From Sporocytophaga sp. (GTDB lineage: Bacteria > Bacteroidota > Bacteroidia > Cytophagales > Cytophagaceae), in assembly GCF_017745095.1 (NCBI RefSeq), contig NZ_JAGHZZ010000005.1, positions 240,245-304,244 on the forward strand: a stretch of DNA of 64,000 nt, given 5' to 3'. The notes under the pieces were generated by a model. It saw nothing but the letters and a program-made list of their open reading frames with translations, was not told the origin of the DNA and did not search any database. This document shows, piece by piece, positions 1 to 64,000 of the stretch (its first letter is position 1; every line of letters begins with the position of its first letter). The translations under genes were made by a program, and so were the position numbers.

Positions 1-58
1 GAAATAGATCCACTTATATTCTCAGGTAATCTACTTTCCCTTATGATGAATTTATTCC

Positions 59-1162
59 ATGAATTTGTTTTCTTTGCAAAAATCTTTTGGACCTAAAGAA
101 CTTATGAGCCAGTACCATCAACTAAAAGTTAAGGAAATAATAAAAGAAACATCAGACACTATCACTGTAGTCTTCGAAAACGGATCAATACCAATATCCT
201 ATAAGTCTGGTCAGTTTTTAACATTAATAGTTCCTGTAAAAGGTGACAAATTGCGCCGATCATATTCACTTTGCTCTTCTCCTTATACTGACAGTGAGTT
301 AGCGGTTACTGTAAAGAGAATTGCAAATGGTGTAGTATCCAATTACCTTCCGGATAATTTAAAACAAGGTGATACACTGGAAGTAATGGAGCCGGCGGGA
401 ACGTTTAATTTCACTCCAGATCCTTCGAGGGCTGCAGATATCGTTCTTATTGGAGCAGGAAGTGGTATAACCCCATTGATTTCCATTGCAAAGTCAGCTC
501 TTGAAAAAGAGACTAAAAGTAATGTATATCTGATTTATGGTAACAGGAATGAAGCTTCCATTATCTTTAAACAGAAGCTTGAAGCATTGCAATCAGGATT
601 TAAAGAACGTTTTACGGTAGTACATAGACTTAGTCAACCTCAAGATAAATCATTGCCTGCGGGCAGGTTAAACAGATCTGAAGTAATAAAACTTCTGGAA
701 ACTTTTAATAAACTCAAGATTGAAAAAGCTGAATATTATGTTTGCGGTCCGGACGGAATGATGCAGGAAGCAATAAGTGCACTTGAACTTTTAAAAGTTT
801 CAAAAAGCCAGATTAAAAAAGAAAGTTTTCTTCCTGCTGATGCCAATTCATTAAGTAATGGCAAGGTCGTTGCAGACAGCCCGGATTCGCCTCAGGACGT
901 TACTATCATTTATCAGGGAAGCGAGTATAAAATCACAGTTCCTCCTAATAAATCAATACTTGAGATCGCATTAAAGCAAAATATTGATTTGCCATATTCT
1001 TGTCAGAGTGGTATGTGCACTGCTTGTATGGGTAAGTGTATCAGCGGAAAAGTACATCTTGATGATAGCGACGCACTCTCTGATAAAGAGCTAGAGAAGG
1101 GGTATGTACTGACCTGCGTTGGACACCCTGTAACTCCTAATGTAGTGATTGAAATAGATTAA
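59..1162 (+). CDS. Flavin/2Fe-2S oxidoreductase, PaaE-like ferredoxin-NADP reductase
   Basis: Electron-transfer reductase that passes electrons from NAD(P)H via FAD to a plant-type [2Fe-2S] centre. Three domains are visible in the order of PaaE/HmpX-like reductases. The FAD domain carries RRSYS at residues 66-70, the NAD(P) domain carries GAGSGITP near 132-139, and the C-terminal ferredoxin domain has Cys315, Cys320, Cys323 and Cys353 in the C-X4-C-X2-C...C pattern. Length 367 aa is normal for the family (about 350). An in-frame ATG at 104 (residue 16) would remove an atypical N-terminal tail and may be the real start. No oxygenase subunits such as paaABCD lie downstream, so the partner is unknown; the next gene begins 4 nt after the stop and may be co-transcribed. 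Confidence 0.88.
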   Translation: MNLFSLQKSFGPKELMSQYHQLKVKEIIKETSDTITVVFENGSIPISYKSGQFLTLIVPVKGDKLRRSYSLCSSPYTDSELAVTVKRIANGVVSNYLPDNLKQGDTLEVMEPAGTFNFTPDPSRAADIVLIGAGSGITPLISIAKSALEKETKSNVYLIYGNRNEASIIFKQKLEALQSGFKERFTVVHRLSQPQDKSLPAGRLNRSEVIKLLETFNKLKIEKAEYYVCGPDGMMQEAISALELLKVSKSQIKKESFLPADANSLSNGKVVADSPDSPQDVTIIYQGSEYKITVPPNKSILEIALKQNIDLPYSCQSGMCTACMGKCISGKVHLDDSDALSDKELEKGYVLTCVGHPVTPNVVIEID

Positions 1163-1166
1163 CGTT

Positions 1167-2870
1167 GTGGAAAGCAAAAGAAAATTTTTAAAGGAGGACT
1201 TTAAAGTAGAAAACTGGAATTCAGTAAAACCTTTTTTTCAAAGATTAGAAGCAAGGAAGATCAATAATGCGCAAGAGCTGAAACAATGGTTTTTGGACAG
1301 AAGCGAATTAGAATCTATACTTTCTGAAGACCTTGCATGGCGATACATAAGAATGACAGGTGATACTGCAAATAGGGAATTTGTTGAACGGTTCAACTTC
1401 TTTATTTCAGAGATACAACCACATGTTGCGCCATATACAAATGCTTTAAATAAGAAAGCTATCGAATGCCCATACATTGGAGAGCTTCAGGAGCAAGGGT
1501 TTGATATTCTAAGGAGAACCCTTAAAAAGGACTTTGAAATTTTCAGGGAGAATAATATTCCACTTTTTACAGAGCTTGATCAAGAGGCTCAACAGTTTGG
1601 TGCAATTTCTGGAGCTATGACGGTTACGATAGAAGGTAAAGAATTGACGCTTCAGCAAGCGTCAGACTTTCTTCAGTCTTCAGATAGAAGTGTAAGAGAA
1701 CATACATACAGGGAAATAGCTTCAAGGAGATTAAAGGATAAAGATAAGCTAGATGGTTTATTAGACAGGTTAATCAAGAAAAGAAACGAGGTTGCTTTAA
1801 ATGCTGATTTTTCCAATTTTCGGGACTATATGTTCCGCTCTATGGGACGCTTTGACTATACGGTGGATGATTGTTATTCATTTCATGAAGCTGTCAAATC
1901 AGAAGTCGTTCCTCTTTTGAATGAACTTGCAACAGAAAGAAAAAATGCCTTGAAAGTAGACCAGTTAAAGCCATGGGATAGCAATATAAATTATCTAGGT
2001 ACTGTACCTTTAAAACCTTTTGAAACAGGGGAGGAGCTTGAAGAAAAGACTATTAATTGCTTTACGCAAATAGATCCATATCTTGGAGATTGTATATCAA
2101 TAATGAAAAAGATGGGACACCTGGATTTAGTTTCAAGAAAAGGTAAAGCGCCAGGAGGATATAACTATCCACTTGATGAAACTGGGGTTCCTTTTATCTT
2201 TATGAATGCGACTTCCTCATTGAGAGATCTTGTCACAATGGTTCATGAAGGGGGACATGCATTACATTCATTTCTTACAAAAGATCTACCGTTGAATGCG
2301 TTTAAACAAGTCCCGTCTGAAGTAGCGGAACTAGCTTCAATGTCAATGGAATTAATCAGTATGGAGTATTGGGATATTTTTTTTCCGAATTCGGAAGATC
2401 TTATCAGAGCTAAAAGAGAGCATTTGGAAAGTATTATATCTACATTGCCTTGGGTTGCTACAATAGATAAGTTTCAACATTGGATGTACCTGCATCCTCA
2501 ACATAGTGCCGAGCAAAGAAAGGATGTATGGAAAAATATTGTAATTGAATTCAGTAATAGTATTACTGATTGGACTGGCCTTGAAGAGAGTCTTGAGTAT
2601 ATGTGGCAGAAACAACTACATATTTTTGAAGTGCCATTTTATTACATTGAATATGGAATGGCGCAGCTTGGAGCTATTGCTGTTTGGAAGAATTATAAAG
2701 AGAATGCGGAAAAGGGGTATAAAGCATATACAGAAGCCTTAAAACTTGGATACACCAAACCTATTGGAGCTATTTATGAGACAGCCGGTATAAAGTTTGA
2801 TTTTTCTAAAGAAAATATAAAGAATCTGATCGGATTTGTTCAATCTGAATTGTCAAAACTAAAGCCCTGA
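1167..2870 (+). CDS. M3 family oligoendopeptidase (PepF-like)
   Basis: Zinc metallopeptidase expected to degrade cytoplasmic oligopeptides. The thermolysin-like motif HEGGH is at residues 360-364 (His360, Glu361, His364), followed by the third-ligand region with acidic residues around 387-393 (PSEVAELASMSMEL), as in M3B oligoendopeptidase F. Length 567 aa fits the M3B group and there is no signal peptide. The start is a GTG at 1167, four bases after the preceding stop; the next in-frame ATG lies far into the protein, so GTG is preferred. The last bases form half of a palindrome that also holds the stop of the convergent lipoprotein gene. Confidence 0.9.
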   Translation: MESKRKFLKEDFKVENWNSVKPFFQRLEARKINNAQELKQWFLDRSELESILSEDLAWRYIRMTGDTANREFVERFNFFISEIQPHVAPYTNALNKKAIECPYIGELQEQGFDILRRTLKKDFEIFRENNIPLFTELDQEAQQFGAISGAMTVTIEGKELTLQQASDFLQSSDRSVREHTYREIASRRLKDKDKLDGLLDRLIKKRNEVALNADFSNFRDYMFRSMGRFDYTVDDCYSFHEAVKSEVVPLLNELATERKNALKVDQLKPWDSNINYLGTVPLKPFETGEELEEKTINCFTQIDPYLGDCISIMKKMGHLDLVSRKGKAPGGYNYPLDETGVPFIFMNATSSLRDLVTMVHEGGHALHSFLTKDLPLNAFKQVPSEVAELASMSMELISMEYWDIFFPNSEDLIRAKREHLESIISTLPWVATIDKFQHWMYLHPQHSAEQRKDVWKNIVIEFSNSITDWTGLEESLEYMWQKQLHIFEVPFYYIEYGMAQLGAIAVWKNYKENAEKGYKAYTEALKLGYTKPIGAIYETAGIKFDFSKENIKNLIGFVQSELSKLKP

Positions 2871-2880
2871 AATCAGGGCT
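2863..2880. terminator. Palindrome shared by two convergent stop codons
   Basis: A perfect 8-bp inverted repeat (agccctga aa tcagggct) contains the TGA of the peptidase gene in its left arm and the TCA complement of the lipoprotein stop in its right arm. Read on the minus strand it is followed by a T-rich stretch (tttagtttt), so it is a plausible terminator for the minus-strand gene. No U-run follows on the plus strand. Confidence 0.55.
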
Positions 2881-3466
2881 GAATTTGAAATAACGGACGG
2901 ATTTTATATTCCGAATAAGGGGCGCCCATTTTAGTAAGGCGTCCTTTATTATTTGTGACAATTTCATTGAACTGAATTGCCCATCTATCATACTTGTATC
3001 TGAACACAATCAGATTGCCATCTGCAGATGAAATGGAGCTTTCAAGCTTTGCGATCAATGGATGTTCTTCTGTAGATGGTGTTGAAGCAATCAAAGCTAG
3101 GGTAGCTCGAATCAAATTGTCGGTCTTGATATCATATTCATCAATCTCCTGGCTTGTCATGCTTTCAGCACGAAGCATGGCGGCTTTTACAATTTTGACA
3201 GAAGATTTCAGACTATCTATTTTAACAGCATTTGAGCCATTAATATATGAGAGTTCATCCAGCAATCTGTCAATGGATTGTAGCTTATCCTTTTCAGATG
3301 CATCCATGGATGACCAGTATGTATTCATGCTGTCTACAACTAAGCTAAGATTTGACTTGAAATCTGGCTGAGAAGAAGAAGTAGAAGAAGTTTTCTTTGA
3401 ACACGAATAAAAGATGGCTATCCCGATGATAGCCATAATTAGTTTTGCTTGTAGTTTATTGAACAT
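2873..3466 (-). CDS. Putative lipoprotein, paralogue of the gene upstream
   Basis: Unrecognised 197-aa protein. The N-terminus is a hydrophobic signal ending in FYSC, with Cys22 as the likely lipidation site, then a Ser/Thr-rich linker and a helical domain. It resembles its upstream neighbour along its length: both have SPxxx..HPL after an alanine-rich helix, a (Y/D)RWxxxxNxxV segment and a GxPYSE motif near the C-terminus. The ATG lies 11 nt inside the end of the upstream gene, so the two are translationally coupled. The RW...N segment is faintly LemA-like, but this is too weak to name. Probably attached to the outer or inner membrane on the periplasmic side. Confidence 0.7.
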   Translation of the reverse strand: MFNKLQAKLIMAIIGIAIFYSCSKKTSSTSSSQPDFKSNLSLVVDSMNTYWSSMDASEKDKLQSIDRLLDELSYINGSNAVKIDSLKSSVKIVKAAMLRAESMTSQEIDEYDIKTDNLIRATLALIASTPSTEEHPLIAKLESSISSADGNLIVFRYKYDRWAIQFNEIVTNNKGRLTKMGAPYSEYKIRPLFQIQP

Positions 3467-4064
3467 TGGAAGATCTCATGAATTCAATTTTCTCTTTCAT
3501 TTCGCTATATGGAGGGCCAGCTGCTGTCAGTTCTTTCTGATAAGCTTTGACAAAACTGTTGTTTATCATGACCCACCTTCCGTAGTTAACCCTCAATTTG
3601 ATAAGAGTGTTTGTGTTTGCTTCATTTATTTCACTTATCAATTCTTCCGCTAGTGGATGCTGAGGTAATTCCGGAGTGCTGCCTGCAAGTGCCATTACCC
3701 GAGCTATATATTTGTCTGTAAGTGCGTCATAGTTATCAATAGCTTGAGCGTCCATTGTTTCCTGAGTATAACGGGTATTTTTAACCTGGTCACAAGCTTT
3801 AACAAGAGAATCATGAAGAAGGTGATTATATCCAGAAGTATATGATATTTCCTGTAGAAGACGTTTAATATTTTCAAACTTTTGATCATCCGATTTAATC
3901 ATTGTGTTCCAATTGGTTTGAAGGCTATCAGAAATAATATCAGCACTGATTAGTATACTGTCCTTTTCAACCTGGCCATTCTGTGCAGTCTCCGGTTTTT
4001 CATTTTTACAACCAATCAGGTAAAAAGCAAAAACAACTGAAAATAAAATAGAAACGATTCTCAT
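3456..4064 (-). CDS. Putative lipoprotein, first of a tandem pair
   Basis: Unrecognised 202-aa lipoprotein with a clean signal peptide and lipobox LIGC (Cys19), followed by a charged linker and a helical domain. It shares with the downstream gene the order: short DSLxxxWxxM segment, YxxxTDxxIxxxxALxxSTP, xHPL, YxRWxxxxNxxV, GPPYSE. This indicates an old tandem duplication. It is the leading gene of a two-gene unit (11-nt overlap). No catalytic residues stand out. Confidence 0.7.
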   Translation of the reverse strand: MRIVSILFSVVFAFYLIGCKNEKPETAQNGQVEKDSILISADIISDSLQTNWNTMIKSDDQKFENIKRLLQEISYTSGYNHLLHDSLVKACDQVKNTRYTQETMDAQAIDNYDALTDKYIARVMALAGSTPELPQHPLAEELISEINEANTNTLIKLRVNYGRWVMINNSFVKAYQKELTAAGPPYSEMKEKIEFMRSSNVQ

Positions 4065-4370
4065 AAATTAAGTTAAGAAATATCAATAAAGTCAAAATTA
4101 TATTTTTCTTATAAATTCAGAAACGATTGAATGAAATTTATGATCTGTCGATGCGCTTTCTTTTTTTAAGTTTTTTATAAAAAACACCCTCAAACGAAGT
4201 CCTTTGAAGTTTATTTTAGGATTTTTCAAATATGAAAAATGTAGAATTTAGTGCTTACCTTTTCATTTTAATATGGATTAAGTTATGAAAAGCATTAAAA
4301 CAGATGTAATTTCACATTCTGGATACATTAAAATTAAGATAATAACCGTTGTAAGGAATAAAAATTTGGC
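4065..4370. other. Divergent intergenic region upstream of porV-like gene
   Basis: 306 bp between the lipoprotein pair (leftward) and the porV-like gene (rightward), very AT-rich. It must hold both promoters, but no convincing -7/-33 pair, RNA gene or repeat could be fixed by eye. Confidence 0.4.
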
Positions 4371-5447
4371 ATGAAAAAAGGTACTGTTCTTTTTATTATT
4401 ATTTTTTGCTCTGTTCATTTTGCTTTCGGACAATTAAAAGCTCCCAAATACAGTAACGAATTTTTGAGTATTGGTGTAGGCTCTAGGGCTCTAGGCATGT
4501 TCAATGTTCAGGCTGCCACAGTAGGGGATGTAACAGCAGGTTTCTGGAATCCTGCTGGTTTATTAAAGATTCAGTCTAAATATGAGCTTGCGGGTATGCA
4601 CGCAGAATATTTTGCTGGTATGGCTAAATATGACTACCTGGGTGCTGCAGTTAGACTTGACAGCAACTCTGTCTTGGCAATCAATGCCATCAGATTCGGG
4701 ACAGATGAGATTCCTAATACTTTAAATATATTTGATAATCAGGGAAACAATACGCCGGATTATAGTAAAATAAAGTATTTTTCTTCAGCAGATTATGCCT
4801 TCCTCGTTTCTTTTGCACGTACCAATAATTTATTACCCGGATTAAGTCTGGGAGCTACAATGAAAGTAATTCACCGCACGGTTGGTCCGTTTGGTAATGC
4901 CTGGGGGTTTGGTTTGGATGCCGGAGCTCAGTATGTAAGAAAAAACTGGCAGTTTGGACTTATGGCAAGAGATGTAACTGGTACTTACAATGCCTGGTCT
5001 TTTAACACAGCATTGTTTGAAAAAACTTTTGCTCAAACAGGTAATGAAATACCTCAGAATTCGATAGAAGTAACAGTGCCAAGATTGATATTTGGTGTAG
5101 GAAGGTCCAAAAGATTTAATAAGGATAAGTTTGGCTTACTAGCTGGTGCGGATTTTGATTTTACATTTGACAGAAAAAGAAACGTACTAGTGAGATCTAA
5201 TTTTGCATCTATTGATCCTCATTTAGGTCTGGAGTTTGATTATAAAAAATTAGTCTTTCTTCGCGCTGGTGTCGGAAATACTCAGCAGATTAAAGATTTT
5301 GACGGTAAATCTAAAACAGATGTCCAGGCTAATTTCGGAGTTGGAATAAAAATAAACAGGGTATCTATAGACTATGCACTTACAGGTGTTGGAGCTAATG
5401 CTAACCTATATTCCAACATTTTTTCTTTAAAGCTTGCTCTTAAGTAG
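4371..5447 (+). CDS. PorV/PorQ-family outer-membrane beta-barrel protein (T9SS)
   Basis: Outer-membrane barrel of the PorV/PorQ family. In the type IX secretion system PorV shuttles cargo from the translocon to the PorU sortase. A signal peptide (residues 1-20, ending FAFGQ) precedes the family signature: an early GVGSRALGM segment followed by DVTAGFWNPAGL, the FadL-like start of the barrel. The rest alternates short beta strands with Gly/Asn turns and ends in a hydrophobic strand (SLKLALK). Length 358 aa is normal. Only 6 nt separate it from the PorU2-like gene, so they form an operon. It may be a paralogue of the main PorV; the gene pairing supports a T9SS role but not which copy this is. 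Confidence 0.82.
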   Translation: MKKGTVLFIIIFCSVHFAFGQLKAPKYSNEFLSIGVGSRALGMFNVQAATVGDVTAGFWNPAGLLKIQSKYELAGMHAEYFAGMAKYDYLGAAVRLDSNSVLAINAIRFGTDEIPNTLNIFDNQGNNTPDYSKIKYFSSADYAFLVSFARTNNLLPGLSLGATMKVIHRTVGPFGNAWGFGLDAGAQYVRKNWQFGLMARDVTGTYNAWSFNTALFEKTFAQTGNEIPQNSIEVTVPRLIFGVGRSKRFNKDKFGLLAGADFDFTFDRKRNVLVRSNFASIDPHLGLEFDYKKLVFLRAGVGNTQQIKDFDGKSKTDVQANFGVGIKINRVSIDYALTGVGANANLYSNIFSLKLALK

Positions 5448-5453
5448 AGGTTT

Positions 5454-8400
5454 ATGGTAAAGAGTTTTCTTAAATATTGCGTCCTTCTTTCTTTCATTTT
5501 ATTCTTTCATTGTTCCTTTGCCCAGATATATGGAAATGAATGGATAGTTTCAGGACAACGATATTTTAGAATACCAGTGTCAAAGAGTGGAATGTATGTA
5601 TTAACCTACAATGATCTTGTAAGTGCAGGTGTTCCATTAAGTAGTTCTGATGCTCGGAAGATACAACTCTTTCATCGTGGAAAAGAGCAGGCAATTCGTA
5701 TACAAGGAGAGGAAGATACGCATTTTGATCAGAGTGATTCCTTGATTTTTTATGGAATAAGAAACAATGGTGAATTAGACAGCCTTCTTTACGACCCTTA
5801 TTATAGCCAGCCCCATAAATATTATAATTTATATTCCGATACGACTGCATATTTTCTTACAATCTCCGGTTCTATTAATGGAAAGAGAATGCAGGAGTTC
5901 GCTGGTGATTTTTCCGGATCACCTGAACCCTATCATCTGGAAGAAATTTTAAATGTCTTTACTGATGAATATGACAGGGGAGTGAACTATTCTATTGAAA
6001 CAGCAAAGTCTTCCTGGGACTATGGCGAAGGTTGGACTGGTTATTTAATATATAATGGTCAAAGTAGTGAATATTTATTAAATACTAATAATTACTACAG
6101 TTCTGGGCAATTGCCTAAGCTTGAAATACTTTTTTCAGGAAGAAATGATCTCAATCATAATATTCAGGTTATTCTGGGAAATGACGCATCCTCTAGTCCA
6201 TACTCTTACATTGTAAATGGCTTTTCAAATCATACTAATAAGAAGTTTGAGGTTGATGTAAATCCATTAGCATTTTCGGGCGGACAGCTAAAAGTTACCA
6301 TAAGAATATTGGGAGTTCCTCCGGATGCAGATGCAGTGTCAGTTGCATATATTAAACTTAAATATCCGCAGTTAACAGATATGTCAGGAAGGACAGAGGT
6401 GGTGTTAAATCTTTTACCTTCAGCAAAATTAGTTTCCTTGTCCGGGATATTTTCTGTTCCATCTATTCCTGTTGTATATGATTTATATGACAGAAATAAT
6501 CTAAAGCTTATTAAAGGACAATTAACAGGAGGTAAGCTTCAATTACCTGTAAATAATCAGTCGGGATCAAAATATCTGATAACAGGAATCTCTAGCTATA
6601 ACAGAGTGTTAAAGATTAATGAAACAGATCTTACTCCGTATCCTTTAAATATGGATTATCTGATCATTACGCATCGTTTGTTATGGGCAAAGGCCAATGA
6701 ATATGCAACTTACAGACAGTCAATTGAGGGTGGAGGTCATAAACCTCTAGTTGTAGATGTATTGAAACTCTATGATTTATTTACATATGGGGAGAAGACC
6801 CCTGCAGCTGTCAGGAAATTTTTAAGTTATTATATTGATAAAGGTAAGCCAGAATATGCACTAATTCTTGGTAAAGGATTGGATCCTGCCCATGGGTCTC
6901 CAGGAAACTATTATAGAAATAATCCTCAATCATTTATTAATGGTCCTGTTGCTCAGGAACGAGTGCAAGACTTGATTCCTGCAGGAGGAAGTCCTGGAAG
7001 TGATTGGACGTATGTTATTGGCCTTGGAGGAAAAGATAAATATGTGCCTGCTATTCCAATTGGGAGGATACCTGCCACAAATTCTGACAGGTTGAATAAT
7101 TATTTAAATAAAATTAAAGAGCATGAAAATTCTGCTCTCAATCCAAATGCTTTGTGGAGGAAGAATATATTGCATTTAAGCGGAGGTGCAAATGAATCTC
7201 AGATCATAACGTTCAGAGACTATCTAAAAGGATTCAAGACAATAGCAGAAGGTCCTTTTTGGGGAGGAAGGGTTAAGAGTTTTGCAAAGAGTTCTACCAA
7301 TCCTACTGAATTTATGAATGTATCAGCAGAAGTGAATAGCGGAATTGGTTTAATTACTTTTTTGGGACATTCATCCTCAACTTATTCTGAAATTGATATT
7401 GGTTTTGCATCACTTAATGTTTACGGGTACAACAATAAAGGCAGATATCCAATGATATTGATGAATGGATGTGCTTCTTCCAATATATATTTTGGATATT
7501 CATTTGCTGAAGATTGGCTTTTAACTCCCAATAAAGGAGCTGTAATATTTGTTGGGCATACAGATTCCGGATACCCAACAGAGATGAGAAGATACTCTTC
7601 AATATTCTACGATAAGATGTTCAAGGATACCATAGGAATGCAAAGGCCTATAGGGCAAATTCAACGTGATGTTATTGAAGCATATCTTAAAGGACCCAAT
7701 AATGAAGTTGCTATTGCCAATTCAGAACAAATGATTCTTGTAGGTGACCCTGCTTTGCGAGTTTATGCTCCAGGATATTCTCAGTATAAAAAGGACAGGA
7801 CCGATTATTCTATAAATAGTACCGGGATATTTATTAAATCTTTTGACGGAAATAATGTAAATGCTTTATCTGACTCATTTTCTATCGGTATTCCTATTAG
7901 TAATTTAGGTATAACCAATTCGGATTCTTTTAGCATTTGTATTAAAAGAGAAGTCGGAACAAAAGTAATTAATTATCCTCCGGTTTTCTATCCTCCGATT
8001 TATTATGAAGACACACTTTATTATGTTATAAGCTCTAAAGATGTTTCAACTTATGGGCCTAATACTTTTGAAGTGACCATTGATTGCGAAAATAAAGTTC
8101 CGGAGGTCGATGATGTAGTAAATAATAAATTGTCTTTGGATTATTTTATGCCATTGAGTGGGGTTCAGTGTCTCTTTCCAAGAGAGTTTAGTGTTGTCAA
8201 TCAGCAACCTGTAACATTCATTGCTCAAACAACAGATTTGCTGCAAGAATCAGAAAATTACTTAATAGAACTTGATACATCAAAGGTCTTTAATAGCCCT
8301 TTTAAGAAATCTATAACTGTAAATTCTGGCTCACTAATAAAGTGGGAGAATGTAAAGTTGATGGATAATTTGCCCCAGAACGACAGCATAGTTTATTATT

Positions 8401-10472
8401 GGCGTGTAAGGAAGGCAATTCTTCATCCGGGTGAAAGTGAAATTTGGGCCAACAGTTCATTTATTTATATAAAAGAAAGTCCGGAAGGTTGGTCCCAATC
8501 ACAAATAGGCCAGTTGAACAAAAATGACCTGGATCACCTCATGATTGATGATTTGACTGGGAAATTGAAGTTTGAAAATGTATCAACTACATTGAATATA
8601 AAAACAGATGGACCGGATTATGATACCATTAACACTGAGTTTACTCCGGAGCAATTTCGTCAAGCTTGGGCCAATATAAATGGAGTAGCTCAGGTTTTCA
8701 ATGGGAGGTCAGGTGCTTACTGCTATCAGGATGTGATGTATTGTCTTTCAGTTGATAAAATAACCGGACTTCCATATTTTGCAATGAGCAATCAGGAAAT
8801 CACTTATTGTGGCAGGAATAACAGGTTGTTTGCCCGACTTCCTGATAGTCTGTCAATAAGAAAATATCTTAATGCTATAAAAGATGGCGATTATATTTTA
8901 CTATTTAACTTTGGAATTGTTAAGTACGAAGAATGGCCTGCATCTCTCAAGGCCTTGATAAAACAATATACCGGAGCAAAATATTTAGATAGTTTAAAGA
9001 ATAAATACGGATATATATTGCTTGCAAAAAAAGGAGAATCTGCTCCTATTTTTGAAGAATATTCAACTAAGAAAGTAGAGATTACAACTAATATCCTTGG
9101 AAGTTTTTATCAAGGAGTAATGACATCTACGCTTATAGGACCTGCAGATCAATGGGGAACTTTGTTCAGGGATATTTCAAAAGACGATGGTAAAAAATAT
9201 AACCTGAAAATTATAGCATATAAATTTGATGGTCTTAGTGACACTATTGCGATTGAAGATAAAGACAGTCTTGATTTAAGTAAAATAATTGATTCAGATA
9301 TTTATCCATATATCAAGTTAAGTGTAAATCTGGAAGATTCGGTAAATCTTGTACCTCCTGATTTTGGAAAATGGCAAGTTATTTATAGTCCAATTCCTGA
9401 AGGAACATTGAATATACAAGCAGCAGGCGCTGATCAATATTCTATAAAGAATAAGTATGAAGGTGAAAATGTAAACCTCAAATTTGTCTTTGATAACATC
9501 ACAAATTTACCTTTTAAGGATTCCCTAAAAGTTAGATATATCCAAAGAAGTTTAGAGACTGGAAAAGCAGATACCACTCTTGTGAATATTGGAAAACTTG
9601 ATCCTTTTGGAACGATCTCGTTTAATCAAAAAGTAAACACTGCTGGGTTTTCAGGGAGAAATCAATTTCAGGTATATGTAAATCCGAAACTTCAAAAGGA
9701 ACAATATTACACCAATAATATTCTTGAATTAAACTATTCAGTTGATAAGGACAAAACTAATCCATTGTTAGATGTTCTATTTGATGGAGCGCATATTATG
9801 GATGGAGATATTGTTTCACCAAGCCCGCTTATCAATGTAGTTATTAATGATGAAAATAAATACCTTTTGAAAAAAGATACTACTGGTGTTTTGATCTTTC
9901 TTCAGCGGGGGAACGGACAACCAGAACCTATTTATTTCAACAATCCTGATGTTTTAAGATGGGGGCAAAATGGTGAAAAAGGGACAAACAGATTTAGTGT
10001 TGACTATAACCCCAAAAATCTTCCCGATGGAATGTACAAATTAATTGTCCAGGGAACAGATGCATCTAATAACAGGGCTGGTAGTAATTTCTATGAAATA
10101 TCATTTGAAGTGATTAATGAATCAACTATTAGTCATTTTTATCCTTATCCTAATCCATTCTCTACTAGTACCAGATTTGTTTTTACTCTTACCGGTTCTG
10201 AAATACCAGAAGATCTTAAGATTCAAATCATGACTGTGACTGGAAAAGTAGTAAGGGAAATCACCAAAGCAGAGCTTGGAAGTATTAGAATTGGACACAA
10301 TAAATCTGAATACGCATGGAATGGCACTGATGAGTTTGGTGATAAGCTTGCAAATGGTGTTTATTTATATCGTGTCGTAATTAAGAATGCGGGAGACAAT
10401 TTTAAAAGAAGATCTACTGCGGGTGATAAAGCATTTAAAAAAGATTATGGAAAACTTTATATTTTAAGATAG
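5454..10472 (+). CDS. PorU2-like T9SS sortase, gingipain-type C25 peptidase
   Basis: Very large (1672 aa) secreted C25-type cysteine peptidase. PorU-type proteins cleave the C-terminal signal from T9SS cargo and attach it to the cell surface. After the signal peptide (ending SFAQ) comes a long beta-rich region. The caspase-like domain has the catalytic pair His639 (in FLGHS) and Cys673 (in NGCAS), 34 residues apart, close to the spacing in gingipains. The C-terminus has Ig-like repeats and ends in a FlgD/Por-tail-like domain (YPNPF near 1563, then NGVYLYRV). PorU proteins are usually about 1100-1200 aa; the extra length fits the putative PorU2 group. Directly downstream of a porV-like gene. 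Activity as a sortase rather than a secreted protease is inferred. Confidence 0.82.
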   Translation: MVKSFLKYCVLLSFILFFHCSFAQIYGNEWIVSGQRYFRIPVSKSGMYVLTYNDLVSAGVPLSSSDARKIQLFHRGKEQAIRIQGEEDTHFDQSDSLIFYGIRNNGELDSLLYDPYYSQPHKYYNLYSDTTAYFLTISGSINGKRMQEFAGDFSGSPEPYHLEEILNVFTDEYDRGVNYSIETAKSSWDYGEGWTGYLIYNGQSSEYLLNTNNYYSSGQLPKLEILFSGRNDLNHNIQVILGNDASSSPYSYIVNGFSNHTNKKFEVDVNPLAFSGGQLKVTIRILGVPPDADAVSVAYIKLKYPQLTDMSGRTEVVLNLLPSAKLVSLSGIFSVPSIPVVYDLYDRNNLKLIKGQLTGGKLQLPVNNQSGSKYLITGISSYNRVLKINETDLTPYPLNMDYLIITHRLLWAKANEYATYRQSIEGGGHKPLVVDVLKLYDLFTYGEKTPAAVRKFLSYYIDKGKPEYALILGKGLDPAHGSPGNYYRNNPQSFINGPVAQERVQDLIPAGGSPGSDWTYVIGLGGKDKYVPAIPIGRIPATNSDRLNNYLNKIKEHENSALNPNALWRKNILHLSGGANESQIITFRDYLKGFKTIAEGPFWGGRVKSFAKSSTNPTEFMNVSAEVNSGIGLITFLGHSSSTYSEIDIGFASLNVYGYNNKGRYPMILMNGCASSNIYFGYSFAEDWLLTPNKGAVIFVGHTDSGYPTEMRRYSSIFYDKMFKDTIGMQRPIGQIQRDVIEAYLKGPNNEVAIANSEQMILVGDPALRVYAPGYSQYKKDRTDYSINSTGIFIKSFDGNNVNALSDSFSIGIPISNLGITNSDSFSICIKREVGTKVINYPPVFYPPIYYEDTLYYVISSKDVSTYGPNTFEVTIDCENKVPEVDDVVNNKLSLDYFMPLSGVQCLFPREFSVVNQQPVTFIAQTTDLLQESENYLIELDTSKVFNSPFKKSITVNSGSLIKWENVKLMDNLPQNDSIVYYWRVRKAILHPGESEIWANSSFIYIKESPEGWSQSQIGQLNKNDLDHLMIDDLTGKLKFENVSTTLNIKTDGPDYDTINTEFTPEQFRQAWANINGVAQVFNGRSGAYCYQDVMYCLSVDKITGLPYFAMSNQEITYCGRNNRLFARLPDSLSIRKYLNAIKDGDYILLFNFGIVKYEEWPASLKALIKQYTGAKYLDSLKNKYGYILLAKKGESAPIFEEYSTKKVEITTNILGSFYQGVMTSTLIGPADQWGTLFRDISKDDGKKYNLKIIAYKFDGLSDTIAIEDKDSLDLSKIIDSDIYPYIKLSVNLEDSVNLVPPDFGKWQVIYSPIPEGTLNIQAAGADQYSIKNKYEGENVNLKFVFDNITNLPFKDSLKVRYIQRSLETGKADTTLVNIGKLDPFGTISFNQKVNTAGFSGRNQFQVYVNPKLQKEQYYTNNILELNYSVDKDKTNPLLDVLFDGAHIMDGDIVSPSPLINVVINDENKYLLKKDTTGVLIFLQRGNGQPEPIYFNNPDVLRWGQNGEKGTNRFSVDYNPKNLPDGMYKLIVQGTDASNNRAGSNFYEISFEVINESTISHFYPYPNPFSTSTRFVFTLTGSEIPEDLKIQIMTVTGKVVREITKAELGSIRIGHNKSEYAWNGTDEFGDKLANGVYLYRVVIKNAGDNFKRRSTAGDKAFKKDYGKLYILR

Positions 10473-10494
10473 ATAAGTGATTGAAATATAGGGC

Positions 10495-10983
10495 TCATTT
10501 TTTATTGTATACCAGGAATGAATAAGGATATTTATTCTTTTCATCAGAAGTGAAATCCTGTTTTGATTCTTCCTTCCACAGAGCCATATTAAATTGAAGA
10601 TATACATCACCTACAAAATCCTCATGAATTCTTGTAAGGTAAAGCTTATCTGCAAATCTTTCAGATTGATTAATGATATCTGCTCCACCAATTATAAAGG
10701 CTTCAGATTCGTTATTCTTGCTACAGTATTCAAAAGCATTTTCTATAGAATGAACTACAGTAGCTCCTGGTACCATATAGTTTTTATCCCTGGTTACAAT
10801 TATAAATATTCTTCCAGGTAATATCTTTCCAATGGACTCATAGGTTTTTCTACCCATGATCACATGATGGCCCATTGTTAGGTTTTTAAAATATTTTAAG
10901 TCCGCAGGAAGATGCCAAGGAAGCTTGTTTTCATAACCGATAACATCATTGGCTGATACAGCTACTATTATGGATTTTAGCAT
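10495..10983 (-). CDS. folA: Dihydrofolate reductase
   Basis: Reduces dihydrofolate to tetrahydrofolate with NADPH. The 162-aa length and motifs are canonical: IVAVSANDVIGYENKLPWHLPADL at the N-terminus (substrate loop with the PWHLPAD element and its acidic residue), then HHVIMGRKTYESIG (NADPH site), PGRIFIIVTRD and AFIIGGA. The start overlaps the end of fmt by 7 nt, so the two are translationally coupled. Pairing of folate reduction with formyl-Met-tRNA synthesis is biochemically sensible, because Fmt consumes formyl-tetrahydrofolate. Confidence 0.95.
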   Translation of the reverse strand: MLKSIIVAVSANDVIGYENKLPWHLPADLKYFKNLTMGHHVIMGRKTYESIGKILPGRIFIIVTRDKNYMVPGATVVHSIENAFEYCSKNNESEAFIIGGADIINQSERFADKLYLTRIHEDFVGDVYLQFNMALWKEESKQDFTSDEKNKYPYSFLVYNKK

Positions 10984-11906
10984 GGTTTATATCCCCTTAA
11001 AAATTCGTCAATCATCATTCTTTTCTTTCCTTCAAGCTGAATTTCCTCAAGGCTAAGATATCCATTGCCTGTTCTGAAATACAGGTAAGTTTTATTATCA
11101 CATAAAAATGATTTTTGTTCAGGATTTTCTACATTAATGGAGTTTACAATAGAAGCCTTGTATATTTTCAAAACCTTATCATTTAAAATTGTCCAAGCAG
11201 AAGGGATAGGAGATAAGCCTCTTATCAGATTTAATATGTCAGCAGATGGTTTTGACCAGTCTATCTTTCCTGTTTCTTTTGAAATTTTAGGCGCAGGTTT
11301 TAACTCCTGAGACATAACCTGAGGTTTAGGGACTATTGCATCATTTTTAATCGCATGAACAGTGTTCAGTACAAGCTCAGCACCAAGGTTCATCAATCTC
11401 CCATACAATGTTTCAAAATTGTCTTCCGTGTAAATTGGTTCTTTTTCCTGAAATATTATATCTCCCGTGTCGATTTCATGCTTAAGAAAAAATGTGGTAA
11501 TACCTGTTTCTGTTTCCCCGTTGATAATAGCCCAGTTGATTGGCGCTGCACCGCGGTATTGGGGCAGGAGAGAAGCATGCAGATTAAATGTGCCTAATTC
11601 AGGCATATTCCAAACAGATTCGGGAAGCATACGGAAAGCTACAACTATTTGAAGGTTTGCGTTATAACTTTTTAGCTCTTCCAGAAATGCAGGATCTTTA
11701 AGACTTACAGGCTGTAGGACAGGAATGTTTTCAGATTCAGCATACTCCTTTACTGGTGAAGCTTTTAGTTTTAAGCCACGGCCAGCAGGTTTGTCAGGAG
11801 CAGTTACTACAGCTACTACGTTATAAGAGTTTTTTACTAGAATTTTCAAGCTGGGAACAGCAAAATCAGGTGTTCCCATATAAATGATTCTTAAGTCCTT
11901 TGGCAT
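10977..11906 (-). CDS. fmt: Methionyl-tRNA formyltransferase
   Basis: Formylates initiator Met-tRNA using 10-formyl-tetrahydrofolate. The N-terminal formyltransferase fold shows the typical start RIIYMGTPDFAVPSL, the flexible loop TAPDKPAGRG and the active-site region FNLHASLLPQYRGAAPINWAI (Asn, His and downstream Asp in HEIDTGDII). The C-terminal tRNA-binding domain covers roughly residues 205-309. Length 309 aa is standard. It sits between namZ (30 nt upstream) and folA (7-nt overlap) in one transcript. Confidence 0.96.
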   Translation of the reverse strand: MPKDLRIIYMGTPDFAVPSLKILVKNSYNVVAVVTAPDKPAGRGLKLKASPVKEYAESENIPVLQPVSLKDPAFLEELKSYNANLQIVVAFRMLPESVWNMPELGTFNLHASLLPQYRGAAPINWAIINGETETGITTFFLKHEIDTGDIIFQEKEPIYTEDNFETLYGRLMNLGAELVLNTVHAIKNDAIVPKPQVMSQELKPAPKISKETGKIDWSKPSADILNLIRGLSPIPSAWTILNDKVLKIYKASIVNSINVENPEQKSFLCDNKTYLYFRTGNGYLSLEEIQLEGKKRMMIDEFLRGYKPC

Positions 11907-11936
11907 AAAATGATGTTAACTGGGAATAATATGAGT

Positions 11937-13151
11937 TTAAAAGTCTTTGTATAAAAGATATTTTTTCCTCATGAGCTTGTATTTATCAAGATTAGCCTGC
12001 CAGCTTTCCCTTATTGCAACCTCGCTCATCCCTTTTTTTATTTGATCCTGCAAGCTACTGTTTCCTGCAAGTTTATTGAAAAAGTTATTAAAGTATTTTT
12101 CTTTGTCCGGCGCTTTTTTGTACATGTCAATTACATATTTCAGCTTGAGGCCTGGCTCAGGATATAGTTTCGTCAGATCAACACCGTAACAAACTTTGTT
12201 TTCATAAGGAGGATTTTTTGCTCCCAATGTTGGAACTGGAGTAAATTTGTCTTTTCCATATACACTATCCGGTGCACCAATAACCTGAAAAGCTTTGTCT
12301 GTGCCTCTTCCCACAGACATTACAGTACCTTCAAATAGTCCCAGAGACGGATAAAGCATGATTGACAAGTCATTGGGTAAGTTAGGTGAAGGCTTTACTG
12401 GCAGGACATATCGATCCTTATGTTCGTAGTTCTTTACCTTTACAATTTTAAGATTGCATGTTCTATTGCTGTCCAGCCAATGCTCTCCGTTAATCATTTG
12501 TGCGAGCTCGGCAACTGTCAAACCATGAACAATAGGAATGGGGTGCATCCCTACAAAGGATTTATACTTTGGTTCAAGTACTGGCCCATCAATGTAAAAA
12601 CCATTGGGATTAGGTCTGTCGAGTATTAAAAGTGTCTTGTTGTTTTCCGCGCAGGCTTGCATTAAATAATGCATGGTGCTTATGTAGGTATAAAATCTTG
12701 CACCAACATCCTGAATGTCAAATATTACTACATCAATGTCTTTAAGTTGCTCCGCAGAAGGCTTTTTGTTGTTGCCATAGAGAGAAACAAGTGGTAAACC
12801 TGTCTTTTTATCAAGATCATTTTTTACTGTTTCACCAGCATCTGCTTCTCCCCGGAAACCATGCTCAGGGGCAAATATTTTTTTAATCTTTACACCAAGA
12901 CTTAGTAAAGTGTCAGCCAGGTGGGTGTTATTGATCAGACTTGTTTGGTTTACAACCAAAGCTACATTTTTATCTTTTAGGTAAGGTAAATATTCCCCAG
13001 TCTGATAAGCTCCCGGAAGTATTGGGGAAGCTGTCACCTGAGAAGTATTATCTTTTTTTGCAGAATCTGTTTGTTTATCCATTGAATGGCAGGATGAAAC
13101 ATTCATCAACAAGCTGAATGATAGAAAAAAAGCCAAAAACATTTTGTCCAT
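11937..13151 (-). CDS. namZ: NamZ/DUF1343 exo-beta-N-acetylmuramidase, lipoprotein
   Basis: Member of the former DUF1343 family, whose B. subtilis and Tannerella members (NamZ) release N-acetylmuramic acid from the non-reducing end of peptidoglycan fragments. The 404-aa protein has a lipoprotein signal (lipobox VSSC, Cys21), so it probably works in the periplasm. Family blocks are clear: NVALVVNQTS, KKIFAPEHGFRGEADAGE, PLVSLYG, DVVIFDIQDVGARFYTYISTM and LLILDRPNPNGFYIDGPVL. Leads the namZ-fmt-folA unit. A kinase and nucleotidyltransferase able to recycle the released sugar lie about 11 kb to the right. Confidence 0.9.
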   Translation of the reverse strand: MDKMFLAFFLSFSLLMNVSSCHSMDKQTDSAKKDNTSQVTASPILPGAYQTGEYLPYLKDKNVALVVNQTSLINNTHLADTLLSLGVKIKKIFAPEHGFRGEADAGETVKNDLDKKTGLPLVSLYGNNKKPSAEQLKDIDVVIFDIQDVGARFYTYISTMHYLMQACAENNKTLLILDRPNPNGFYIDGPVLEPKYKSFVGMHPIPIVHGLTVAELAQMINGEHWLDSNRTCNLKIVKVKNYEHKDRYVLPVKPSPNLPNDLSIMLYPSLGLFEGTVMSVGRGTDKAFQVIGAPDSVYGKDKFTPVPTLGAKNPPYENKVCYGVDLTKLYPEPGLKLKYVIDMYKKAPDKEKYFNNFFNKLAGNSSLQDQIKKGMSEVAIRESWQANLDKYKLMRKKYLLYKDF

Positions 13152-13309
13152 TTTTAAATTTTTTGAATGATAAACAAATATGTAAGTATATTTAAGGGTT
13201 AAAATTAAAACGATTTTTCAGATGGTTTATAATTTTCCTTCTTTTATTAAGGTCGTTTTTATAATAATCAGTTCTATAAATTGAAAGTTATTTTCCGCTA
13301 GATCGGTTC

Positions 13310-14527
13310 ATGAATATATACCAATTTATTTCCAGCAGAATTCGTCACGTCAGGAAAGATTCTTTTACATATCTGGTCAGGAATATAGCAATCGCAAGCA
13401 TTGCCATTGGGCTTGCCTTTATCATAGTGTCTTTTGGAATACTGGAAGGCTTTAAAAAAAGAATCAAAGAGAAGATTTTTAGTTTTGGAGCGCATATTCA
13501 GGTAAGCAGACATGATATCAGTCGCTCTTATGAGGAATCTCCTTTCCCCAAACATACAGATTTATATGACCATCCTTCAAAGATTGGGGAGATTGCTCAT
13601 ATTCAGGTTTATAGTAAAAAGGCAGGTTTGCTTAAAACTGAAGAGGAAGTAAACGGGGTAATTGTGAAAGGAATAGGAAAAGATTTTAGTTTTTCCAGGT
13701 TTAAAAATAATATAGTAGAAGGAAGATTTTTGACTTTGCCTGATAGTGGATATTCAAGGGAAATCATGATCAGTAAAAGGATTGCCAATAAAATGAGGCT
13801 TAGCATTGGAGACAGTGTTATGATCTTTTTTGTTCAAAATCCCCCGCGCTATAGAAAACTTCTGATTAAAGGAATATATGAAACTGGCCTTGAAGAATTT
13901 GATGACCTGATTATACTTGGAGACATCAGGCTTCTGCAGAAAATAAATAACTGGAATGAGGAATTAGTTGGTGGTTATGAAATCTTTCTGAAAGATTTTT
14001 CAACTCTGACAACCGCTTCAGAAAAGGTATTTGAAGCGATGGATTATGACATGCAGCTGGAAAAGATAACCGACAGATATATTCAGATTTTTGACTGGCT
14101 AGCTTTGCTAAATCGAAACGTTGCCATATTTCTGGTCCTTATTCTTTTTGTTGCCAGCTTCAATATGGTTTCAACACTTTTTATCATGATCATGGAACGA
14201 ACCAGGATGATCGGGATATTAAAAGCTTTCGGAGCTACTGATGGCCAAATTCGCGGAGTATTTTGGTATAATGGTATTTTTATAATTCTGAGGGGTATGC
14301 TTTGGGGAAATATTGCCGGTATTGGTTTTTGCCTTTTGCAGTACTACTTTAAGATTATACCACTGGACCCAGAAAACTATTACATGAGTTCAGTTCCGAT
14401 TGAGTGGAATTTTGAAGTATTGGCATTAATAAATGTGATGACATTTACCCTGATAGCTCTGGTTATGTTTATTCCGGTGTTTGTGATTTCAAAAATAAAA
14501 CCGGTTAAATCAATTAAGTTTAGCTAG
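13310..14527 (+). CDS. LolC/E-type ABC transporter permease (FtsX-like)
   Basis: Inner-membrane permease of the MacB/LolE type, probably helping extract lipoproteins or other lipidated cargo from the inner membrane. A first transmembrane helix lies at about residues 25-45, then a long periplasmic domain (about 50-265), then three helices at about 272-300, 320-340 and 375-400, the last three forming the FtsX domain. The N-terminus (xxISSRxxxxxKxSFxxLVxxIAIASIAIGLAFIIVS) is typical of Bacteroidota LolE-like proteins. The ATPase (LolD) is not adjacent. Divergent from namZ across a 158-bp gap. Confidence 0.85.
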   Translation: MNIYQFISSRIRHVRKDSFTYLVRNIAIASIAIGLAFIIVSFGILEGFKKRIKEKIFSFGAHIQVSRHDISRSYEESPFPKHTDLYDHPSKIGEIAHIQVYSKKAGLLKTEEEVNGVIVKGIGKDFSFSRFKNNIVEGRFLTLPDSGYSREIMISKRIANKMRLSIGDSVMIFFVQNPPRYRKLLIKGIYETGLEEFDDLIILGDIRLLQKINNWNEELVGGYEIFLKDFSTLTTASEKVFEAMDYDMQLEKITDRYIQIFDWLALLNRNVAIFLVLILFVASFNMVSTLFIMIMERTRMIGILKAFGATDGQIRGVFWYNGIFIILRGMLWGNIAGIGFCLLQYYFKIIPLDPENYYMSSVPIEWNFEVLALINVMTFTLIALVMFIPVFVISKIKPVKSIKFS

Positions 14528-14536
14528 AAGAAAAAT

Positions 14537-14567
14537 CAGAATAATGATTTTTAATTATATTATTCTG
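14537..14567. terminator. Hairpin between convergent permease and glycosyltransferase genes
   Basis: A 9-bp perfect stem (cagaataat/attattctg) lies just after the permease stop and reaches 8 nt into the end of the convergent glycosyltransferase gene. It is AT-rich without a strong T-run, so it is a weak terminator candidate. Confidence 0.4.
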
Positions 14568-15294
14568 GAATATAATGTTTGAACAGACTTTCAATCTTCA
14601 TCTGAAGTACTCCAAATACAGCTTCTTTAAAAATCCCTGAGGACATTTTCGACTGGCCAAGTGTACGATCGGTGAATATGATAGGCACTTCTATTATTTT
14701 GAAACCGTATTTCCAGGTTAAAAATTTCATTTTAATCTGAAAGGCATACCCTGTAAACTTAATATCATCCAGGTTAATTGTTTCAAGAACCTTTTTCCTG
14801 TAACACTTAAAACCAGCTGTGGTATCCTGAATTTGCATACCAGTAATAAAACGAACATACGTGCTGGCATAATAGGACATTAAAACTCTACTCATCGGCC
14901 AGTTGATCACTGTTATTCCATTTACATAACGGGAACCAATGGCTAGATCATAGCCTTGTTCCGCGCACGAATTATATAGTTTAACAAGATCTTCGGGATT
15001 GTGAGACATATCTGCATCCATCTCGCAGATATACTCATAGTTTCTAGCAATAGCATATCTGAAACCATGTATATAAGCGGTACCAAGGCCTAGCTTTCCC
15101 TTTCTTTGTTCCAGAAAAAGTCTGCCTGGATATTCTAGTTGAAGCTCTTTAACAATATTTGCAGTTCCGTCGGGCGATCCATCATCTATAATAAGAATAT
15201 CAAAAGGGATACTTAATGTAAAAACCTTCCTGATTACAGTTTCAATGTTTTCCTTCTCGTTGTAAGTAGGTATAATGACAATCGCCTTTTCCAC
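14560..15294 (-). CDS. DPM1-like polyprenol-phosphate glycosyltransferase (GT2)
   Basis: Family 2 glycosyltransferase of the dolichol-phosphate mannose synthase type, transferring a sugar from a nucleotide donor to a polyprenyl phosphate. The 244-aa protein shows IIPTYNEKENI at the N-terminus, ILIIDDGSPDGTA, and the metal-binding EMDADMSHNPEDL (DxD). Then come DLAIGSRY and the acceptor-side GFKCYRKKVLE. It has no C-terminal transmembrane helices, like yeast-independent (human-type) DPM1. It lies 22 nt downstream of hemY on the same strand. The donor sugar cannot be read from sequence. Confidence 0.88.
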   Translation of the reverse strand: MEKAIVIIPTYNEKENIETVIRKVFTLSIPFDILIIDDGSPDGTANIVKELQLEYPGRLFLEQRKGKLGLGTAYIHGFRYAIARNYEYICEMDADMSHNPEDLVKLYNSCAEQGYDLAIGSRYVNGITVINWPMSRVLMSYYASTYVRFITGMQIQDTTAGFKCYRKKVLETINLDDIKFTGYAFQIKMKFLTWKYGFKIIEVPIIFTDRTLGQSKMSSGIFKEAVFGVLQMKIESLFKHYIPE

Positions 15295-15316
15295 GTGTTA
15301 AAAATAAAAAACAAAT

Positions 15317-16648
15317 TTAAGAATGAATATCCTTTAAGGTGGAAATATTTTTTGCTAGTTGACTCGCATTTTTTATACAATCTGAAAGTGATACTCCTTT
15401 ATACCAGCCGGCACAGAAATATAAGCTTTTAATCTGGAGCTTTTCAATTTCCGAATAAGCCGCTTGAAGGTTCTTATCATATTGTGGTATTGCTTTTTCC
15501 CATCTGTGAACCTTTTGCATTACCGGTTTTCCTTTAATCTTCAAATCTTTTTGAAAATCCTGGATGATGTTTTCCTTGATTTGACGATCGTCACTTTTGT
15601 ATTGTTCTGAATACTGGCCGCCACCGACAAAGGATGTTAGTAGGATTTGATCATTGGAGACTCTGTTTGAAAATACAGAGGAAGTCCATATGGAGCCAGC
15701 AGCAAATTTATTTTCAATCTTAGGGTTCAGGCCTCCAAAACCATTCAATTGAACATTGGCATTTTCCTTTGTATAAATTGTATGAACCAATGCCATGGGC
15801 GGATATTCAACATGACTCAAAGCCTTTGCAACTTCAGGAGATATATTTTCCATAATTACAGATGCTGCATATGCTGGAGTTGCTATAACTAATTGGCTGA
15901 AATTGTACGAAAGTATTTGTCCGTTTGAAAGAGCAGATACCCTGAATTGACCATTTTGATATTCGACCTTTTCTACTTTTGTATTTACCTGAAGATTCTT
16001 AAGTTTTTCAGCAATAGCTTTTGGCAATGTAGCCATGCCTTTTTTAAAATTAAAAGATTTTCTCCTACTGCTTCCACCAGATTTTATCATTCCTTTTAAA
16101 ACAGAACCATATTTATTTTCCAGATCATTTAAAATTGGAAAAGTAAGTTTTACTAGCAGTTTTTCAGGATTTCCAGCGTAAATACCTGTTACAAATGGAT
16201 TTAGTACGTAATCAGTAACTTCTTTATTAAATCTTCTCGTTATAAAATGAGCCAAAGTTTCGTTTTCAATCTTCTCAGTTTTTTTGAAAAATTCTGTTAA
16301 GATTGAAATTTTAGTCTTGAAAGAAAAGAAATTGCTTTTGAGCAATTTTGGCGGGGAATCGGGTAATACTTGATATTTACCAGCTTTAAAAATATAACGA
16401 TCCTTACTATTTGGATTTGCTTCAATAAGTTCATTTTCAATGCCTATTGCTTTAAAGAAATTTGTAATTTCTTCGTCAGCCAAGATACTGTTCGGACCTA
16501 TGTCCAATGTATAATTATTAGTAATTTCAGTTTTTATATACCCTCCCGTAAGGTCATTTTCTTCCAGCAAAAGGTAAGGGATGTTATTTTCCTGAAGTCG
16601 ATAAGCTAATGTTAATCCTGAAATTCCTGCTCCGATTATTCCAACCAT
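15317..16648 (-). CDS. hemY: Oxygen-dependent protoporphyrinogen oxidase (HemY type)
   Basis: FAD enzyme oxidising protoporphyrinogen IX (or coproporphyrinogen III) in haem synthesis. The N-terminus VGIIGAGISGLTLAYRLQ is a Rossmann dinucleotide fold. LGPNSILAD-like text (LDIGPNSILADEE), the TFPxLxxLExKYGSV block and the C-terminal FCAGWYKGVSLSDCI FAD-binding segment are typical of HemG/HemY-family oxidases. I chose the ATG at 16648 because the Rossmann motif should begin immediately; an upstream in-frame ATG at 16684 adds 12 residues of no recognised fold. Length 443 aa is usual. Probably co-transcribed with the downstream glycosyltransferase. Confidence 0.87.
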   Translation of the reverse strand: MVGIIGAGISGLTLAYRLQENNIPYLLLEENDLTGGYIKTEITNNYTLDIGPNSILADEEITNFFKAIGIENELIEANPNSKDRYIFKAGKYQVLPDSPPKLLKSNFFSFKTKISILTEFFKKTEKIENETLAHFITRRFNKEVTDYVLNPFVTGIYAGNPEKLLVKLTFPILNDLENKYGSVLKGMIKSGGSSRRKSFNFKKGMATLPKAIAEKLKNLQVNTKVEKVEYQNGQFRVSALSNGQILSYNFSQLVIATPAYAASVIMENISPEVAKALSHVEYPPMALVHTIYTKENANVQLNGFGGLNPKIENKFAAGSIWTSSVFSNRVSNDQILLTSFVGGGQYSEQYKSDDRQIKENIIQDFQKDLKIKGKPVMQKVHRWEKAIPQYDKNLQAAYSEIEKLQIKSLYFCAGWYKGVSLSDCIKNASQLAKNISTLKDIHS

Positions 16649-16735
16649 AATATCTGGTGTAAGTTCCTGCTTGCGAAAATACATTCCAATGCATATAAAA
16701 GGATTATTTTTGCCAAAAAAATTAAAGGAAATTTA

Positions 16736-17251
16736 ATGGGCGCTAAATGTATCTTTCTTGATCGCGATGGTGTGATTAATGTTGACAAAGTTGATTATAC
16801 ATATACTTTGGAAGATTTTAAAATTATACCAGGAGTAATAGAGGCTTTGAAGGCATTTAAAAAGGCTGGTTATCTGTTGGTTGTAATTACAAACCAATCT
16901 GGGATTGCCAAAGGCATTTATGGTCATGAAGATGTAAAGATCTGTCATGATTTTTTCCAGGAAAAATGTGGAAATCTTATAGATAGATATTACTACAGTC
17001 CATACCATCAAACTATATCAGAATCAATTTCCAGAAAGCCGGATTCTCTGATGTTTGAAAAAGCAATTGCGAAATTTGATATCGATATTAAATCTTCTTG
17101 GATGATTGGAGACAAGAACAGAGATTTAGTACCTGCAAAAAAACTTGGAATTAAAACAGTTCTGGTGGGCCATGAAGAACCTAATCCGGTTGAAGTAAAC
17201 ATTAAAGCGGATGACCTTAAAAATGCTTCAGAATTAATTTTGCAGGCATAA
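16736..17251 (+). CDS. HAD-IIIA phosphatase, GmhB-like (heptose bisphosphate 7-phosphatase)
   Basis: HAD-superfamily phosphatase with the signature FLDRDGVIN (Asp9 nucleophile, Asp11 acid/base). It also has the second motif VVITNQSGIAKG, the Lys-containing third region and WMIGDKNRDLVPAKKLG with two aspartates for Mg2+. This is the GmhB/HisB-N arrangement, in which D-glycero-D-manno-heptose 1,7-bisphosphate loses its 7-phosphate for LPS core synthesis. The four-Cys zinc site of classical GmhB is incomplete: CHDFFQEKC is present but the usual CxH partner is not clear, so substrate is uncertain. 171 aa. Followed by a strong terminator. Confidence 0.8.
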   Translation: MGAKCIFLDRDGVINVDKVDYTYTLEDFKIIPGVIEALKAFKKAGYLLVVITNQSGIAKGIYGHEDVKICHDFFQEKCGNLIDRYYYSPYHQTISESISRKPDSLMFEKAIAKFDIDIKSSWMIGDKNRDLVPAKKLGIKTVLVGHEEPNPVEVNIKADDLKNASELILQA

Positions 17252-17269
17252 GATTTAACAAGCAATTAA

Positions 17270-17309
17270 AAAAAAAGGCCCCGAAAAATTTTCGAGGGCC
17301 AATTTTTTT
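17270..17309. terminator. Rho-independent terminator after gmhB-like gene
   Basis: Stem ggccc(c)gaaaa/tttcg(a)gggcc at 17277-17300, flanked by an A-run on the left and a T-run on the right, so it can act in both directions. It lies 25 nt after the stop of the phosphatase gene. Confidence 0.85.
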
Positions 17310-17807
17310 AGATAAAAAAGATAATTAAAAAAATATGAAAAAATAGTTTAAACGTAATTAGTAGCGTGTTTAAGCCACTTTTTTACTCTTGTTCAATCGA
17401 TTATACGTAAATATTAAAGATTGTTTCATCTTTTCAAACTGTAAATTATTGTAAATCAGGTTATATTTATATTATTTAAGGCACTTTGGTGCCGTTTGTT
17501 TTTTGCTTAACTTTTTGATTTTTTAAGCAATATTCACTGAAAATTTAGGGAGTTGAGGCACTAAAATGCCGGATTAAAATCTTTAATTTATCCAATTCTT
17601 TTTTTTTTAAGAATTTTGAGTAAATCCTTTTTTTCTGATGTTTTTCATTAAAATGTGAAGGAATGCATCAGTAAGATTATTTTAAACTATCGATTTTGAT
17701 TAATTTTAAAATTAGTTTTTGTGTCTTATTTTTTAGTTTAATGAAGGCCATGTATTGATCGGGTTACTATCAAGGTTTTGGTAAAATGAAAAATCTGATA
17801 TCCATTT
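17310..17807. other. AT-rich intergenic region upstream of endonuclease V
   Basis: About 500 bp without a gene, rich in T-runs. No tRNA or ORF of interest is visible. It contains a pair of near-identical GC-rich dyads (listed separately) and must hold the promoter of the endonuclease V-kptA pair. Confidence 0.45.
17476..17571. promoter_or_regulatory. Pair of matching dyad motifs, possible operators
   Basis: Two 19-bp elements, TTAAGGCACTTTGGTGCCG at 17476-17494 and TTGAGGCACTAAAATGCCG at 17553-17571, agree at 14 of 19 positions. Each contains the dyad GGCAnnnnnnTGCC. Centres are 77 bp apart. They are the only GC-rich islands in this AT-rich stretch, about 240-330 bp upstream of endonuclease V. 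They may be operator sites or small RNA hairpins; no regulator is encoded nearby. Confidence 0.4.
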
Positions 17808-18311
17808 ATGATTTTAGCTTTTGACACTTATTATTTTGAAAACAAAGCCAAAACAGTCTGTCTTCAGTTTGCTAACTGGAATGATAAAATTCCGGTACAG
17901 ATATTTTCAGAAATAAAAGAAGATGTGAGTGAATATGAATCTGGAGCTTTTTATAAACGTGAGCTACCATGCATTTTAAGTTTATTGAATAAAATAAATC
18001 TTGATGAAGTTTCTATGATTGTAGTGGATGGCTTTGTCTTTCTTGATGATGAATATAAGCCAGGTCTGGGAGCTCACCTATTCAATTCATTAGAACAGCG
18101 TATTCCTATTATTGGTGTTGCTAAAACCAATTTCGCTCAAATAAATAATATTAAGAGAGAGGTGTATAGAGGTGAAAGTAGAAAGCCTCTGTACATTACT
18201 TCTGTGGGAATAAATATAGATGAAGCTTCTACATATGTTGAGTCCATGTATGGGCAATACAGAATTCCAGATCTTTTGAAACAGCTGGACAGTATGACCA
18301 AAGTAAAGTAA
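17808..18311 (+). CDS. nfi: Endonuclease V family nuclease, short form
   Basis: Predicted nuclease cutting one phosphodiester beyond inosine (DNA in most bacteria, RNA in some relatives). All key positions are present: Asp6 in LAFDTYY, Glu52 in YKRELP, Asp74 in VVDGF, His90 in GAHLF and Lys106 in GVAKTNF. Asp6-Glu52 spacing (46) matches that in Thermotoga Endo V. At 167 aa it is clearly shorter than usual (about 220 aa), lacking the N-terminal lead and much of the C-terminus. The usual PRxxGxAxH block is altered to EYKPGLGAH. The kptA start follows 20 nt after its stop, so the pair is probably one transcript. Confidence 0.82.
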   Translation: MILAFDTYYFENKAKTVCLQFANWNDKIPVQIFSEIKEDVSEYESGAFYKRELPCILSLLNKINLDEVSMIVVDGFVFLDDEYKPGLGAHLFNSLEQRIPIIGVAKTNFAQINNIKREVYRGESRKPLYITSVGINIDEASTYVESMYGQYRIPDLLKQLDSMTKVK

Positions 18312-18331
18312 TTAGTTAGTTTTTTAATAGT

Positions 18332-18898
18332 ATGATAAGTGAAAAAGAAAATCAAAGAATAAGTAAATTTTTAAGTTTAGTATTAAGGCATCAACCTGAA
18401 TCCATTGGTATAAGGCTTGATGAGAATGGTTGGGTTGATCCTGAGTTATTAATTTTTAAGATGAATAAACATGGATTTAACTTAAGTATGGAAATACTTG
18501 ATCATGTTGTAGCTACCAATAATAAAAAAAGATTTGCTTATAATGAAAGTAAAACTCAGATAAGAGCGAGTCAGGGACATTCTGTTAATATTGAATTAGG
18601 TTATGAGCCGCAAAAGCCTCCTGCAATACTTTATCATGGAACAGCAGAACGTTTTTCAGAATCAATATTAAAGACTGGTCTTGATAAGCAAAGTCGTCAA
18701 CATGTGCATTTAAGTTTAGATATAGATATTGCTATATCTGTCGGTAAGAGGCATGGTAAGCCTGTGATTTTTGAGGTAGCGTCAGAAACGATGTTTGCCG
18801 ATGGTTTTGTCTTTTATCTATCAGAGAATAAAGTATGGCTTACAGATCATGTTCCTGTTAAGTATTTGAAATTGGGATTTACAGGGATTAAAGGATAA
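18332..18898 (+). CDS. kptA: RNA 2'-phosphotransferase (Tpt1/KptA family)
   Basis: NAD+-dependent enzyme that removes a 2'-phosphate from RNA by ADP-ribosyl transfer. The 188-aa protein has the family order: KFLSLVLRHQPESIGI near the start (catalytic Arg-His), a winged-helix N-terminal lobe with DENGWV, then the ART-like lobe with LYHGTAERF, SRQHVHLSLD and the final PVKYL. Length is typical of bacterial KptA (about 180 aa). Bacteria generally have no tRNA splicing 2'-phosphate, so its natural substrate is unresolved; some Tpt1 enzymes also ADP-ribosylate 5'-phosphate ends. Coupled to endonuclease V. Confidence 0.92.
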   Translation: MISEKENQRISKFLSLVLRHQPESIGIRLDENGWVDPELLIFKMNKHGFNLSMEILDHVVATNNKKRFAYNESKTQIRASQGHSVNIELGYEPQKPPAILYHGTAERFSESILKTGLDKQSRQHVHLSLDIDIAISVGKRHGKPVIFEVASETMFADGFVFYLSENKVWLTDHVPVKYLKLGFTGIKG

Positions 18899-18913
18899 AA
18901 AGGATTATCATAA

Positions 18914-18946
18914 AAAAAACCTCAGACTTATAATCTGAGGTTTTTT
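18914..18946. terminator. Bidirectional terminator between kptA and coiled-coil gene
   Basis: Strong stem of 13 bp (aaaaaacctcaga/tctgaggtttttt) with a 7-nt loop, A-run left and T-run right. It serves kptA from the left and the coiled-coil gene, whose stop lies at 18967, from the right. Confidence 0.92.
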
Positions 18947-18966
18947 ATATACAGCTTGATAAAAGC

Positions 18967-19878
18967 TTATTTTACATTGAATCCGCCTTCTCCGATTTTA
19001 TGTCCTTCAGAGTATACATGAATTTTGTATTGTCCAGGAAGATAGTTGAATCCTTTAGAAAGAAGGAAAGAAAGTTTTTGATTAGAGTTGTCAAAGCTTA
19101 GGTCTTGGCTAAGTGTGTACTGAGCCTCAGTTCCGTCAGCAAGGTTTAGAACACCACCACCGTTGATTGGGTCAGAGAACGGAGTTCCAGATGGAGGAAC
19201 AAGTGTTACATAGAATTTTTTCAGGTTTTTCTTAGCAGCTTTGTTATCAGCAAGAACAAAAGTGATTTTTATTCTGTCGATTTTGCTGTGTTTGTACTCT
19301 TCCTGATCCATTTCTTTTCCGTTTTCTTTAAGCGCTGTTACTTTAACCCCTTCAGCTTTTAGGATAGATGCATAAGCAAGTTCCTTTGAAGTAAGATCAA
19401 GTGAATCACCAAGTTTTCTCTTCTCAGATGTAAGGTTGCTTACACTTGTATTCAAAGAATCGTTAGCCGTTTTTAACTGAGCGATTTCATAATCTTTAGC
19501 CGTGATTTCTTCTCTAAGTTTAGCAACTAGCTCTTCAAGCTCTTTACGTTTTTTAGAATCAAGTTTGCTTGATTTTTTCAACTGAGTGATGAAGGAATTC
19601 AGGTCAGCGATTTGCTTATCAAGAGAGTCGTTTTGTAAACCAAGGTTTTCTCTTTCTTGTCTGATTCTTTCAAGATCCTGGCTCATAGTTTCCAGTTCCT
19701 GTGTTTTAGCTACGATTTCGCTGTCTTTAGTGCTTACTACACCTGTCAACTCATCAATTTTTTGAGCTTTTTCATCATTTTGGCTATTCAGTGTAATCAC
19801 AAAAATGATTAAGGCAATATTCACTACCAGTGAAAGAGCAAGGAGAATTTTTACAGTCTTGTTGCTTTTTTGTTCCAT
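18967..19878 (-). CDS. Membrane-anchored coiled-coil protein
   Basis: 303-aa protein of unknown function. A single transmembrane helix lies at about residues 9-29. A long coiled coil (about 33-170) follows, rich in Glu, Lys, Leu and Asp with heptad spacing, then a compact beta-rich C-terminal domain (about 185-303) containing KFYVTLVPPSGTPF and LPGQYKIHVYSEG. The topology suggests a short cytoplasmic N-terminus and a periplasmic coiled coil. The architecture is common in Bacteroidota, where it is often misnamed a chromosome-partition protein; I see no support for that name. Monocistronic: terminator downstream and a long intergenic region upstream. Confidence 0.8.
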   Translation of the reverse strand: MEQKSNKTVKILLALSLVVNIALIIFVITLNSQNDEKAQKIDELTGVVSTKDSEIVAKTQELETMSQDLERIRQERENLGLQNDSLDKQIADLNSFITQLKKSSKLDSKKRKELEELVAKLREEITAKDYEIAQLKTANDSLNTSVSNLTSEKRKLGDSLDLTSKELAYASILKAEGVKVTALKENGKEMDQEEYKHSKIDRIKITFVLADNKAAKKNLKKFYVTLVPPSGTPFSDPINGGGVLNLADGTEAQYTLSQDLSFDNSNQKLSFLLSKGFNYLPGQYKIHVYSEGHKIGEGGFNVK

Positions 19879-20544
19879 AAGTTGTTTTGTTCAATTTTTC
19901 GAGGTTGTAAATTAAAAGGATTTTATATGGTTTAGCAAATTTAAATTCAGGTCAATGGGTATTTTTTAGTCTTCTTGTAATTTGAAAATTAGAGAATTAA
20001 TCATCCATTGTCTTTCATTGGGGAAAAAACGGGGAAAAAATCGAAAAATTATGCGAATAAAATCATTTGTCGCATCAAGATCCAGCTTGTTTCCTTTAAA
20101 ATTGATGTTTATCCCTTAGATCAATTGATTTGGCTGTTTACTGAATTTTAAAGAAAAAAGTTTTAACAGGAAAAAATATTGAATTCGAAGTCTGATCGTT
20201 TGGGGGGCATCCTTCACAATCTTTAGGTTTTACAAGATTAATTGTCTAGCTTTGATCTGTTGTAGCACTTGCGGATTGATTGCAGAGTTTTCCTTCGGCC
20301 CTTCGTTATGCGGCAAATTGAACTAATAACTACCTCATTTAGTTTCTTTTAAGTTACACATTCAAGTTTAAAGTAATAAAATTTCCAGGGACTCAGAGAG
20401 AAATTTTTTCCAAAAATTATTCACACAGAAAGGGAATTCACAAATAAAGACATATACTTCCCTGGTAATGTCAAAATAGGTAGATGTAAATTCTTCTCGT
20501 AATAGAAGAATTCAAGTGGAGCCCCTCGTAAAACAATTTAATAC
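19879..20544 (+). promoter_or_regulatory. Long leader/promoter region of the DEAD-box helicase gene
   Basis: 666 bp with no ORF or RNA gene that I recognise. It separates the divergent coiled-coil gene and the helicase gene. The helicase-proximal part contains a distant inverted repeat (ccaggga at 20385-20391 and tccctgg at 20459-20465) and a perfect hairpin close to the start codon. This suggests a structured 5' leader, as is common for cold-inducible DEAD-box genes. No promoter was fixed. Confidence 0.4.
20489..20512 (+). promoter_or_regulatory. Perfect stem-loop in the helicase 5' leader
   Basis: A 9-bp stem aattcttct/agaagaatt with a 6-nt loop (cgtaat) ends 32 nt before the helicase ATG. 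There is no T-run after it, so it is not a terminator. It could be a temperature- or protein-responsive element controlling translation; this is inferred from position only. Confidence 0.4.
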
Positions 20545-21867
20545 ATGTCTTTTAAAAATTTAAATCTTATATCCCCAATCCTTGAGGCTCTGGAACAAGA
20601 GGGATATACTCAGCCTACGTCTATTCAGTCTCAGGCAATTCCTTTTATTCTTGAAAAGAAAGATTTGCTTGGTTGTGCTCAGACGGGAACAGGAAAAACT
20701 GCTGCTTTCGCTTTGCCGATATTGCAATTGCTTGAAAATAAAATTACAGATAACAGAGGGAAAAGAACTGTAAAGTCTTTAATACTTACTCCGACGAGAG
20801 AACTAGCGATTCAGATAGGAGATAGTTTCTCAGCCTATGGAAGAAATACAAGAGTAAATCATGCTGTTATTTTTGGAGGGGTATCTCAGAATCCCCAGGT
20901 TGAAGCTCTAAAAAGAGGAGTAGATATACTAGTAGCGACTCCTGGAAGGCTTTTGGATCTTATGAACCAGGGATTTATCAGACTGGATCATATTGAGATA
21001 TTTGTTCTGGATGAAGCTGACAGAATGCTGGATATGGGCTTTATTCATGATATCAAAAAGATTTTGACCAAGCTTCCGGCTAAGAAACAGTCATTGTTCT
21101 TTTCAGCTACGATGGCTCCGGAAATAAAAAATCTGGCAGAATCAATTCTTGTAAATCCGAAAAAAGTAGAAGTAGCTCCTGTTTCATCTGCTGCTGAAAC
21201 AGTGAATCAATCTGTATACTATGTTGAGAAATCCAACAAAAAAGGGTTGTTGATTCATTTGCTAAAAGATCCTGCTATTCCGGAGGCTTTGATATTTACG
21301 AGAACCAAACATGGCGCGGACAGAATCAGCAAGGACCTGACCAAAGCAGGTATAACAGCAGAAGCCATTCATGGCAATAAGTCTCAGAATGCAAGACAAA
21401 GAGCATTGGAAAATTTCAAGCTAAAGAAAATAAGGGTACTCGTTGCTACAGACATTGCTGCCAGGGGGATTGATATTGAAAAGCTTTCTCACGTAATTAA
21501 CTTTGAGCTGCCAAACGAGCCCGAAACCTATGTGCACAGAATAGGCAGAACAGGAAGGGCAGGAGCTAATGGTATTGCGATTGCTTTCTGTGATACAGAA
21601 GAACGTGTTTATCTCAGAGCTATCAATAAATTAATAGCAAAGGAAATACCTGTAATTAAAGAGCATCCTTTTGATGGGCCTGGTATTGAAGTTCCCCAGT
21701 CTAACAACTCTCGTCAGTCAACTGGTGCGAGGCAAAACCCGTCAGGTGGTGCAAAGCAGAATAGTAAACCTTCAGGTTCGGGCAAGCCTAAATGGTTCGG
21801 TAGAAAAAAGTCCAATGGCAATAATAAACAGAGTAACAATAACAACACTTCTAAAGGTGCCCTATAA
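20545..21867 (+). CDS. DEAD-box ATP-dependent RNA helicase (RhlE-like)
   Basis: RNA helicase that remodels ribosome assembly intermediates or mRNA, often cold-induced. All motifs are present: Q motif [10 protein letters not shown] (21-30), Walker A AQTGTGKT (45-52), [21 protein letters not shown] with RMLDMGF, SAT, and [10 protein letters not shown] in lobe 2. The catalytic core ends near residue 375. A low-complexity tail rich in Ser, Asn, Gly and Lys follows, which probably binds RNA nonspecifically. 440 aa, typical of RhlE-type proteins in Bacteroidota. Preceded by a long structured leader and followed by a strong terminator. Confidence 0.94.
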
Positions 21868-21891
21868 ATGGAGCAATAGAATATAGAATTT

Positions 21892-21926
21892 AAAGCCCTT
21901 CGGAGTAATACTCTGAAGGGCTTTTT
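21892..21926. terminator. Bidirectional terminator between helicase and tautomerase genes
   Basis: 10-bp stem aaagcccttc/gaagggcttt with an inner gagt/actc extension, T-run on the right and A-rich left side. It is placed exactly between two convergent genes. Confidence 0.92.
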
Positions 21927-21930
21927 AAAT

Positions 21931-22320
21931 TTAAATAGATACTCTATAGTTAAGCTTTACTTCGTCACCGTGAAAACCTCTGAAGCCCCAGTTGTGAGCA
22001 GGAGCTTCCATTATGCAGATTTCAATATCGATTTCCGATATACCGATTTTTTCTTTTATCCTTTCAAATAACAATCTGACTAGTTTCTTTTTAGTTTCAA
22101 CTGTTCTTCCTTCGATCATTATAAATTCAATAATGGTATAAGCTTCTGTACGTCCATCCGGATAATAAAAATCATCTTTTGCTAAACCTATGAATCTGTG
22201 AGCGCGCTTATCTTTTGGGAATTCCAAAGCTTCAACAACACATTCATGAATTACATCCGACAGACCTTTTTTTACAAGATCCAGTTTTTCTTTTAAACCA
22301 TATATTTTTACCTGTGACAT
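21931..22320 (-). CDS. Tautomerase-superfamily protein without Pro1
   Basis: 129-aa member of the tautomerase/MIF-like superfamily (Tautomerase_2 type). The matching blocks are YYPDGRTEAYTIIEF, EGRTVETKKKLVRLLFERI, the ISEIDIEICIMEAPAHNWGFRG segment near the C-terminus and LNYRVSI at the end. Canonical members process the initiator Met to expose a catalytic Pro1; here residue 2 is Ser, so the usual general base is missing and function is unknown. Convergent with the helicase gene; upstream is a 141-bp gap to the divergent SDR gene. Confidence 0.8.
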   Translation of the reverse strand: MSQVKIYGLKEKLDLVKKGLSDVIHECVVEALEFPKDKRAHRFIGLAKDDFYYPDGRTEAYTIIEFIMIEGRTVETKKKLVRLLFERIKEKIGISEIDIEICIMEAPAHNWGFRGFHGDEVKLNYRVSI

Positions 22321-22461
22321 TGCTTTTTTATTTTTATTACAAAATAAAAATAAAAAATTAATACTGAACCCTTCTTCCTGAAAATTAAAGGCAAACAGAC
22401 CACCATTATTGCTCCTGCATAGAACTATGTATATATTCGTAAAAATTATTTATTATCAGTA

Positions 22462-23262
22462 ATGTCAAAAATTGTACTTGTAACCGGCGCTTCTTCAGGT
22501 ATAGGAAAAGTGATCGCGGACTATCTGGCTTCTCAAGGCCATGTTGTATATGGTACTTCCAGGTCTATAAAACAAGAAGGTTTAAAGTTTAAAGCTCTTC
22601 CAATGGATGTATGTGACAACAACAGTGTAAAAGCTGCGATAGACCATATTATAAAAGAGAATGGCAAAATAGATGTTGTAATAAATAATGCAGGCATTGG
22701 AATTGCTGGAGGCTGTGAATACTTGTCATTATCTGATGCAGAGAAGGTAATGAGTACAAATTTTATCGGAGTAATCAGAGTGTGTCAGGCAGTTTTGCCT
22801 TCTATGAGAAATAATAAATCAGGTTTGATCATTAATATAAGCTCTATTGCATCTGAAATGGGGTTGCCTTATAGAAGTGTTTATAGCTCGAGCAAAGCCG
22901 CAGTAGATCGTTATACGGAAGCTTTAAGAGTAGAAACAAAGAAATTTGGAATCAAGGCATGTTGCATTCAGCCAGGGGGGATTAAGACAGACATCAGTGC
23001 TAATAGGCTATTTACTCCTGTTCCGGAAGGTAGTCCATATAAGGACAGTTTTGAAAGGGCTTATGATGCTATTAATAAAAGTGTAAGTAAAGGTCTGGAG
23101 CCGGAAGTATTCGGGCCGCTTATTGAATCGATCATGAAAGCCGATAAGGTTAAGAGGATTTACAGAGTTGGTAAAGTAACTGAAAAGCTCTCGGTGATTA
23201 TTAAAAAGATTGTACCTGATCATATGTTTGAACGTATCATTGCAGGATTTTACAAGATTTGA
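22462..23262 (+). CDS. SDR-family oxidoreductase
   Basis: Classical short-chain dehydrogenase/reductase, 266 aa, single Rossmann domain. TGASSGIG (residues 9-16) binds NAD(P), followed by VINNAGIG, the catalytic Ser in INISSIAS, and YSSSKAAVDRYTE with the catalytic Tyr and Lys four residues apart. The region after the active site (PGGIKTD) is typical. An Arg/Ser rather than an acidic residue after strand 2 (GTSRS) suggests NADP(H) preference. Substrate unknown. It stands alone between divergent and convergent neighbours. Confidence 0.9.
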   Translation: MSKIVLVTGASSGIGKVIADYLASQGHVVYGTSRSIKQEGLKFKALPMDVCDNNSVKAAIDHIIKENGKIDVVINNAGIGIAGGCEYLSLSDAEKVMSTNFIGVIRVCQAVLPSMRNNKSGLIINISSIASEMGLPYRSVYSSSKAAVDRYTEALRVETKKFGIKACCIQPGGIKTDISANRLFTPVPEGSPYKDSFERAYDAINKSVSKGLEPEVFGPLIESIMKADKVKRIYRVGKVTEKLSVIIKKIVPDHMFERIIAGFYKI

Positions 23263-23280
23263 TACTGATGAATTTTAAAT

Positions 23281-23312
23281 AAAAAAATCCCTGTTCTGCA
23301 GGGATTTTTTTA
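23281..23312. terminator. Bidirectional terminator between SDR and murU-like genes
   Basis: Stem aaaaaatccctg/cagggatttttt with a 5-nt loop, flanked by A- and T-runs. It ends one base before the stop of the minus-strand nucleotidyltransferase gene. Confidence 0.92.
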
Positions 23313-24029
23313 TTATAAAAACAAGGCTTCCGCCTGTTGTATAGATTCTGGTTTTCCTACATCCAATAAGATGTCTGAAGTATGGTCAAATCCCATGATA
23401 GTGTGTTTACTGCATAAATCAAGGTATACATCAACCATTGAAAATTTACCTTCCTGTTTTATCAGATCAAATATTTCCGGCTCAATAATATGGATTCCAC
23501 TGAAAGCCTTTTGCGTTAAATCAGCTCCTGTCTTCTTTATTTTCTCTTCACCTGTTTTGGTATTCTTCCACCCACATAGTTCATTTTTCTTATTGAATAG
23601 AAAATATCTGGAAGTCTCACGTCTTGTCACGGCAAGGGTTGCAAGAGCTTTTCCGGCATTGTGAAATGCTATCATTTTGTCTATTGCAAGATTGGTGAGC
23701 ATATCCACATTCATCACTAGAAAGGGAGTGGTGCCTTTTAGAAAAGAAGAGGCCTTTTTTAGACCGCCGCCTGTTTCAAGCAGGGAATCCGTTTCATCGG
23801 AAATACTGATTTTGCAGCCGAAGTTATTATGCTCTTTTAAGAAAGAGATGATCTGATCCGGAAAATGGTGAACATTTATGACAAATTCCTTTATTCCATA
23901 TCCTTTAAGATATTCGATATTCCTTTGTAACAAAGGCTTGTTATTCACAACGGCCAGCGCTTTAGGATGGTTTTCCGTAAAGGGTTTTAAGCGGGTTCCT
24001 AAACCTGCAGCAAAAATCATTGCCTTCAT
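23313..24029 (-). CDS. Nucleotidyltransferase, MurU-like (MurNAc-1-P uridylyltransferase)
   Basis: Sugar-1-phosphate nucleotidyltransferase, 238 aa. The signature MIFAAGLGTRLKPFTENHPKAL at the N-terminus is the glucose-1-phosphate thymidylyl/uridylyltransferase motif. Further on are ISDETDSLLETGGGLKKA and FLVMNVDMLTNL (metal-binding Asp). The size and compact fold match MurU of Pseudomonas putida, which makes UDP-MurNAc from MurNAc-1-phosphate. Context is decisive: 20 nt upstream is an AmgK-like sugar kinase, the partner step in the MurU route. The exact sugar specificity is inferred. Confidence 0.85.
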   Translation of the reverse strand: MKAMIFAAGLGTRLKPFTENHPKALAVVNNKPLLQRNIEYLKGYGIKEFVINVHHFPDQIISFLKEHNNFGCKISISDETDSLLETGGGLKKASSFLKGTTPFLVMNVDMLTNLAIDKMIAFHNAGKALATLAVTRRETSRYFLFNKKNELCGWKNTKTGEEKIKKTGADLTQKAFSGIHIIEPEIFDLIKQEGKFSMVDVYLDLCSKHTIMGFDHTSDILLDVGKPESIQQAEALFL

Positions 24030-24049
24030 AAAAATAGAATCTGATTTAT

Positions 24050-25501
24050 TTAGTTAACCCAGTTTTTTGCGTCCTGAATGCAGTGTTGTAATTCAACTTT
24101 AACTCCAAACTTTTGCTGAAGATGCTTAGCAAGACTGTCTGCCGCAAACACACTTCTGTGTTGTCCGCCAGTACAACCAAAACTTACCATCAGACTATCA
24201 AAGTCTCGCTTCAGATAATCTGTTACACTAATATCGACAAGACTATATACATGTTGCAGGAAAACTGGCATTTCTGTTTGATAAAGCAGGAAATCCTGAA
24301 CAGGTTTATCTCTTCCTGTAAGTTTTTTATAAGCCTCATATCTTCCGGGATTCAGAATACCTCTGCAATCAAATACAAAGCCTCCGCCATTTCCTGATAG
24401 ATCTTCAGGATGGCCGGTTTTATAGGAGAAGCTGCAGATTTTAACAACTAACTTACTATCCTTTTCTGCCTTTATGTTTTCAAAACGTTTAACGATGTCT
24501 TCTTCCACCATAGCATTCAGCACCTTCTCCAGCTCCGGCAGACGGATTGGAATTCCTTTGTTTTCAAGAAACCACCTTAAGTTTCTTAATGCGAATGGAA
24601 TACTGCTTATAAAATGAGGTTTGCGTTCAAAGAGTCCACGGAAACCATATGCTCCAAGAGTTTGAAGCATTCTAATAAGAACAAAGCCACGGTATATATC
24701 TAAGAAATCTTTTTTGTTTAGCTGATTTCCCAATAGATCATTTACTCTGTCAAAATAATAAAGAACAAGTTCATCTCTCCATTCGAATGGTAAAGCGGCT
24801 TTGGCCTGCCATAGCATTGAAGCTACATCATACTGAAGAGCGCCTTGCATGCCTCCCTGATAATCGATAAAGTATACTTTATCATCTTTTACCATTACAT
24901 TTCTGCTCTGACAATCCCTATGCATGAAATACTTGTTGCGCTCTTGCATTAGGTAATAGCTGAGCATTTCGAAGTCATTCAACAAAAGATTCTTGTCGTA
25001 ATTAAGCTTAAGTGCTCTCAGGAAGTAATATTTAAAATAGAGCAAATCGGAATAGATCGCCTGTCTGTCAAATGATCGGGTAGCAATACAGTAGTCGTAG
25101 TTCAAGCCTGTTCCACCCTGAATCTGAAGCTGAGCTAGTTGAGCAAAGGTTTTCTGATACAATTCAAAAGTACGGTCTGTATAACCCTCATTCTGAACTA
25201 TATCAAACAAAGAGGTATCCCCGAGATCTGCCTGAATATAGAATTGCTTATCAGCACTGGAGTGGAAAACTTCCGGAACAGCAAGTTGCTTGCTGGCAAA
25301 ATGCCTTGAAAATTCCAGAAATGCTGAGTTTTCCGGAGTGTTGTTATTATAGGTGACGATATATGATCGAGGAGCCGTTTTGACCCTGAAATATTGTCTG
25401 TCACTTCCTGCCTGAGCCAGTTGTCTGACTTCCTCCACGGGTATTTCAGGTTTCCAGCTTTCAAAAAATGCTTTTACTTGTTCTATAATAATTGTAGACA
25501 T
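24050..25501 (-). CDS. AmgK-like sugar kinase fused to a RapZ C-terminal domain
   Basis: Two-domain protein of 483 aa. The N-terminal part (about 1-340) is an aminoglycoside-phosphotransferase-like kinase with FMHRDCQSRNVMV (catalytic Asp and Asn) and VYFIDYQGG (metal-binding Asp), resembling AmgK, which phosphorylates MurNAc/GlcNAc at C1. The C-terminal part (about 350-483) is a RapZ C-terminal domain, with VKICSFSYKTG, GGGFVFDCRGILNPGRYE and VSFGCTGGQHRSV. In E. coli this domain binds glucosamine-6-phosphate and controls GlmS synthesis. The N-terminal P-loop domain of true RapZ is absent. With the MurU-like gene 20 nt downstream it forms an amino-sugar recycling pair. Fusions of this kind occur in Bacteroidota. 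Confidence 0.87.
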   Translation of the reverse strand: MSTIIIEQVKAFFESWKPEIPVEEVRQLAQAGSDRQYFRVKTAPRSYIVTYNNNTPENSAFLEFSRHFASKQLAVPEVFHSSADKQFYIQADLGDTSLFDIVQNEGYTDRTFELYQKTFAQLAQLQIQGGTGLNYDYCIATRSFDRQAIYSDLLYFKYYFLRALKLNYDKNLLLNDFEMLSYYLMQERNKYFMHRDCQSRNVMVKDDKVYFIDYQGGMQGALQYDVASMLWQAKAALPFEWRDELVLYYFDRVNDLLGNQLNKKDFLDIYRGFVLIRMLQTLGAYGFRGLFERKPHFISSIPFALRNLRWFLENKGIPIRLPELEKVLNAMVEEDIVKRFENIKAEKDSKLVVKICSFSYKTGHPEDLSGNGGGFVFDCRGILNPGRYEAYKKLTGRDKPVQDFLLYQTEMPVFLQHVYSLVDISVTDYLKRDFDSLMVSFGCTGGQHRSVFAADSLAKHLQQKFGVKVELQHCIQDAKNWVN

Positions 25502-25765
25502 GTTGCTTCTGATTTCTAAAGGAGGTAAAATCTCCTGTTTTTAAATTTGGATTTGAATATTCTATATTCTTTTTTTATTACAAAGTAAATAAAACAATAA
25601 ATAGTTGTCAGTAATTCATTTTTATAAAAAAGTTATTTTTGGTAAAGTGAAATCATAGATTTAAGTTGTTGATTTTCAAGGATTTTTTAAAGGATGGGTG
25701 GAGAAAGGTATAATAACTCCATTCAATAAAAATCACGTATACCAGGGAAGTTTTTTTAATGAAAT

Positions 25766-26887
25766 ATGAGTATTAGAAAAATTATTTTCTCAGTCTTTAT
25801 TCTGGGGTTCATGTTTGACCATATCTGCCTGGCAAATATGGCTTCTCCATATAGAAAAGGTACATTAACTGGCACTGCCATGACAAGCAATGGTATTGAT
25901 ATTCTAAAGGAGAAAATCTTTATCCTGATCAATATAGAAGACCATACGGCTCTATATAAAGTTGATTACTATATAAAATGTGACTCTTCGGGAATGCAGA
26001 TTCCTTTACTTTTTTATGCTGTCGAGTACAAGGATAATTTCAGAGTATGGTTAGATGATGCGGAAATCAAAGTTGAAGCTATTCCCGAATCTTATATACC
26101 TAATAGCAACAAGCCACTGAATAAGATTTATATGTCCTTAGTTGGACCAGGTTCCAAGGATTATTTTAAACCTTATCGGAATCAGGAATTAAGTGAGGAA
26201 ATGATTGTCTTTAATGATTTCAAGTATTTTGAAACAGACCTTTTTAAAGGGGCACATCATATACATGTAGAATATACTGCTAATGCCTCAATAGAATTAT
26301 TGGAATGGGAAAAAAAATATTCTTTCAAATATTTCTTGTATCCCGCGAAATTCTGGCGGTCTTTCAACTCTATCGAAATAGCTGTGAAAATTTCAAATGA
26401 TGACTCGGACCTGAAAACTAATCTGGGCAATCCTACTTTAGGTACCTTTGATTCAGCAGCAATCTGGAAGTTTGATAAACTCCCGGCTGATGAAATAGAG
26501 CTTTCATATAAACCCCAGATCAATCTTTTCGGAAGAGCTTTAATACTAGTTGATCCGTTAGGAATGACAATTCTATTTTCAATTTTCATATCTATATGGC
26601 ATTATCGACGGATCAAAGACTATAGAGTAAAAGAACATGAAAAAAAATATTCATGGGTTGTAATTGCAGGAAGTATAGTTCTTCCATTTATTATACTCAT
26701 TTGGTATATATTTACATATGAAATAATTGATGCAGTTATTGGACCGGAGGCTAGCCGTTATCATGGCTATACATTTCTGGTTATAATTTTTTATCCTTTG
26801 ATAATGCCTGTCTATTGGATCATTATGTGGCAGCTGGATAGGAGGATAAAGAAGAAAATAATATATTCAATCAATCAAAGTTTATGA
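25766..26887 (+). CDS. Uncharacterised membrane protein with extracytoplasmic domain
   Basis: Unrecognised 373-aa protein. A signal peptide or first helix covers residues 1-23, then a beta-rich region (about 30-250) with no catalytic motif I recognise. Three hydrophobic helices follow, near 257-277, 294-320 and 332-353, and a basic cytoplasmic end (RRIKKK). The likely topology is a large periplasmic domain anchored by a C-terminal membrane bundle. It lies 12 nt before the disrupted DUF2310 gene and may start this operon. A 264-bp AT-rich gap separates it from the divergent kinase gene. Confidence 0.7.
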   Translation: MSIRKIIFSVFILGFMFDHICLANMASPYRKGTLTGTAMTSNGIDILKEKIFILINIEDHTALYKVDYYIKCDSSGMQIPLLFYAVEYKDNFRVWLDDAEIKVEAIPESYIPNSNKPLNKIYMSLVGPGSKDYFKPYRNQELSEEMIVFNDFKYFETDLFKGAHHIHVEYTANASIELLEWEKKYSFKYFLYPAKFWRSFNSIEIAVKISNDDSDLKTNLGNPTLGTFDSAAIWKFDKLPADEIELSYKPQINLFGRALILVDPLGMTILFSIFISIWHYRRIKDYRVKEHEKKYSWVVIAGSIVLPFIILIWYIFTYEIIDAVIGPEASRYHGYTFLVIIFYPLIMPVYWIIMWQLDRRIKKKIIYSINQSL

Positions 26888-26899
26888 CAAATTTTTGAG

Positions 26900-27235
26900 A
26901 TGCATATAATTAAACTTAAGATCAGGGGCGGAAAAATTGCGGATAAGGAATTCTTTAATGATGTATTCAATCGGTATAATTTTTTCGAACAAATGGGGTA
27001 TTACTTAAATGGATTATTTAAAAGTAGTCAAATTATTAACCTTGAATGGCAGTATGAATCAATAAATGATGGCCTGGAATTAAACTTGTTCTGTCCCGAA
27101 AAAGATTCTTATAAAGACAAGTACTCTACCAAGTTAACTAAGGATACTAAAAACAAAATATTTACAGAATTTCAATGCTCCTTTGATTTTGTTTATATAG
27201 GCCTTGATCCTGAATTTGAAGAACAATCATTCTAG
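26900..27235 (+). pseudogene. DUF2310 Zn-ribbon protein, N-terminal fragment (frameshifted)
   Basis: First 111 codons of a gene broken by a one-base shift. The fragment has the family's conserved N-terminal trace: W near residue 50, then ELNLFCPEKDS and a terminal GLDPEF. It stops at TAG 27233-27235. The continuation is found in the frame that resumes within 27220-27235, where LEKPKFLILKSNRISPIYDGDS leads straight into the C-terminal fragment. The three stop codons of that second frame at 27205, 27211 and 27217 limit the shift to a 16-nt window. It is a real mutation or an assembly error. No canonical slippery heptamer is present. Confidence 0.72.
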
Positions 27236-27687
27236 AAAAACCAAAATTTTTAATCTTAAAGTCTAACCGTATTTCCCCGATCTATGACGGAGATTCAATG
27301 GACCAGATCCCATTATACAAATTACCGTATACCTACAAAGGAGAATCTTTTATTGATATCATTGATTGGAACAGGGACTATGACCATATTGAAGGACTTT
27401 GGTATAGTGGATATGGAGGCGAGGTATGGACCTCTGATCAATTAAGCAACCCAAACAGTGAATTGAATAAAAAGGGTAGAAATTGTTGTGCTAATCTTGA
27501 AAAAATTACCGGAGTACCTACATATTATTACCTGTTTTATAATGCACAAATTTCAGGTACAGAAGATGTTATCGTGAGAACTTGTCCTAGTTGTAAAGGT
27601 GACTGGACTTTAGAAGAGCAATCTTACTTTAATCTTCACAACTGTAAATGTGATCAGTGCAGACTTGTGTCTACTATGAGTTTTTAA
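27220..27687 (+). pseudogene. DUF2310 Zn-ribbon protein, C-terminal fragment (frameshifted)
   Basis: C-terminal part of the same gene. From ATG 27298 it reads 129 codons, but conserved coding sequence extends upstream to about 27220. Strong DUF2310 landmarks are IPLYKLPYTY, IDWNRDYDHI, QLSNPNSELNKKGRNCC, TGVPTYYYL and RTCPSCKGDW with CKCDQCRLVS, whose four cysteines form a Zn ribbon. The family is described as possibly nucleic-acid binding, with no proven role. If ATG 27298 is used, a truncated but Zn-binding protein could still be made. The stop overlaps the next gene as TAATG. Confidence 0.75.
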
Positions 27688-28115
27688 TGTTAAGTATAAG
27701 TATGAACTTTAAAATAAATCAAGATTATCTTAAAATTATATTGCGGGTAAGCATGGCGTTAGTCTGGTTTATTAATGGGTTGTTCTGCAAGCTTTTAAAT
27801 ATGGTGCCTCGTCACCAGGAAATTGTCGGACGAATTCTGGGTGAGAATCATGCTTTTCTGATTACAAAGGCTATTGGGGTAGGAGAGTTGTTTATGGTAG
27901 TCTGGATATTCAGCCGAATAAAATCCAAATGGTGCTCAATCGCTCAAATTGGACTTGTAGTTACAATGAACATTATCGAAGCCATTCTGGCTCCTGACCT
28001 GCTTCTGTTTGGTCGGGGAAATTTATTTATCGCATTGCTATTTGTTATTGCAGTTTATATCAATGAATTTTTACTAGTAGGAATTAATACAACATCAGAA
28101 AATGCTGTCTCTTAA
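27687..28115 (+). CDS. DoxX-like small membrane protein
   Basis: 142-aa integral membrane protein of the DoxX-like group, with four hydrophobic helices near residues 19-40, 58-77, 88-106 and 110-130. It has the early RVSMALVWFINGLFCKLL and central ITKAIGVGELFMVVWIF blocks seen in this family. The start ATG at 27687 overlaps the previous stop (TAATG); another ATG at 27702 is possible and would begin MNFKINQ. The role of this DoxX branch is unknown. It is followed by a DUF2071 gene with a 14-nt overlap, a recurring pairing in Bacteroidota by my recollection. Confidence 0.75.
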   Translation: MLSISMNFKINQDYLKIILRVSMALVWFINGLFCKLLNMVPRHQEIVGRILGENHAFLITKAIGVGELFMVVWIFSRIKSKWCSIAQIGLVVTMNIIEAILAPDLLLFGRGNLFIALLFVIAVYINEFLLVGINTTSENAVS

Positions 28116-28839
28116 AAATCATCCGTTTGCCGTAGAGACTTTTTTTGAAAGTTCTCTCGTCCTTACTTACGCTGTACCTAAGGAACAACTTCAAAGCCTT
28201 ATTCCTCCATGTCTTGAATTAGATACTTTTAAAGATAAATGGGGATTCGTGGCGGTTGCGCTCGTGCAGACTAAAGACCTTAGACCTAAAGGCGCTCCTA
28301 AGTTTATGGGTAACGATTTTTTTCTTGCCGGATTTCGAATATTTGTGAAATTTAATAATGATAGAGGAAAGAGGCTCAGAGGCCTATATATATTAAAGTC
28401 AGAAACTAATAAAAGAAAGATGTCTTTCTTTGGAAATATTTTTACTCATTACAAATATACTACAACAGACATTATACTAAAGAGCAATAAAGAATCTATT
28501 TCTGTATCATCTGTTAAATCAGCATTTGATATTGAAGTAAGTTTAACTGAAAATGCTACGCTCCCTTATGGTTCACCTTTTAACGACTGGAAAGAAGCCA
28601 GAAGATACGCAGGGCCGTTACCATATACCTTTACCTATAATGCTTTTACTTCAGAAGTCTTAATCATAGAAGGCGTAAGGGAATCATGGATACCGAAGCC
28701 TGTAGAAGTTATTAAAGAAAATGTAGGGTTTTTAAATCAAAAAGGTTTTGAAGGAATACAGCTGGCAAATGCCTTTTTAATACAGAATATCCCTTACTAT
28801 TGGAAAAAAGGAGTGCTAGAAAAATGGACAAGACATTAA
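28102..28839 (+). CDS. DUF2071 family protein (YqjF-like)
   Basis: 245-aa soluble protein of the DUF2071/YqjF family, whose fold resembles acetoacetate decarboxylase but whose reaction is unknown. Visible family blocks are FFESSLVLTYAVPKEQLQSLIPPCLELD, WGFVAVALVQTKDLRPKGAP, a central FRIFVKFNNDRGKRLRGLYILKSETNK and the terminal HYYWKKG-like IPYYWKKGVLEKW. Its ATG is 14 nt inside the DoxX-like gene and its end overlaps the methyltransferase start, so translation is coupled through this operon. Confidence 0.85.
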   Translation: MLSLKNHPFAVETFFESSLVLTYAVPKEQLQSLIPPCLELDTFKDKWGFVAVALVQTKDLRPKGAPKFMGNDFFLAGFRIFVKFNNDRGKRLRGLYILKSETNKRKMSFFGNIFTHYKYTTTDIILKSNKESISVSSVKSAFDIEVSLTENATLPYGSPFNDWKEARRYAGPLPYTFTYNAFTSEVLIIEGVRESWIPKPVEVIKENVGFLNQKGFEGIQLANAFLIQNIPYYWKKGVLEKWTRH

Positions 28840-29585
28840 GAAAACCATTTCAAGGAGTAACCAATATCATTCTGTTTAACTGGCATACCTTTGTCATAGC
28901 TTTGGTATTTGTATTATTATTGACAATCGGAAAGTATTGTTTTCTGGATAATATTATTATCACTGCCACTATCTTTGCTACATTGCTCAGTATTGTGATT
29001 TCTCTTGTTACATCACTTTATGTTTATGATTTAACAGACTTGTATAAGCTCAGTTTTCTTGATAAACTTATTACATTAAAGCCTGCATCACTTGTTAATA
29101 TTAATGCAGGATTTGATGAAATAAGTGAAGTGGTAAAAAAGAAATATCCGAACTCAAAATTTTCTGTTTTTGATTTTTATGATCCCTTACTGCATACAGA
29201 AATTTCCATTGAAAGGGCAAGAAAGCTGTACAAACCCTATCAGGACACACAGGTAATCAATACTAAGGCAGTTCCATTAGAAGAAGGTAGTGTTGATGTA
29301 ATACTACTTATGTTCGCTGCTCATGAAATAAGAAATGAAGGAGAAAGGACATTTTTCTTTGAACAGTTGAGGAAAGCGATAACAATCCAGGGAATGATCA
29401 TAGTGGTTGAACATCAAAGAGACCTTATAAATTTTGTTGCTTATAATATCGGTTTCTTTCATTTTTATTCTAAGAATAATTGGCTTAAAGTCTTTACTGA
29501 AGCTGGTTTGGAAGTTTCGAAAGAAATAAAAATTACACCGTTTATATCTGGCTTTGCACTTAAAAAGTATGGAACTGCATCTTAA
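28824..29585 (+). CDS. Membrane-anchored class I SAM-dependent methyltransferase
   Basis: 253 aa from the ATG at 28824 (an earlier ATG at 28800 would overlap the preceding gene by 40 nt instead of 16). Two hydrophobic helices lie near residues 18-38 and 42-66. The methyltransferase-like domain follows, with the acidic KFSVFDFYDPL strand, the VINTKAVPLEEGSVDVILLMFAAHEIRNEGE block typical of motif II/post-motif II, and GMIIVVEHQRD. The classical GxGxG loop is not evident, so cofactor binding should be treated with caution. The substrate may be membrane-associated. The end overlaps the next gene by 17 nt. Confidence 0.75.
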   Translation: MDKTLRKPFQGVTNIILFNWHTFVIALVFVLLLTIGKYCFLDNIIITATIFATLLSIVISLVTSLYVYDLTDLYKLSFLDKLITLKPASLVNINAGFDEISEVVKKKYPNSKFSVFDFYDPLLHTEISIERARKLYKPYQDTQVINTKAVPLEEGSVDVILLMFAAHEIRNEGERTFFFEQLRKAITIQGMIIVVEHQRDLINFVAYNIGFFHFYSKNNWLKVFTEAGLEVSKEIKITPFISGFALKKYGTAS

Positions 29586-29964
29586 AATCATCGGTATTAT
29601 TTCCATGATACTTGCTGTCATTCATGTTATTTTCCCAAAATATTTTGACTGGGAAAATGAATTGCAGTCTGTTAGCCTGATCAATAAACAACTTATGTAT
29701 GTCCATACATTTTTTATTGCTCTCGTCGTATTGCTGTTTGGAATGTTTTGTTTTTTCAGTGCAAATGAGTTGTTGAATACAAAACTAGGAAAACAAGTGG
29801 TGCTTGCATTGACGGTTTTCTGGGGGCTCAGGTTGCTGTTTCAGTTTTTTGTATACTCACCCAGGCTCTGGAGAGGAAAGGCATTAGAGACTTTTGTTCA
29901 TATAATCTTCTCTGTCATCTGGACTTATTTTACTGTTGTATTTTTAATGGCTTATCTCTTTTGA
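29569..29964 (+). CDS. Small four-helix membrane protein
   Basis: 131 aa from the ATG at 29569, chosen because a signal-like hydrophobic segment begins right after it; an ATG at 29554 adds five residues. Four hydrophobic segments lie near residues 5-25, 42-65, 77-95 and 106-130. Charged loops are short. No family is recognised. It overlaps the methyltransferase gene by 17 nt, so it belongs to the same translationally coupled cluster. Confidence 0.7.
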   Translation: MELHLKIIGIISMILAVIHVIFPKYFDWENELQSVSLINKQLMYVHTFFIALVVLLFGMFCFFSANELLNTKLGKQVVLALTVFWGLRLLFQFFVYSPRLWRGKALETFVHIIFSVIWTYFTVVFLMAYLF

Positions 29965-29973
29965 GAATTTAAT

Positions 29974-30393
29974 TTGATGAGACTGGGATTTGCAGAAGAA
30001 CTTTATGATTCATCCCTGATTAAGGAAGTTGATGTTATTTGCCCTTCCTGCAGTTCAAAGGCAAGATATAAGGCCTTCGAGTTAGCTAATACTTATGTGG
30101 TTAAGCCAGGTCCTTATGGAATCTTCACCTGTCCTGCATGCGGAATGAATAAAAAATTTTTATTGAAGGATTTAATGTATTTTTATCACATTAAAGTAGG
30201 AAATCGCTTACTGGTCGCCAGATCCAGAGGTAACTTTATCGCTCTTAGAAATTTTTTTGACTTTGGATTTAAAGAAAATATACATGCCGATATCGATATT
30301 GATTTCCCTAAATCATTTTATGAACACAGAAAATCTATTGTAAAACAAATTGATTCGTTTTTAAAAAATGAAACCGGAAACAATTACAAATAA
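29974..30393 (+). CDS. Putative Zn-ribbon protein of unknown function
   Basis: 139 aa. Two CxxC pairs, CPSC near residue 23 and CPAC near residue 53, are spaced as in a Zn ribbon. A short beta-rich region (YHIKVGNRLLVARSRGNFIALRNFF) and a Lys/Glu-rich helical tail follow. No family name can be given. It starts 9 nt after the membrane protein gene and its end overlaps the convergent sigma factor gene by 10 nt. The second Met (29977) is an equally good start. Confidence 0.65.
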   Translation: MMRLGFAEELYDSSLIKEVDVICPSCSSKARYKAFELANTYVVKPGPYGIFTCPACGMNKKFLLKDLMYFYHIKVGNRLLVARSRGNFIALRNFFDFGFKENIHADIDIDFPKSFYEHRKSIVKQIDSFLKNETGNNYK

Positions 30394-31001
30394 TCAATTC
30401 GGGACATAACAGATTTGTATACTCCTTCGCATCTGGAACCCGCGAATCTGAAGAGGTCTACATCTACTTTAAATTTTGAATATAATTCTTCTTTTAAAAA
30501 AGATTTAGCTCTGTGCAATCTGGTTTTTACATTTTCTTCTGAGATGTCAAGTTGCATGGCGGTTTCATGAACACTTAATAGTTCTATTTCCCTCATCACA
30601 TATACGCTTCTAAGATTGTCAGGTAAATTATCTATTGCATTTTCAAGGATATATTTTAACTCTTCATTATTTAATTCAGAATCCAGACTTTTTTGATGGT
30701 CTATAATGTCTTCAGTATCTGTTGAAAGAGGAGTGAGGTTACGTTTTTTTAAAAGTGTAGCATTGGCATTATTAATCAGGATTCTGGTAAGCCAGGTAGA
30801 AAACTGAGCTTCTTTTCTGAATTGAGCCAGATTTTGATAAGCCTTTAGATAGGTTTCCTGAATGATGTCTTCCAGGTCAGCATCTTTGCCGACGATTGAT
30901 CTTGCTATTCTATAAAGTCTTTGGTTGTATTTCTGGATCAACAGGCCATATAGACTTTTATTGCCGCTTTTAATTTGATCAATAATTTCATCTTCTTCCA
31001 T
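30384..31001 (-). CDS. ECF-family RNA polymerase sigma factor
   Basis: 205-aa sigma-70 family factor of the extracytoplasmic-function type. Region 2 spans about residues 25-95 (YNQRLYRIARSIVGKDADLEDIIQETYLKAYQNL, then FSTWLTRILINNA). Region 4 spans about 125-175 with LPDNLRSVYVMREIE and a helix-turn-helix ending SEENVKTRLHRAKSFL. The tail FAGSRCEGVYKSVMSRI resembles the Cys-containing C-terminus of a common ECF subgroup. No anti-sigma factor gene adjoins it, so control must be elsewhere. A structured region with a possible small RNA lies upstream. Confidence 0.9.
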   Translation of the reverse strand: MEEDEIIDQIKSGNKSLYGLLIQKYNQRLYRIARSIVGKDADLEDIIQETYLKAYQNLAQFRKEAQFSTWLTRILINNANATLLKKRNLTPLSTDTEDIIDHQKSLDSELNNEELKYILENAIDNLPDNLRSVYVMREIELLSVHETAMQLDISEENVKTRLHRAKSFLKEELYSKFKVDVDLFRFAGSRCEGVYKSVMSRIDYL

Positions 31002-31194
31002 AATTTATTAATACGCAGGTTGTATGATTCAGAAATAAGGATGTAAGGATAAGTTTTTTTTCTATAAAAAAAAATTGAACAATTTTCTGTAACCTTTTAC
31101 CTGAACTGTTATCTAATATATAGAAAGCAGACCTGAGTCTTTTAGATAAAGGTTAATTATCTGATTATTAATAGGGAATTAATTAGGTAAAATT

Positions 31195-31312
31195 TTTTTT
31201 GCTCTGCACCATATACCTGGGGAGGAATTGGATAGCTTATTGCAGAGCTGTTTGGTCTGAAATATTTCAGACTAAATCCAATTAGGAGAGGAACAATTCC
31301 TCTCCTTTTATT
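31195..31312 (+). ncRNA. Candidate structured small RNA with terminator
   Basis: Within a 311-bp gap, three stem-loops follow one another. They are gctctgca/tgcagagc (31201-31208 with 31241-31248), an 18-bp perfect palindrome gtctgaaatatttcagac (31255-31272), and ggagagg/cctctcc (31285-31305) followed by ttttatttt on the plus strand. Other pairings compete, such as gaggaattg (31222-31230) with caattcctc (31294-31302) and aattggat with atccaatt. The T-tail suggests a plus-strand transcript ending near 31312. The 5' end and promoter are not defined, and no known RNA family was recognised. Confidence 0.4.
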
Positions 31313-31771
31313 TTAAGGCAGTGTGAGATCTACAGTCTTATCAATTACATCTGCATCTTTCAAATTGTGTTGACCGTCAAGAGCTATTTCTTCTGCCAAA
31401 ACTCTGTCTGATGGGACAGCCGTGCCTATCAGGCCTTTTTCTTCTTTAGTAATTCCACAATCAGAAGGAATGTGAGCGCTATTATCTGTGATAGTTTTGA
31501 AAGCTAATGAGCGTGCTTTTTTAGAATGATAAATTGCTTTTTGATACTGGTTTCTAATATACATTTTCTTGGCAAACTGTTGGTGTCTTAGAGCATTAAC
31601 ATAATCGCCGTTGTAAACCTTCCCTCTTTTAATTGCCGAGTGAGCAGTAGTAATAGCTTTGTTGGTCCTGGTAAGAAATTGTTTTGTTTGTGCTTTAGTC
31701 ACCTGACTAATGCTAGCTTCAAGTGGTATAAACATTACCATCATGAAGAGTATAATTAAATAGTTTCTCAT
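31313..31771 (-). CDS. Secreted protein of unknown function
   Basis: 152 aa with a clear signal peptide (residues 1-19, MFIPLEASIS cleavage region). The mature part begins as a basic helical region (about 25-95, rich in Lys, Ala, His and Tyr) that could wrap as helices of a periplasmic domain. An acidic, less ordered tail follows (SDCGITKEEKG to the end). No family recognised and no catalytic motif. The short DNA between its stop and the sigma factor start contains the candidate small RNA on the opposite strand. Confidence 0.6.
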   Translation of the reverse strand: MRNYLIILFMMVMFIPLEASISQVTKAQTKQFLTRTNKAITTAHSAIKRGKVYNGDYVNALRHQQFAKKMYIRNQYQKAIYHSKKARSLAFKTITDNSAHIPSDCGITKEEKGLIGTAVPSDRVLAEEIALDGQHNLKDADVIDKTVDLTLP

Positions 31772-31997
31772 AAGTTAATAGAATTTGTTGAATTTGAAGG
31801 TAATAATATATGATAAAATAGTAATAAAAAGGTAAAAAATGGCATTTTGTTTATTTAAATCTAATAATTTATCCCCGTTTTTTTAGGTTTTATAGTTAAG
31901 TGTTTGAATATTAGTAAATTTAACTCTTCTTCTAATACCTTGATAATAGTGTTGCAACAATTAATTTATTTGACGTCTAATCATTAAAAGGAAATAT

Positions 31998-32417
31998 ATG
32001 CAATCTACTTTGTCTGTTATGTTAACTATTAAAAGTGAAGTAGTGAAATCATTAATGATTGATGGACAGGAGTGTTTACAGGCTAGTTATATATGTCTAT
32101 ATGAAGGAGAAATGCATGGGATAGGCATAGTTGCTACAGTGCCCTTTGGAAATGAGGAACAGATCTATGGCATTGAAAGATTTTCAGGAACCATTGGAGA
32201 AATGTCAGGGACTTTTGTCCTAGAAAGCTACGGAATCGAAGGGCGTGGAGAGGGTAAGAGGATAAAGACAATAGTTTCTGATTCAGGTACTAAAGACTTT
32301 GTAGGAATTACAGGAGCTATGACTTTAGTTTCAGTAAATGATAAAAAAATTGAATTAGCATTTATTTGCGAATTTGAATCTAAATTAACCAAAGAGGATC
32401 AGCCTTTATCTGAATAG
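31998..32417 (+). CDS. DUF3224 domain-containing protein
   Basis: 139-aa small beta-barrel-like protein. The DUF3224 signature is readable: IYGIERFSGTIGEMSGTFVLES (normally YxGxERxxGxLxGRxGSFVLQH), followed by the SDSGTKDFVGITGAMTL segment (normally GSGTGELAGLxG). The fold is related to allene oxide cyclase-like barrels; no function is established. No signal peptide. It has its own upstream AT-rich region. Its 3' end overlaps the convergent pseudouridine synthase gene by 38 nt. Confidence 0.82.
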   Translation: MQSTLSVMLTIKSEVVKSLMIDGQECLQASYICLYEGEMHGIGIVATVPFGNEEQIYGIERFSGTIGEMSGTFVLESYGIEGRGEGKRIKTIVSDSGTKDFVGITGAMTLVSVNDKKIELAFICEFESKLTKEDQPLSE

Positions 32418-33051
32418 GATCACCAGTTTGAGGATGGTTAAAGTACAATGAAGATGCATGGAGGGCAATGGAATTAGGAGCATATTCAAATTTAGATCCA
32501 TATAAAGCATCTCCAAGAATAGGACAACCTGAGGCTGCCAATTGAGCTCTGATCTGGTGAAATTTACCGGTATGCAAACGAATATCCCATAAATGAAAAT
32601 TATTTTTATAGGGAGTTATTTTATAATCAAGTAAAACTTTTTCGGCTTCTGCATGTAAAGGATCCACAATTACCGCTTGCTTGTTTTTTTTATCTTTCCA
32701 TAAATAATTTTCAAGCTTTCCTTCTTTGATTGTTGGAGCTGTTTCAGTTATAGCCTGGTAATATTTCTTCACTTGCCTATTTGCAAATTGCTCGCTAAGA
32801 TTTTTTAAAACTGATTTTTTTCTGGCAAATAGCACAATGCCACTTACAGGCCTGTCAAGACGATGTACATGCTGAACATATATTTCTTTAGATTTTGGGC
32901 GCAGACTCCGCTCATATTTCTGCACTTGCTGAAGTAAATTGGGATGCCCATTTCTATCCGGCTCAACCATTAAACTACAGGGCTTATTTATTACAAGAAT
33001 ACTGGAGTCTTCAAATAGAATATGATCTGGAACATTGATTTTGATAGACAT
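32380..33051 (-). CDS. RluA-family RNA pseudouridine synthase
   Basis: Converts uridine to pseudouridine in rRNA or tRNA. The catalytic motif HRLDRPVSGIVLFARK (Asp in HRLDRP) is present, followed by the ending block THTGKFHQIRAQLAASGCPILGDALYGS typical of RluA/RluC/RluD enzymes. The ATG at 33051 is chosen because it begins the usual INVPDHILFEDSSILVINKP start; an in-frame ATG at 33075 is possible. 223 aa, without an S4 domain, as in the short RluA-like group. Target site unknown. Confidence 0.9.
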   Translation of the reverse strand: MSIKINVPDHILFEDSSILVINKPCSLMVEPDRNGHPNLLQQVQKYERSLRPKSKEIYVQHVHRLDRPVSGIVLFARKKSVLKNLSEQFANRQVKKYYQAITETAPTIKEGKLENYLWKDKKNKQAVIVDPLHAEAEKVLLDYKITPYKNNFHLWDIRLHTGKFHQIRAQLAASGCPILGDALYGSKFEYAPNSIALHASSLYFNHPQTGDPIQIKADPLWLI

Positions 33052-33154
33052 GGAGGCAAATAAATAATTCAGCAACTCAAAGCTAATAAATATGGGGAAG
33101 GTTAAAAAACTAATAAAATATTATTCTGCCTAATCCGTCTTTCAAAAGAAAAAT

Positions 33155-33361
33155 ATGAAAGCTGCTACAGAAAGAAAAATCATGAGATGGTTGCATCTCA
33201 TTCTAAGCATTCCAATAATTGGTTTTATATATGGTCCGGTAGCTGATATACCCGAAGCTGCTTTTGCTACCCGTTTTGTTTTTGTACCAATTGTGATTCT
33301 TTCTGGCATCTACATGTGGAAAGGTCATTTGTTGAGGAAGTTTATAAGTCGAAAGGTTTAG
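33155..33361 (+). CDS. Small two-helix membrane protein
   Basis: 68 aa. Two hydrophobic helices lie at about residues 11-28 and 39-56, separated by a GPVADIPEAAFATR loop, with a basic C-terminus (RKFISRKV). The N-terminus KxMRWLHLILSIPIIGFIYGPV is a pattern I recall in small Bacteroidota membrane proteins of unknown function. The short AT-rich gap upstream probably holds its promoter. Confidence 0.65.
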   Translation: MKAATERKIMRWLHLILSIPIIGFIYGPVADIPEAAFATRFVFVPIVILSGIYMWKGHLLRKFISRKV

Positions 33362-33429
33362 ATTTATGCGGAATTTTAATATTTAAATTATTCTCTTAAA
33401 TTGCCTGAAATTTAAATGATTAATCAGCT

Positions 33430-33783
33430 ATGAAAAATTTCAATTTATCACCCAAAAGTAAAGATGACATCAGCGATTTGGTGCGTATGTTGCAGGAAGA
33501 TATAATTCCCAAATACAATTACCTGCGAGAAATCGATTTCCCTAGTGAGCAAGAGTTGGAAGAAATAAAAGGTCTAAAGGAAATGTGGGAATTGATTCAA
33601 CCCATTATTGAGTCTTATACTTATGCTTTACAGAACAGCCTGCTTCAAACTAGTAAGGACATATTTATTAATGCAAAACTTGAGGCTGAAAAAGGGAACA
33701 AAGAGGCAGAGATGTTTTACGAAAAGCTAAAAGACTCTTACAAAGCGATGGTAGAAGAGGAGTTAAGTGAACAGAGTAATTAA
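33430..33783 (+). CDS. Uncharacterised helical protein
   Basis: 117 aa, largely alpha-helical and charged (Glu- and Lys-rich), with no signal peptide, membrane segment or recognised motif. Codon use and a good terminator directly after the stop support a real gene. Perhaps a small cytoplasmic adaptor; function unknown. Confidence 0.6.
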   Translation: MKNFNLSPKSKDDISDLVRMLQEDIIPKYNYLREIDFPSEQELEEIKGLKEMWELIQPIIESYTYALQNSLLQTSKDIFINAKLEAEKGNKEAEMFYEKLKDSYKAMVEEELSEQSN

Positions 33784-33796
33784 TAGTAGATAAAAA

Positions 33797-33820
33797 AGCC
33801 CCCGGTTTTCGGGGGCTTTT
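33797..33820. terminator. Bidirectional terminator
   Basis: Stem aagcccccg/cgggggctt with a 4-nt loop, A-run left and T-run right. It lies between the stops of the helical protein gene and the convergent DUF4468 gene. Confidence 0.95.
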
Positions 33821-33821
33821 G

Positions 33822-34373
33822 TTACCAATCACTTTTCTTTGCCGGATCGTTTTGTGCTTCTTTTACTTTTTTCTTGAACTCTTCAATCAGAGCGTTCACT
33901 TGAACTTGTGTAGAATTTTTGATATATACCCAGCTTTTCGCAAGCATTGCATCCTTTCCGCAATCTGCCGTGGTGTTTTCAAGTTTGCCACCAGAGCCAG
34001 CTCCATTTTGCCCTTCATGCACAAAGTCAGTTAAGATATATCTGTATTTTCCTGCTTTACAAAAAACTGAAAAAGTAAATTTTACAATTCCTTTATCTTT
34101 TTTTCCTGGTTTTACTGCCTCATATTCCACTGGTATTTGAGCATTAAATACAATAGTATAAGCGGCATCATCCTGACTTTTTACTGGCCAGTTTTTAGCT
34201 TTCCCAAAATCCTGTGCTATAATGAATACATCTTTCTCTGTTAAAGGAGCGGATTCAACAATATTGATAAAAGTTATTTTACCTGTATTCTGATCAACAG
34301 GCAAAGTTTGGCCCTTTGAAGTAAAGGCAATAAACAATAAAATAACAAGCGTTTTTAAACTGTTTCGTAACAT
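33822..34373 (-). CDS. DUF4468 domain-containing secreted protein
   Basis: 183 aa from the ATG at 34373, preferred over 34394 because the signal peptide (ending TSKGQT) then has a normal length. The mature N-terminus LPVDQNTGKITFINIVESA and the following helix with RAQDFG-like residues are the hallmark of DUF4468, a Bacteroidota-restricted domain with a TBP-like fold and no known function. A GxxKF beta pattern (KGIVKFTFSVFCKAGKYRYILTDF) is also typical. Probably periplasmic. Terminated by the strong hairpin just downstream. Confidence 0.82.
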   Translation of the reverse strand: MLRNSLKTLVILLFIAFTSKGQTLPVDQNTGKITFINIVESAPLTEKDVFIIAQDFGKAKNWPVKSQDDAAYTIVFNAQIPVEYEAVKPGKKDKGIVKFTFSVFCKAGKYRYILTDFVHEGQNGAGSGGKLENTTADCGKDAMLAKSWVYIKNSTQVQVNALIEEFKKKVKEAQNDPAKKSDW

Positions 34374-34538
34374 AAATTTTTCGTGAATTTTCATTTGAAA
34401 ATGGTAAAAAAATCGAAAAAAGAAAAAAAAATATCCATATTTTCCTATTCCGATAATTTATATGCTTTTTTTATTGGCATCAAACTGTCTTAATGATTAA
34501 TTTGTTTCATTGTTTGAAATCAAAAATCCTATATAAGC

Positions 34539-34976
34539 ATGTTAAAGGCAGAAATGCACACCAGCAAAGGTGTAATGAAAATTGAGTTTTACGAAAAAGA
34601 CGCTCCGAACACTGTAAAGAATTTTGTGAAATTATCTCAAATGGGATTCTACGACGGACTTTCTTTTCACAGAGTTATTCCAAATTTTGTAATTCAGGGA
34701 GGTTGCCCTAACGGAGATGGCAGAGGTGGTCCTGGATACCACATTAAATGTGAATTAGAAGGTGAGAACCAATTCCATGACCGTGGTGTACTTTCAATGG
34801 CCCATGCAGGAAGAAACACAGGCGGTTCTCAGTTCTTTATATGCCACAGCAGAGCTAATACTAAACACCTGGACAGAAACCATACCTGTTTCGGAAAAGT
34901 TACTGAAGGCGTAGATATCGTTGATCAGATCAAACAAGGTGATAAGATTGTAAAGGTGGTAATTATAGAAGGTTAA
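34539..34976 (+). CDS. Cyclophilin-type peptidylprolyl isomerase
   Basis: 145-aa cytoplasmic cyclophilin catalysing proline cis-trans isomerisation in folding proteins. The active-site blocks are [25 protein letters not shown] (catalytic Arg, Phe and Gln) and [21 protein letters not shown], with [18 protein letters not shown] at the end. No signal peptide, so it is a PpiB-like form. Stands alone with a terminator after the stop. Confidence 0.95.
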
Positions 34977-34998
34977 TCACTTTAATTGAGGTAATTCT

Positions 34999-35035
34999 GA
35001 AAGCTAAGAACTAAAGGTTTTTAGCTTTCTTTTTT
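34999..35035 (+). terminator. Terminator after the cyclophilin gene
   Basis: Stem gaaagctaa/ttagctttc followed by a T-run (cttttttata). The orientation suits the cyclophilin gene. Confidence 0.85.
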
Positions 35036-35047
35036 ATACCTCATAAT

Positions 35048-35275
35048 TTAATAATCCTCATCAATTCTTTGAATAATCTGAATGACAATCTCGTGATTGT
35101 CTCCTTCTTTATCTTCAATTTTAAAAATGACCTTAGGATTGTCCTCTTTTAATCTTTTATCTACGGCTACAATCTTGTTTGGCTTTATTTTTTCTTCAAA
35201 GCTTTTGGTCAAATTCTCAATAACTTTCGCAAATTTCACTTCCAGTGTGCTGGGATTGTATAGTAACGTTTTCAT
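35048..35275 (-). CDS. Small protein of unknown function
   Basis: 75 aa, charged, no signal peptide or transmembrane segment. N-terminal helix followed by strands (NKIVAVDKRLKE, KVIFKIEDKEG, EIVIQIIQRIDEDY). No family recognised. Codon pattern and spacing between a terminator and a divergent gene make it a plausible gene. Confidence 0.55.
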   Translation of the reverse strand: MKTLLYNPSTLEVKFAKVIENLTKSFEEKIKPNKIVAVDKRLKEDNPKVIFKIEDKEGDNHEIVIQIIQRIDEDY

Positions 35276-35376
35276 AAAATTTCCTCCAAGAACTGGTCTA
35301 TAAATAAAACATTATATAGAGAAATAAAATTTCTTGAATAAAGGAACGAACTGCCGGATATTCAGGTTTGTCAGAA

Positions 35377-36150
35377 ATGAAGAACAGAATACTCATTCCT
35401 ATTTTTACACTTCTTTTTGTGATTTGCACAGCTGGTTCAGGAAAGGTCACAAATGCCGTAAATGATTTTACTATAAGAAAATCGATAAAATCTAATGTCG
35501 GAGTTACATTTGATAATTTTGTAGACCAATTATTTTTGGCTTGCCAACTAGAGCATTCAGGCATGAAGAAAGCCATTTTTAGAAAAGCTCTTGTAGGGTA
35601 TCTGAATATTAAAAACAAACAACTTCTTCAGGATAATTCGATACTTTCAGTTATAGACTATTCTAAAGCTTCAACAGAGAAAAGACTTTGGGTTATAGAT
35701 TTGAAGGAAAAAAAGGTATTGTTTCATTCTCTTGTAGCACATGGAAGAAAAAGTGGAGACAATCTTGCAATTAATTTTTCAAATAAACTCAACTCAAATA
35801 TGAGCTCCTTGGGTTTTTATAAAACCGGTAAGATTTATTTTGGTAAACATGGAAAGTCCTTAGTGCTTCATGGCCTGGATAAAAACTATAATTCCAATGC
35901 AGAAGGTAGATCCGTGGTTATTCATGCTGCTGACTATGTTTGTGAGGATTTTATTAAAACCAATGGTCGTCTGGGAAGGAGCCATGGTTGTCCTGCCGTA
36001 TCTCCTGAAGAAAGTGATAAGATAATACAGCTACTTGAAGGGGGCTCGTGTTTGTTTATATACCACCCTGATTTAAAAACTGCCCGCTCTGAATATTTAA
36101 ATGAAGCTGCTGCTATCAAGTATTATTCAAAGCTGGGCAATATGCTTTAA
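35377..36150 (+). CDS. Murein L,D-transpeptidase catalytic-domain protein (YkuD_2 type)
   Basis: Predicted periplasmic L,D-transpeptidase that forms 3-3 peptidoglycan cross-links. From ATG 35377 it is 257 aa with an N-terminal signal sequence (ILIPIFTLLFVICTAG). An upstream TTG at 35368 is less likely. The catalytic block is SHGCPAV with Cys205, preceded by the HGLDKNYNSNAEGRSVVIHAADYV histidines. The start VIDLKEKKVLFHSLVAHG is the usual first strand of YkuD_2 domains. It may take part in wall remodelling alongside the sugar-recycling genes at 12 and 24 kb. Confidence 0.85.
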   Translation: MKNRILIPIFTLLFVICTAGSGKVTNAVNDFTIRKSIKSNVGVTFDNFVDQLFLACQLEHSGMKKAIFRKALVGYLNIKNKQLLQDNSILSVIDYSKASTEKRLWVIDLKEKKVLFHSLVAHGRKSGDNLAINFSNKLNSNMSSLGFYKTGKIYFGKHGKSLVLHGLDKNYNSNAEGRSVVIHAADYVCEDFIKTNGRLGRSHGCPAVSPEESDKIIQLLEGGSCLFIYHPDLKTARSEYLNEAAAIKYYSKLGNML

Positions 36151-36157
36151 TTAATTA

Positions 36158-37717
36158 TCAATAGTAAGTGATCTGACAGCCTGGGTGATTTTTCTTAAAT
36201 CGCTGTACTTCGTTTTTATCAATTTTGGTATAAAAGCATTTTAAAACTTTTATGTACTCCAGTTTATGAATAGGGCCAAGATCGGTTAACTCAGTATTAG
36301 AGATATCTAGCTCGCGTATGGCATAAAAGTTATTGATTGCAGATAGATCCTTAACACTGCTCGATGCTAAATAAAGATTCGCAATGAATTTAAAGTGTTT
36401 GATAGGATCCAGACTGGAAACCTTTGTGTGGTCAATATTTAGATGAAACAACTTTACCAGATTTCGGATAGGTTCCAATGTTGTGATATCTGTATTGAAA
36501 CAATCAAGTAAAACGAGATTCACAAGCCCGCTCAATGGAGCAAGAGATTTAATGTCAATTTTCTGTATGCTTAGTTTCTCAAGAAGCACTAAGTTTTTCA
36601 TCATTGAAATGTCTTTCACTTTAATATTTAAGCCGACATTCAACTCTTTAAGGTTTACAAGATTAGTAAGAGGAGTAAGGTCTTCTATTTCATTGTTAGA
36701 ACAGTCTAGCTCCACCATCTGAACCAAATTTTTCAATGGTTCTATACTTTTAAGTTTTAAATTTGAAACTTTTAAAACCTGAAGGTTTTTTAGATTTTCA
36801 ATACCGTCCAAAGTGGTAATTTGAGTTCTAGTTAAGTCTAGCTCCAGGAGAGAACTCACAGCAAATATTGCCGAGGCATCCGTGATCGGATTACCTGAAA
36901 CATTTAGCTTCTCAAGTGATGTAAATTTCTTTAATGGTTCAAGATTTTTAATATTTGAATTTGAGCAGTCAAATTCAAATATTCCTGTCGCTTTTTCAAG
37001 ATCAAACTCTCTTGGGTACTCTTCCAGGTTTCTCTTTTTCCTCAGCATTGCTTTCCAGTCAGGCTCAAGCGTGAGCCACCATGAGATAAGTGGAGGAAGA
37101 GGCTCCAGCTTTGGAGCAACCCCCGTTTTGCTTATAGCAAAAATTTTAAAGTTTTTGGAGACATTGTTTTCTCTGTCAAATTTTATGAAAACGGATATAC
37201 CTTTTTTTATAGAGTGGACGATTGTATCGCTTACTGTAATTGAATCAGCAGATGCAGAAACAGAATCTGTCTTTTGAACTACCTCTTTCCATGTAAAATC
37301 TTTATCACCTTTTATTTCTACAAAGTAGTATCTTCTGATCTTGTCATACTTTACTTTTTCGACTATTAGATTTTTAGGAGTAGTTTTTATTTTGACTGTT
37401 GCAGGAAAGGTCTTTGGAACCCGTTGACAGTATTTGAATACATTTTCATAGTCATCATTCTTAGCTGCCGAATCAAGGTCATTATAGACCGAAACATTTG
37501 CATTGCTAACAGTTGTTTTCAAAAATGTGACAGACTCCTTTTTCTGATCAGCATCCGAAGGTTTCTGAGCTACAAAATTCAGAAAACCGTCATATGAGGT
37601 GAGAAGTCGAATAACTTCCTTCTTTTCAATATCATTCATTGGAAGCAGAATGTCAGTCTGGGCATTCATTTTCAATGAGATAGTTATAAGAAGTAAGGCA
37701 AAAAGGATTTTTTTCAT
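36158..37717 (-). CDS. Secreted leucine-rich repeat protein
   Basis: 519 aa from ATG 37717 (a Met three codons upstream is possible). The signal peptide ends at MNAQT. An N-terminal uncharacterised domain covers about residues 22-230 and includes a lipocalin-like beta region. About 11 internalin-like repeats follow (about 240-515), each roughly 22 residues with the pattern LxxLxxLxLxxxxIxxLxPLxxL. Such proteins usually mediate binding to proteins or surfaces. No T9SS sorting domain is seen at the C-terminus (ends KNHPGCQITYY), so it is likely periplasmic or released by another route. Confidence 0.85.
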   Translation of the reverse strand: MKKILFALLLITISLKMNAQTDILLPMNDIEKKEVIRLLTSYDGFLNFVAQKPSDADQKKESVTFLKTTVSNANVSVYNDLDSAAKNDDYENVFKYCQRVPKTFPATVKIKTTPKNLIVEKVKYDKIRRYYFVEIKGDKDFTWKEVVQKTDSVSASADSITVSDTIVHSIKKGISVFIKFDRENNVSKNFKIFAISKTGVAPKLEPLPPLISWWLTLEPDWKAMLRKKRNLEEYPREFDLEKATGIFEFDCSNSNIKNLEPLKKFTSLEKLNVSGNPITDASAIFAVSSLLELDLTRTQITTLDGIENLKNLQVLKVSNLKLKSIEPLKNLVQMVELDCSNNEIEDLTPLTNLVNLKELNVGLNIKVKDISMMKNLVLLEKLSIQKIDIKSLAPLSGLVNLVLLDCFNTDITTLEPIRNLVKLFHLNIDHTKVSSLDPIKHFKFIANLYLASSSVKDLSAINNFYAIRELDISNTELTDLGPIHKLEYIKVLKCFYTKIDKNEVQRFKKNHPGCQITYY

Positions 37718-37726
37718 AATTGTCAC

Positions 37727-38046
37727 AAGGTTTGGCCCGGTAATTTAACCAAAAAAAGTTCCGTTTAGTACGTTTAAATTATTTTTTGTAATTTTTCTAA
37801 TGACGTCTAGGATTCAATTAGATTCAAAAAAATGCTTTTATTCCAAAATCCCTAAAAAATATATACTTAAGTTTTAATTTTTCCACATATTACGATTATC
37901 AATCATTTCCTTGTTCAAAAAGTAAGTAAAATTTGAACTATTAAAGTAATTTCGCAGTAAGAATGGACAGGATTTCGGATTTGATTTCCTGAAAATGAAT
38001 ATATCTTGTCTTTTATAGAATTGTAAATCAGGTCAATAACAATATT
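37727..38046. other. AT-rich intergenic region upstream of parE
   Basis: 320 bp between the divergent LRR gene and parE. Beyond T-rich stretches, no ORF, RNA or repeat stands out. Probable location of both promoters. Confidence 0.4.
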
Positions 38047-39945
38047 ATGGCAAAAACCAAAACTGAATATACTGAAGATAGCATTAGGTCGCTGGACTGG
38101 AGAGAGCATATCAGACTTCGTCCCGGAATGTATATCGGAAAACTTGGAGACGGATCAGGACAGGATGATGGTATTTATGTTTTGGTCAAAGAGATTATTG
38201 ACAACTCCATTGATGAGCATATGATGGGAAATGGAAATGTTATAGATATAACTATTTCCGATAATAGGGTGGAGGTCAGAGATTATGGACGTGGTATTCC
38301 GCTTGGAAAAGTAATTGATTGCGTATCTAAAATCAATACCGGAGGAAAATACGATTCAGGTGCTTTCCAGAAGTCTGTGGGTCTGAACGGAGTTGGTACA
38401 AAGGCGGTTAACGCACTGTCCAGTTATTTTAGAGTTCAATCTATTCGTGAAGGAAGGACAAAAGTAGCTGAATTTGAAAAGGGAGTTCTGGTAAATGATC
38501 ATAAAGAAACCAAGTGTGACCAGAAGAATGGTACACTTATGTCATTTATTCCGGATGATACTATTTTCAAGCATTTCAGATTTATTCCGGAATATCTAGA
38601 AGATCAGCTTTGGAACTATGCGTTTCTTAATGCTGGTTTGTCAATAAACTATAACGGGAAAAAATATTATTCTCAGAATGGCTTACTGGACCTATTAAAG
38701 AGAAAAACAGATGAAGAAAGTTTAAGATATCCAATTATTCATCTTAAAGGTCATGATATTGAAATTGCTCTAACTCACGCAAATCAGTATGGTGAAGAGT
38801 ATTATTCATTTGTTAATGGTCAGTATACAACTCAGGGAGGAACACACCTTGCTGCATTAAAAGAAGCAGTTGTAAAAACAGTCAGGGAGTTTTTTAAGAA
38901 AGATTTTGATGCTTCTGATATCCGTGCATCTATAGTAGGTGCAATTGCAGTAAGAGTTCAGGAACCTGTGTTTGAATCCCAGACTAAAACTAAATTAGGA
39001 TCTATTAATGCAGGCCCAGATGGTCCGGCAATCAGAACCTGGGTGAATGAGTTCGTTAAAAAAGAGCTTGATAATTATCTTCATAAAAATTCAGCAGTTG
39101 CAGATGCATTATTAAAAAGAATCTTACAATCTGAAAGAGAAAGAAAAGACATTGCAGGTATAAAGAAACTTGCTAACGAGCGTGCGAAGAAAGCAAATCT
39201 TCATAATAAAAAACTCAGAGACTGCCGCTTCCATTTTGACGATCTGAACAATGAAAAGAGACATGATTCTACCTTATTTATAACCGAGGGAGACTCTGCT
39301 AGTGGTTCGATTACAAAGTCCAGGAGCGTAGAGTTGCAGGCTGTTTTCAGTCTTAGAGGTAAGCCACTGAACTGTTTTGGGCTTACTAAGAAGATTGTTT
39401 ATGAAAATGAAGAGTTCAATTTATTGCAACATGCTCTGAATATTGAAGATGGACTTGAAAATCTTAGATATAATAGAATAGTTATAGCAACAGATGCCGA
39501 CGTGGACGGTATGCACATCCGTTTGCTTATGTTGACATTTTTTTTGCAATTCTTTCCAGATTTAGTAAGAAATGGTCACCTGTTTATTTTGGAGACTCCT
39601 CTGTTTCGAGTTAGAAATAAGAAAGAAACAATTTATTGCTACAGTGAAGAAGAGAAAAGAGCTGCAACAAAGAAATTAGGGGGAAAACCAGAGATAACCC
39701 GATTTAAAGGATTGGGTGAAATCTCTCCAGATGAGTTTGGAGGATTTATTGGTGAGGATATCAGACTTGAACCCATCTTATTACAAAAAGAAACTTCAAT
39801 ACAAAAACTGCTTAATTACTACATGGGAAAAAATACTCCTGAAAGACAGCAGTTTATTATAGAAAACCTCAAAGTTGAAAAGGATTTGGTAGAAAGTGAT
39901 GAAAAAGATGCACTAAGGAAAGAAGCTAATGTTATGGAAATTTAA
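38047..39945 (+). CDS. parE: DNA topoisomerase IV subunit B
   Basis: ATPase subunit of the type II topoisomerase that decatenates daughter chromosomes. The GHKL ATP site shows [14 protein letters not shown] (Glu, Asn) with [12 protein letters not shown] and [20 protein letters not shown] follows with [12 protein letters not shown] (Glu) and [12 protein letters not shown] (DxD), then [11 protein letters not shown]. 632 aa, shorter than GyrB, as ParE-like subunits in Bacteroidota usually are. parC lies about 0.9 kb downstream on the same strand, separated by a small ORF and a convergent lipoprotein gene. The gyrase/topo IV assignment rests on length and the companion gene. Confidence 0.93.
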
Positions 39946-40069
39946 AATCTGTAAAAAATCAGCTAGTCTATTACATTAAATTCTTTAATCGTAAATTGTA
40001 GTTGTCTAAAAAAGCTTGAGTTTTGACATAATGTAGAGTATATTCGTCTACAATTAAACTTTAGCCGCT

Positions 40070-40246
40070 ATGCTAGACCACTATGTTTTGATGAGAGAAA
40101 TCTTTCAACCTGAATCACCCAGGAATTCAAAAAAAGATTCCGAGTCAGGTAATGAGAAAAAGTCCAATAACAATAAAAAGAAACTTAAAAAGAAGGGACG
40201 GCACTTTATGAAAATTGTAGCAAGAAGGTTATTAATACTTTTATAA
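40070..40246 (+). CDS. Small Lys-rich ORF (58 aa), possible gene
   Basis: An ATG-initiated ORF of 58 codons in the gap after parE, ending at TAA 40244-40246. It has a short acidic/neutral start (MLDHYVLMREIF), a Lys/Asn/Ser-rich middle and a final KIVARRLLILL segment. No homology recognised. The only support is an intact frame in a region otherwise free of genes and a structured terminator region right after it. Confidence 0.35.
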   Translation: MLDHYVLMREIFQPESPRNSKKDSESGNEKKSNNNKKKLKKKGRHFMKIVARRLLILL

Positions 40247-40260
40247 AATTGTATATTTGG

Positions 40261-40355
40261 GCCAATAATTGGGTATTGGCAAGAGGGATTTGGTGTACCA
40301 AGTTTTAATATTTTCCTGGAAGCCTGTTTTTTATATAAAAAAACAGGCTTTCTTT
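40261..40355 (+). ncRNA. Candidate structured RNA or 3' element ending in a terminator
   Basis: Three hairpins follow one another: gccaata/tattggc (40261-40280), ttggt/accaa (40290-40301), and a strong terminator with stem aagcctgtttttt/aaaaaaacaggctt (40320-40350) and T-rich tail. The terminator serves at least the small ORF; the extra hairpins are more than a simple terminator needs. A short RNA or structured 3' UTR is possible. The downstream lipoprotein gene is on the other strand and may also use this hairpin. Confidence 0.4.
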
Positions 40356-40379
40356 ATTAAGTAAACAGTTGATTGTTTT

Positions 40380-40751
40380 TCAGTTTTGAATTGTAATCAA
40401 AGCGATAAGTCCAAGGGCATTCATTTCAAATACAATTCTTTTACCTTCTTCAGGATATTGTAAGGAGCATTGTTTGCCTGGAGTTATATAGTAAGAGTAA
40501 ATTTTTCTTCCTCTTTTCTGATAATCATGCTTATCTGGTCTTCCCAACTTTTCCAGAAGTATTTCTTCCTTAAGTCCCAGGATTTGTTCTTTATTTGTTA
40601 TCAGTGTTGTTGCCATTCCCTCTCTTTTATTTTGGCAAGCTTTTTTATCCTGAAGCCATACATTTTTATCTACTTCGGGAAATTTATCTTTTGATCCACA
40701 AGAATAAAAACCAACAGAAAGAGACAGTAAAAATAATTTTATTTTGTTCAT
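40380..40751 (-). CDS. Small lipoprotein, BamE/SmpA-like
   Basis: 123 aa with lipoprotein signal (lipobox FYSC, Cys18). The C-terminal half reads LGLKEEILLEKLGRPDKHDYQKRGRKIYSYYITPGKQC, which resembles the SmpA/BamE pattern (a helix ending LG.P followed by a Tyr-containing strand). Similarity is weak, so assembly-factor function is only a suggestion. Convergent with parE and located between parE and parC. Confidence 0.6.
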   Translation of the reverse strand: MNKIKLFLLSLSVGFYSCGSKDKFPEVDKNVWLQDKKACQNKREGMATTLITNKEQILGLKEEILLEKLGRPDKHDYQKRGRKIYSYYITPGKQCSLQYPEEGKRIVFEMNALGLIALITIQN

Positions 40752-40886
40752 AATAAGGCAAAGTTAATAATTAGGCAGGAATGTGTAAATTTTCCTTTTC
40801 GGGAAAAAAGAATTTTATAATATATTTGAAGGATCCGGAATTTTACCGGTTAAACCTTTTGTTTGGATCAGGAACTTTAAATTTGA

Positions 40887-43469
40887 ATGGCTGACGATAG
40901 AGATAATAACGAAAATAACATACAGGATCAGGGAGCTGGTAATGGGGGGGATATCATTCATGATGTACTGCCTGTTTCCGGTATGTATGAAAACTGGTTT
41001 CTGGAATATGCTTCCTATGTAATACTGGAACGTGCAGTTCCTGCTATTGAAGATGGATTAAAGCCTGTTCAGAGAAGAATCCTTCACTCTATGAAGGAAA
41101 TGGACGACGGTCGATTTAATAAGGTAGCAAATGTCATCGGACAAACCATGCAGTATCACCCACATGGTGATGCATCCATTGGTGAAGCTATCGTTAATAT
41201 AGGCCAGAAAGATCTTCTTCTTGAAACTCAGGGGAACTGGGGGGATGTCAGAACAGGTGATTCTGCTGCTGCTCCGAGATACATTGAGGCCCGTCTTTCA
41301 AAACTTGCTCTTGAAATCGTTTTTAATCCTGAGACTACTGAGTGGCAAATTTCATATGATGGAAGAAAAAATGAGCCTGTTACACTTCCTGTTAAGTTTC
41401 CTTTACTATTAGCCCACGGTGTCGAAGGTATTGCGGTCGGACTTTCTACCAAAATTCTTCCCCACAATTTTTGTGAATTGATAGAAGCTTCTATTCTTCA
41501 TTTGAAGAACAAGAAATTTACCCTTTATCCTGATTTTGCTACTGGAGGTTTGATTGATGTCGCCAATTACAATGAAGGTCAGAGAGGTGGAAAAGTAAGG
41601 GTTAGAGCTAAGATTGAAGAGATTGATAAAAAAACTCTGGTTATCAAGGATATACCTTTTGGTACTACAACAACTTCTTTAATAGAAAGCATTATCAAAG
41701 CCAATGATAATGGAAAGATCAAGATTAAAAAGGTAATTGATAACACTGCAAAGGATGTTGAAATACTAATTCAACTTGTTCCAGGAGTTTCTTCCGATAT
41801 TACTATTGATGCTTTATATGCATTTACAGAGTGCGAAATAAGTATCTCTCCGAATGCCTGTGTAATTATAGATGAAAAGCCTCATTTCATAAGTATTCAT
41901 GAAATACTGAGAATATCTACTGACAAAACTGTAGAACTTCTTAGGCAGGAGTTGGAAATCAAAAAGAATCACCTGCAGGAAAAACTGTTATTCTCTTCTC
42001 TTGAGAAAATATTCATAGAAAAGAGAATATACAGAAATATTGAAGAGTGTGAAACCTGGGAAGCTGTACTTGAGACGATAGACAAAGGTTTAAAGCCTTA
42101 TAAGAAACAGTTTTACAGGGAAATTACTCAAGACGATCTGGTTAGACTTACTGAAATTAAGATCAAGAGAATCTCAAAATTTGATGCTTTTAAAGCGGAT
42201 GAATTGATGAGAAATCTTGGAGAAGAACTGAAAGAGGTTGAGCATAATCTGGCACATTTGATAGAATATGCTATAGCTTATTTCCAGAACCTCCTTAAAA
42301 AATATGGTCAGGGCAGAGAGCGTAAAACCCAGATCAAAACTTTTGAAACCATTTCTGCAACTGTTGTTGCGGCAATCAATGCAAAGTTATATATCAACAG
42401 AGCTGAAGGTTTTATTGGGCATGGTTTGAAGAAAGACGAATATATCTGTGACTGTTCTGATATAGATGATGTCATAGTTTTCAGGAAAGACGGGGTTTGT
42501 GTAATCAAGAAGATAGGAGAGAAGGTCTTTGTTGGTAAAGATATCCTGTATGCTGGAATTTTCAGAAAAGGTGATGATCGCATGGTTTACAATATGGCCT
42601 ATCTGGATGCTGCATCAGGGACTGTATTTGTTAAGAGATTCCAAGTGTTGGGAATTACCAGAGATAAGGAATATGATCTGACCAAAGGAAGTAAAGGTTC
42701 TAAGATCCTTTATTTTAGCGCTAATCCGAATGGAGAAGCAGAGACTGTTAATGTTACTCTTGCTCCGACAGCCAAAGCAAAGATTAAAGAGTTTGAATTT
42801 GACTTTTCTGAACTTGAAATAAAGGCAAGAAACGTTTTAGGTAACATCCTGACCAAATATCCTGTTAAGAAAATTCAGTTTAAAGCTGCCGGAAAATCAA
42901 CTCTTGGCGGTAAAGAAGTTTATTTTGATGAAACTGTAGGGCGTCTGAATAATGATAAAAAAGGAAAATACATTGGTAATTTTGAAGGAGAAGATAAGAT
43001 TCTTGTTTTCTATAAAGAAGGTACTTATGAACTTACGACCTATGAATTGACCAACAGGTATAATACAGAAGAATTATTGCATATGGAGAAATTTGATCCT
43101 GAAAGACTAATTTCTGCAGTTTATTATGATGGATCATCAAAGAACTATTTTGCAAAAAGATTCAAAATGGAGACAAATACTGCTGCAAAGAAGTTTGGAT
43201 TTATCTCTGAAAATGCGGATTCAAAACTGGTAGTTATAAGCACGGAAAAGAACCCCGTAATCCAAGTGGATTATGCCAAAGGTAAATTTGTCTCTGTTCC
43301 ATCTGAAAAAATTAGCCTTAATGATTTTGTTGAGGTGAAAGGCTGGAAAGCTGTCGGGAATAAGATTAGTACTAATAAAATAAATAAGATACTATTACTT
43401 GAAGATTCAGAAGAAGGTGATATTCCCTCAAGAAAAAAGCCTAAAGATGATCAGTTAGGCTTATTTTAA
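40887..43469 (+). CDS. parC: DNA topoisomerase IV subunit A
   Basis: DNA-cleaving subunit of topoisomerase IV. The N-terminal winged-helix and tower are typical: ILERAVPAIEDGLKPVQRRILHSM, QYHPHGDASIG and GDSAAAPRYIEARLSKLA, with the catalytic Tyr132. The C-terminal region (about 560-860) forms repeated beta blades, ending with the acidic tail EEGDIPSRKKPKDDQLGLF. 860 aa is normal for the Bacteroidota ParC-like subunit, while GyrA is slightly shorter and carries a GQRGGKG-type box; here the corresponding box is less clear. Partner of parE upstream. Confidence 0.93.
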   Translation: MADDRDNNENNIQDQGAGNGGDIIHDVLPVSGMYENWFLEYASYVILERAVPAIEDGLKPVQRRILHSMKEMDDGRFNKVANVIGQTMQYHPHGDASIGEAIVNIGQKDLLLETQGNWGDVRTGDSAAAPRYIEARLSKLALEIVFNPETTEWQISYDGRKNEPVTLPVKFPLLLAHGVEGIAVGLSTKILPHNFCELIEASILHLKNKKFTLYPDFATGGLIDVANYNEGQRGGKVRVRAKIEEIDKKTLVIKDIPFGTTTTSLIESIIKANDNGKIKIKKVIDNTAKDVEILIQLVPGVSSDITIDALYAFTECEISISPNACVIIDEKPHFISIHEILRISTDKTVELLRQELEIKKNHLQEKLLFSSLEKIFIEKRIYRNIEECETWEAVLETIDKGLKPYKKQFYREITQDDLVRLTEIKIKRISKFDAFKADELMRNLGEELKEVEHNLAHLIEYAIAYFQNLLKKYGQGRERKTQIKTFETISATVVAAINAKLYINRAEGFIGHGLKKDEYICDCSDIDDVIVFRKDGVCVIKKIGEKVFVGKDILYAGIFRKGDDRMVYNMAYLDAASGTVFVKRFQVLGITRDKEYDLTKGSKGSKILYFSANPNGEAETVNVTLAPTAKAKIKEFEFDFSELEIKARNVLGNILTKYPVKKIQFKAAGKSTLGGKEVYFDETVGRLNNDKKGKYIGNFEGEDKILVFYKEGTYELTTYELTNRYNTEELLHMEKFDPERLISAVYYDGSSKNYFAKRFKMETNTAAKKFGFISENADSKLVVISTEKNPVIQVDYAKGKFVSVPSEKISLNDFVEVKGWKAVGNKISTNKINKILLLEDSEEGDIPSRKKPKDDQLGLF

Positions 43470-43474
43470 AAATA

Positions 43475-43509
43475 AAAAAACGGCTGTTCAAAATGGACCG
43501 CCGTTTTTT
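43475..43509. terminator. Bidirectional terminator after parC
   Basis: 10-bp stem aaaaaacggc/gccgtttttt with a 15-nt loop, directly after the parC stop and before the convergent small gene. Confidence 0.9.
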
Positions 43510-43519
43510 ATATGTACTT

Positions 43520-43798
43520 TTAAGAATAATGAGCAATTACTTTTTCATAAGTCCTGAATGTATCAAAAAATGTTTCAGGGAGCGCATCAAAGTCATTATT
43601 GCAAATATCTACTTCCACAGCATTTTCAGTAAAGTATTTTAACAAAATCCCCAATTGCATTTCGAAAGGAAGTATTTCAAAGGAAATTCCATTCAAAAAT
43701 TGTAACTTATTGAAATTTTGAGAGTAAAATCCTTCAAAATCTTTCCAAGCAGTTGGAGCCTCAGTTTTTATAAGATCAAAATTTATATTAGCGTTCAT
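43520..43798 (-). CDS. Small protein of unknown function
   Basis: 92 aa, acidic, with aromatic residues (FEGFYSQNFNKLQFLNG) and a C-terminal helix. No signal peptide or membrane segment. No recognised family. Located between a terminator and an AT-rich gap, so plausibly a monocistronic gene. Confidence 0.55.
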   Translation of the reverse strand: MNANINFDLIKTEAPTAWKDFEGFYSQNFNKLQFLNGISFEILPFEMQLGILLKYFTENAVEVDICNNDFDALPETFFDTFRTYEKVIAHYS

Positions 43799-43991
43799 AT
43801 CGGTACTTTTGGTAAATTTAATCGAAAAAGAAGTTTCGAGCCAGACAAATTAAAACGAATTGAATTAGCTTAAATTATTGATATTTAAAGAAAGACTTTT
43901 ATAGTTAGAAGAAATTTGTCCACATTGGCCGAAATGGCAAAACTCAGGGAATGTGGCCATCGTATTTTTACGTGTAACTCATAACTTTTTT

Positions 43992-44387
43992 ATGCAGACG
44001 ATTGTCAATATCAATACCAGGTTTTCAGAAATAGGCTATCAGCCCAATCTGGGAAAAATTGCATTTAATGACCTGGCCAAAAGCCTCCGGTCAGATGAGA
44101 CCATTTTAAATGTTGTGGAGGGGGCAATATCTAATACTCTTGGAGTCGCAATTGCTACAGATACAAGGGTTTTTTATGTCGGGGTAAATAAACACCACCA
44201 GCCGGTATTGGAACAGCTTATTTATGATGATATTGTTGGGATTGAGGTTACTAAAAGCATGTTTGTTTCTGTTGAATTAATCGTTCATACAAAAAGTAAA
44301 AAAGAAATCAGGTTAAAGGGCTGTGATCCTGAAAGGGCTGCAGAAATGGTGGAACTAATAAATTTACTTATTCGTGAAAATTCCTGA
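43992..44387 (+). CDS. PH-like domain protein of unknown function
   Basis: 131 aa from ATG 43992; an in-frame GTG at 43953 adds 13 residues, but the hydrophobic HNFFMQ end there does not look like a natural start. The middle carries NVVEGAISNTLGVAIATDTRVFYVGVNKHHQPVLEQLIYDDIVGIE, typical of bacterial YokE/YvlB-like PH domains (bPH), followed by strands and a final helix (AAEMVELINLLIREN). PH domains bind lipids or proteins; here the partner is unknown. No membrane segment. Confidence 0.65.
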   Translation: MQTIVNINTRFSEIGYQPNLGKIAFNDLAKSLRSDETILNVVEGAISNTLGVAIATDTRVFYVGVNKHHQPVLEQLIYDDIVGIEVTKSMFVSVELIVHTKSKKEIRLKGCDPERAAEMVELINLLIRENS

Positions 44388-44428
44388 AATAAATTGTCTA
44401 GTTAAGAAAAAAGTATATAATTTGAAGC

Positions 44429-44542
44429 ATGAAAAGCCTGCTTGAGTTAATTAAAAAATATAAAAAATACTATGTGGTAGATGCGATAATGTATTTATCT
44501 TTCATTATCACTTTTCTGCTTATGGTATTAATCTTTGGTTAG
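44429..44542 (+). CDS. Small single-span membrane peptide (37 aa)
   Basis: ATG at 44429, TAG at 44540-44542. The peptide has a Lys/Tyr-rich N-terminal helix (MKSLLELIKKYKKYYVVDA) and one hydrophobic helix (IMYLSFIITFLLMVLIFG). It starts 41 nt after the PH-domain gene and is followed by a strong terminator, which supports it as the last gene of that transcript. Small proteins of this layout are often missed in automated annotation. Confidence 0.5.
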   Translation: MKSLLELIKKYKKYYVVDAIMYLSFIITFLLMVLIFG

Positions 44543-44578
44543 TAAATACTGACCATAATGAAATTGTCAAAAGGACAG

Positions 44579-44612
44579 AAAAAAAGGGACGTTTTTAGCG
44601 CCCCTTTTTTAT
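44579..44612. terminator. Bidirectional terminator between small peptide gene and efp
   Basis: Stem aaaaaaaggg-acg/gcg-ccccttttttt-like with loop ttttta. It lies 20 nt from the efp stop and 37 nt after the small ORF. Confidence 0.88.
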
Positions 44613-44631
44613 TATGAGTTAAATCGGAATA

Positions 44632-45195
44632 TTAGCTTTTCACTCTTTCCATGTAGTCACCGGTACGGGTATCTACTTTAATTTTTTCACCTATCTCTAT
44701 AAATAAAGGAACTCGTATTTCGGCTCCTGTTTCAAGAGTCGCAGGTTTTAATGTTTTGGTTGCAGTATCGCCTCTTATACCTGGTTCTGTATATGTAACT
44801 TCAAGTTCCACAGAAGTAGGAGGTTCTGCATAAATAGGAGTATCGCCGTCAAAAGAAACTTTAATAACCATTCCTTCCTTAAGGAATTTGAGGCTGTCTC
44901 CAAAAAGCAATTTATCTACAGAGATTTGCTCGTATGTTTCACTGTCCATAAGAACCAGGCTGGGTCCCTCATCATACAGGTAGGAATAATCATTTGTATC
45001 AACCCTTACAAGTTCAACATCTTCGCCGGCACGAAACCTGTGTTCTACAAGTTTACCAGTTTTAATGTTTCTCATTTTCACCTGATAAAATGCACGTAAG
45101 TTTCCAGGAGTACGATGTTCGTATTCCAAAACCTGAACTAATTCATTGTTAAATCTTAAAAAACACCCTTTTGAAATGTCTGAAGTATTAGCCAT
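44632..45195 (-). CDS. efp: Translation elongation factor P with atypical tip loop
   Basis: Helps ribosomes through polyproline stretches. 187 aa, three beta barrels, ending with the usual PG.RGDTATKTLKPATLETGAEIRVPLFI...KVDTRTGDYMERVKS. The tip loop of domain I reads EHRTPGNLRAFYQVK, so the position normally holding a modified Lys or Arg (PGKG or PGRG types) is Asn32. Domain I is otherwise intact. No modifying enzyme gene (epmA, earP, ymfI types) is visible nearby. This protein belongs to an EF-P group without Lys/Arg there, or is hypomodified. Upstream is a 45-codon ORF on the same strand. Confidence 0.93.
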   Translation of the reverse strand: MANTSDISKGCFLRFNNELVQVLEYEHRTPGNLRAFYQVKMRNIKTGKLVEHRFRAGEDVELVRVDTNDYSYLYDEGPSLVLMDSETYEQISVDKLLFGDSLKFLKEGMVIKVSFDGDTPIYAEPPTSVELEVTYTEPGIRGDTATKTLKPATLETGAEIRVPLFIEIGEKIKVDTRTGDYMERVKS

Positions 45196-45276
45196 AAATA
45201 GAAATTTGGCTCAAATTTAATGGAAGTATTACTTAAAAAACAAATAAAACTTTAAAGAATACATTTTAAATCCTTG

Positions 45277-45414
45277 TCAGTCAAAATTGATACTGTCAAT
45301 GGAAGCATAAATAAATGAGTATAAAAGAATCATTGATGCTGTGGTAAAAACATATCCTATGGAAAAGGTAACTCCAAGGATAAAGCTCAATACCAGTAAA
45401 TCCAGTAATTTCAT
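45277..45414 (-). CDS. Small hydrophobic ORF (45 aa) upstream of efp
   Basis: ATG at 45414 to TGA at 45277-45279. The product is mostly hydrophobic (MKLLDLLVLSFILGVTFSIG, then FTTASMILLYSFIYAS), suggesting one or two membrane helices. It is in the gap between the channel gene and efp and on their strand. Evidence is an intact ATG-initiated frame in otherwise empty DNA and a helix-like composition; no family is recognised. Confidence 0.35.
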   Translation of the reverse strand: MKLLDLLVLSFILGVTFSIGYVFTTASMILLYSFIYASIDSINFD

Positions 45415-45482
45415 ATGTTTGAGACTATACGTTGAAGTTTTACAAACATAATCGGGTGAAAATTCATTCCACCTTTTTCCAA

Positions 45483-46454
45483 TTATTTATAAATGGCAAG
45501 GATAACCATGAAGATATTCACAAAGAAATAAGTAATTAAAATGACCTTACCGGCTGATTTATTAAAACTGCGAGCATTATTTCTTCTTCCTCTTCTGTCA
45601 AGAATTAATGAATAGGCATTCGATGCTATGATGAAAAGAATAAATAGGAATGTAAGTGAATGTAGAGAATCTACGAGGGTGAAAGACGTAGTTTCTGGAA
45701 GTATTGAATCTATAATATATTTATTACCTACTGACGCAAATAGACCACCCACAGGAAGTCCGAATTTCGGATCTATATCCTCTGGATCTATTACAAAGCT
45801 TATTGAGGCAATGAAAAATGCAATATACATTCCTAGAAACAGCTTGAAAAATAGGCCCCATGCATTTCTTTCCAGATCAAGAGATATAAAAAATGCTCCA
45901 TATTCTGAGTGTTGTTTGTCAAGAGTAACATCTCCGAATGCCGTTGAGTATTCATTTACACCTGAGCTTACTTTGAAATTCGAAATGTTCCAGCCATCTA
46001 TAGCAAAGTCTTTATCAAATTTACTACCCAGAGTATCCGGGACAAACACCAGATTGCTGGCATCAAACATTGTGTTTTCAATATGAACTTTAATGTGCTG
46101 TCTGTCAAATGGGTAGTCATGTACTTTCCAGTTTTGTTTCATAACACATTTCATTTTCATCAATACCCATATTTTCCCATCAATCGTGTCAACCATTACA
46201 TCTGGTTTTTCAATATTTTTAGCATTAGGAACCTCTACCTGAGTAGTGAAATCAAACTCTGGATTCTTATACAGCATCCAAAGCCATAGTCGCATAGTAT
46301 ACTCTTTATCTTTGAAATTTATATCATGAAGACTAAGCACGTAAGCTCCTATATGAACAGTGTCCGCAGCCCCTTCCTTCTTCAGTGAAATAGAATAAGC
46401 AGAATTAAATGAAAATGTAAAAAGGAATAATAAAACAAATAGAAGTCTTTGCAT
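45483..46454 (-). CDS. Prokaryotic pentameric ligand-gated ion channel homologue
   Basis: 323-aa predicted member of the Cys-loop/pLGIC family (as GLIC and ELIC), an ion channel gated by a ligand such as protons. A signal peptide (residues 1-22) is followed by an extracellular beta domain with the LWLWMLYKNPEF strand and the pro-loop region KVHDYPFDRQHIKVHIE (family form FPFDxQ). The C-terminal membrane domain has four helices: TM1 with KLFLGMYIAFFIASISFVI, TM2 with GLPVGGLFASVGNKYIIDSILPET (pore-lining), TM3 with LVDSLHSLTFLFILFIIASNAYSLIL and TM4 VILITYFFVNIFMVILAIY. It lacks the Cys pair, as in other bacterial members. The upstream Kef-type antiporter gene ends 61 nt before it. Confidence 0.83.
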   Translation of the reverse strand: MQRLLFVLLFLFTFSFNSAYSISLKKEGAADTVHIGAYVLSLHDINFKDKEYTMRLWLWMLYKNPEFDFTTQVEVPNAKNIEKPDVMVDTIDGKIWVLMKMKCVMKQNWKVHDYPFDRQHIKVHIENTMFDASNLVFVPDTLGSKFDKDFAIDGWNISNFKVSSGVNEYSTAFGDVTLDKQHSEYGAFFISLDLERNAWGLFFKLFLGMYIAFFIASISFVIDPEDIDPKFGLPVGGLFASVGNKYIIDSILPETTSFTLVDSLHSLTFLFILFIIASNAYSLILDRRGRRNNARSFNKSAGKVILITYFFVNIFMVILAIYK

Positions 46455-46515
46455 GAGCTTGTTATCTCATAGAAAATTAGTAAGAATTACTGAACTGAAA
46501 AAATGAGTTACCTTA

Positions 46516-48501
46516 TTATTTTAATTTTTTACTGAATCTATATATGTCTTCAGGTTTTCCCAATATGTAAATTGTATCATTCATATAGATTTGCTCATCC
46601 GGACCAATTGAAGTAATCAATTGAGTTTTTCTTTTGATAGCAATGATTGTTATTCCGAATTTTTTTCTTATTCCTGAATCTGCAATTTTTTTATTTACAA
46701 TTTCGAATGTTTCATTCTGAACAGAAATGGCAGCTATTTCTATATCCGGTATAGCCAGTGATAAATTTTTTCTTGCTGTTGATCCCGGCAAAAGTCTTAG
46801 CATTTCATAGTTGTCTTCTCTAATTTCCTGAATAAACTCTTCGATTTCCTGTCTCGGTACCAGGTAAGATGTTAATACTCTTGTAAATATTTCTATAGAA
46901 GTCTCAAACTCTTCTGGAATCACTTCATTGGCTCCAAGACTGAATAGAAGCTCGGTATCCTGGATAAATCTTGTACGAACAATGAGGTGAATATTTTTAC
47001 TTGCGTTTCTGATATTAACTACAATCTGTTTGGTTGCTACAGGGTCTGATACTGCAACGACTGCAACTCTGGCTTTATGTATATTCAAATGCTCCAGTAC
47101 CGGCGCATGTACAGCATCTCCGAATAATATATGTTCCCCCTTTTGTTTTTCTTTTTTTACAGTATCGGCGTTGAGTTCAAGTATAACATATGGAATACTT
47201 GCTGCTTTGGCTGCTTTAGCTACATTCTTACCATTTAATCCATAGCCTATTATGATCAGATGGTCTTCAAAATGGTCAATTTTTTTCTTTGAAAGATAAT
47301 CTTTCATTCCTGTGTACCGGTCTGAAATGTTGTTAGGTAATAGAAATCTTTGAACCCATAATGATATTTCATTTCCTGACTTTATGATAAAAGGGGAGAT
47401 AGACATGGTAAGAATGGATATCGCCAGAAAGTACTGGTAATAATCAGAAGTTAACAACCCATTGGAAACACCTACATTAGATAGTATGAATGCAAATTCT
47501 CCCACTTGTGCGAGTCCCAGTCCTACAAGAATAGAACTTCTTATTGGCATTTTTAATAACCGTCCAGAGAAGGCAGATATAATAAATTTGAGTCCTATAA
47601 CAATAAAAGTTAATGCCAGGATGTAAAAGATATGATCTATTACAAACCTTACATTGAGAAGCATTCCAATAGACACGAAGAAAAAACTTGCGAAGATTTC
47701 TCTAAATGGTAAGATATTTCCTAAAGCCTGATGACTGTATTCAGATTCTGAAATGATTAGCCCAGCCATAAATGCTCCAAGTGCCAGTGATAAGCCAATG
47801 GAAGATGTAAGCCAAGCGACCGAGAAACAAATAACGACTATAGAAAGAATGAATAATTCTTTGTTTTTTGTTTTTGCAATTTGATATAGCAAGTTTGGAA
47901 CTATATATCTGGCTGCTACAAGAACGAATATTATGATTAGTACTACCTTTAAAGTAAGGAGTACAAAAGGAAGAAACGTAACAGGTTGCTTTCCCGTTAG
48001 AAATGGCACAGACAACATCATCGGAACAACTATGATATCCTGAAAAATTAAAATGCCTAAAATGGTTTTTCCGTGGGGACTGTTTACTTCTCCTTTTTCC
48101 TGGAGAAGCTTTAATACTATTGCAGTGCTACTCAAAGCCAGGAGACATCCAGCAAAAATAGCATGACCAGTTTCCCAGTCTAATGAGGTCAGTATAGCTA
48201 CTACTGCTGCAATTGTGAGAAAGACCTGTGAGGCCCCTCCGAGCAATACTGATTTTTTTATCTTGGCAAGGTCACCTAAAGAAAATTCAATACCAATTAT
48301 AAAAAGAAGGAGAATTACTCCAACCTCGGCTAAGAGCTCAACTTCATGAGAAGCAGTTACAAGACTCAAACCGTGAGGACCTGCTATGGTACCTGTTAAA
48401 AGAAAACCAATAATTGTTGGGAATTTCAGCTTCTCGAATAGAAGTGTAACTATTACTGCAATACCTAATATTACTACAATGTCCTGAAAAAGAGGGGTCA
48501 T
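46516..48501 (-). CDS. Kef-type monovalent cation:proton antiporter (CPA2)
   Basis: 661-aa antiporter, probably K+/H+. Twelve or so membrane helices lie in residues 1-385, with the CPA2 features FLLTGTIAGPHGL, LFIIGIEFSL and FFVSIGMLLNV. Then come a soluble TrkA-N Rossmann domain (about 413-530; IIGYGLNGKNVAKAAKAASIPYVILE, FGDAVHAPVL) and a TrkA-C domain (about 575-661). The TrkA-N domain binds NAD+/NADH or similar and gates transport. Start ATG at 48501 gives a hydrophobic first helix immediately. The ligand-gated channel gene lies downstream on the same strand. Confidence 0.92.
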   Translation of the reverse strand: MTPLFQDIVVILGIAVIVTLLFEKLKFPTIIGFLLTGTIAGPHGLSLVTASHEVELLAEVGVILLLFIIGIEFSLGDLAKIKKSVLLGGASQVFLTIAAVVAILTSLDWETGHAIFAGCLLALSSTAIVLKLLQEKGEVNSPHGKTILGILIFQDIIVVPMMLSVPFLTGKQPVTFLPFVLLTLKVVLIIIFVLVAARYIVPNLLYQIAKTKNKELFILSIVVICFSVAWLTSSIGLSLALGAFMAGLIISESEYSHQALGNILPFREIFASFFFVSIGMLLNVRFVIDHIFYILALTFIVIGLKFIISAFSGRLLKMPIRSSILVGLGLAQVGEFAFILSNVGVSNGLLTSDYYQYFLAISILTMSISPFIIKSGNEISLWVQRFLLPNNISDRYTGMKDYLSKKKIDHFEDHLIIIGYGLNGKNVAKAAKAASIPYVILELNADTVKKEKQKGEHILFGDAVHAPVLEHLNIHKARVAVVAVSDPVATKQIVVNIRNASKNIHLIVRTRFIQDTELLFSLGANEVIPEEFETSIEIFTRVLTSYLVPRQEIEEFIQEIREDNYEMLRLLPGSTARKNLSLAIPDIEIAAISVQNETFEIVNKKIADSGIRKKFGITIIAIKRKTQLITSIGPDEQIYMNDTIYILGKPEDIYRFSKKLK

Positions 48502-48627
48502 TACTCGTTATTTAACCTATTTTATTTGAAATGCGTATGAGCCTAAAGCTAAATAAGAAATATACTCTGGTGTTTTTCCTTATTGCTTTTCTCAAAAGCC
48601 AAGTAACATACTAAAATTAATGTCTAA

Positions 48628-50538
48628 ATGAAAAGAATTTCAAGTATTTATTGCCTGCTTTTTTTTCTTTCACTTCAATCCACTTTTAATGCTAATGCGC
48701 AGGATAAGGATTTAGCGAAGGTTCTAAGTCAGGCAGATGAACTGATTAAAGAAGAAGAATATGAAGATGCCTTAGCGCCAGTGTTAAAATTGTCATCTTT
48801 GAAGCCTGATGATCCTGAAATCGCTTATAAAACAGGACTTGTTTATTTTAATTTAAAAGAAGAAATAAAAGCATTGCCTTATCTTGAAAAGGCCAGAAAT
48901 GGGGGGGCTAAAGCCGGAGATCTGAATTTTTATTTGGGTGGAAGCTACCACTTGTCCCACAAGCTGGAAGAGGCTATCAGTGCTTATGAAAGTTATAAAG
49001 CAACTCTAAAACCTAAAGATAAAGAAAAGTTAAATCTGGTAAATCAGAAAATAGCTTTCTGTAAGAACGGATTGGAACTTGTAAAATCTCCTCAAAAAGT
49101 TAAAATAACCAATCTTGGTCCTGGCATCAATTCAAAATATTCAGACTATGTGCCTGCTGTGTCTGCTGATGAAACAGTACTTGTATTCACTTCAAGAAGA
49201 GATAATTCAACAGGAGGTTTAAAGGATCCTCAGGATAACCAGTACTATGAAGATATTTATATTGCTCATAAGAAAGATAATGAGTGGGGAACTGCAGTCC
49301 CTTTAGGAAATGGTATTAATACACCTACACATGATGCTTGTGTTGGTATTTCTCCGGACGGTCAGGATCTCTTTATTTATAAGGTGGATAATGGAGGCGA
49401 TTTGTTTGCAAGTGAACTGAATGGTAGTGAATGGAAGACTCCTAAAACATTAGGTAATCATATTAATTCATCTTTTTGGGAAACGAGTGCAAGTATCTCA
49501 TCTGATGAGAAAACTTTGTTTTTTACAAGTACAAGAAAAGGTGTTGGAGGAACAGATATCTATATGACCAAAAGGCAGATAAACGGAGATTGGGGAAAGC
49601 CTATATTACTTGGCCCTAAAATTAATACAGCCCTTGATGAAGAGAGTCCCTTTATTCATGCAGATGGAAAGACACTCTACTTCAGCTCCAAAGGTCATAA
49701 TTCAATGGGAGGCTTTGATATATTTTCTGTTACAATCAATACAGAAACAGGTGAAGTACTTACGGATCCTGTAAATGTTGGATATCCAATTAATACGGCT
49801 GCCGATGATGTATTTTTCGTTTGGTCTGCAGATAACAAGAGAGCCTATTTCAGTTCCGAGAGAGAAGGTGGTTTTGGAAAGAAAGACATCTACATGCTGG
49901 AAAGAGATGCCAATGCTTCTCTCGTTGTATTTAAAGGGATGATAAAGAGTTGTGAAAATAAAGCACCAGTAGCTGCAACTATTGTCGTTACCGATTTAAC
50001 TACTCAGAAAATTCTTGGAGCTTATAACTCTAATAGTAGTAGTGGTAAATATACTGTTGTATTACCTGCAGGTAAAAACTATGGTGTATCTGTTGAAGCA
50101 CCTGGATATTTATTTTATTCAAAAAATATAGACATTCCATCATTGAATGAATACCTTGAAATCAATGACTCTATTTGTTTGGAAGGAGTTAAGAAAGGTA
50201 AGAAGATGGTATTGCGAAATGTATTTTTTGATGTGAATAAAGCAACATTAAGAAATGAATCTATGCCAGAGCTGGACAGATTAATGGAAATGTTAAAAGT
50301 AAATCAGAATGTTAAAATTCAGATTGGTGGATATACAGACAATGATGGAAATGATGATCATAACCTTAAACTATCGGAAAGTCGCGCTAAAAGTGTTTAT
50401 GATTATCTGATATCAAAAGGAATACCTAAAGAACAGCTTGCGTTTAAGGGATTTGGTAAAGAACAGCCAATCGCTCCTAACGATACTCCTGAGAATAAAC
50501 AATTAAACAGAAGGACAGAAGCTGAAATTATTGAATAG
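48628..50538 (+). CDS. PorE-like TPR/beta-propeller/OmpA outer-membrane protein
   Basis: 636-aa cell-envelope protein. After a signal peptide (ending NANAQ) come TPR-like repeats (about 25-140; DPEIAYKTGLVYFNLKEE). A PD40/WD40-type propeller follows (about 165-430; repeated xSFTSxR and GGxDIY blocks such as TRKGVGGTDIYMTKR), then a carboxypeptidase-regulatory Ig-like segment (about 435-510), and a C-terminal OmpA domain (about 525-636; GGYTDNDGNDDHNLKLSESRAKSVYDYLISKG, RRTEAEI). This order matches PorE of P. gingivalis, which tethers the T9SS to peptidoglycan, but many OmpA/TPR proteins share it. Here no lipobox is evident. Confidence 0.82.
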   Translation: MKRISSIYCLLFFLSLQSTFNANAQDKDLAKVLSQADELIKEEEYEDALAPVLKLSSLKPDDPEIAYKTGLVYFNLKEEIKALPYLEKARNGGAKAGDLNFYLGGSYHLSHKLEEAISAYESYKATLKPKDKEKLNLVNQKIAFCKNGLELVKSPQKVKITNLGPGINSKYSDYVPAVSADETVLVFTSRRDNSTGGLKDPQDNQYYEDIYIAHKKDNEWGTAVPLGNGINTPTHDACVGISPDGQDLFIYKVDNGGDLFASELNGSEWKTPKTLGNHINSSFWETSASISSDEKTLFFTSTRKGVGGTDIYMTKRQINGDWGKPILLGPKINTALDEESPFIHADGKTLYFSSKGHNSMGGFDIFSVTINTETGEVLTDPVNVGYPINTAADDVFFVWSADNKRAYFSSEREGGFGKKDIYMLERDANASLVVFKGMIKSCENKAPVAATIVVTDLTTQKILGAYNSNSSSGKYTVVLPAGKNYGVSVEAPGYLFYSKNIDIPSLNEYLEINDSICLEGVKKGKKMVLRNVFFDVNKATLRNESMPELDRLMEMLKVNQNVKIQIGGYTDNDGNDDHNLKLSESRAKSVYDYLISKGIPKEQLAFKGFGKEQPIAPNDTPENKQLNRRTEAEIIE

Positions 50539-50543
50539 ATTAA

Positions 50544-50567
50544 GGCCCCGTTTATAGGGGCTTTTTC
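50544..50567 (+). terminator. Terminator after PorE-like gene
   Basis: Stem ggcccc/ggggct with loop gtttata followed by ctttttctttt. Located 6 nt after the stop. Confidence 0.9.
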
Positions 50568-50738
50568 TTTTTAAGTATTCCTTATAATCGAAACAATTTA
50601 AAGGGATCATTGTTTTTTTGAGACAGAGTTTATGAAGTCTCCTGAATTTTAATACTAATTTAATCGGCCGCCTTTATTGGATTCTGTAATGTTTAATAAG
50701 GGAATCCACTGAATATTATTAAGATCAAACGGTTACAA

Positions 50739-51656
50739 ATGATGCAAAAAATGCCTAACCTAAAAGCTGCCTTTACGTTTGAAACTAAGAATCAATTTTT
50801 AACAAACGTGAAGATTTTTTCATTAACCATATTAAGTTGTTTAGTCCTGGGCGTTTTAAATGTTAATGCTCAGAAACTTACTTTTGGGGCTAAAGGGAAT
50901 CTTGGTTTTTCAAGGGTAAATTCTAAAAAACTTAAAGAAGCAATAGGTACAATCGGATCACAGGAAGGTTTCTGGAATTTTTATTCTGAATCCAAATTCC
51001 GCTTCACAGGGGGATTAGGAGGGTATGCAGAATATAAAGCAAGTTATAATCTCTTTTTAGGAGCTGAACTTAATTTTCAATATGTGGGGACAAAATATTA
51101 TATAAATAAATACTTTACTGATTTTGATTCTCTTGGTACTGGTAAAAAACAAAGAATAGCATCAGATGTATATATCAGATACCCATCTATAAATATCCCG
51201 CTTTATGTTAGATACCAATTTACGGAAGTTAAAAAATATTATGCTATTGGTGGTTTAGCCCTGAATATTAATTTTAATCCGAAAATAATTGATAAGGAAA
51301 CTGTTGTAACTGATAGGTATGTTGGCTGGAGCCTTGAAAATAATGATTTGGAGAAGCATAGATACAAAGCAAAGGCTGATAATTTTAAGAATTTTGGGGC
51401 TCAGGTATTTGTAGGTTTGGGAAGAAACTTTGGTAGATATGGCCGTGATGTAATGGTTGATGTAAGGTATTATTTCCCACTGACAAAAACTCAAATTAAT
51501 ACCACCGATAAGGCTTTTCTGGATAATTCTGGCAATGGTTCAATCTTTTCAAAGACTGGAGTTGAGCATATAAATCTGACCACAGGTAAGAATATAAATG
51601 ATTTTAAGGCTTCGTATTTTACTTTAAATCTGGCTATTTCTCTCTACAAGAAATAA
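50739..51656 (+). CDS. Outer-membrane beta-barrel protein (PorT-like OMP_b-brl family)
   Basis: 305 aa. A hydrophobic signal segment ends at VNAQK (about residue 45); the long N-terminal lead before it (MMQKMPNLKAAFTFETKN) makes a downstream Met conceivable. The mature part alternates amphipathic strands with Gly/Tyr/Asn turns and ends in a hydrophobic strand (TLNLAISLYKK), as in PorT-like eight-stranded barrels. Its location after the PorE-like gene and the absence of enzyme motifs fit an outer-membrane barrel. Role uncertain. Confidence 0.75.
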   Translation: MMQKMPNLKAAFTFETKNQFLTNVKIFSLTILSCLVLGVLNVNAQKLTFGAKGNLGFSRVNSKKLKEAIGTIGSQEGFWNFYSESKFRFTGGLGGYAEYKASYNLFLGAELNFQYVGTKYYINKYFTDFDSLGTGKKQRIASDVYIRYPSINIPLYVRYQFTEVKKYYAIGGLALNINFNPKIIDKETVVTDRYVGWSLENNDLEKHRYKAKADNFKNFGAQVFVGLGRNFGRYGRDVMVDVRYYFPLTKTQINTTDKAFLDNSGNGSIFSKTGVEHINLTTGKNINDFKASYFTLNLAISLYKK

Positions 51657-51691
51657 TTTCGTCGCAGGTGGAAACCTGTCTTTTTAAAGCT

Positions 51692-53311
51692 ATGCTTGAG
51701 TTTCTGAAGAATATATTTGAGGGGGACTTTATGCCCCACGGGCACTGCTATTTTTGGAAGCCCGAAATCCTTTGGTCTCATGCTATTGCTGATGCTGTAA
51801 TCGCTTTGGCTTATTTTTCAATTCCATTCAGCCTTTATAATATTTTTAGATTAAGAAGAGACTTTGTATATGGAAGGTTAATGCTTTTATTCGCATTCTT
51901 TATTCTTGGTTGTGGTGCTACTCATTTAGTATCTGTCATCACAATCTGGAATCCTGTTTATAGATTCGATGCTCTTCTAAAAATAATAACAGCTATTGCT
52001 TCTATTGCTACTGCAGTAATTCTGATTAAAAAGACACCACAGATTCTTCAGATACCTTCTGCTTACGAATGGAGAAGGTTACATTCTGAACTTAAGAATT
52101 CCAATGAAAAGTTAAAGGAAAGCAATGAAGAACTATTAAAGGCTGATGAGGTTTTGAGAAAAATAAATTCGGAACTGGAAGAAAGAGTGAAGTATAGAAC
52201 GGAAGAACTGGAAGCAAGTATTCTACAGTTTAAATTCATGACTGATTCAATTTCTCAATTAGTCTTTACTGTCAATGAAAGGGGAGAGTTTGATTATTTT
52301 AATCTTAATTGGTACGAATACAGTGGTCTTGATTCCAAGCGATCTTTTCAAAGAGGTTTGTTTGAGATTATCCATCCTGAAGATCTTGAAGAATTATCAT
52401 CTTTCTGGAGACAGGCTTTACAGGAAGGTACAGTTTTCAGATGTTCAGGTAGGCTGAAAGATAAAGCTTCAGAAGAATACCGATGGCACTTAATAGAAGC
52501 CAATCCTATGAAAGATGCTTTTGGAAAGGTCGTGAAGTGGTTTGGAACTTGTACTGATGTAAACGATGAAAAATTATATAGAAAAGAACTGGAAAGGACT
52601 AATAAGGAACTTAAAAGAATCAATACTGATCTGGATAATTTTGTCTATACAGCATCCCATGACTTAAAAGCACCTATCTCTAATCTGGAAGGTCTTGTCA
52701 ATTCACTATCCCAGGAATTGCAGAGCAATAGCTATCCCCAGGAGTTTGATTTATATCTCAATATGATGAAAAACTCTATCCTAAGATTTAAAACTACTAT
52801 AAGTGAGCTTTCTGATATCAGCAAAATTCAAAAGGATACAGAAGAAGATATTGATCTCGTAGATATCAGGGAACTACTTGATGAAGTACTACTTGTTCAT
52901 CATGATACTATTATAGCTGCTAAAACCCAGATAAACATAAATCTGAAATCAACACAAGTAAGTTTTTCAAGAAAGAATCTTAGAAGTTTGATTACAAATC
53001 TGATTACCAATGCCATTAAATACAGGTCTCCATTGAGAAGGCCAGAGATTGATGTAACCAGTGAAGTGATTAATGATATCTTAATATTGTCTGTATCTGA
53101 TAACGGACTTGGAATAGAATCCAAACAGATCGACAAAGTATTCGGGATGTTTAAAAGGGTGCATACACATGTTGACGGTACAGGCGTAGGACTTTATATT
53201 GTAAAGCGAATTGTAGAAAATGCAGGTGGTAAAATTACACTTAACAGTACTGTAAATATTGGAACTACTTTTTCTATTCAATTGCCCTTAAGAAAAGAAA
53301 TTACCTTATAA
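51692..53311 (+). CDS. Histidine kinase with ethylene-receptor-like sensor domain and PAS
   Basis: 539 aa from ATG 51692 (an in-frame GTG at 51668 is less likely). Three helices form an N-terminal membrane domain, with GHCYFWKPEILWSHAIADAVIALAYFSIP and FILGCGATHLVSV. Residues Asp34, Tyr41, Ile44, Pro45, Cys74 and His78 reproduce, with the same spacing, the ETR1 residues Asp25, Tyr32, Ile35, Pro36, Cys65 and His69 that bind copper and ethylene. A coiled coil, a PAS domain (about 175-290), a HisKA dimerisation domain (YTASHDLKAP, His323) and an HATPase (NLITNAIKYRS, SDNGLGI, GTGVGLYIVKRI) follow. No response regulator gene adjoins it. Confidence 0.9.
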   Translation: MLEFLKNIFEGDFMPHGHCYFWKPEILWSHAIADAVIALAYFSIPFSLYNIFRLRRDFVYGRLMLLFAFFILGCGATHLVSVITIWNPVYRFDALLKIITAIASIATAVILIKKTPQILQIPSAYEWRRLHSELKNSNEKLKESNEELLKADEVLRKINSELEERVKYRTEELEASILQFKFMTDSISQLVFTVNERGEFDYFNLNWYEYSGLDSKRSFQRGLFEIIHPEDLEELSSFWRQALQEGTVFRCSGRLKDKASEEYRWHLIEANPMKDAFGKVVKWFGTCTDVNDEKLYRKELERTNKELKRINTDLDNFVYTASHDLKAPISNLEGLVNSLSQELQSNSYPQEFDLYLNMMKNSILRFKTTISELSDISKIQKDTEEDIDLVDIRELLDEVLLVHHDTIIAAKTQININLKSTQVSFSRKNLRSLITNLITNAIKYRSPLRRPEIDVTSEVINDILILSVSDNGLGIESKQIDKVFGMFKRVHTHVDGTGVGLYIVKRIVENAGGKITLNSTVNIGTTFSIQLPLRKEITL

Positions 53312-55538
53312 TCTCAAGCCAGCCTTTTAGCATGCGTTTATTTTCAACTTGTCTCAGGAAGTAGTAATATATCCCGTCTTCAAGATTCTCTCCTTTAAAC
53401 TCATTGAAATAGCCTTTTTTGTAATACACTCTGCTTCCCCACCTGTTATAAATTTCCAGGTCCCATTTCCCTTTTTTCAGGTAATCAATTTTGAAGAACT
53501 CATTTTTATCATCTCCATTGGGTGTGATGAGGTTTGGTGGATCTTGTATATATGGAGAGCAATCTACTATAAGTGTATCAGTATTCTGGCAACCATTATA
53601 TCCTCTTACATGTAACCAGTATTTTTCTTCTTCATTGTGAGGTGTAATGATTGTTGATATGGTATCGCCTGTATTCCACAAGTAGGTCGCAAATTCATTT
53701 GATGCAGATAAGGTAATAGTATCTTGTCTACAGTAATTTAATTCATTAATAGGATGGAAGATTTTTACTTCAGGTATTTTAAGACCTGAAATATTTATTG
53801 AATCAATTTTTTTACATCCAAATTCATTCGATACTTCAATCCAATATTTGCCTGGGCTTGGTACACTTAAAGTATTGCCAGTGCTGTTATCTTGCCAAGT
53901 GTAGGAAGAGAAGGTATTTAGGGTAGAGATCTTTATCTTGGAATTGAGGCAATAGGAAGTATCTTCTGGTAAGATCAGTGAAGTTATTTCAGGAAAGAAT
54001 TTAATATCTACAGAATCTTTCATTTTGCAATCCAGACCTTTGTTTACTTCAACCTTATATGTTCCAGAGTCAGCAATTACGATCCTTTGTTTATCGCTTA
54101 ATGGATTATTATTAAATGTCCAGTTAAACTGACTATTTCCATATCCTGCATCAAGTGATACCTGGGTACCAGGACAAATTTCTTTATCTGCGCCAAGTTC
54201 CAGGAAGCCATAATCGGAAAAATACCCATAGCGAAATCCGGTTCCTGTTTCTGTTCCATTTAATGTTGCAAGATGAAAATCACCTTTCGAGTTTTCTATA
54301 TATGCTGGCAGATCTGGAGGAACAATGGTAATGTCCACATCTCCAGAATAATATAGCCAAGTGCTGTCTGTTCCTACTACTGGTTTAAAATCACTTCCTT
54401 TTATCCAGTTTTTACCATTTAATTTAAATGAATTTTCATTTCCTTTTCTTGTGACCAAATTTAACACCAACCTTTCATCATTCGTCCTTGTAAATACAAT
54501 TCTTTTAGATCCGGAACATTTTAAAGATGGAAGTAAGGCTCCTGCCAGTTCCTGATCAAAACCAGTAATATGAAATATATACACAGGTTTATCTGATTTT
54601 ATATAGGCAGCAGAATCAATTAATTGAAATTCTAATGTCTCACCTTTATTCAAAGTTGCAAGTAGGCTGTCAGAGCCATAAGATACTTTTGTATTATTTT
54701 CTGTAGCGCTGATGTAAGCTCTGTCTGTTGAATATTCTCCACTACCTTTGACAATTACATACTCCTTGCCAGTTTTGTCTGCTGAAACTATCTGGTCTCC
54801 CGCCAGATCATAAGAGCTCCCCTCAGTAATGGAATCATCTTTCAATGTTACAGCTATCGGTTTATCAGAATTTATCTCTGATCCTGCCATATGCAGAGAG
54901 CCTAATCGTGAAGCTGCTTTTATAGAATAACACTGACCCTTATTAAGTGTAATAGTGAATGGAATACCTGCTTTATGACCAAATGCATCTTGAGTAAGGT
55001 TTACAGTTACGTTGGTATTATCCTCCGTTGCAACTATATCTATTGAAGACCACCCATCTACTATGCTCTGGTTATCCCAGTGAGTCTGAAAAGGTGTTAT
55101 AAAATGAGTGCCTAAACCGTAATTGCCTTTAAGTGTAAAAATGTCTGAGTTTACTACATTTCCATTATTACTGCCCATTACTTCATAGTAGGCCGTGATA
55201 ATTTCATTAGAGGTAATATGTAGTCCTTTGTTTATTATACTTTGATCTGGTGTACATTCCAGTATGCCAAGATAAGCTGAAAGATCTATTGATTTTGATG
55301 AAAATGAGTTTAATAAAAATTTTATCGGTTTAAAACTCTTATTGGCAGGTATAGAGATTTCTATAATAACAGGGTTATCAAATGATGCAAATCTAAGATA
55401 AACAGGACTGTTACCATGTCTTTCAGAAACCTCAGGTGCAGCAAACCAAAACTCTTTGTCAGTCTGAGCTTTTAATCCTGATGATATATAAAATAAATAT
55501 ATAAATAAGATGAAAATAACTTTTTTCACAAGTGCCAA
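53301..55538 (-). CDS. Secreted IgGFc-binding-like protein with T9SS type B C-terminal domain
   Basis: 745-aa exported protein. Signal peptide ends SGLKAQ. The N-terminal half (about 25-430) resembles the IgGFc-binding/fimbrial adhesin N domain (DKEFWFAAP, GHKAGIPFTITLNKGQCYSIKA, SDKPIAVTLKDDSI). Cys-rich Ig-like segments follow. The last 90 residues are the gliding-motility CHU_C/type B sorting domain (PNLITPNGDDKNEFFKIDYL, YNRWGSRVYYKKGYFNEFKGENL, GIYYYFLRQ), which directs secretion through T9SS. It lies downstream of the giant gene on the same strand and probably works at the cell surface. The start at 55538 gives a standard signal peptide. Its end overlaps the convergent kinase gene by 11 nt. 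Confidence 0.85.
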   Translation of the reverse strand: MALVKKVIFILFIYLFYISSGLKAQTDKEFWFAAPEVSERHGNSPVYLRFASFDNPVIIEISIPANKSFKPIKFLLNSFSSKSIDLSAYLGILECTPDQSIINKGLHITSNEIITAYYEVMGSNNGNVVNSDIFTLKGNYGLGTHFITPFQTHWDNQSIVDGWSSIDIVATEDNTNVTVNLTQDAFGHKAGIPFTITLNKGQCYSIKAASRLGSLHMAGSEINSDKPIAVTLKDDSITEGSSYDLAGDQIVSADKTGKEYVIVKGSGEYSTDRAYISATENNTKVSYGSDSLLATLNKGETLEFQLIDSAAYIKSDKPVYIFHITGFDQELAGALLPSLKCSGSKRIVFTRTNDERLVLNLVTRKGNENSFKLNGKNWIKGSDFKPVVGTDSTWLYYSGDVDITIVPPDLPAYIENSKGDFHLATLNGTETGTGFRYGYFSDYGFLELGADKEICPGTQVSLDAGYGNSQFNWTFNNNPLSDKQRIVIADSGTYKVEVNKGLDCKMKDSVDIKFFPEITSLILPEDTSYCLNSKIKISTLNTFSSYTWQDNSTGNTLSVPSPGKYWIEVSNEFGCKKIDSINISGLKIPEVKIFHPINELNYCRQDTITLSASNEFATYLWNTGDTISTIITPHNEEEKYWLHVRGYNGCQNTDTLIVDCSPYIQDPPNLITPNGDDKNEFFKIDYLKKGKWDLEIYNRWGSRVYYKKGYFNEFKGENLEDGIYYYFLRQVENKRMLKGWLEIIR

Positions 55539-55542
55539 AACA

Positions 55543-55578
55543 AAACCCGAAAACTAAATTATGATAATTTTCGGGTTT
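55543..55578 (-). terminator. Terminator of the giant cargo gene
   Basis: 11-bp stem aaacccgaaaa/ttttcgggttt. Read on the minus strand it is followed by ttttgtttt. Between the giant gene's stop and the next gene's start, so the two genes probably have separate transcripts, or read-through is partial. Confidence 0.85.
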
Positions 55579-55599
55579 AATGAATTTAAGTAATAATAA

Positions 55600-58500
55600 T
55601 TATCGCATTAGAGTGATCTTACCTTCTTTTTTATATGGTCCTATATATTCTCCCTCTAATCCTTCATAAGTAACTATATAATTATATGATCCTTCGGGCA
55701 TTAATTTGCCTAGGTAAGTTCCATCCCATGTTTTATTTCTATCTTCTGTATAGAATATTATTTCTCCCCATCTATTATAAATAGTCATTTTGAAGTTGGT
55801 AAAATACTTACCAAAGATATGTAAGTCCTGATTTCTGCTTATCTCACCCTCTGGCTCTATTGCATTAGGTATATAAACTGTTGGTGCGCAGACCTGAACT
55901 ATTTCTGTACTGTCGGTTAATGAGCAGTTAAAACTATTAGTTACAGTCACTATATAAATTCCTGGTTCTATAATAGCTTTTTGCCTTAATGTATCACTTG
56001 AATTTTCCCATTTGAACCTTTCGCCTGGTCCTGCATCAAGCATCATATATTTATTATTGTCGAAACAATAGATTTGACGCTCAGGCATAAACGGTTCAGG
56101 AAGTTTATTCATCTGAACATTAACCTGATAAGAAGCAGCGCACTCTCCAAGTGTTACTGTGACTCCGTAGGTACCTGTTGTTTTAACTTCTACTGTATCA
56201 TTAGTGCCCAGGCTTGATGGTGTCCATTGGTATATTGGATTATACTTTGCCAAATCACTGAAGTTTGTTGGGGTTCCAACCAGCACAACTGTTTGACCTT
56301 CACAAGATGCAACATCTTTCAGATTGCCTGTTATTGGTGAATCAATGCCTATTATGCGCACACTGTCTTCCGCTGAGCATTTTACATCAGTAATTTTCAG
56401 CTTATAGAAATTTGAATCAGGAAGTACATTGAAATCAACAGGATTAGTATTGCCAACAAAATTAGATCCTGTCGTCCATGAATACACTTCAGGGGGATTG
56501 GGAATAGTATTGATATTCGCAACTAATGTTCCTGTGCTTTGATTACATAATAACCTTTCAGCTGGAATATTGAACTCAGGTAGGGCATTAATGGTTGCTG
56601 ATGCTTCAGTTTTACAATTACCATAATAATATTGAACAGTATATTGTCCCGGATCTCTGGTTGCTAAGAAATCCTGATTCTTATTCTGTAATATTACTCC
56701 ATCTTTATACCAAGCAAATGAGCCAGGTACTGACGGTAAATTATAGGGATTGGATCTTAATACCAAAGTATCGTTATAACAGTTCTCAGAAATTAAGTTC
56801 CAGCTAGGTGGAGTTATTGTAAATACACTAACAGTATCATAGTTAGGGCATTTCTTAGAATCGGTAACCGTTAAGACAACGGTCTGATTTGCAGGTGCAC
56901 TTATTGTGATGGTCGCATCATTTCCATATGTTATGCCTGACAAGGATTTCCATGAATAGCTGTTCCCAGGATAAGTAAATGCATTCAATGTAGCATTGCT
57001 TGATGTACACACATATTGATCACTTCCCGCATCTGCAATTGGTAAAGGTGATACCAGCAATGATGTATTAGCGGATTCTGCATTGCATACTCCATTTCCT
57101 GTAGAATATGCAGTAATAATAACAGTCCCATTAGCAGCTATATCATTTTCTGACGGGAAGTATGATGGATTAAGATCATATGAACTTAATGAAAATGTTC
57201 CCGTTCCTGATGTTTTCCACTCAATTCCTGATGCATTGACCACAGTTCCTGATAACGCTACACCATCTTTATAAACACATGGATTTCCTGAGGTTGCTGT
57301 TACTATTGGTGCTTTGTTAATTGTAACTTCAATCGAGTCATTTACAATGTTACATTTTCCATTATTTGTTGAATATGCAGTTAATATTACCTTCCCAGCT
57401 GTTTGATCTGCTTCAGAAGGGGTATAACTTGGATTCAAAGAAGCTGCTGATGGCATAAATATACCGGATCCTGAAGTAATCCAGATCATTCCACCTGCAA
57501 CTGTAACATTACCATTTAGCTGAACCGAAGGGACATTTGCACAGGTCAATATGTCTGGTCCAGCATTTATTATTGGTTTAGGGGTAATTGTAATTGTAAT
57601 TTTAGAAGTGACCTGATTACAAATACCTGTTCCTGTTGTCGTCAATATCAGATTGACTGCGGATGATTGAATGTCTTCTGGTGAAGGGATATATGATGCA
57701 TTAAGGCTGTTAGCATTAGGACTGAATGTTCCTGTTCCAGTAGTTTTCCAAGTTCCCCCGGTTGCTCCTGATACATTTCCTTTGATGGCAATTTTTGTTA
57801 AATCTGCACAAACAGTCTGGTCCTGACCTGCATTTGCAGTTGGTATAGGAAGTATCTGAATCTTTTTAGAAGCGCTTACTGCATTACAAGTACCGTTTCC
57901 GGTAGTAGTAATGGTAAGGCCTACTTTTCCAGCAGTTATATCAGATTTGCTTGGAATATATGAAGCATTTGGCGTAGTGGCATCAGGGACAAATGTACCT
58001 GATCCTCCTGTTTTCCATTCAATTCCGGATGATACAGTGAAATTTCCCGGAAGTTTGATTGCATATAAGTCTCCGCATATTGTTGTATCGGCTCCGGCAG
58101 TCACAGTAGGAGGTGCAGTAAATGTAATGGTCATAGTATCTGACTGTGCATTACAAAATCCGTTATTAGTTGTTGTTAATACTATATCTGCTTTACCGGC
58201 TGCTTTTTCAGCAGCTACGGGATAAAATGTACCTTCAAGATCTTTAACATCTGAAAATGTTCCACCATTAGTTGAAGACCAGATTCCGCCTCCTGCATTA
58301 GCAATGAACCCGGTAAGTTTTACAGTCATTATATCTTTACATAATGATTGATCCAAACCAGCATTTACAGTAGCAACTGGTGCTGAATAGATGCTTAATG
58401 AACTAATATCTGTATATATTTTACATAGACCGGTACCAGTTGTTGTCGCAGTAAATATTACTCCTCCATTTATCTTGTCCGCAATAGATGGAGTATAAAC

Positions 58501-61500
58501 AGGGGAGGTTAAAGTCGGATCTGAAAATACACCTGTTCCTGTACTGGTCCATAATATTCCACCAGTATTACTAAAGTAACCTCCAAGCGTTATTGTTTTT
58601 TCATCTGTACACATTGTTCTGTCAATCCCTGCATTGATAACCGGTTGCTTGTTAATTGTAATATACATTGTATCAGAAACCGACTGGCAATCACCATTGT
58701 CTATCGTAGTTGCAATAATTTGTACAGAACCTGAAGCTGTATCACTTTGTGAAGGTATATATTTAACATTTGGTTCAGCAAAAGATGTTAGAAAAGTTCC
58801 GCTCCCTGAAGTCTTCCAGTTTATTCCTCCCGCAACCGAATAGGTTGATGATAATGATACCCCTGCTGTATCAGCACATACATTTTGATCAGATCCCACA
58901 GATACAACTGGTACAGGTGTAAAGTCAATCTTTAGTGCATCTGTTACTGCAAGACATTTTCCCATTCCTGTTGTAGAAAGTGTTAATATTACCGAACCAT
59001 TTGATTTATCGGTTACTGATGGTTGATAGATTGTTTGTAAATTGGAGTCGTTTGAGAATGTACCGTTTCCTGAAGTTGTCCAGACTCCTCCAGTGGCAAT
59101 AGTCACATTTCCTTCAAGATCTATTGTTGTGGCATCTGAACATCTTATAATATCAAATCCAGCTTCTACAGTTGGTGCAGGTGTAAAGAAATAATCAACA
59201 TTGGCTGCTACCGCTTTACATTTTCCATTTCCTGTTGTTATTACATTTAAGGTAACTTTGCCTGAAGCTTTTTCCGCATTAGTTGGGAAGTAGTCTGTTG
59301 CCTGAAGATTCTCATCACCAAAGCTTCCTCCTGTTGATGTTTTCCACGATACACCTGAAGCAACTGTAACCAAGGCATTGACAGGTATACTTAAAACATC
59401 TGAACAGTATGAATCGCCAGTTCCAGGATTTACTGTCGGAATTGTGGTGAACGATACAATTCTGTTGTTTGAGGTAGGTGTACATATTCCGGTTCCTGTT
59501 GTCAACAGTGTTAAGGTAATTGAAGTTTTAGATAAATCATCTACTGAAGGAATATAACTAGCATTTAATGTATTTGCATTTGGACTAAAGGTCCCCGTGC
59601 CATTTGTACTCCAAATTCCACCCGTTGCTCCTGATACACTACCTTTTAATGGCAGCTCACTGATATCCGCGCATAATGAAGTATCTGTGCCAGGGTATGC
59701 GATTGGTCCAGCTGTAAACCTTACAATTTTCTGATCTGTTACTTCCGTGCAATTACCACTTCCTGAAGTTGTTAAAGTAAAGATTATAAATCCTTTAGAT
59801 TTATCCGCAGGAGTAGGAGTGTAGGTTGTGGTTAAAGACGCAGCAGAGGCAATACTTCCGTTTCCATCACTTGACCAAGCAGATCCTGCGGCAATTGTAA
59901 TAGAACCATTTAAATCGATTGAAGATATATCGGCGCAAAGATCTTCATCTGATCCTGCTTTGGCAGTAGGAGCAGGAGTGAAAGTGATTACAACCTGATC
60001 TGTATCTGCAGCACAGATTCCGTTACCTGTAGTTTCAGCTATCAATGTTACATTTCCGTCAGAAAGCTCTTGTGATGTTGGCGTATAGATAGTAGTCAGT
60101 CCAGTGGCTGAGCTGAATGAACCAGCACCCGAAGTAGACCACTTAATATCTGCAGCTTGTGAAACTGAAGCACTTAAACTTACTACTGAATTATTTTCAC
60201 AGATTAAAAGGTCTGAACCAGCATTGACAACAGGTCCCTGACTGATAGAGATCCTAACAGTATCTTTACCAGGAAGGCATGTTCCTACTGAACTGCCTGT
60301 AAGAATTATATCTGCATACCCTGCAGCAATGTCAGCAGCAGTTGGACTATAAGATGCATTTAAAGAATTCGGGTTCGGTGAAAAACTTCCACCAGTTGGA
60401 GAGGTCCATGAACCATTTCCAGATCCATTTAATTTAACGGGAAATCCATTAGTACATATACTTTGTGGAGGACCTGCAAAAACAGGAACAGTGTTGAAAG
60501 AAATAGTTATCTGGTCTGCCACTGGGCTACATGATCCATTTCCGGTTGTAGTAAGGGTTATGGTTACCGTTTGGCCATTTACGTTTTCTGAAGCTGATGG
60601 AACATAACTTGCATTTAAAGCATTTTCATCTGGAAGGAATGTTCCTGTACCTGAGCTTGTCCATGTTCCTCCGCTTGCATTTACAACAGTTCCGTTTAAT
60701 GGAATGTCTATAACACCAGCACAAACTGTTACATCATTTCCAGCATTAGCTTGAGGTACAGGAGAGAGAGAAATAATCACAGCATCCTTTACAGCATTAC
60801 AAGTTCCATTTCCTGTTGTTGTTAATGTTATTGTGGCTTTTCCATTTCCTATTTGAAGTGAAGAAGGTATAAATGTTGCATTAGGTGTTGTATCATCTGG
60901 AATGAATGTTCCTGTCCCAGATGAAGTTGTCCACTTAATACCTGAAGCTACACTGAAAGTTCCATCAAGAACTACACCTGTAACGTCGGCACAGACTGTC
61001 TGATCTAAGCCAGCATTGACTATTGGAGCAGGTGTAATGGTGATAATCATATCATTGCTTACTGCGCTGCAAGTTCCGTTACCTGCTGTTGTTAATGTTA
61101 ATGTAACAGATCCATTTGATTTGTCTGAGGCGCTTGGTGTATATTTTGCATTTAGGTCATTTATACTCGGGCTAAATGTTCCGCTACCTGAGCTTTTCCA
61201 TATTCCCCCTGAAGCAATAGTGACATTTCCGGAAAGATTTACACTGGTAATATCAGCACATACAGTTTGGTCAGGGCCTGCATCAGATGTAGGGACAGGA
61301 GTGAAAGTGTATGTTACATTGTCTGAAACAAAGTTACATGCACCGTTTCCTGTTGTCGTAAATGTCAGGATTGATTGACCGGAAGTTTTTTCTGATACTG
61401 AAGGTGTATATGTCGCATTAGCAGTGAACTCATCAGGAGTAAATATTCCAGAACCATTTGTTGACCAATATCCGCCTGTAGCTTTTGTATATGATCCGTT

Positions 61501-64000
61501 TAACGGAATATTAGAAATGTCTCCGCAATATGTTTTGTCTGATCCAGCTTCTACAGTTGGTATGGGATTGATGGTTAATGTCAGCTTGGATGAAACTGCT
61601 TTACATGTTCCGTTCCCAGTGCTTGTTAAAGTCAGAAGAACAGAACCTGAAGCAAGATCAGAACTTGATGCATAGTAAGTTGTAACTAATGAATTAGCAT
61701 CTGAAAATGTACCTGATCCTGAGCTTATCCAAGTGCCTCCAGTTGCAACTGTAGTAGTTCCGTTAAGGGCTGCTCCTTCAAAATCAGCGCACAAAGTCTG
61801 TGAGGGACCAGCATTTATTGTTGGAGCTGGTGTTATTAATATTTGTAATGTATCTCTTACTGTTGCGCAAACTCCTGAACCTGTTGATGATAAGGTTAAG
61901 GTGACTTTTCCTGTTGATTTATCTACTGAGTTGGGGACATAGGTAGCATTCAGGGTAGTGGAATTAGGTGAAAAACTTCCTGTTCCCAGGGTCCTCCATC
62001 TGCTACCTGTTGCATTTAATATAGATCCGTTAAGACTCACTCCGCTGGCATCTGAGCATATAGTCAAATCTGTACCGGCATCTACTATAGGCTTAGGAGT
62101 GATGTTAATTTTTACTGAATCACTAACCGGTATACACAATCCGTTGCCTGTTGTTGTTAAGGTTAAGATGACTGATTTTGCAATCATGTCATTTACAGAG
62201 GGCTTATAAATAGCATTTAAAGTTGTTGCATTCGGACTGAATGTTCCATCTCCTGAAGTCGTCCATAATGCTCCGGTTGCTATAGTTATTTTACCATTTA
62301 AACGAACGCCTGAGGTGTCACTACAAACAGTTTGATCCAATCCTGCATCTGAAGTAGGTGCTGGTGTTATCTGTACATTAAGTTGATCTTTTACAGGCTT
62401 ACAAAGTCCATTGTTTAATGTAGTTAATGTTAAATTTACATTGCCTGCATTTATATCTAGAGCAGAAGGTATATAATCAGTAACTAAACTGTTTGGATTT
62501 GTAAAGGTACCAGTTCCAGAACTGGTCCATTGTCCGTCACTTGTTACAGTCGTAGTAGCACTTAGGTTCACTATAGCATTATTGGCACAAACGATTTTAT
62601 CTGTTCCAGCATTTACAGTTGGTGCAGGGGATATTATTAAATTTAAGTCATCACTTACCGTTATACAATTACTTATGGCTGAACTGGTGAGTTTTAATGT
62701 AATGTTTCCTGATGCACGATCAGCAGCTGAAGGTACATAGTTTGCGCCTAAGGTTGTATTATCCGGAAGAAATGATCCAGTTCCGCTGCTTATCCATTGT
62801 CCTCCTGGAGCGTTCAATACTTGTCCGTTAAGTTTGATTGCAAAACTGTCAGCACAAATAGCAATATCATTTCCTGCGTTTACAACTGGTGCGGGAAGTA
62901 TAGTTATAATTATATCATCCTCAACCGGCTTACAAATTCCATTACCGGTAGAAGTTAGTTTTAATGTGACAGTACCTGAGCTGATTTCTGATGCAGATGG
63001 TACATAGGTTACAGTAAGTTGATTGTTTGAAGGGGTGAAAGTTCCTGCACCACCTGACCATGTTCCTCCTGTAGCTATTGTTACATCTCCATTCAGTGAA
63101 ACTTTAGTGTTGTTTGCACAGATATTCAAATCCGAACCTGCATTAACTTTAGGGGCAGGAGTGAAGGTGATAACGGTTATGTCAGAAACGGATTTACATA
63201 AGCCGTTTCCTGTGCTTGTTAAAGTTAAAGAAACGATTCCATTTGTCAGATCTGCAGAAGATGGTATATAAGATGCATTAACAATATTGGCATTTGGGTT
63301 AAAAGTCCCATTACCTGTTGTTTTCCATGTTCCTCCACTCGCATTTGTAACAGTTGCATTTAAGGCTATAGATGAGACGTCAGCACATAAAGTTTGATCT
63401 GGTCCTGCATCTACTACTGGTACCTTCGCTATGTTTAGTTTTATTTGTGAAGAAACCGGATTACAAGTTCCGTTTCCAGTAGTTGTCAGTGTCAATGTAA
63501 TTGTTCCAGCTGTTTTATCATTGTTTGAAAGAACATAACTTGCATTCAGATCAGTGGCTGACAGGCTGAAAGTTCCAGAACCAGTACTTGTCCATATTGC
63601 TCCTGTTGGAATAGTATTTATAGATCCGTTTAGTTTTACAAAAGAAGAATCGCCACATATGGAAATGTCAGTTCCTGCATCTACTGTAGGTGCTGGAGTA
63701 ATTGTAAATACTACTGTATCCTTCTGAGCTGGACAATAGGTTGTTGGAGATGTTGTTAATATAAGCTTAACTGTACCATTTGTCCTTTCTGTTGAAGTCG
63801 GAACATAAGTAGCATTTAAAGTAGTAGCATTTGGTGAAAATGATCCTGAGCCATTAGACCAGGTTAAGCCGGTTAGAGTATTCGAACTTCCGTTCAAAGT
63901 TATTCCTGAAGCATCTGCACAAACTGTCTGATCAGGGCCTGCTGAGACTGTCACTGCCGGATGAATAGTAATAATCATAGAATCAGAGATTGCAGTACAA
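55600..64000 (-). CDS. Giant repeat protein with CHU_C T9SS type B domain, 5' end beyond window
   Basis: At least 2799 codons without a stop; the reading frame is open to the right edge, so the start lies outside the window and the internal ATG at 63978 is not the true start. Most of the visible protein is a tandem array of about 26 repeats of roughly 90 aa (listed separately). After the array come several PKD/Ig-like segments (about residues 2280-2690), then VCAPTVYIPNAIEPEG, and a final CHU_C sorting domain (IYNRWGEIIFYTEDRNKTWDGTYLGK, GSYNYIVTY, ending GKITLMR). The protein is probably a surface-bound or released adhesin or matrix protein exported by T9SS. Each repeat has two Cys, suggesting disulfides outside the cell. 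Confidence 0.88.
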   Translation of the reverse strand, partial: CTAISDSMIITIHPAVTVSAGPDQTVCADASGITLNGSSNTLTGLTWSNGSGSFSPNATTLNATYVPTSTERTNGTVKLILTTSPTTYCPAQKDTVVFTITPAPTVDAGTDISICGDSSFVKLNGSINTIPTGAIWTSTGSGTFSLSATDLNASYVLSNNDKTAGTITLTLTTTGNGTCNPVSSQIKLNIAKVPVVDAGPDQTLCADVSSIALNATVTNASGGTWKTTGNGTFNPNANIVNASYIPSSADLTNGIVSLTLTSTGNGLCKSVSDITVITFTPAPKVNAGSDLNICANNTKVSLNGDVTIATGGTWSGGAGTFTPSNNQLTVTYVPSASEISSGTVTLKLTSTGNGICKPVEDDIIITILPAPVVNAGNDIAICADSFAIKLNGQVLNAPGGQWISSGTGSFLPDNTTLGANYVPSAADRASGNITLKLTSSAISNCITVSDDLNLIISPAPTVNAGTDKIVCANNAIVNLSATTTVTSDGQWTSSGTGTFTNPNSLVTDYIPSALDINAGNVNLTLTTLNNGLCKPVKDQLNVQITPAPTSDAGLDQTVCSDTSGVRLNGKITIATGALWTTSGDGTFSPNATTLNAIYKPSVNDMIAKSVILTLTTTGNGLCIPVSDSVKINITPKPIVDAGTDLTICSDASGVSLNGSILNATGSRWRTLGTGSFSPNSTTLNATYVPNSVDKSTGKVTLTLSSTGSGVCATVRDTLQILITPAPTINAGPSQTLCADFEGAALNGTTTVATGGTWISSGSGTFSDANSLVTTYYASSSDLASGSVLLTLTSTGNGTCKAVSSKLTLTINPIPTVEAGSDKTYCGDISNIPLNGSYTKATGGYWSTNGSGIFTPDEFTANATYTPSVSEKTSGQSILTFTTTGNGACNFVSDNVTYTFTPVPTSDAGPDQTVCADITSVNLSGNVTIASGGIWKSSGSGTFSPSINDLNAKYTPSASDKSNGSVTLTLTTAGNGTCSAVSNDMIITITPAPIVNAGLDQTVCADVTGVVLDGTFSVASGIKWTTSSGTGTFIPDDTTPNATFIPSSLQIGNGKATITLTTTGNGTCNAVKDAVIISLSPVPQANAGNDVTVCAGVIDIPLNGTVVNASGGTWTSSGTGTFLPDENALNASYVPSASENVNGQTVTITLTTTGNGSCSPVADQITISFNTVPVFAGPPQSICTNGFPVKLNGSGNGSWTSPTGGSFSPNPNSLNASYSPTAADIAAGYADIILTGSSVGTCLPGKDTVRISISQGPVVNAGSDLLICENNSVVSLSASVSQAADIKWSTSGAGSFSSATGLTTIYTPTSQELSDGNVTLIAETTGNGICAADTDQVVITFTPAPTAKAGSDEDLCADISSIDLNGSITIAAGSAWSSDGNGSIASAASLTTTYTPTPADKSKGFIIFTLTTSGSGNCTEVTDQKIVRFTAGPIAYPGTDTSLCADISELPLKGSVSGATGGIWSTNGTGTFSPNANTLNASYIPSVDDLSKTSITLTLLTTGTGICTPTSNNRIVSFTTIPTVNPGTGDSYCSDVLSIPVNALVTVASGVSWKTSTGGSFGDENLQATDYFPTNAEKASGKVTLNVITTGNGKCKAVAANVDYFFTPAPTVEAGFDIIRCSDATTIDLEGNVTIATGGVWTTSGNGTFSNDSNLQTIYQPSVTDKSNGSVILTLSTTGMGKCLAVTDALKIDFTPVPVVSVGSDQNVCADTAGVSLSSTYSVAGGINWKTSGSGTFLTSFAEPNVKYIPSQSDTASGSVQIIATTIDNGDCQSVSDTMYITINKQPVINAGIDRTMCTDEKTITLGGYFSNTGGILWTSTGTGVFSDPTLTSPVYTPSIADKINGGVIFTATTTGTGLCKIYTDISSLSIYSAPVATVNAGLDQSLCKDIMTVKLTGFIANAGGGIWSSTNGGTFSDVKDLEGTFYPVAAEKAAGKADIVLTTTNNGFCNAQSDTMTITFTAPPTVTAGADTTICGDLYAIKLPGNFTVSSGIEWKTGGSGTFVPDATTPNASYIPSKSDITAGKVGLTITTTGNGTCNAVSASKKIQILPIPTANAGQDQTVCADLTKIAIKGNVSGATGGTWKTTGTGTFSPNANSLNASYIPSPEDIQSSAVNLILTTTGTGICNQVTSKITITITPKPIINAGPDILTCANVPSVQLNGNVTVAGGMIWITSGSGIFMPSAASLNPSYTPSEADQTAGKVILTAYSTNNGKCNIVNDSIEVTINKAPIVTATSGNPCVYKDGVALSGTVVNASGIEWKTSGTGTFSLSSYDLNPSYFPSENDIAANGTVIITAYSTGNGVCNAESANTSLLVSPLPIADAGSDQYVCTSSNATLNAFTYPGNSYSWKSLSGITYGNDATITISAPANQTVVLTVTDSKKCPNYDTVSVFTITPPSWNLISENCYNDTLVLRSNPYNLPSVPGSFAWYKDGVILQNKNQDFLATRDPGQYTVQYYYGNCKTEASATINALPEFNIPAERLLCNQSTGTLVANINTIPNPPEVYSWTTGSNFVGNTNPVDFNVLPDSNFYKLKITDVKCSAEDSVRIIGIDSPITGNLKDVASCEGQTVVLVGTPTNFSDLAKYNPIYQWTPSSLGTNDTVEVKTTGTYGVTVTLGECAASYQVNVQMNKLPEPFMPERQIYCFDNNKYMMLDAGPGERFKWENSSDTLRQKAIIEPGIYIVTVTNSFNCSLTDSTEIVQVCAPTVYIPNAIEPEGEISRNQDLHIFGKYFTNFKMTIYNRWGEIIFYTEDRNKTWDGTYLGKLMPEGSYNYIVTYEGLEGEYIGPYKKEGKITLMR
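57040..64000 (-). repeat. Tandem array of about 26 repeats of ~90 aa (~270 bp)
   Basis: The repeat reads, in consensus, PxPxVxAGxDxxVCADxxxVxLNGxxxxAxGGxWxxSGxGxFxPxxxxLNAxYxPSxxDxxxGxVxLTLTTTGNGxC. I counted 26 AGxDxxxC starts to the right edge, plus a degenerate one at the array's left end. Units vary by a few residues and diverge in sequence, so they are ancient rather than newly expanded. Both ends of each unit hold a Cys (VCAD and NGxC). The count is by eye and the array continues outside the window. Confidence 0.85.

Follow-up and report, generated by a model that had tools for sequence, protein, structure and literature searches.

Does a ligand-gated ion channel whose gene follows directly on that of a cation/proton antiporter work together with it, or have the two simply come to be neighbours? 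The question is raised by a 64,000-nt stretch of Sporocytophaga sp. DNA (hereafter the window), in which a gene for a pLGIC subunit and a gene for a Kef-type antiporter lie in tandem. According to passages of Jaiteh et al. (2016; PMC4795631), a biological role was known, as of that year, for no pLGIC of a unicellular organism, and, therefore, gene neighbourhood is one of the few clues to what such a channel does. The features of the window to which we refer are as follows:

44632..45195, (-) strand: elongation factor P gene (efp), also found near an antiporter fragment in genome G005
45277..45414, (-) strand: ORF for a 45-aa small membrane protein, downstream of the channel
45483..46454, (-) strand: pLGIC subunit (the channel), 323 aa, with a signal helix, a ligand-binding domain and four TM helices
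45489..45863, (-) strand: four-helix pore domain of the channel, residues 198-322
45702-45776, (-) strand: M2 of the channel, residues 227-251, with G2', G6', F9', G13', K15' and D19'
45867..46364, (-) strand: channel residues 31-196, the extracellular (periplasmic) beta domain according to the AlphaFold2 secondary structure, with the Pro-loop YPFD at residues 114-117
46455..46515, (-) strand: 61-nt gap with a 34-nt block that contains the dyad AGTAA-TTC-TTACT; candidate promoter/operator of the channel
46516..48501, (-) strand: 661-aa monovalent cation/proton antiporter of the CPA2 (Kef) type, with Na_H_Exchanger, TrkA_N and TrkA_C domains
48628..50538, (+) strand: PD40/OmpA protein of the outer membrane, read divergently from the antiporter and one of many such paralogues
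53301..55538, (-) strand: surface protein with IgGFc_binding and CHU_C (type IX secretion signal) domains; four Cytophaga-type genomes have its counterpart immediately upstream of the channel

Identity of the channel and the antiporter

Against the Pfam model PF02931, the channel scores 29.4 bits (cut-off 26), and all 43 of its homologues match this model at E <= 0.01; PF02932, the sequence model of the TM domain, is matched by one of the 43 members, the window channel not being that one. Searched by itself, the channel sequence finds its best GLIC chain at E 2.1e-6, and a profile built from the 43 homologues finds, in the PDB, a GLIC/GlyR chimera at E 2.8e-15 and GLIC at about 1e-13. The AlphaFold2 model (pLDDT 80, pTM 0.62) comprises the signal helix, the beta domain and four helices; Foldseek ranks the structure of a GLIC mutant first (18% identity, E 1.9e-20), and VIA-align superposes the model on animal Cys-loop receptors with Z up to 21.7 and an rmsd of 4.0 over 283 residues. 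A four-helix TM domain following the beta domain, within the overall pLGIC fold, is present in the model by all three methods. The preliminary description had proposed a pLGIC with a GLIC-like fold and had pointed to structure prediction as a check: the predicted structure does have the pLGIC fold, and the proposal is borne out by PF02931, the profile search, AlphaFold2, Foldseek and VIA-align. The channel is a member of a uniform and widespread Bacteroidota pLGIC subfamily to which no solved structure is closely related; named cultured strains of Mucilaginibacter and Pedobacter also carry it.

All three domains of the antiporter score above their cut-offs (Na_H_Exchanger, 199.8 bits; TrkA_N, 62.1 bits; TrkA_C, 51.2 bits), in agreement with its earlier description as a CPA2 antiporter with TrkA domains, and the closest solved structure is that of KefC (8bxg; E 2.2e-57, residues 9-568). 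Against TIGR00932, it scores 229.5, slightly below the cut-off of 238.3, and it is not KefB or KefC sensu stricto: its scores with the NCBIfam equivalog models are 303 versus 752 for KefC, and 268 versus 804 for KefB. The protein would be an ordinary CPA2 K+(Na+)/H+ exchanger, gated presumably via its TrkA domains.

Both behave as real genes, under strong purifying selection. Between congeneric genomes, the channel has a dN/dS of 0.02-0.04 (three comparisons) and the antiporter one of 0.03-0.06 (two comparisons, made with two of the three other genomes of the genus; G003 was excluded, as the ORF is split there). The split in G003, into two overlapping frames, was considered as a sign of relaxed need for the antiporter, and this was rejected: it looks like the product of sequencing indels, since two more genes of the block are also split in that metagenome assembly.

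Channel residues, gating and ion selectivity

The signal peptide would export the channel into the inner membrane, placing the ligand domain in the periplasm. As the channel query has just one match in the genome, this stand-alone pLGIC of the Bacteroidota subfamily is probably homopentameric. Most likely, it opens on binding a small periplasmic ligand, whereupon ions, more likely cations, would flow down their gradient; both the opening and the cation preference are proposed from the fold together with the acidic residues at -2' (D/E) and 19' (D).

Residue conservation was counted over 75 subfamily rows, among which two genomes appear twice and three tandem pairs occur; five pLGICs from these genomes that belong to other classes had been set aside beforehand. 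The M1 site is Pro in four of these five, whereas the remaining one, a TPR fusion, combines Gly at that site with Phe at 9'. Within the Pro-loop of the subfamily, P115, at the tip of the beta6-beta7 loop, and D117 are present in every row. The M1 kink residue is Gly in 69 rows, Cys in six and Pro in none; in passages of Jaiteh et al. (2016; PMC4795631), the M1 Pro is given as the most conserved TM position, and P, G or S are described as usual at the M1 bend in the relevant part of Tasneem et al. (2004; PMC549065), such that Gly is already accepted. With the prime numbering of M2 taken from an HMM alignment to GLIC, Gly occupies 2' in 71/75 rows and both 6' and 13' in 75/75, and Phe occupies 9' in 75/75. 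The acidic positions are likewise without exception (D/E at -2' and D at 19', 75/75 each), and these residues appear to favour cation conduction by the channel, with the caveat, found in the same passages of Jaiteh et al. (PMC4795631), that selectivity in prokaryotes is not settled by sequence.

It is conceivable, if doubtful, that the stand-alone Bacteroidota pLGICs form a distinct, wide-pored gating class, defined by the absence of an M1 Pro, pore-lining Gly rings at 2', 6' and 13', a single aromatic ring (F9') as the gate and an invariant K15'/D19' mouth, and placed in Sporocytophaga alone behind a K+/H+ antiporter. If this were true, the Sporocytophaga placement would amount to a natural experiment in rewiring.

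Conservation and origin of the gene pair

Both ORFs were found where the preliminary description had put them, with the antiporter upstream, the channel 61 nt downstream (gap 46455..46515) and both genes on the (-) strand. The pair is present in 4/4 Sporocytophaga genomes, and the same-strand spacing of 60-61 nt is kept in all four. One transcript covering both genes is plausible, given this spacing, the lack of a terminator call in the gap (the scan found 3 sites versus 1.7 expected) and the weak site resembling a terminator that immediately follows the channel (45473-45455). A promoter or operator of the channel within the 34-nt block of the gap would be as plausible as read-through. Across the four genomes, 33/34 columns of this block are identical; among 1394 noncoding windows in the surrounding 18-kb block, one scores higher than this core and at least 13 tie with it. 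The whole gap is 84-98% identical to those of the other three genomes, within the 64-99% of other intergenic stretches of the block, and the 34-nt core alone is conspicuous; synonymous differences in the channel reach 37-54% among congeneric genomes. The sigma-70 scan called nothing in the gap (19 sites in 3.5 kb versus 14.8 expected). Bacteroidota promoters have the consensus TTG-N-TAnnTTTG, and neither the gap nor any other scanned stretch contains an exact match to it. The dyad was also tried as the mark of a regulator network, and rejected: a 21-nt pattern taken from this stretch has no second copy in the genome with up to three mismatches, and the control, the pattern read backwards, likewise has one match.

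The arrangement could reflect a lineage-specific operon, in which the Sporocytophaga channel and a K+/H+ antiporter are co-transcribed and jointly balance membrane potential, pH or K+ after stimulation by a ligand or by pH. The conserved spacing, the shared strand and the gap without a called terminator would fit such an operon, as would the strong constraint on both genes and the acidic -2' and 19' rings expected of a cation channel; however, the conserved gap block may be a separate promoter, and the distribution of the two genes speaks against the operon, such that we consider it quite improbable. Within the genus, conservation of the pair says little, because the whole surrounding block keeps its order too: the same 13 gene families occur in identical order over 18 kb in 4/4 genomes. 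A search for the channel in 59 related genomes (its own included) gave a match in 24, with 17 close orthologues (E < 1e-90), four of which are those of Sporocytophaga, and a further set of 55 named channel loci includes one from Sporocytophaga. Outside the genus, the antiporter stands beside the channel in 0/13 relatives and 0/54 named loci, that is, in 0/66 distinct loci, one locus (G015, identical with L102) being counted in both sets. These counts come from a tblastn search in which the antiporter was compared with 16 loci of relatives and the 55 named ones, with flanks mostly of 6-9 kb and shorter at contig ends, and which gave matches in Sporocytophaga only.

Viewed from the antiporter, the result is the same. 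It has matches at E <= 1e-100 in 14/59 genomes, and the genomes outside the genus with full-length close antiporters (E <= 1e-190; G048, G013, G024, G018 and G007) are without a channel orthologue. No channel was found within 1.5 kb of ten antiporter-homologue loci outside the genus, or within flanks of 0.6 to 6.5 kb at the loci of the five genomes just named. Among the 59 relatives, a channel orthologue (E < 1e-90) and an antiporter match (E <= 1e-100) never occur together in a genome outside the genus, although G005 keeps an antiporter fragment. Two of the five genomes, G007 and G013, carry a fused pLGIC elsewhere. Conservation of the adjacency, which had been put forward as a check on the pairing, thus holds throughout the genus and fails at the loci examined beyond it, and the pH- or ion-responsive channel-antiporter module envisaged in the preliminary description finds no support in an adjacency restricted to one genus. 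The pair is more likely to have arisen as a side effect of genome rearrangement than to work as a two-part device.

The neighbourhoods of the channel in related genomes suggest what that rearrangement may have been. The channel is carried by 12/19 genomes of the family Cytophagaceae. In G004, G010, G014 (which we take to be Cytophaga hutchinsonii) and G017, it lies directly downstream of an IgGFc_binding/CHU_C gene: its predicted ATG falls within the 3' end of the surface-protein gene in G014, G010 and G004, and a gap of 83 nt separates the two in G017. The G014 surface protein has a single full-length match in the genome of the window (53301-55538; 45% identity, E 6e-193), the next match (1e-28) involving the C-terminal part only, and this counterpart is on the strand of the channel, about 5 kb upstream of the antiporter. 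In G005, an intact channel follows a different CHU_C gene, and in all five genomes (G004, G010, G014, G017 and G005) a PorP/SprF-like gene (by eye) and a PD40/OmpA-like gene are divergent beside the block.

These observations would also suit a channel that belongs with the surface and gliding (type IX secretion) proteins, having ancestrally been expressed with the IgGFc/CHU_C gene to signal surface or nutrient contact: the two genes are directly adjacent in four genomes, overlapping in three, another CHU_C gene precedes the channel in a fifth, the divergent genes recur, and the counterpart is still nearby in the window. Nevertheless, the link is not universal, as the surface-protein gene and the channel are on different contigs in G009, and G006 has the former and no channel orthologue. 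Moreover, in the remaining carriers of the family (G009, G012 and G015) no such gene stands next to the channel, although the G015 contig stops just past it, and other Bacteroidota carriers have varied channel neighbours (penicillin-amidase-like, subtilase-like, amidohydrolase-like and others, by eye). We regard a surface-signalling role of this kind as unlikely. The surface-protein argument does not draw on G033, as the pLGIC there is of another class, with Pro in M1; a surface-protein gene lies about 26 kb from that pLGIC.

The PD40/OmpA gene of the window was considered separately as a conserved partner, an OmpA/PD40-like gene being found near the channel in several Cyclobacteriaceae also. 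It was rejected, as the resemblance is not orthology: the best matches of one such protein (from L052) in the genome of the window, among 58 matching places, are other paralogues, and the window copy ranks lower.

On the antiporter side, the evidence comes from a G005 contig separate from that of its channel. Here, the order is a 223-aa C-terminal fragment of an antiporter (55% identity), a gene that by eye resembles response regulators, efp and a homologue of the 45-aa ORF. This ORF has a further homologue in G008; its peptide is identical in the four Sporocytophaga genomes, the codon changes, 8, 12 and 15 in number, being synonymous throughout. We propose that two older neighbourhoods, one comprising the antiporter, efp and the small ORF, and the other the surface protein and the channel, were joined in an ancestor of Sporocytophaga, which would have given the present order of antiporter, channel, small ORF and efp. 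The adjacency looks derived, given the surface-protein/channel order in four Cytophaga-type genomes and the antiporter fragment near efp in G005, and this direction of change draws on few genomes: four, from two genera, for the surface-protein side, and one, G005, for the antiporter/efp side. Overall, we conclude with some confidence that a stand-alone ligand-gated channel and an ordinary antiporter became neighbours through the joining of these two older neighbourhoods; they may share a transcript, but nothing found points to a dedicated joint function.

Among the loci examined, the pairing occurs in one genus only, and this removes the antiporter as a clue to the role of the pLGIC. The link to a surface protein in Cytophaga-type bacteria is the clue pointed to instead, and attention is drawn to the uniform, widespread Bacteroidota subfamily as a whole.

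Comparison with known channels and antiporters

With GLIC, the proton-gated channel of Gloeobacter violaceus, the window channel has in common its fold, a similar length and the Pro-loop; in contrast, the identity is about 18%, 9' is F rather than I, and the M1 proline is replaced by G or C. Certain acids are kept: E222 (-2') of GLIC corresponds to D/E, E243 (19') to D and D122 of the Pro-loop to D117. The roles of GLIC E35, H235 and E26 in proton sensing and gating are taken from passages of PMC5760087. At two of these positions the subfamily differs, H235 being replaced by V/A/S/G and E26 by S (43/43 homologues); E35 pairs with K50 (K in 71, Q in 2 and E in 2 of 75 rows) in an HMM segment scoring only 8 bits, and K50 is one residue away from E51, which is E in 74/75. 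With H235 and E26 not kept, and E35 ambiguous, homology to GLIC was rejected as grounds for assigning proton gating to the channel; the channel may yet be sensitive to protons through the acids that correspond to E222, E243 and D122.

The antiporter shares its CPA2 membrane domain and TrkA_N with KefC and KefB, the glutathione-gated K+/H+ antiporters, but, unlike them, it has a C-terminal TrkA_C. It is flanked by the channel and the OmpA gene, and no Kef-type oxidoreductase is among these neighbours.

Among the open-licence papers searched, none names both Sporocytophaga and an ion channel, and PMC549065 is the only one to name both Cytophaga hutchinsonii and a ligand-gated ion channel. In the parts of that paper concerned (Tasneem et al., 2004), C. 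hutchinsonii is credited with three versions of the pLGIC, one of them of simple architecture. The window channel is 59% identical to its orthologue in G014, presumably the stand-alone pLGIC of that organism; the G014 channel is preceded by the surface-protein gene, and that of the window by the antiporter. In the same parts of Tasneem et al. (PMC549065), a pLGIC of Microbulbifer degradans is predicted to share an operon with a Na+/H+ symporter, so that the idea of a pLGIC beside a cation/proton transporter has been in print since 2004, albeit for a different organism, which is compared here by description only. Given this case, pairing of pLGICs with transporters may recur in other lineages. 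The window channel itself is an addition to the already known stand-alone pLGICs of Cytophaga, and its pairing with the antiporter is a local oddity.

The small reading frame between the channel gene and efp

Between the gene for the pLGIC subunit (the channel) and that for elongation factor P (efp) lies one further open reading frame:

45277-45414, minus strand: small membrane-protein ORF, 45 aa

The encoded peptide is the same in the four Sporocytophaga genomes compared (the window's own included), the codon changes (8, 12 and 15 codons) all being synonymous; homologues occur in the related genomes G005, where the gene adjoins efp, and G008.

Other pLGIC architectures

One further protein has both the M1 Gly and F9' in common with the Bacteroidota subfamily to which the channel belongs:

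L018, 22-1878: 618-aa fusion protein with a TPR region and a pLGIC domain

Additionally, three Bacteroidota records carry tandem channel genes, namely, L050 (5064-6948; 1 nt apart), L051 (800-2964; 4-nt overlap) and L056 (3045-5016; 167 nt apart), and these pairs are candidates for heteromeric bacterial pLGICs.

A second pLGIC class has open frames of ~700-725 aa (L046, L047 and L048, from G007, G010 and G004, respectively; also L019-L023 and L025-L028); a search of the window's genome found no match to it. In L025 and L026, the channel part is preceded by an N-terminal domain of ~400 aa, which, judged by eye, appears to adopt a type I periplasmic-binding fold; L025 gave no Pfam or PDB sequence match. 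The same two gene families lie upstream of the gene of this class in all three neighbourhoods examined, being represented in L047 by DUF4919 and acyltransferase-like genes.

Antiporter homologues in other genomes

G005 retains part of the antiporter, with short unrelated genes upstream:

L163, 5825-6496: antiporter C-terminal fragment without the membrane domain

It looks as if either this copy has decayed or the assembly is broken here. In L166, L168 and L169 (G013, G018 and G007, respectively), an antiporter homologue is followed by a gene, named by eye as an NADPH-dependent FMN reductase, an order that resembles the KefC-KefF pairing.
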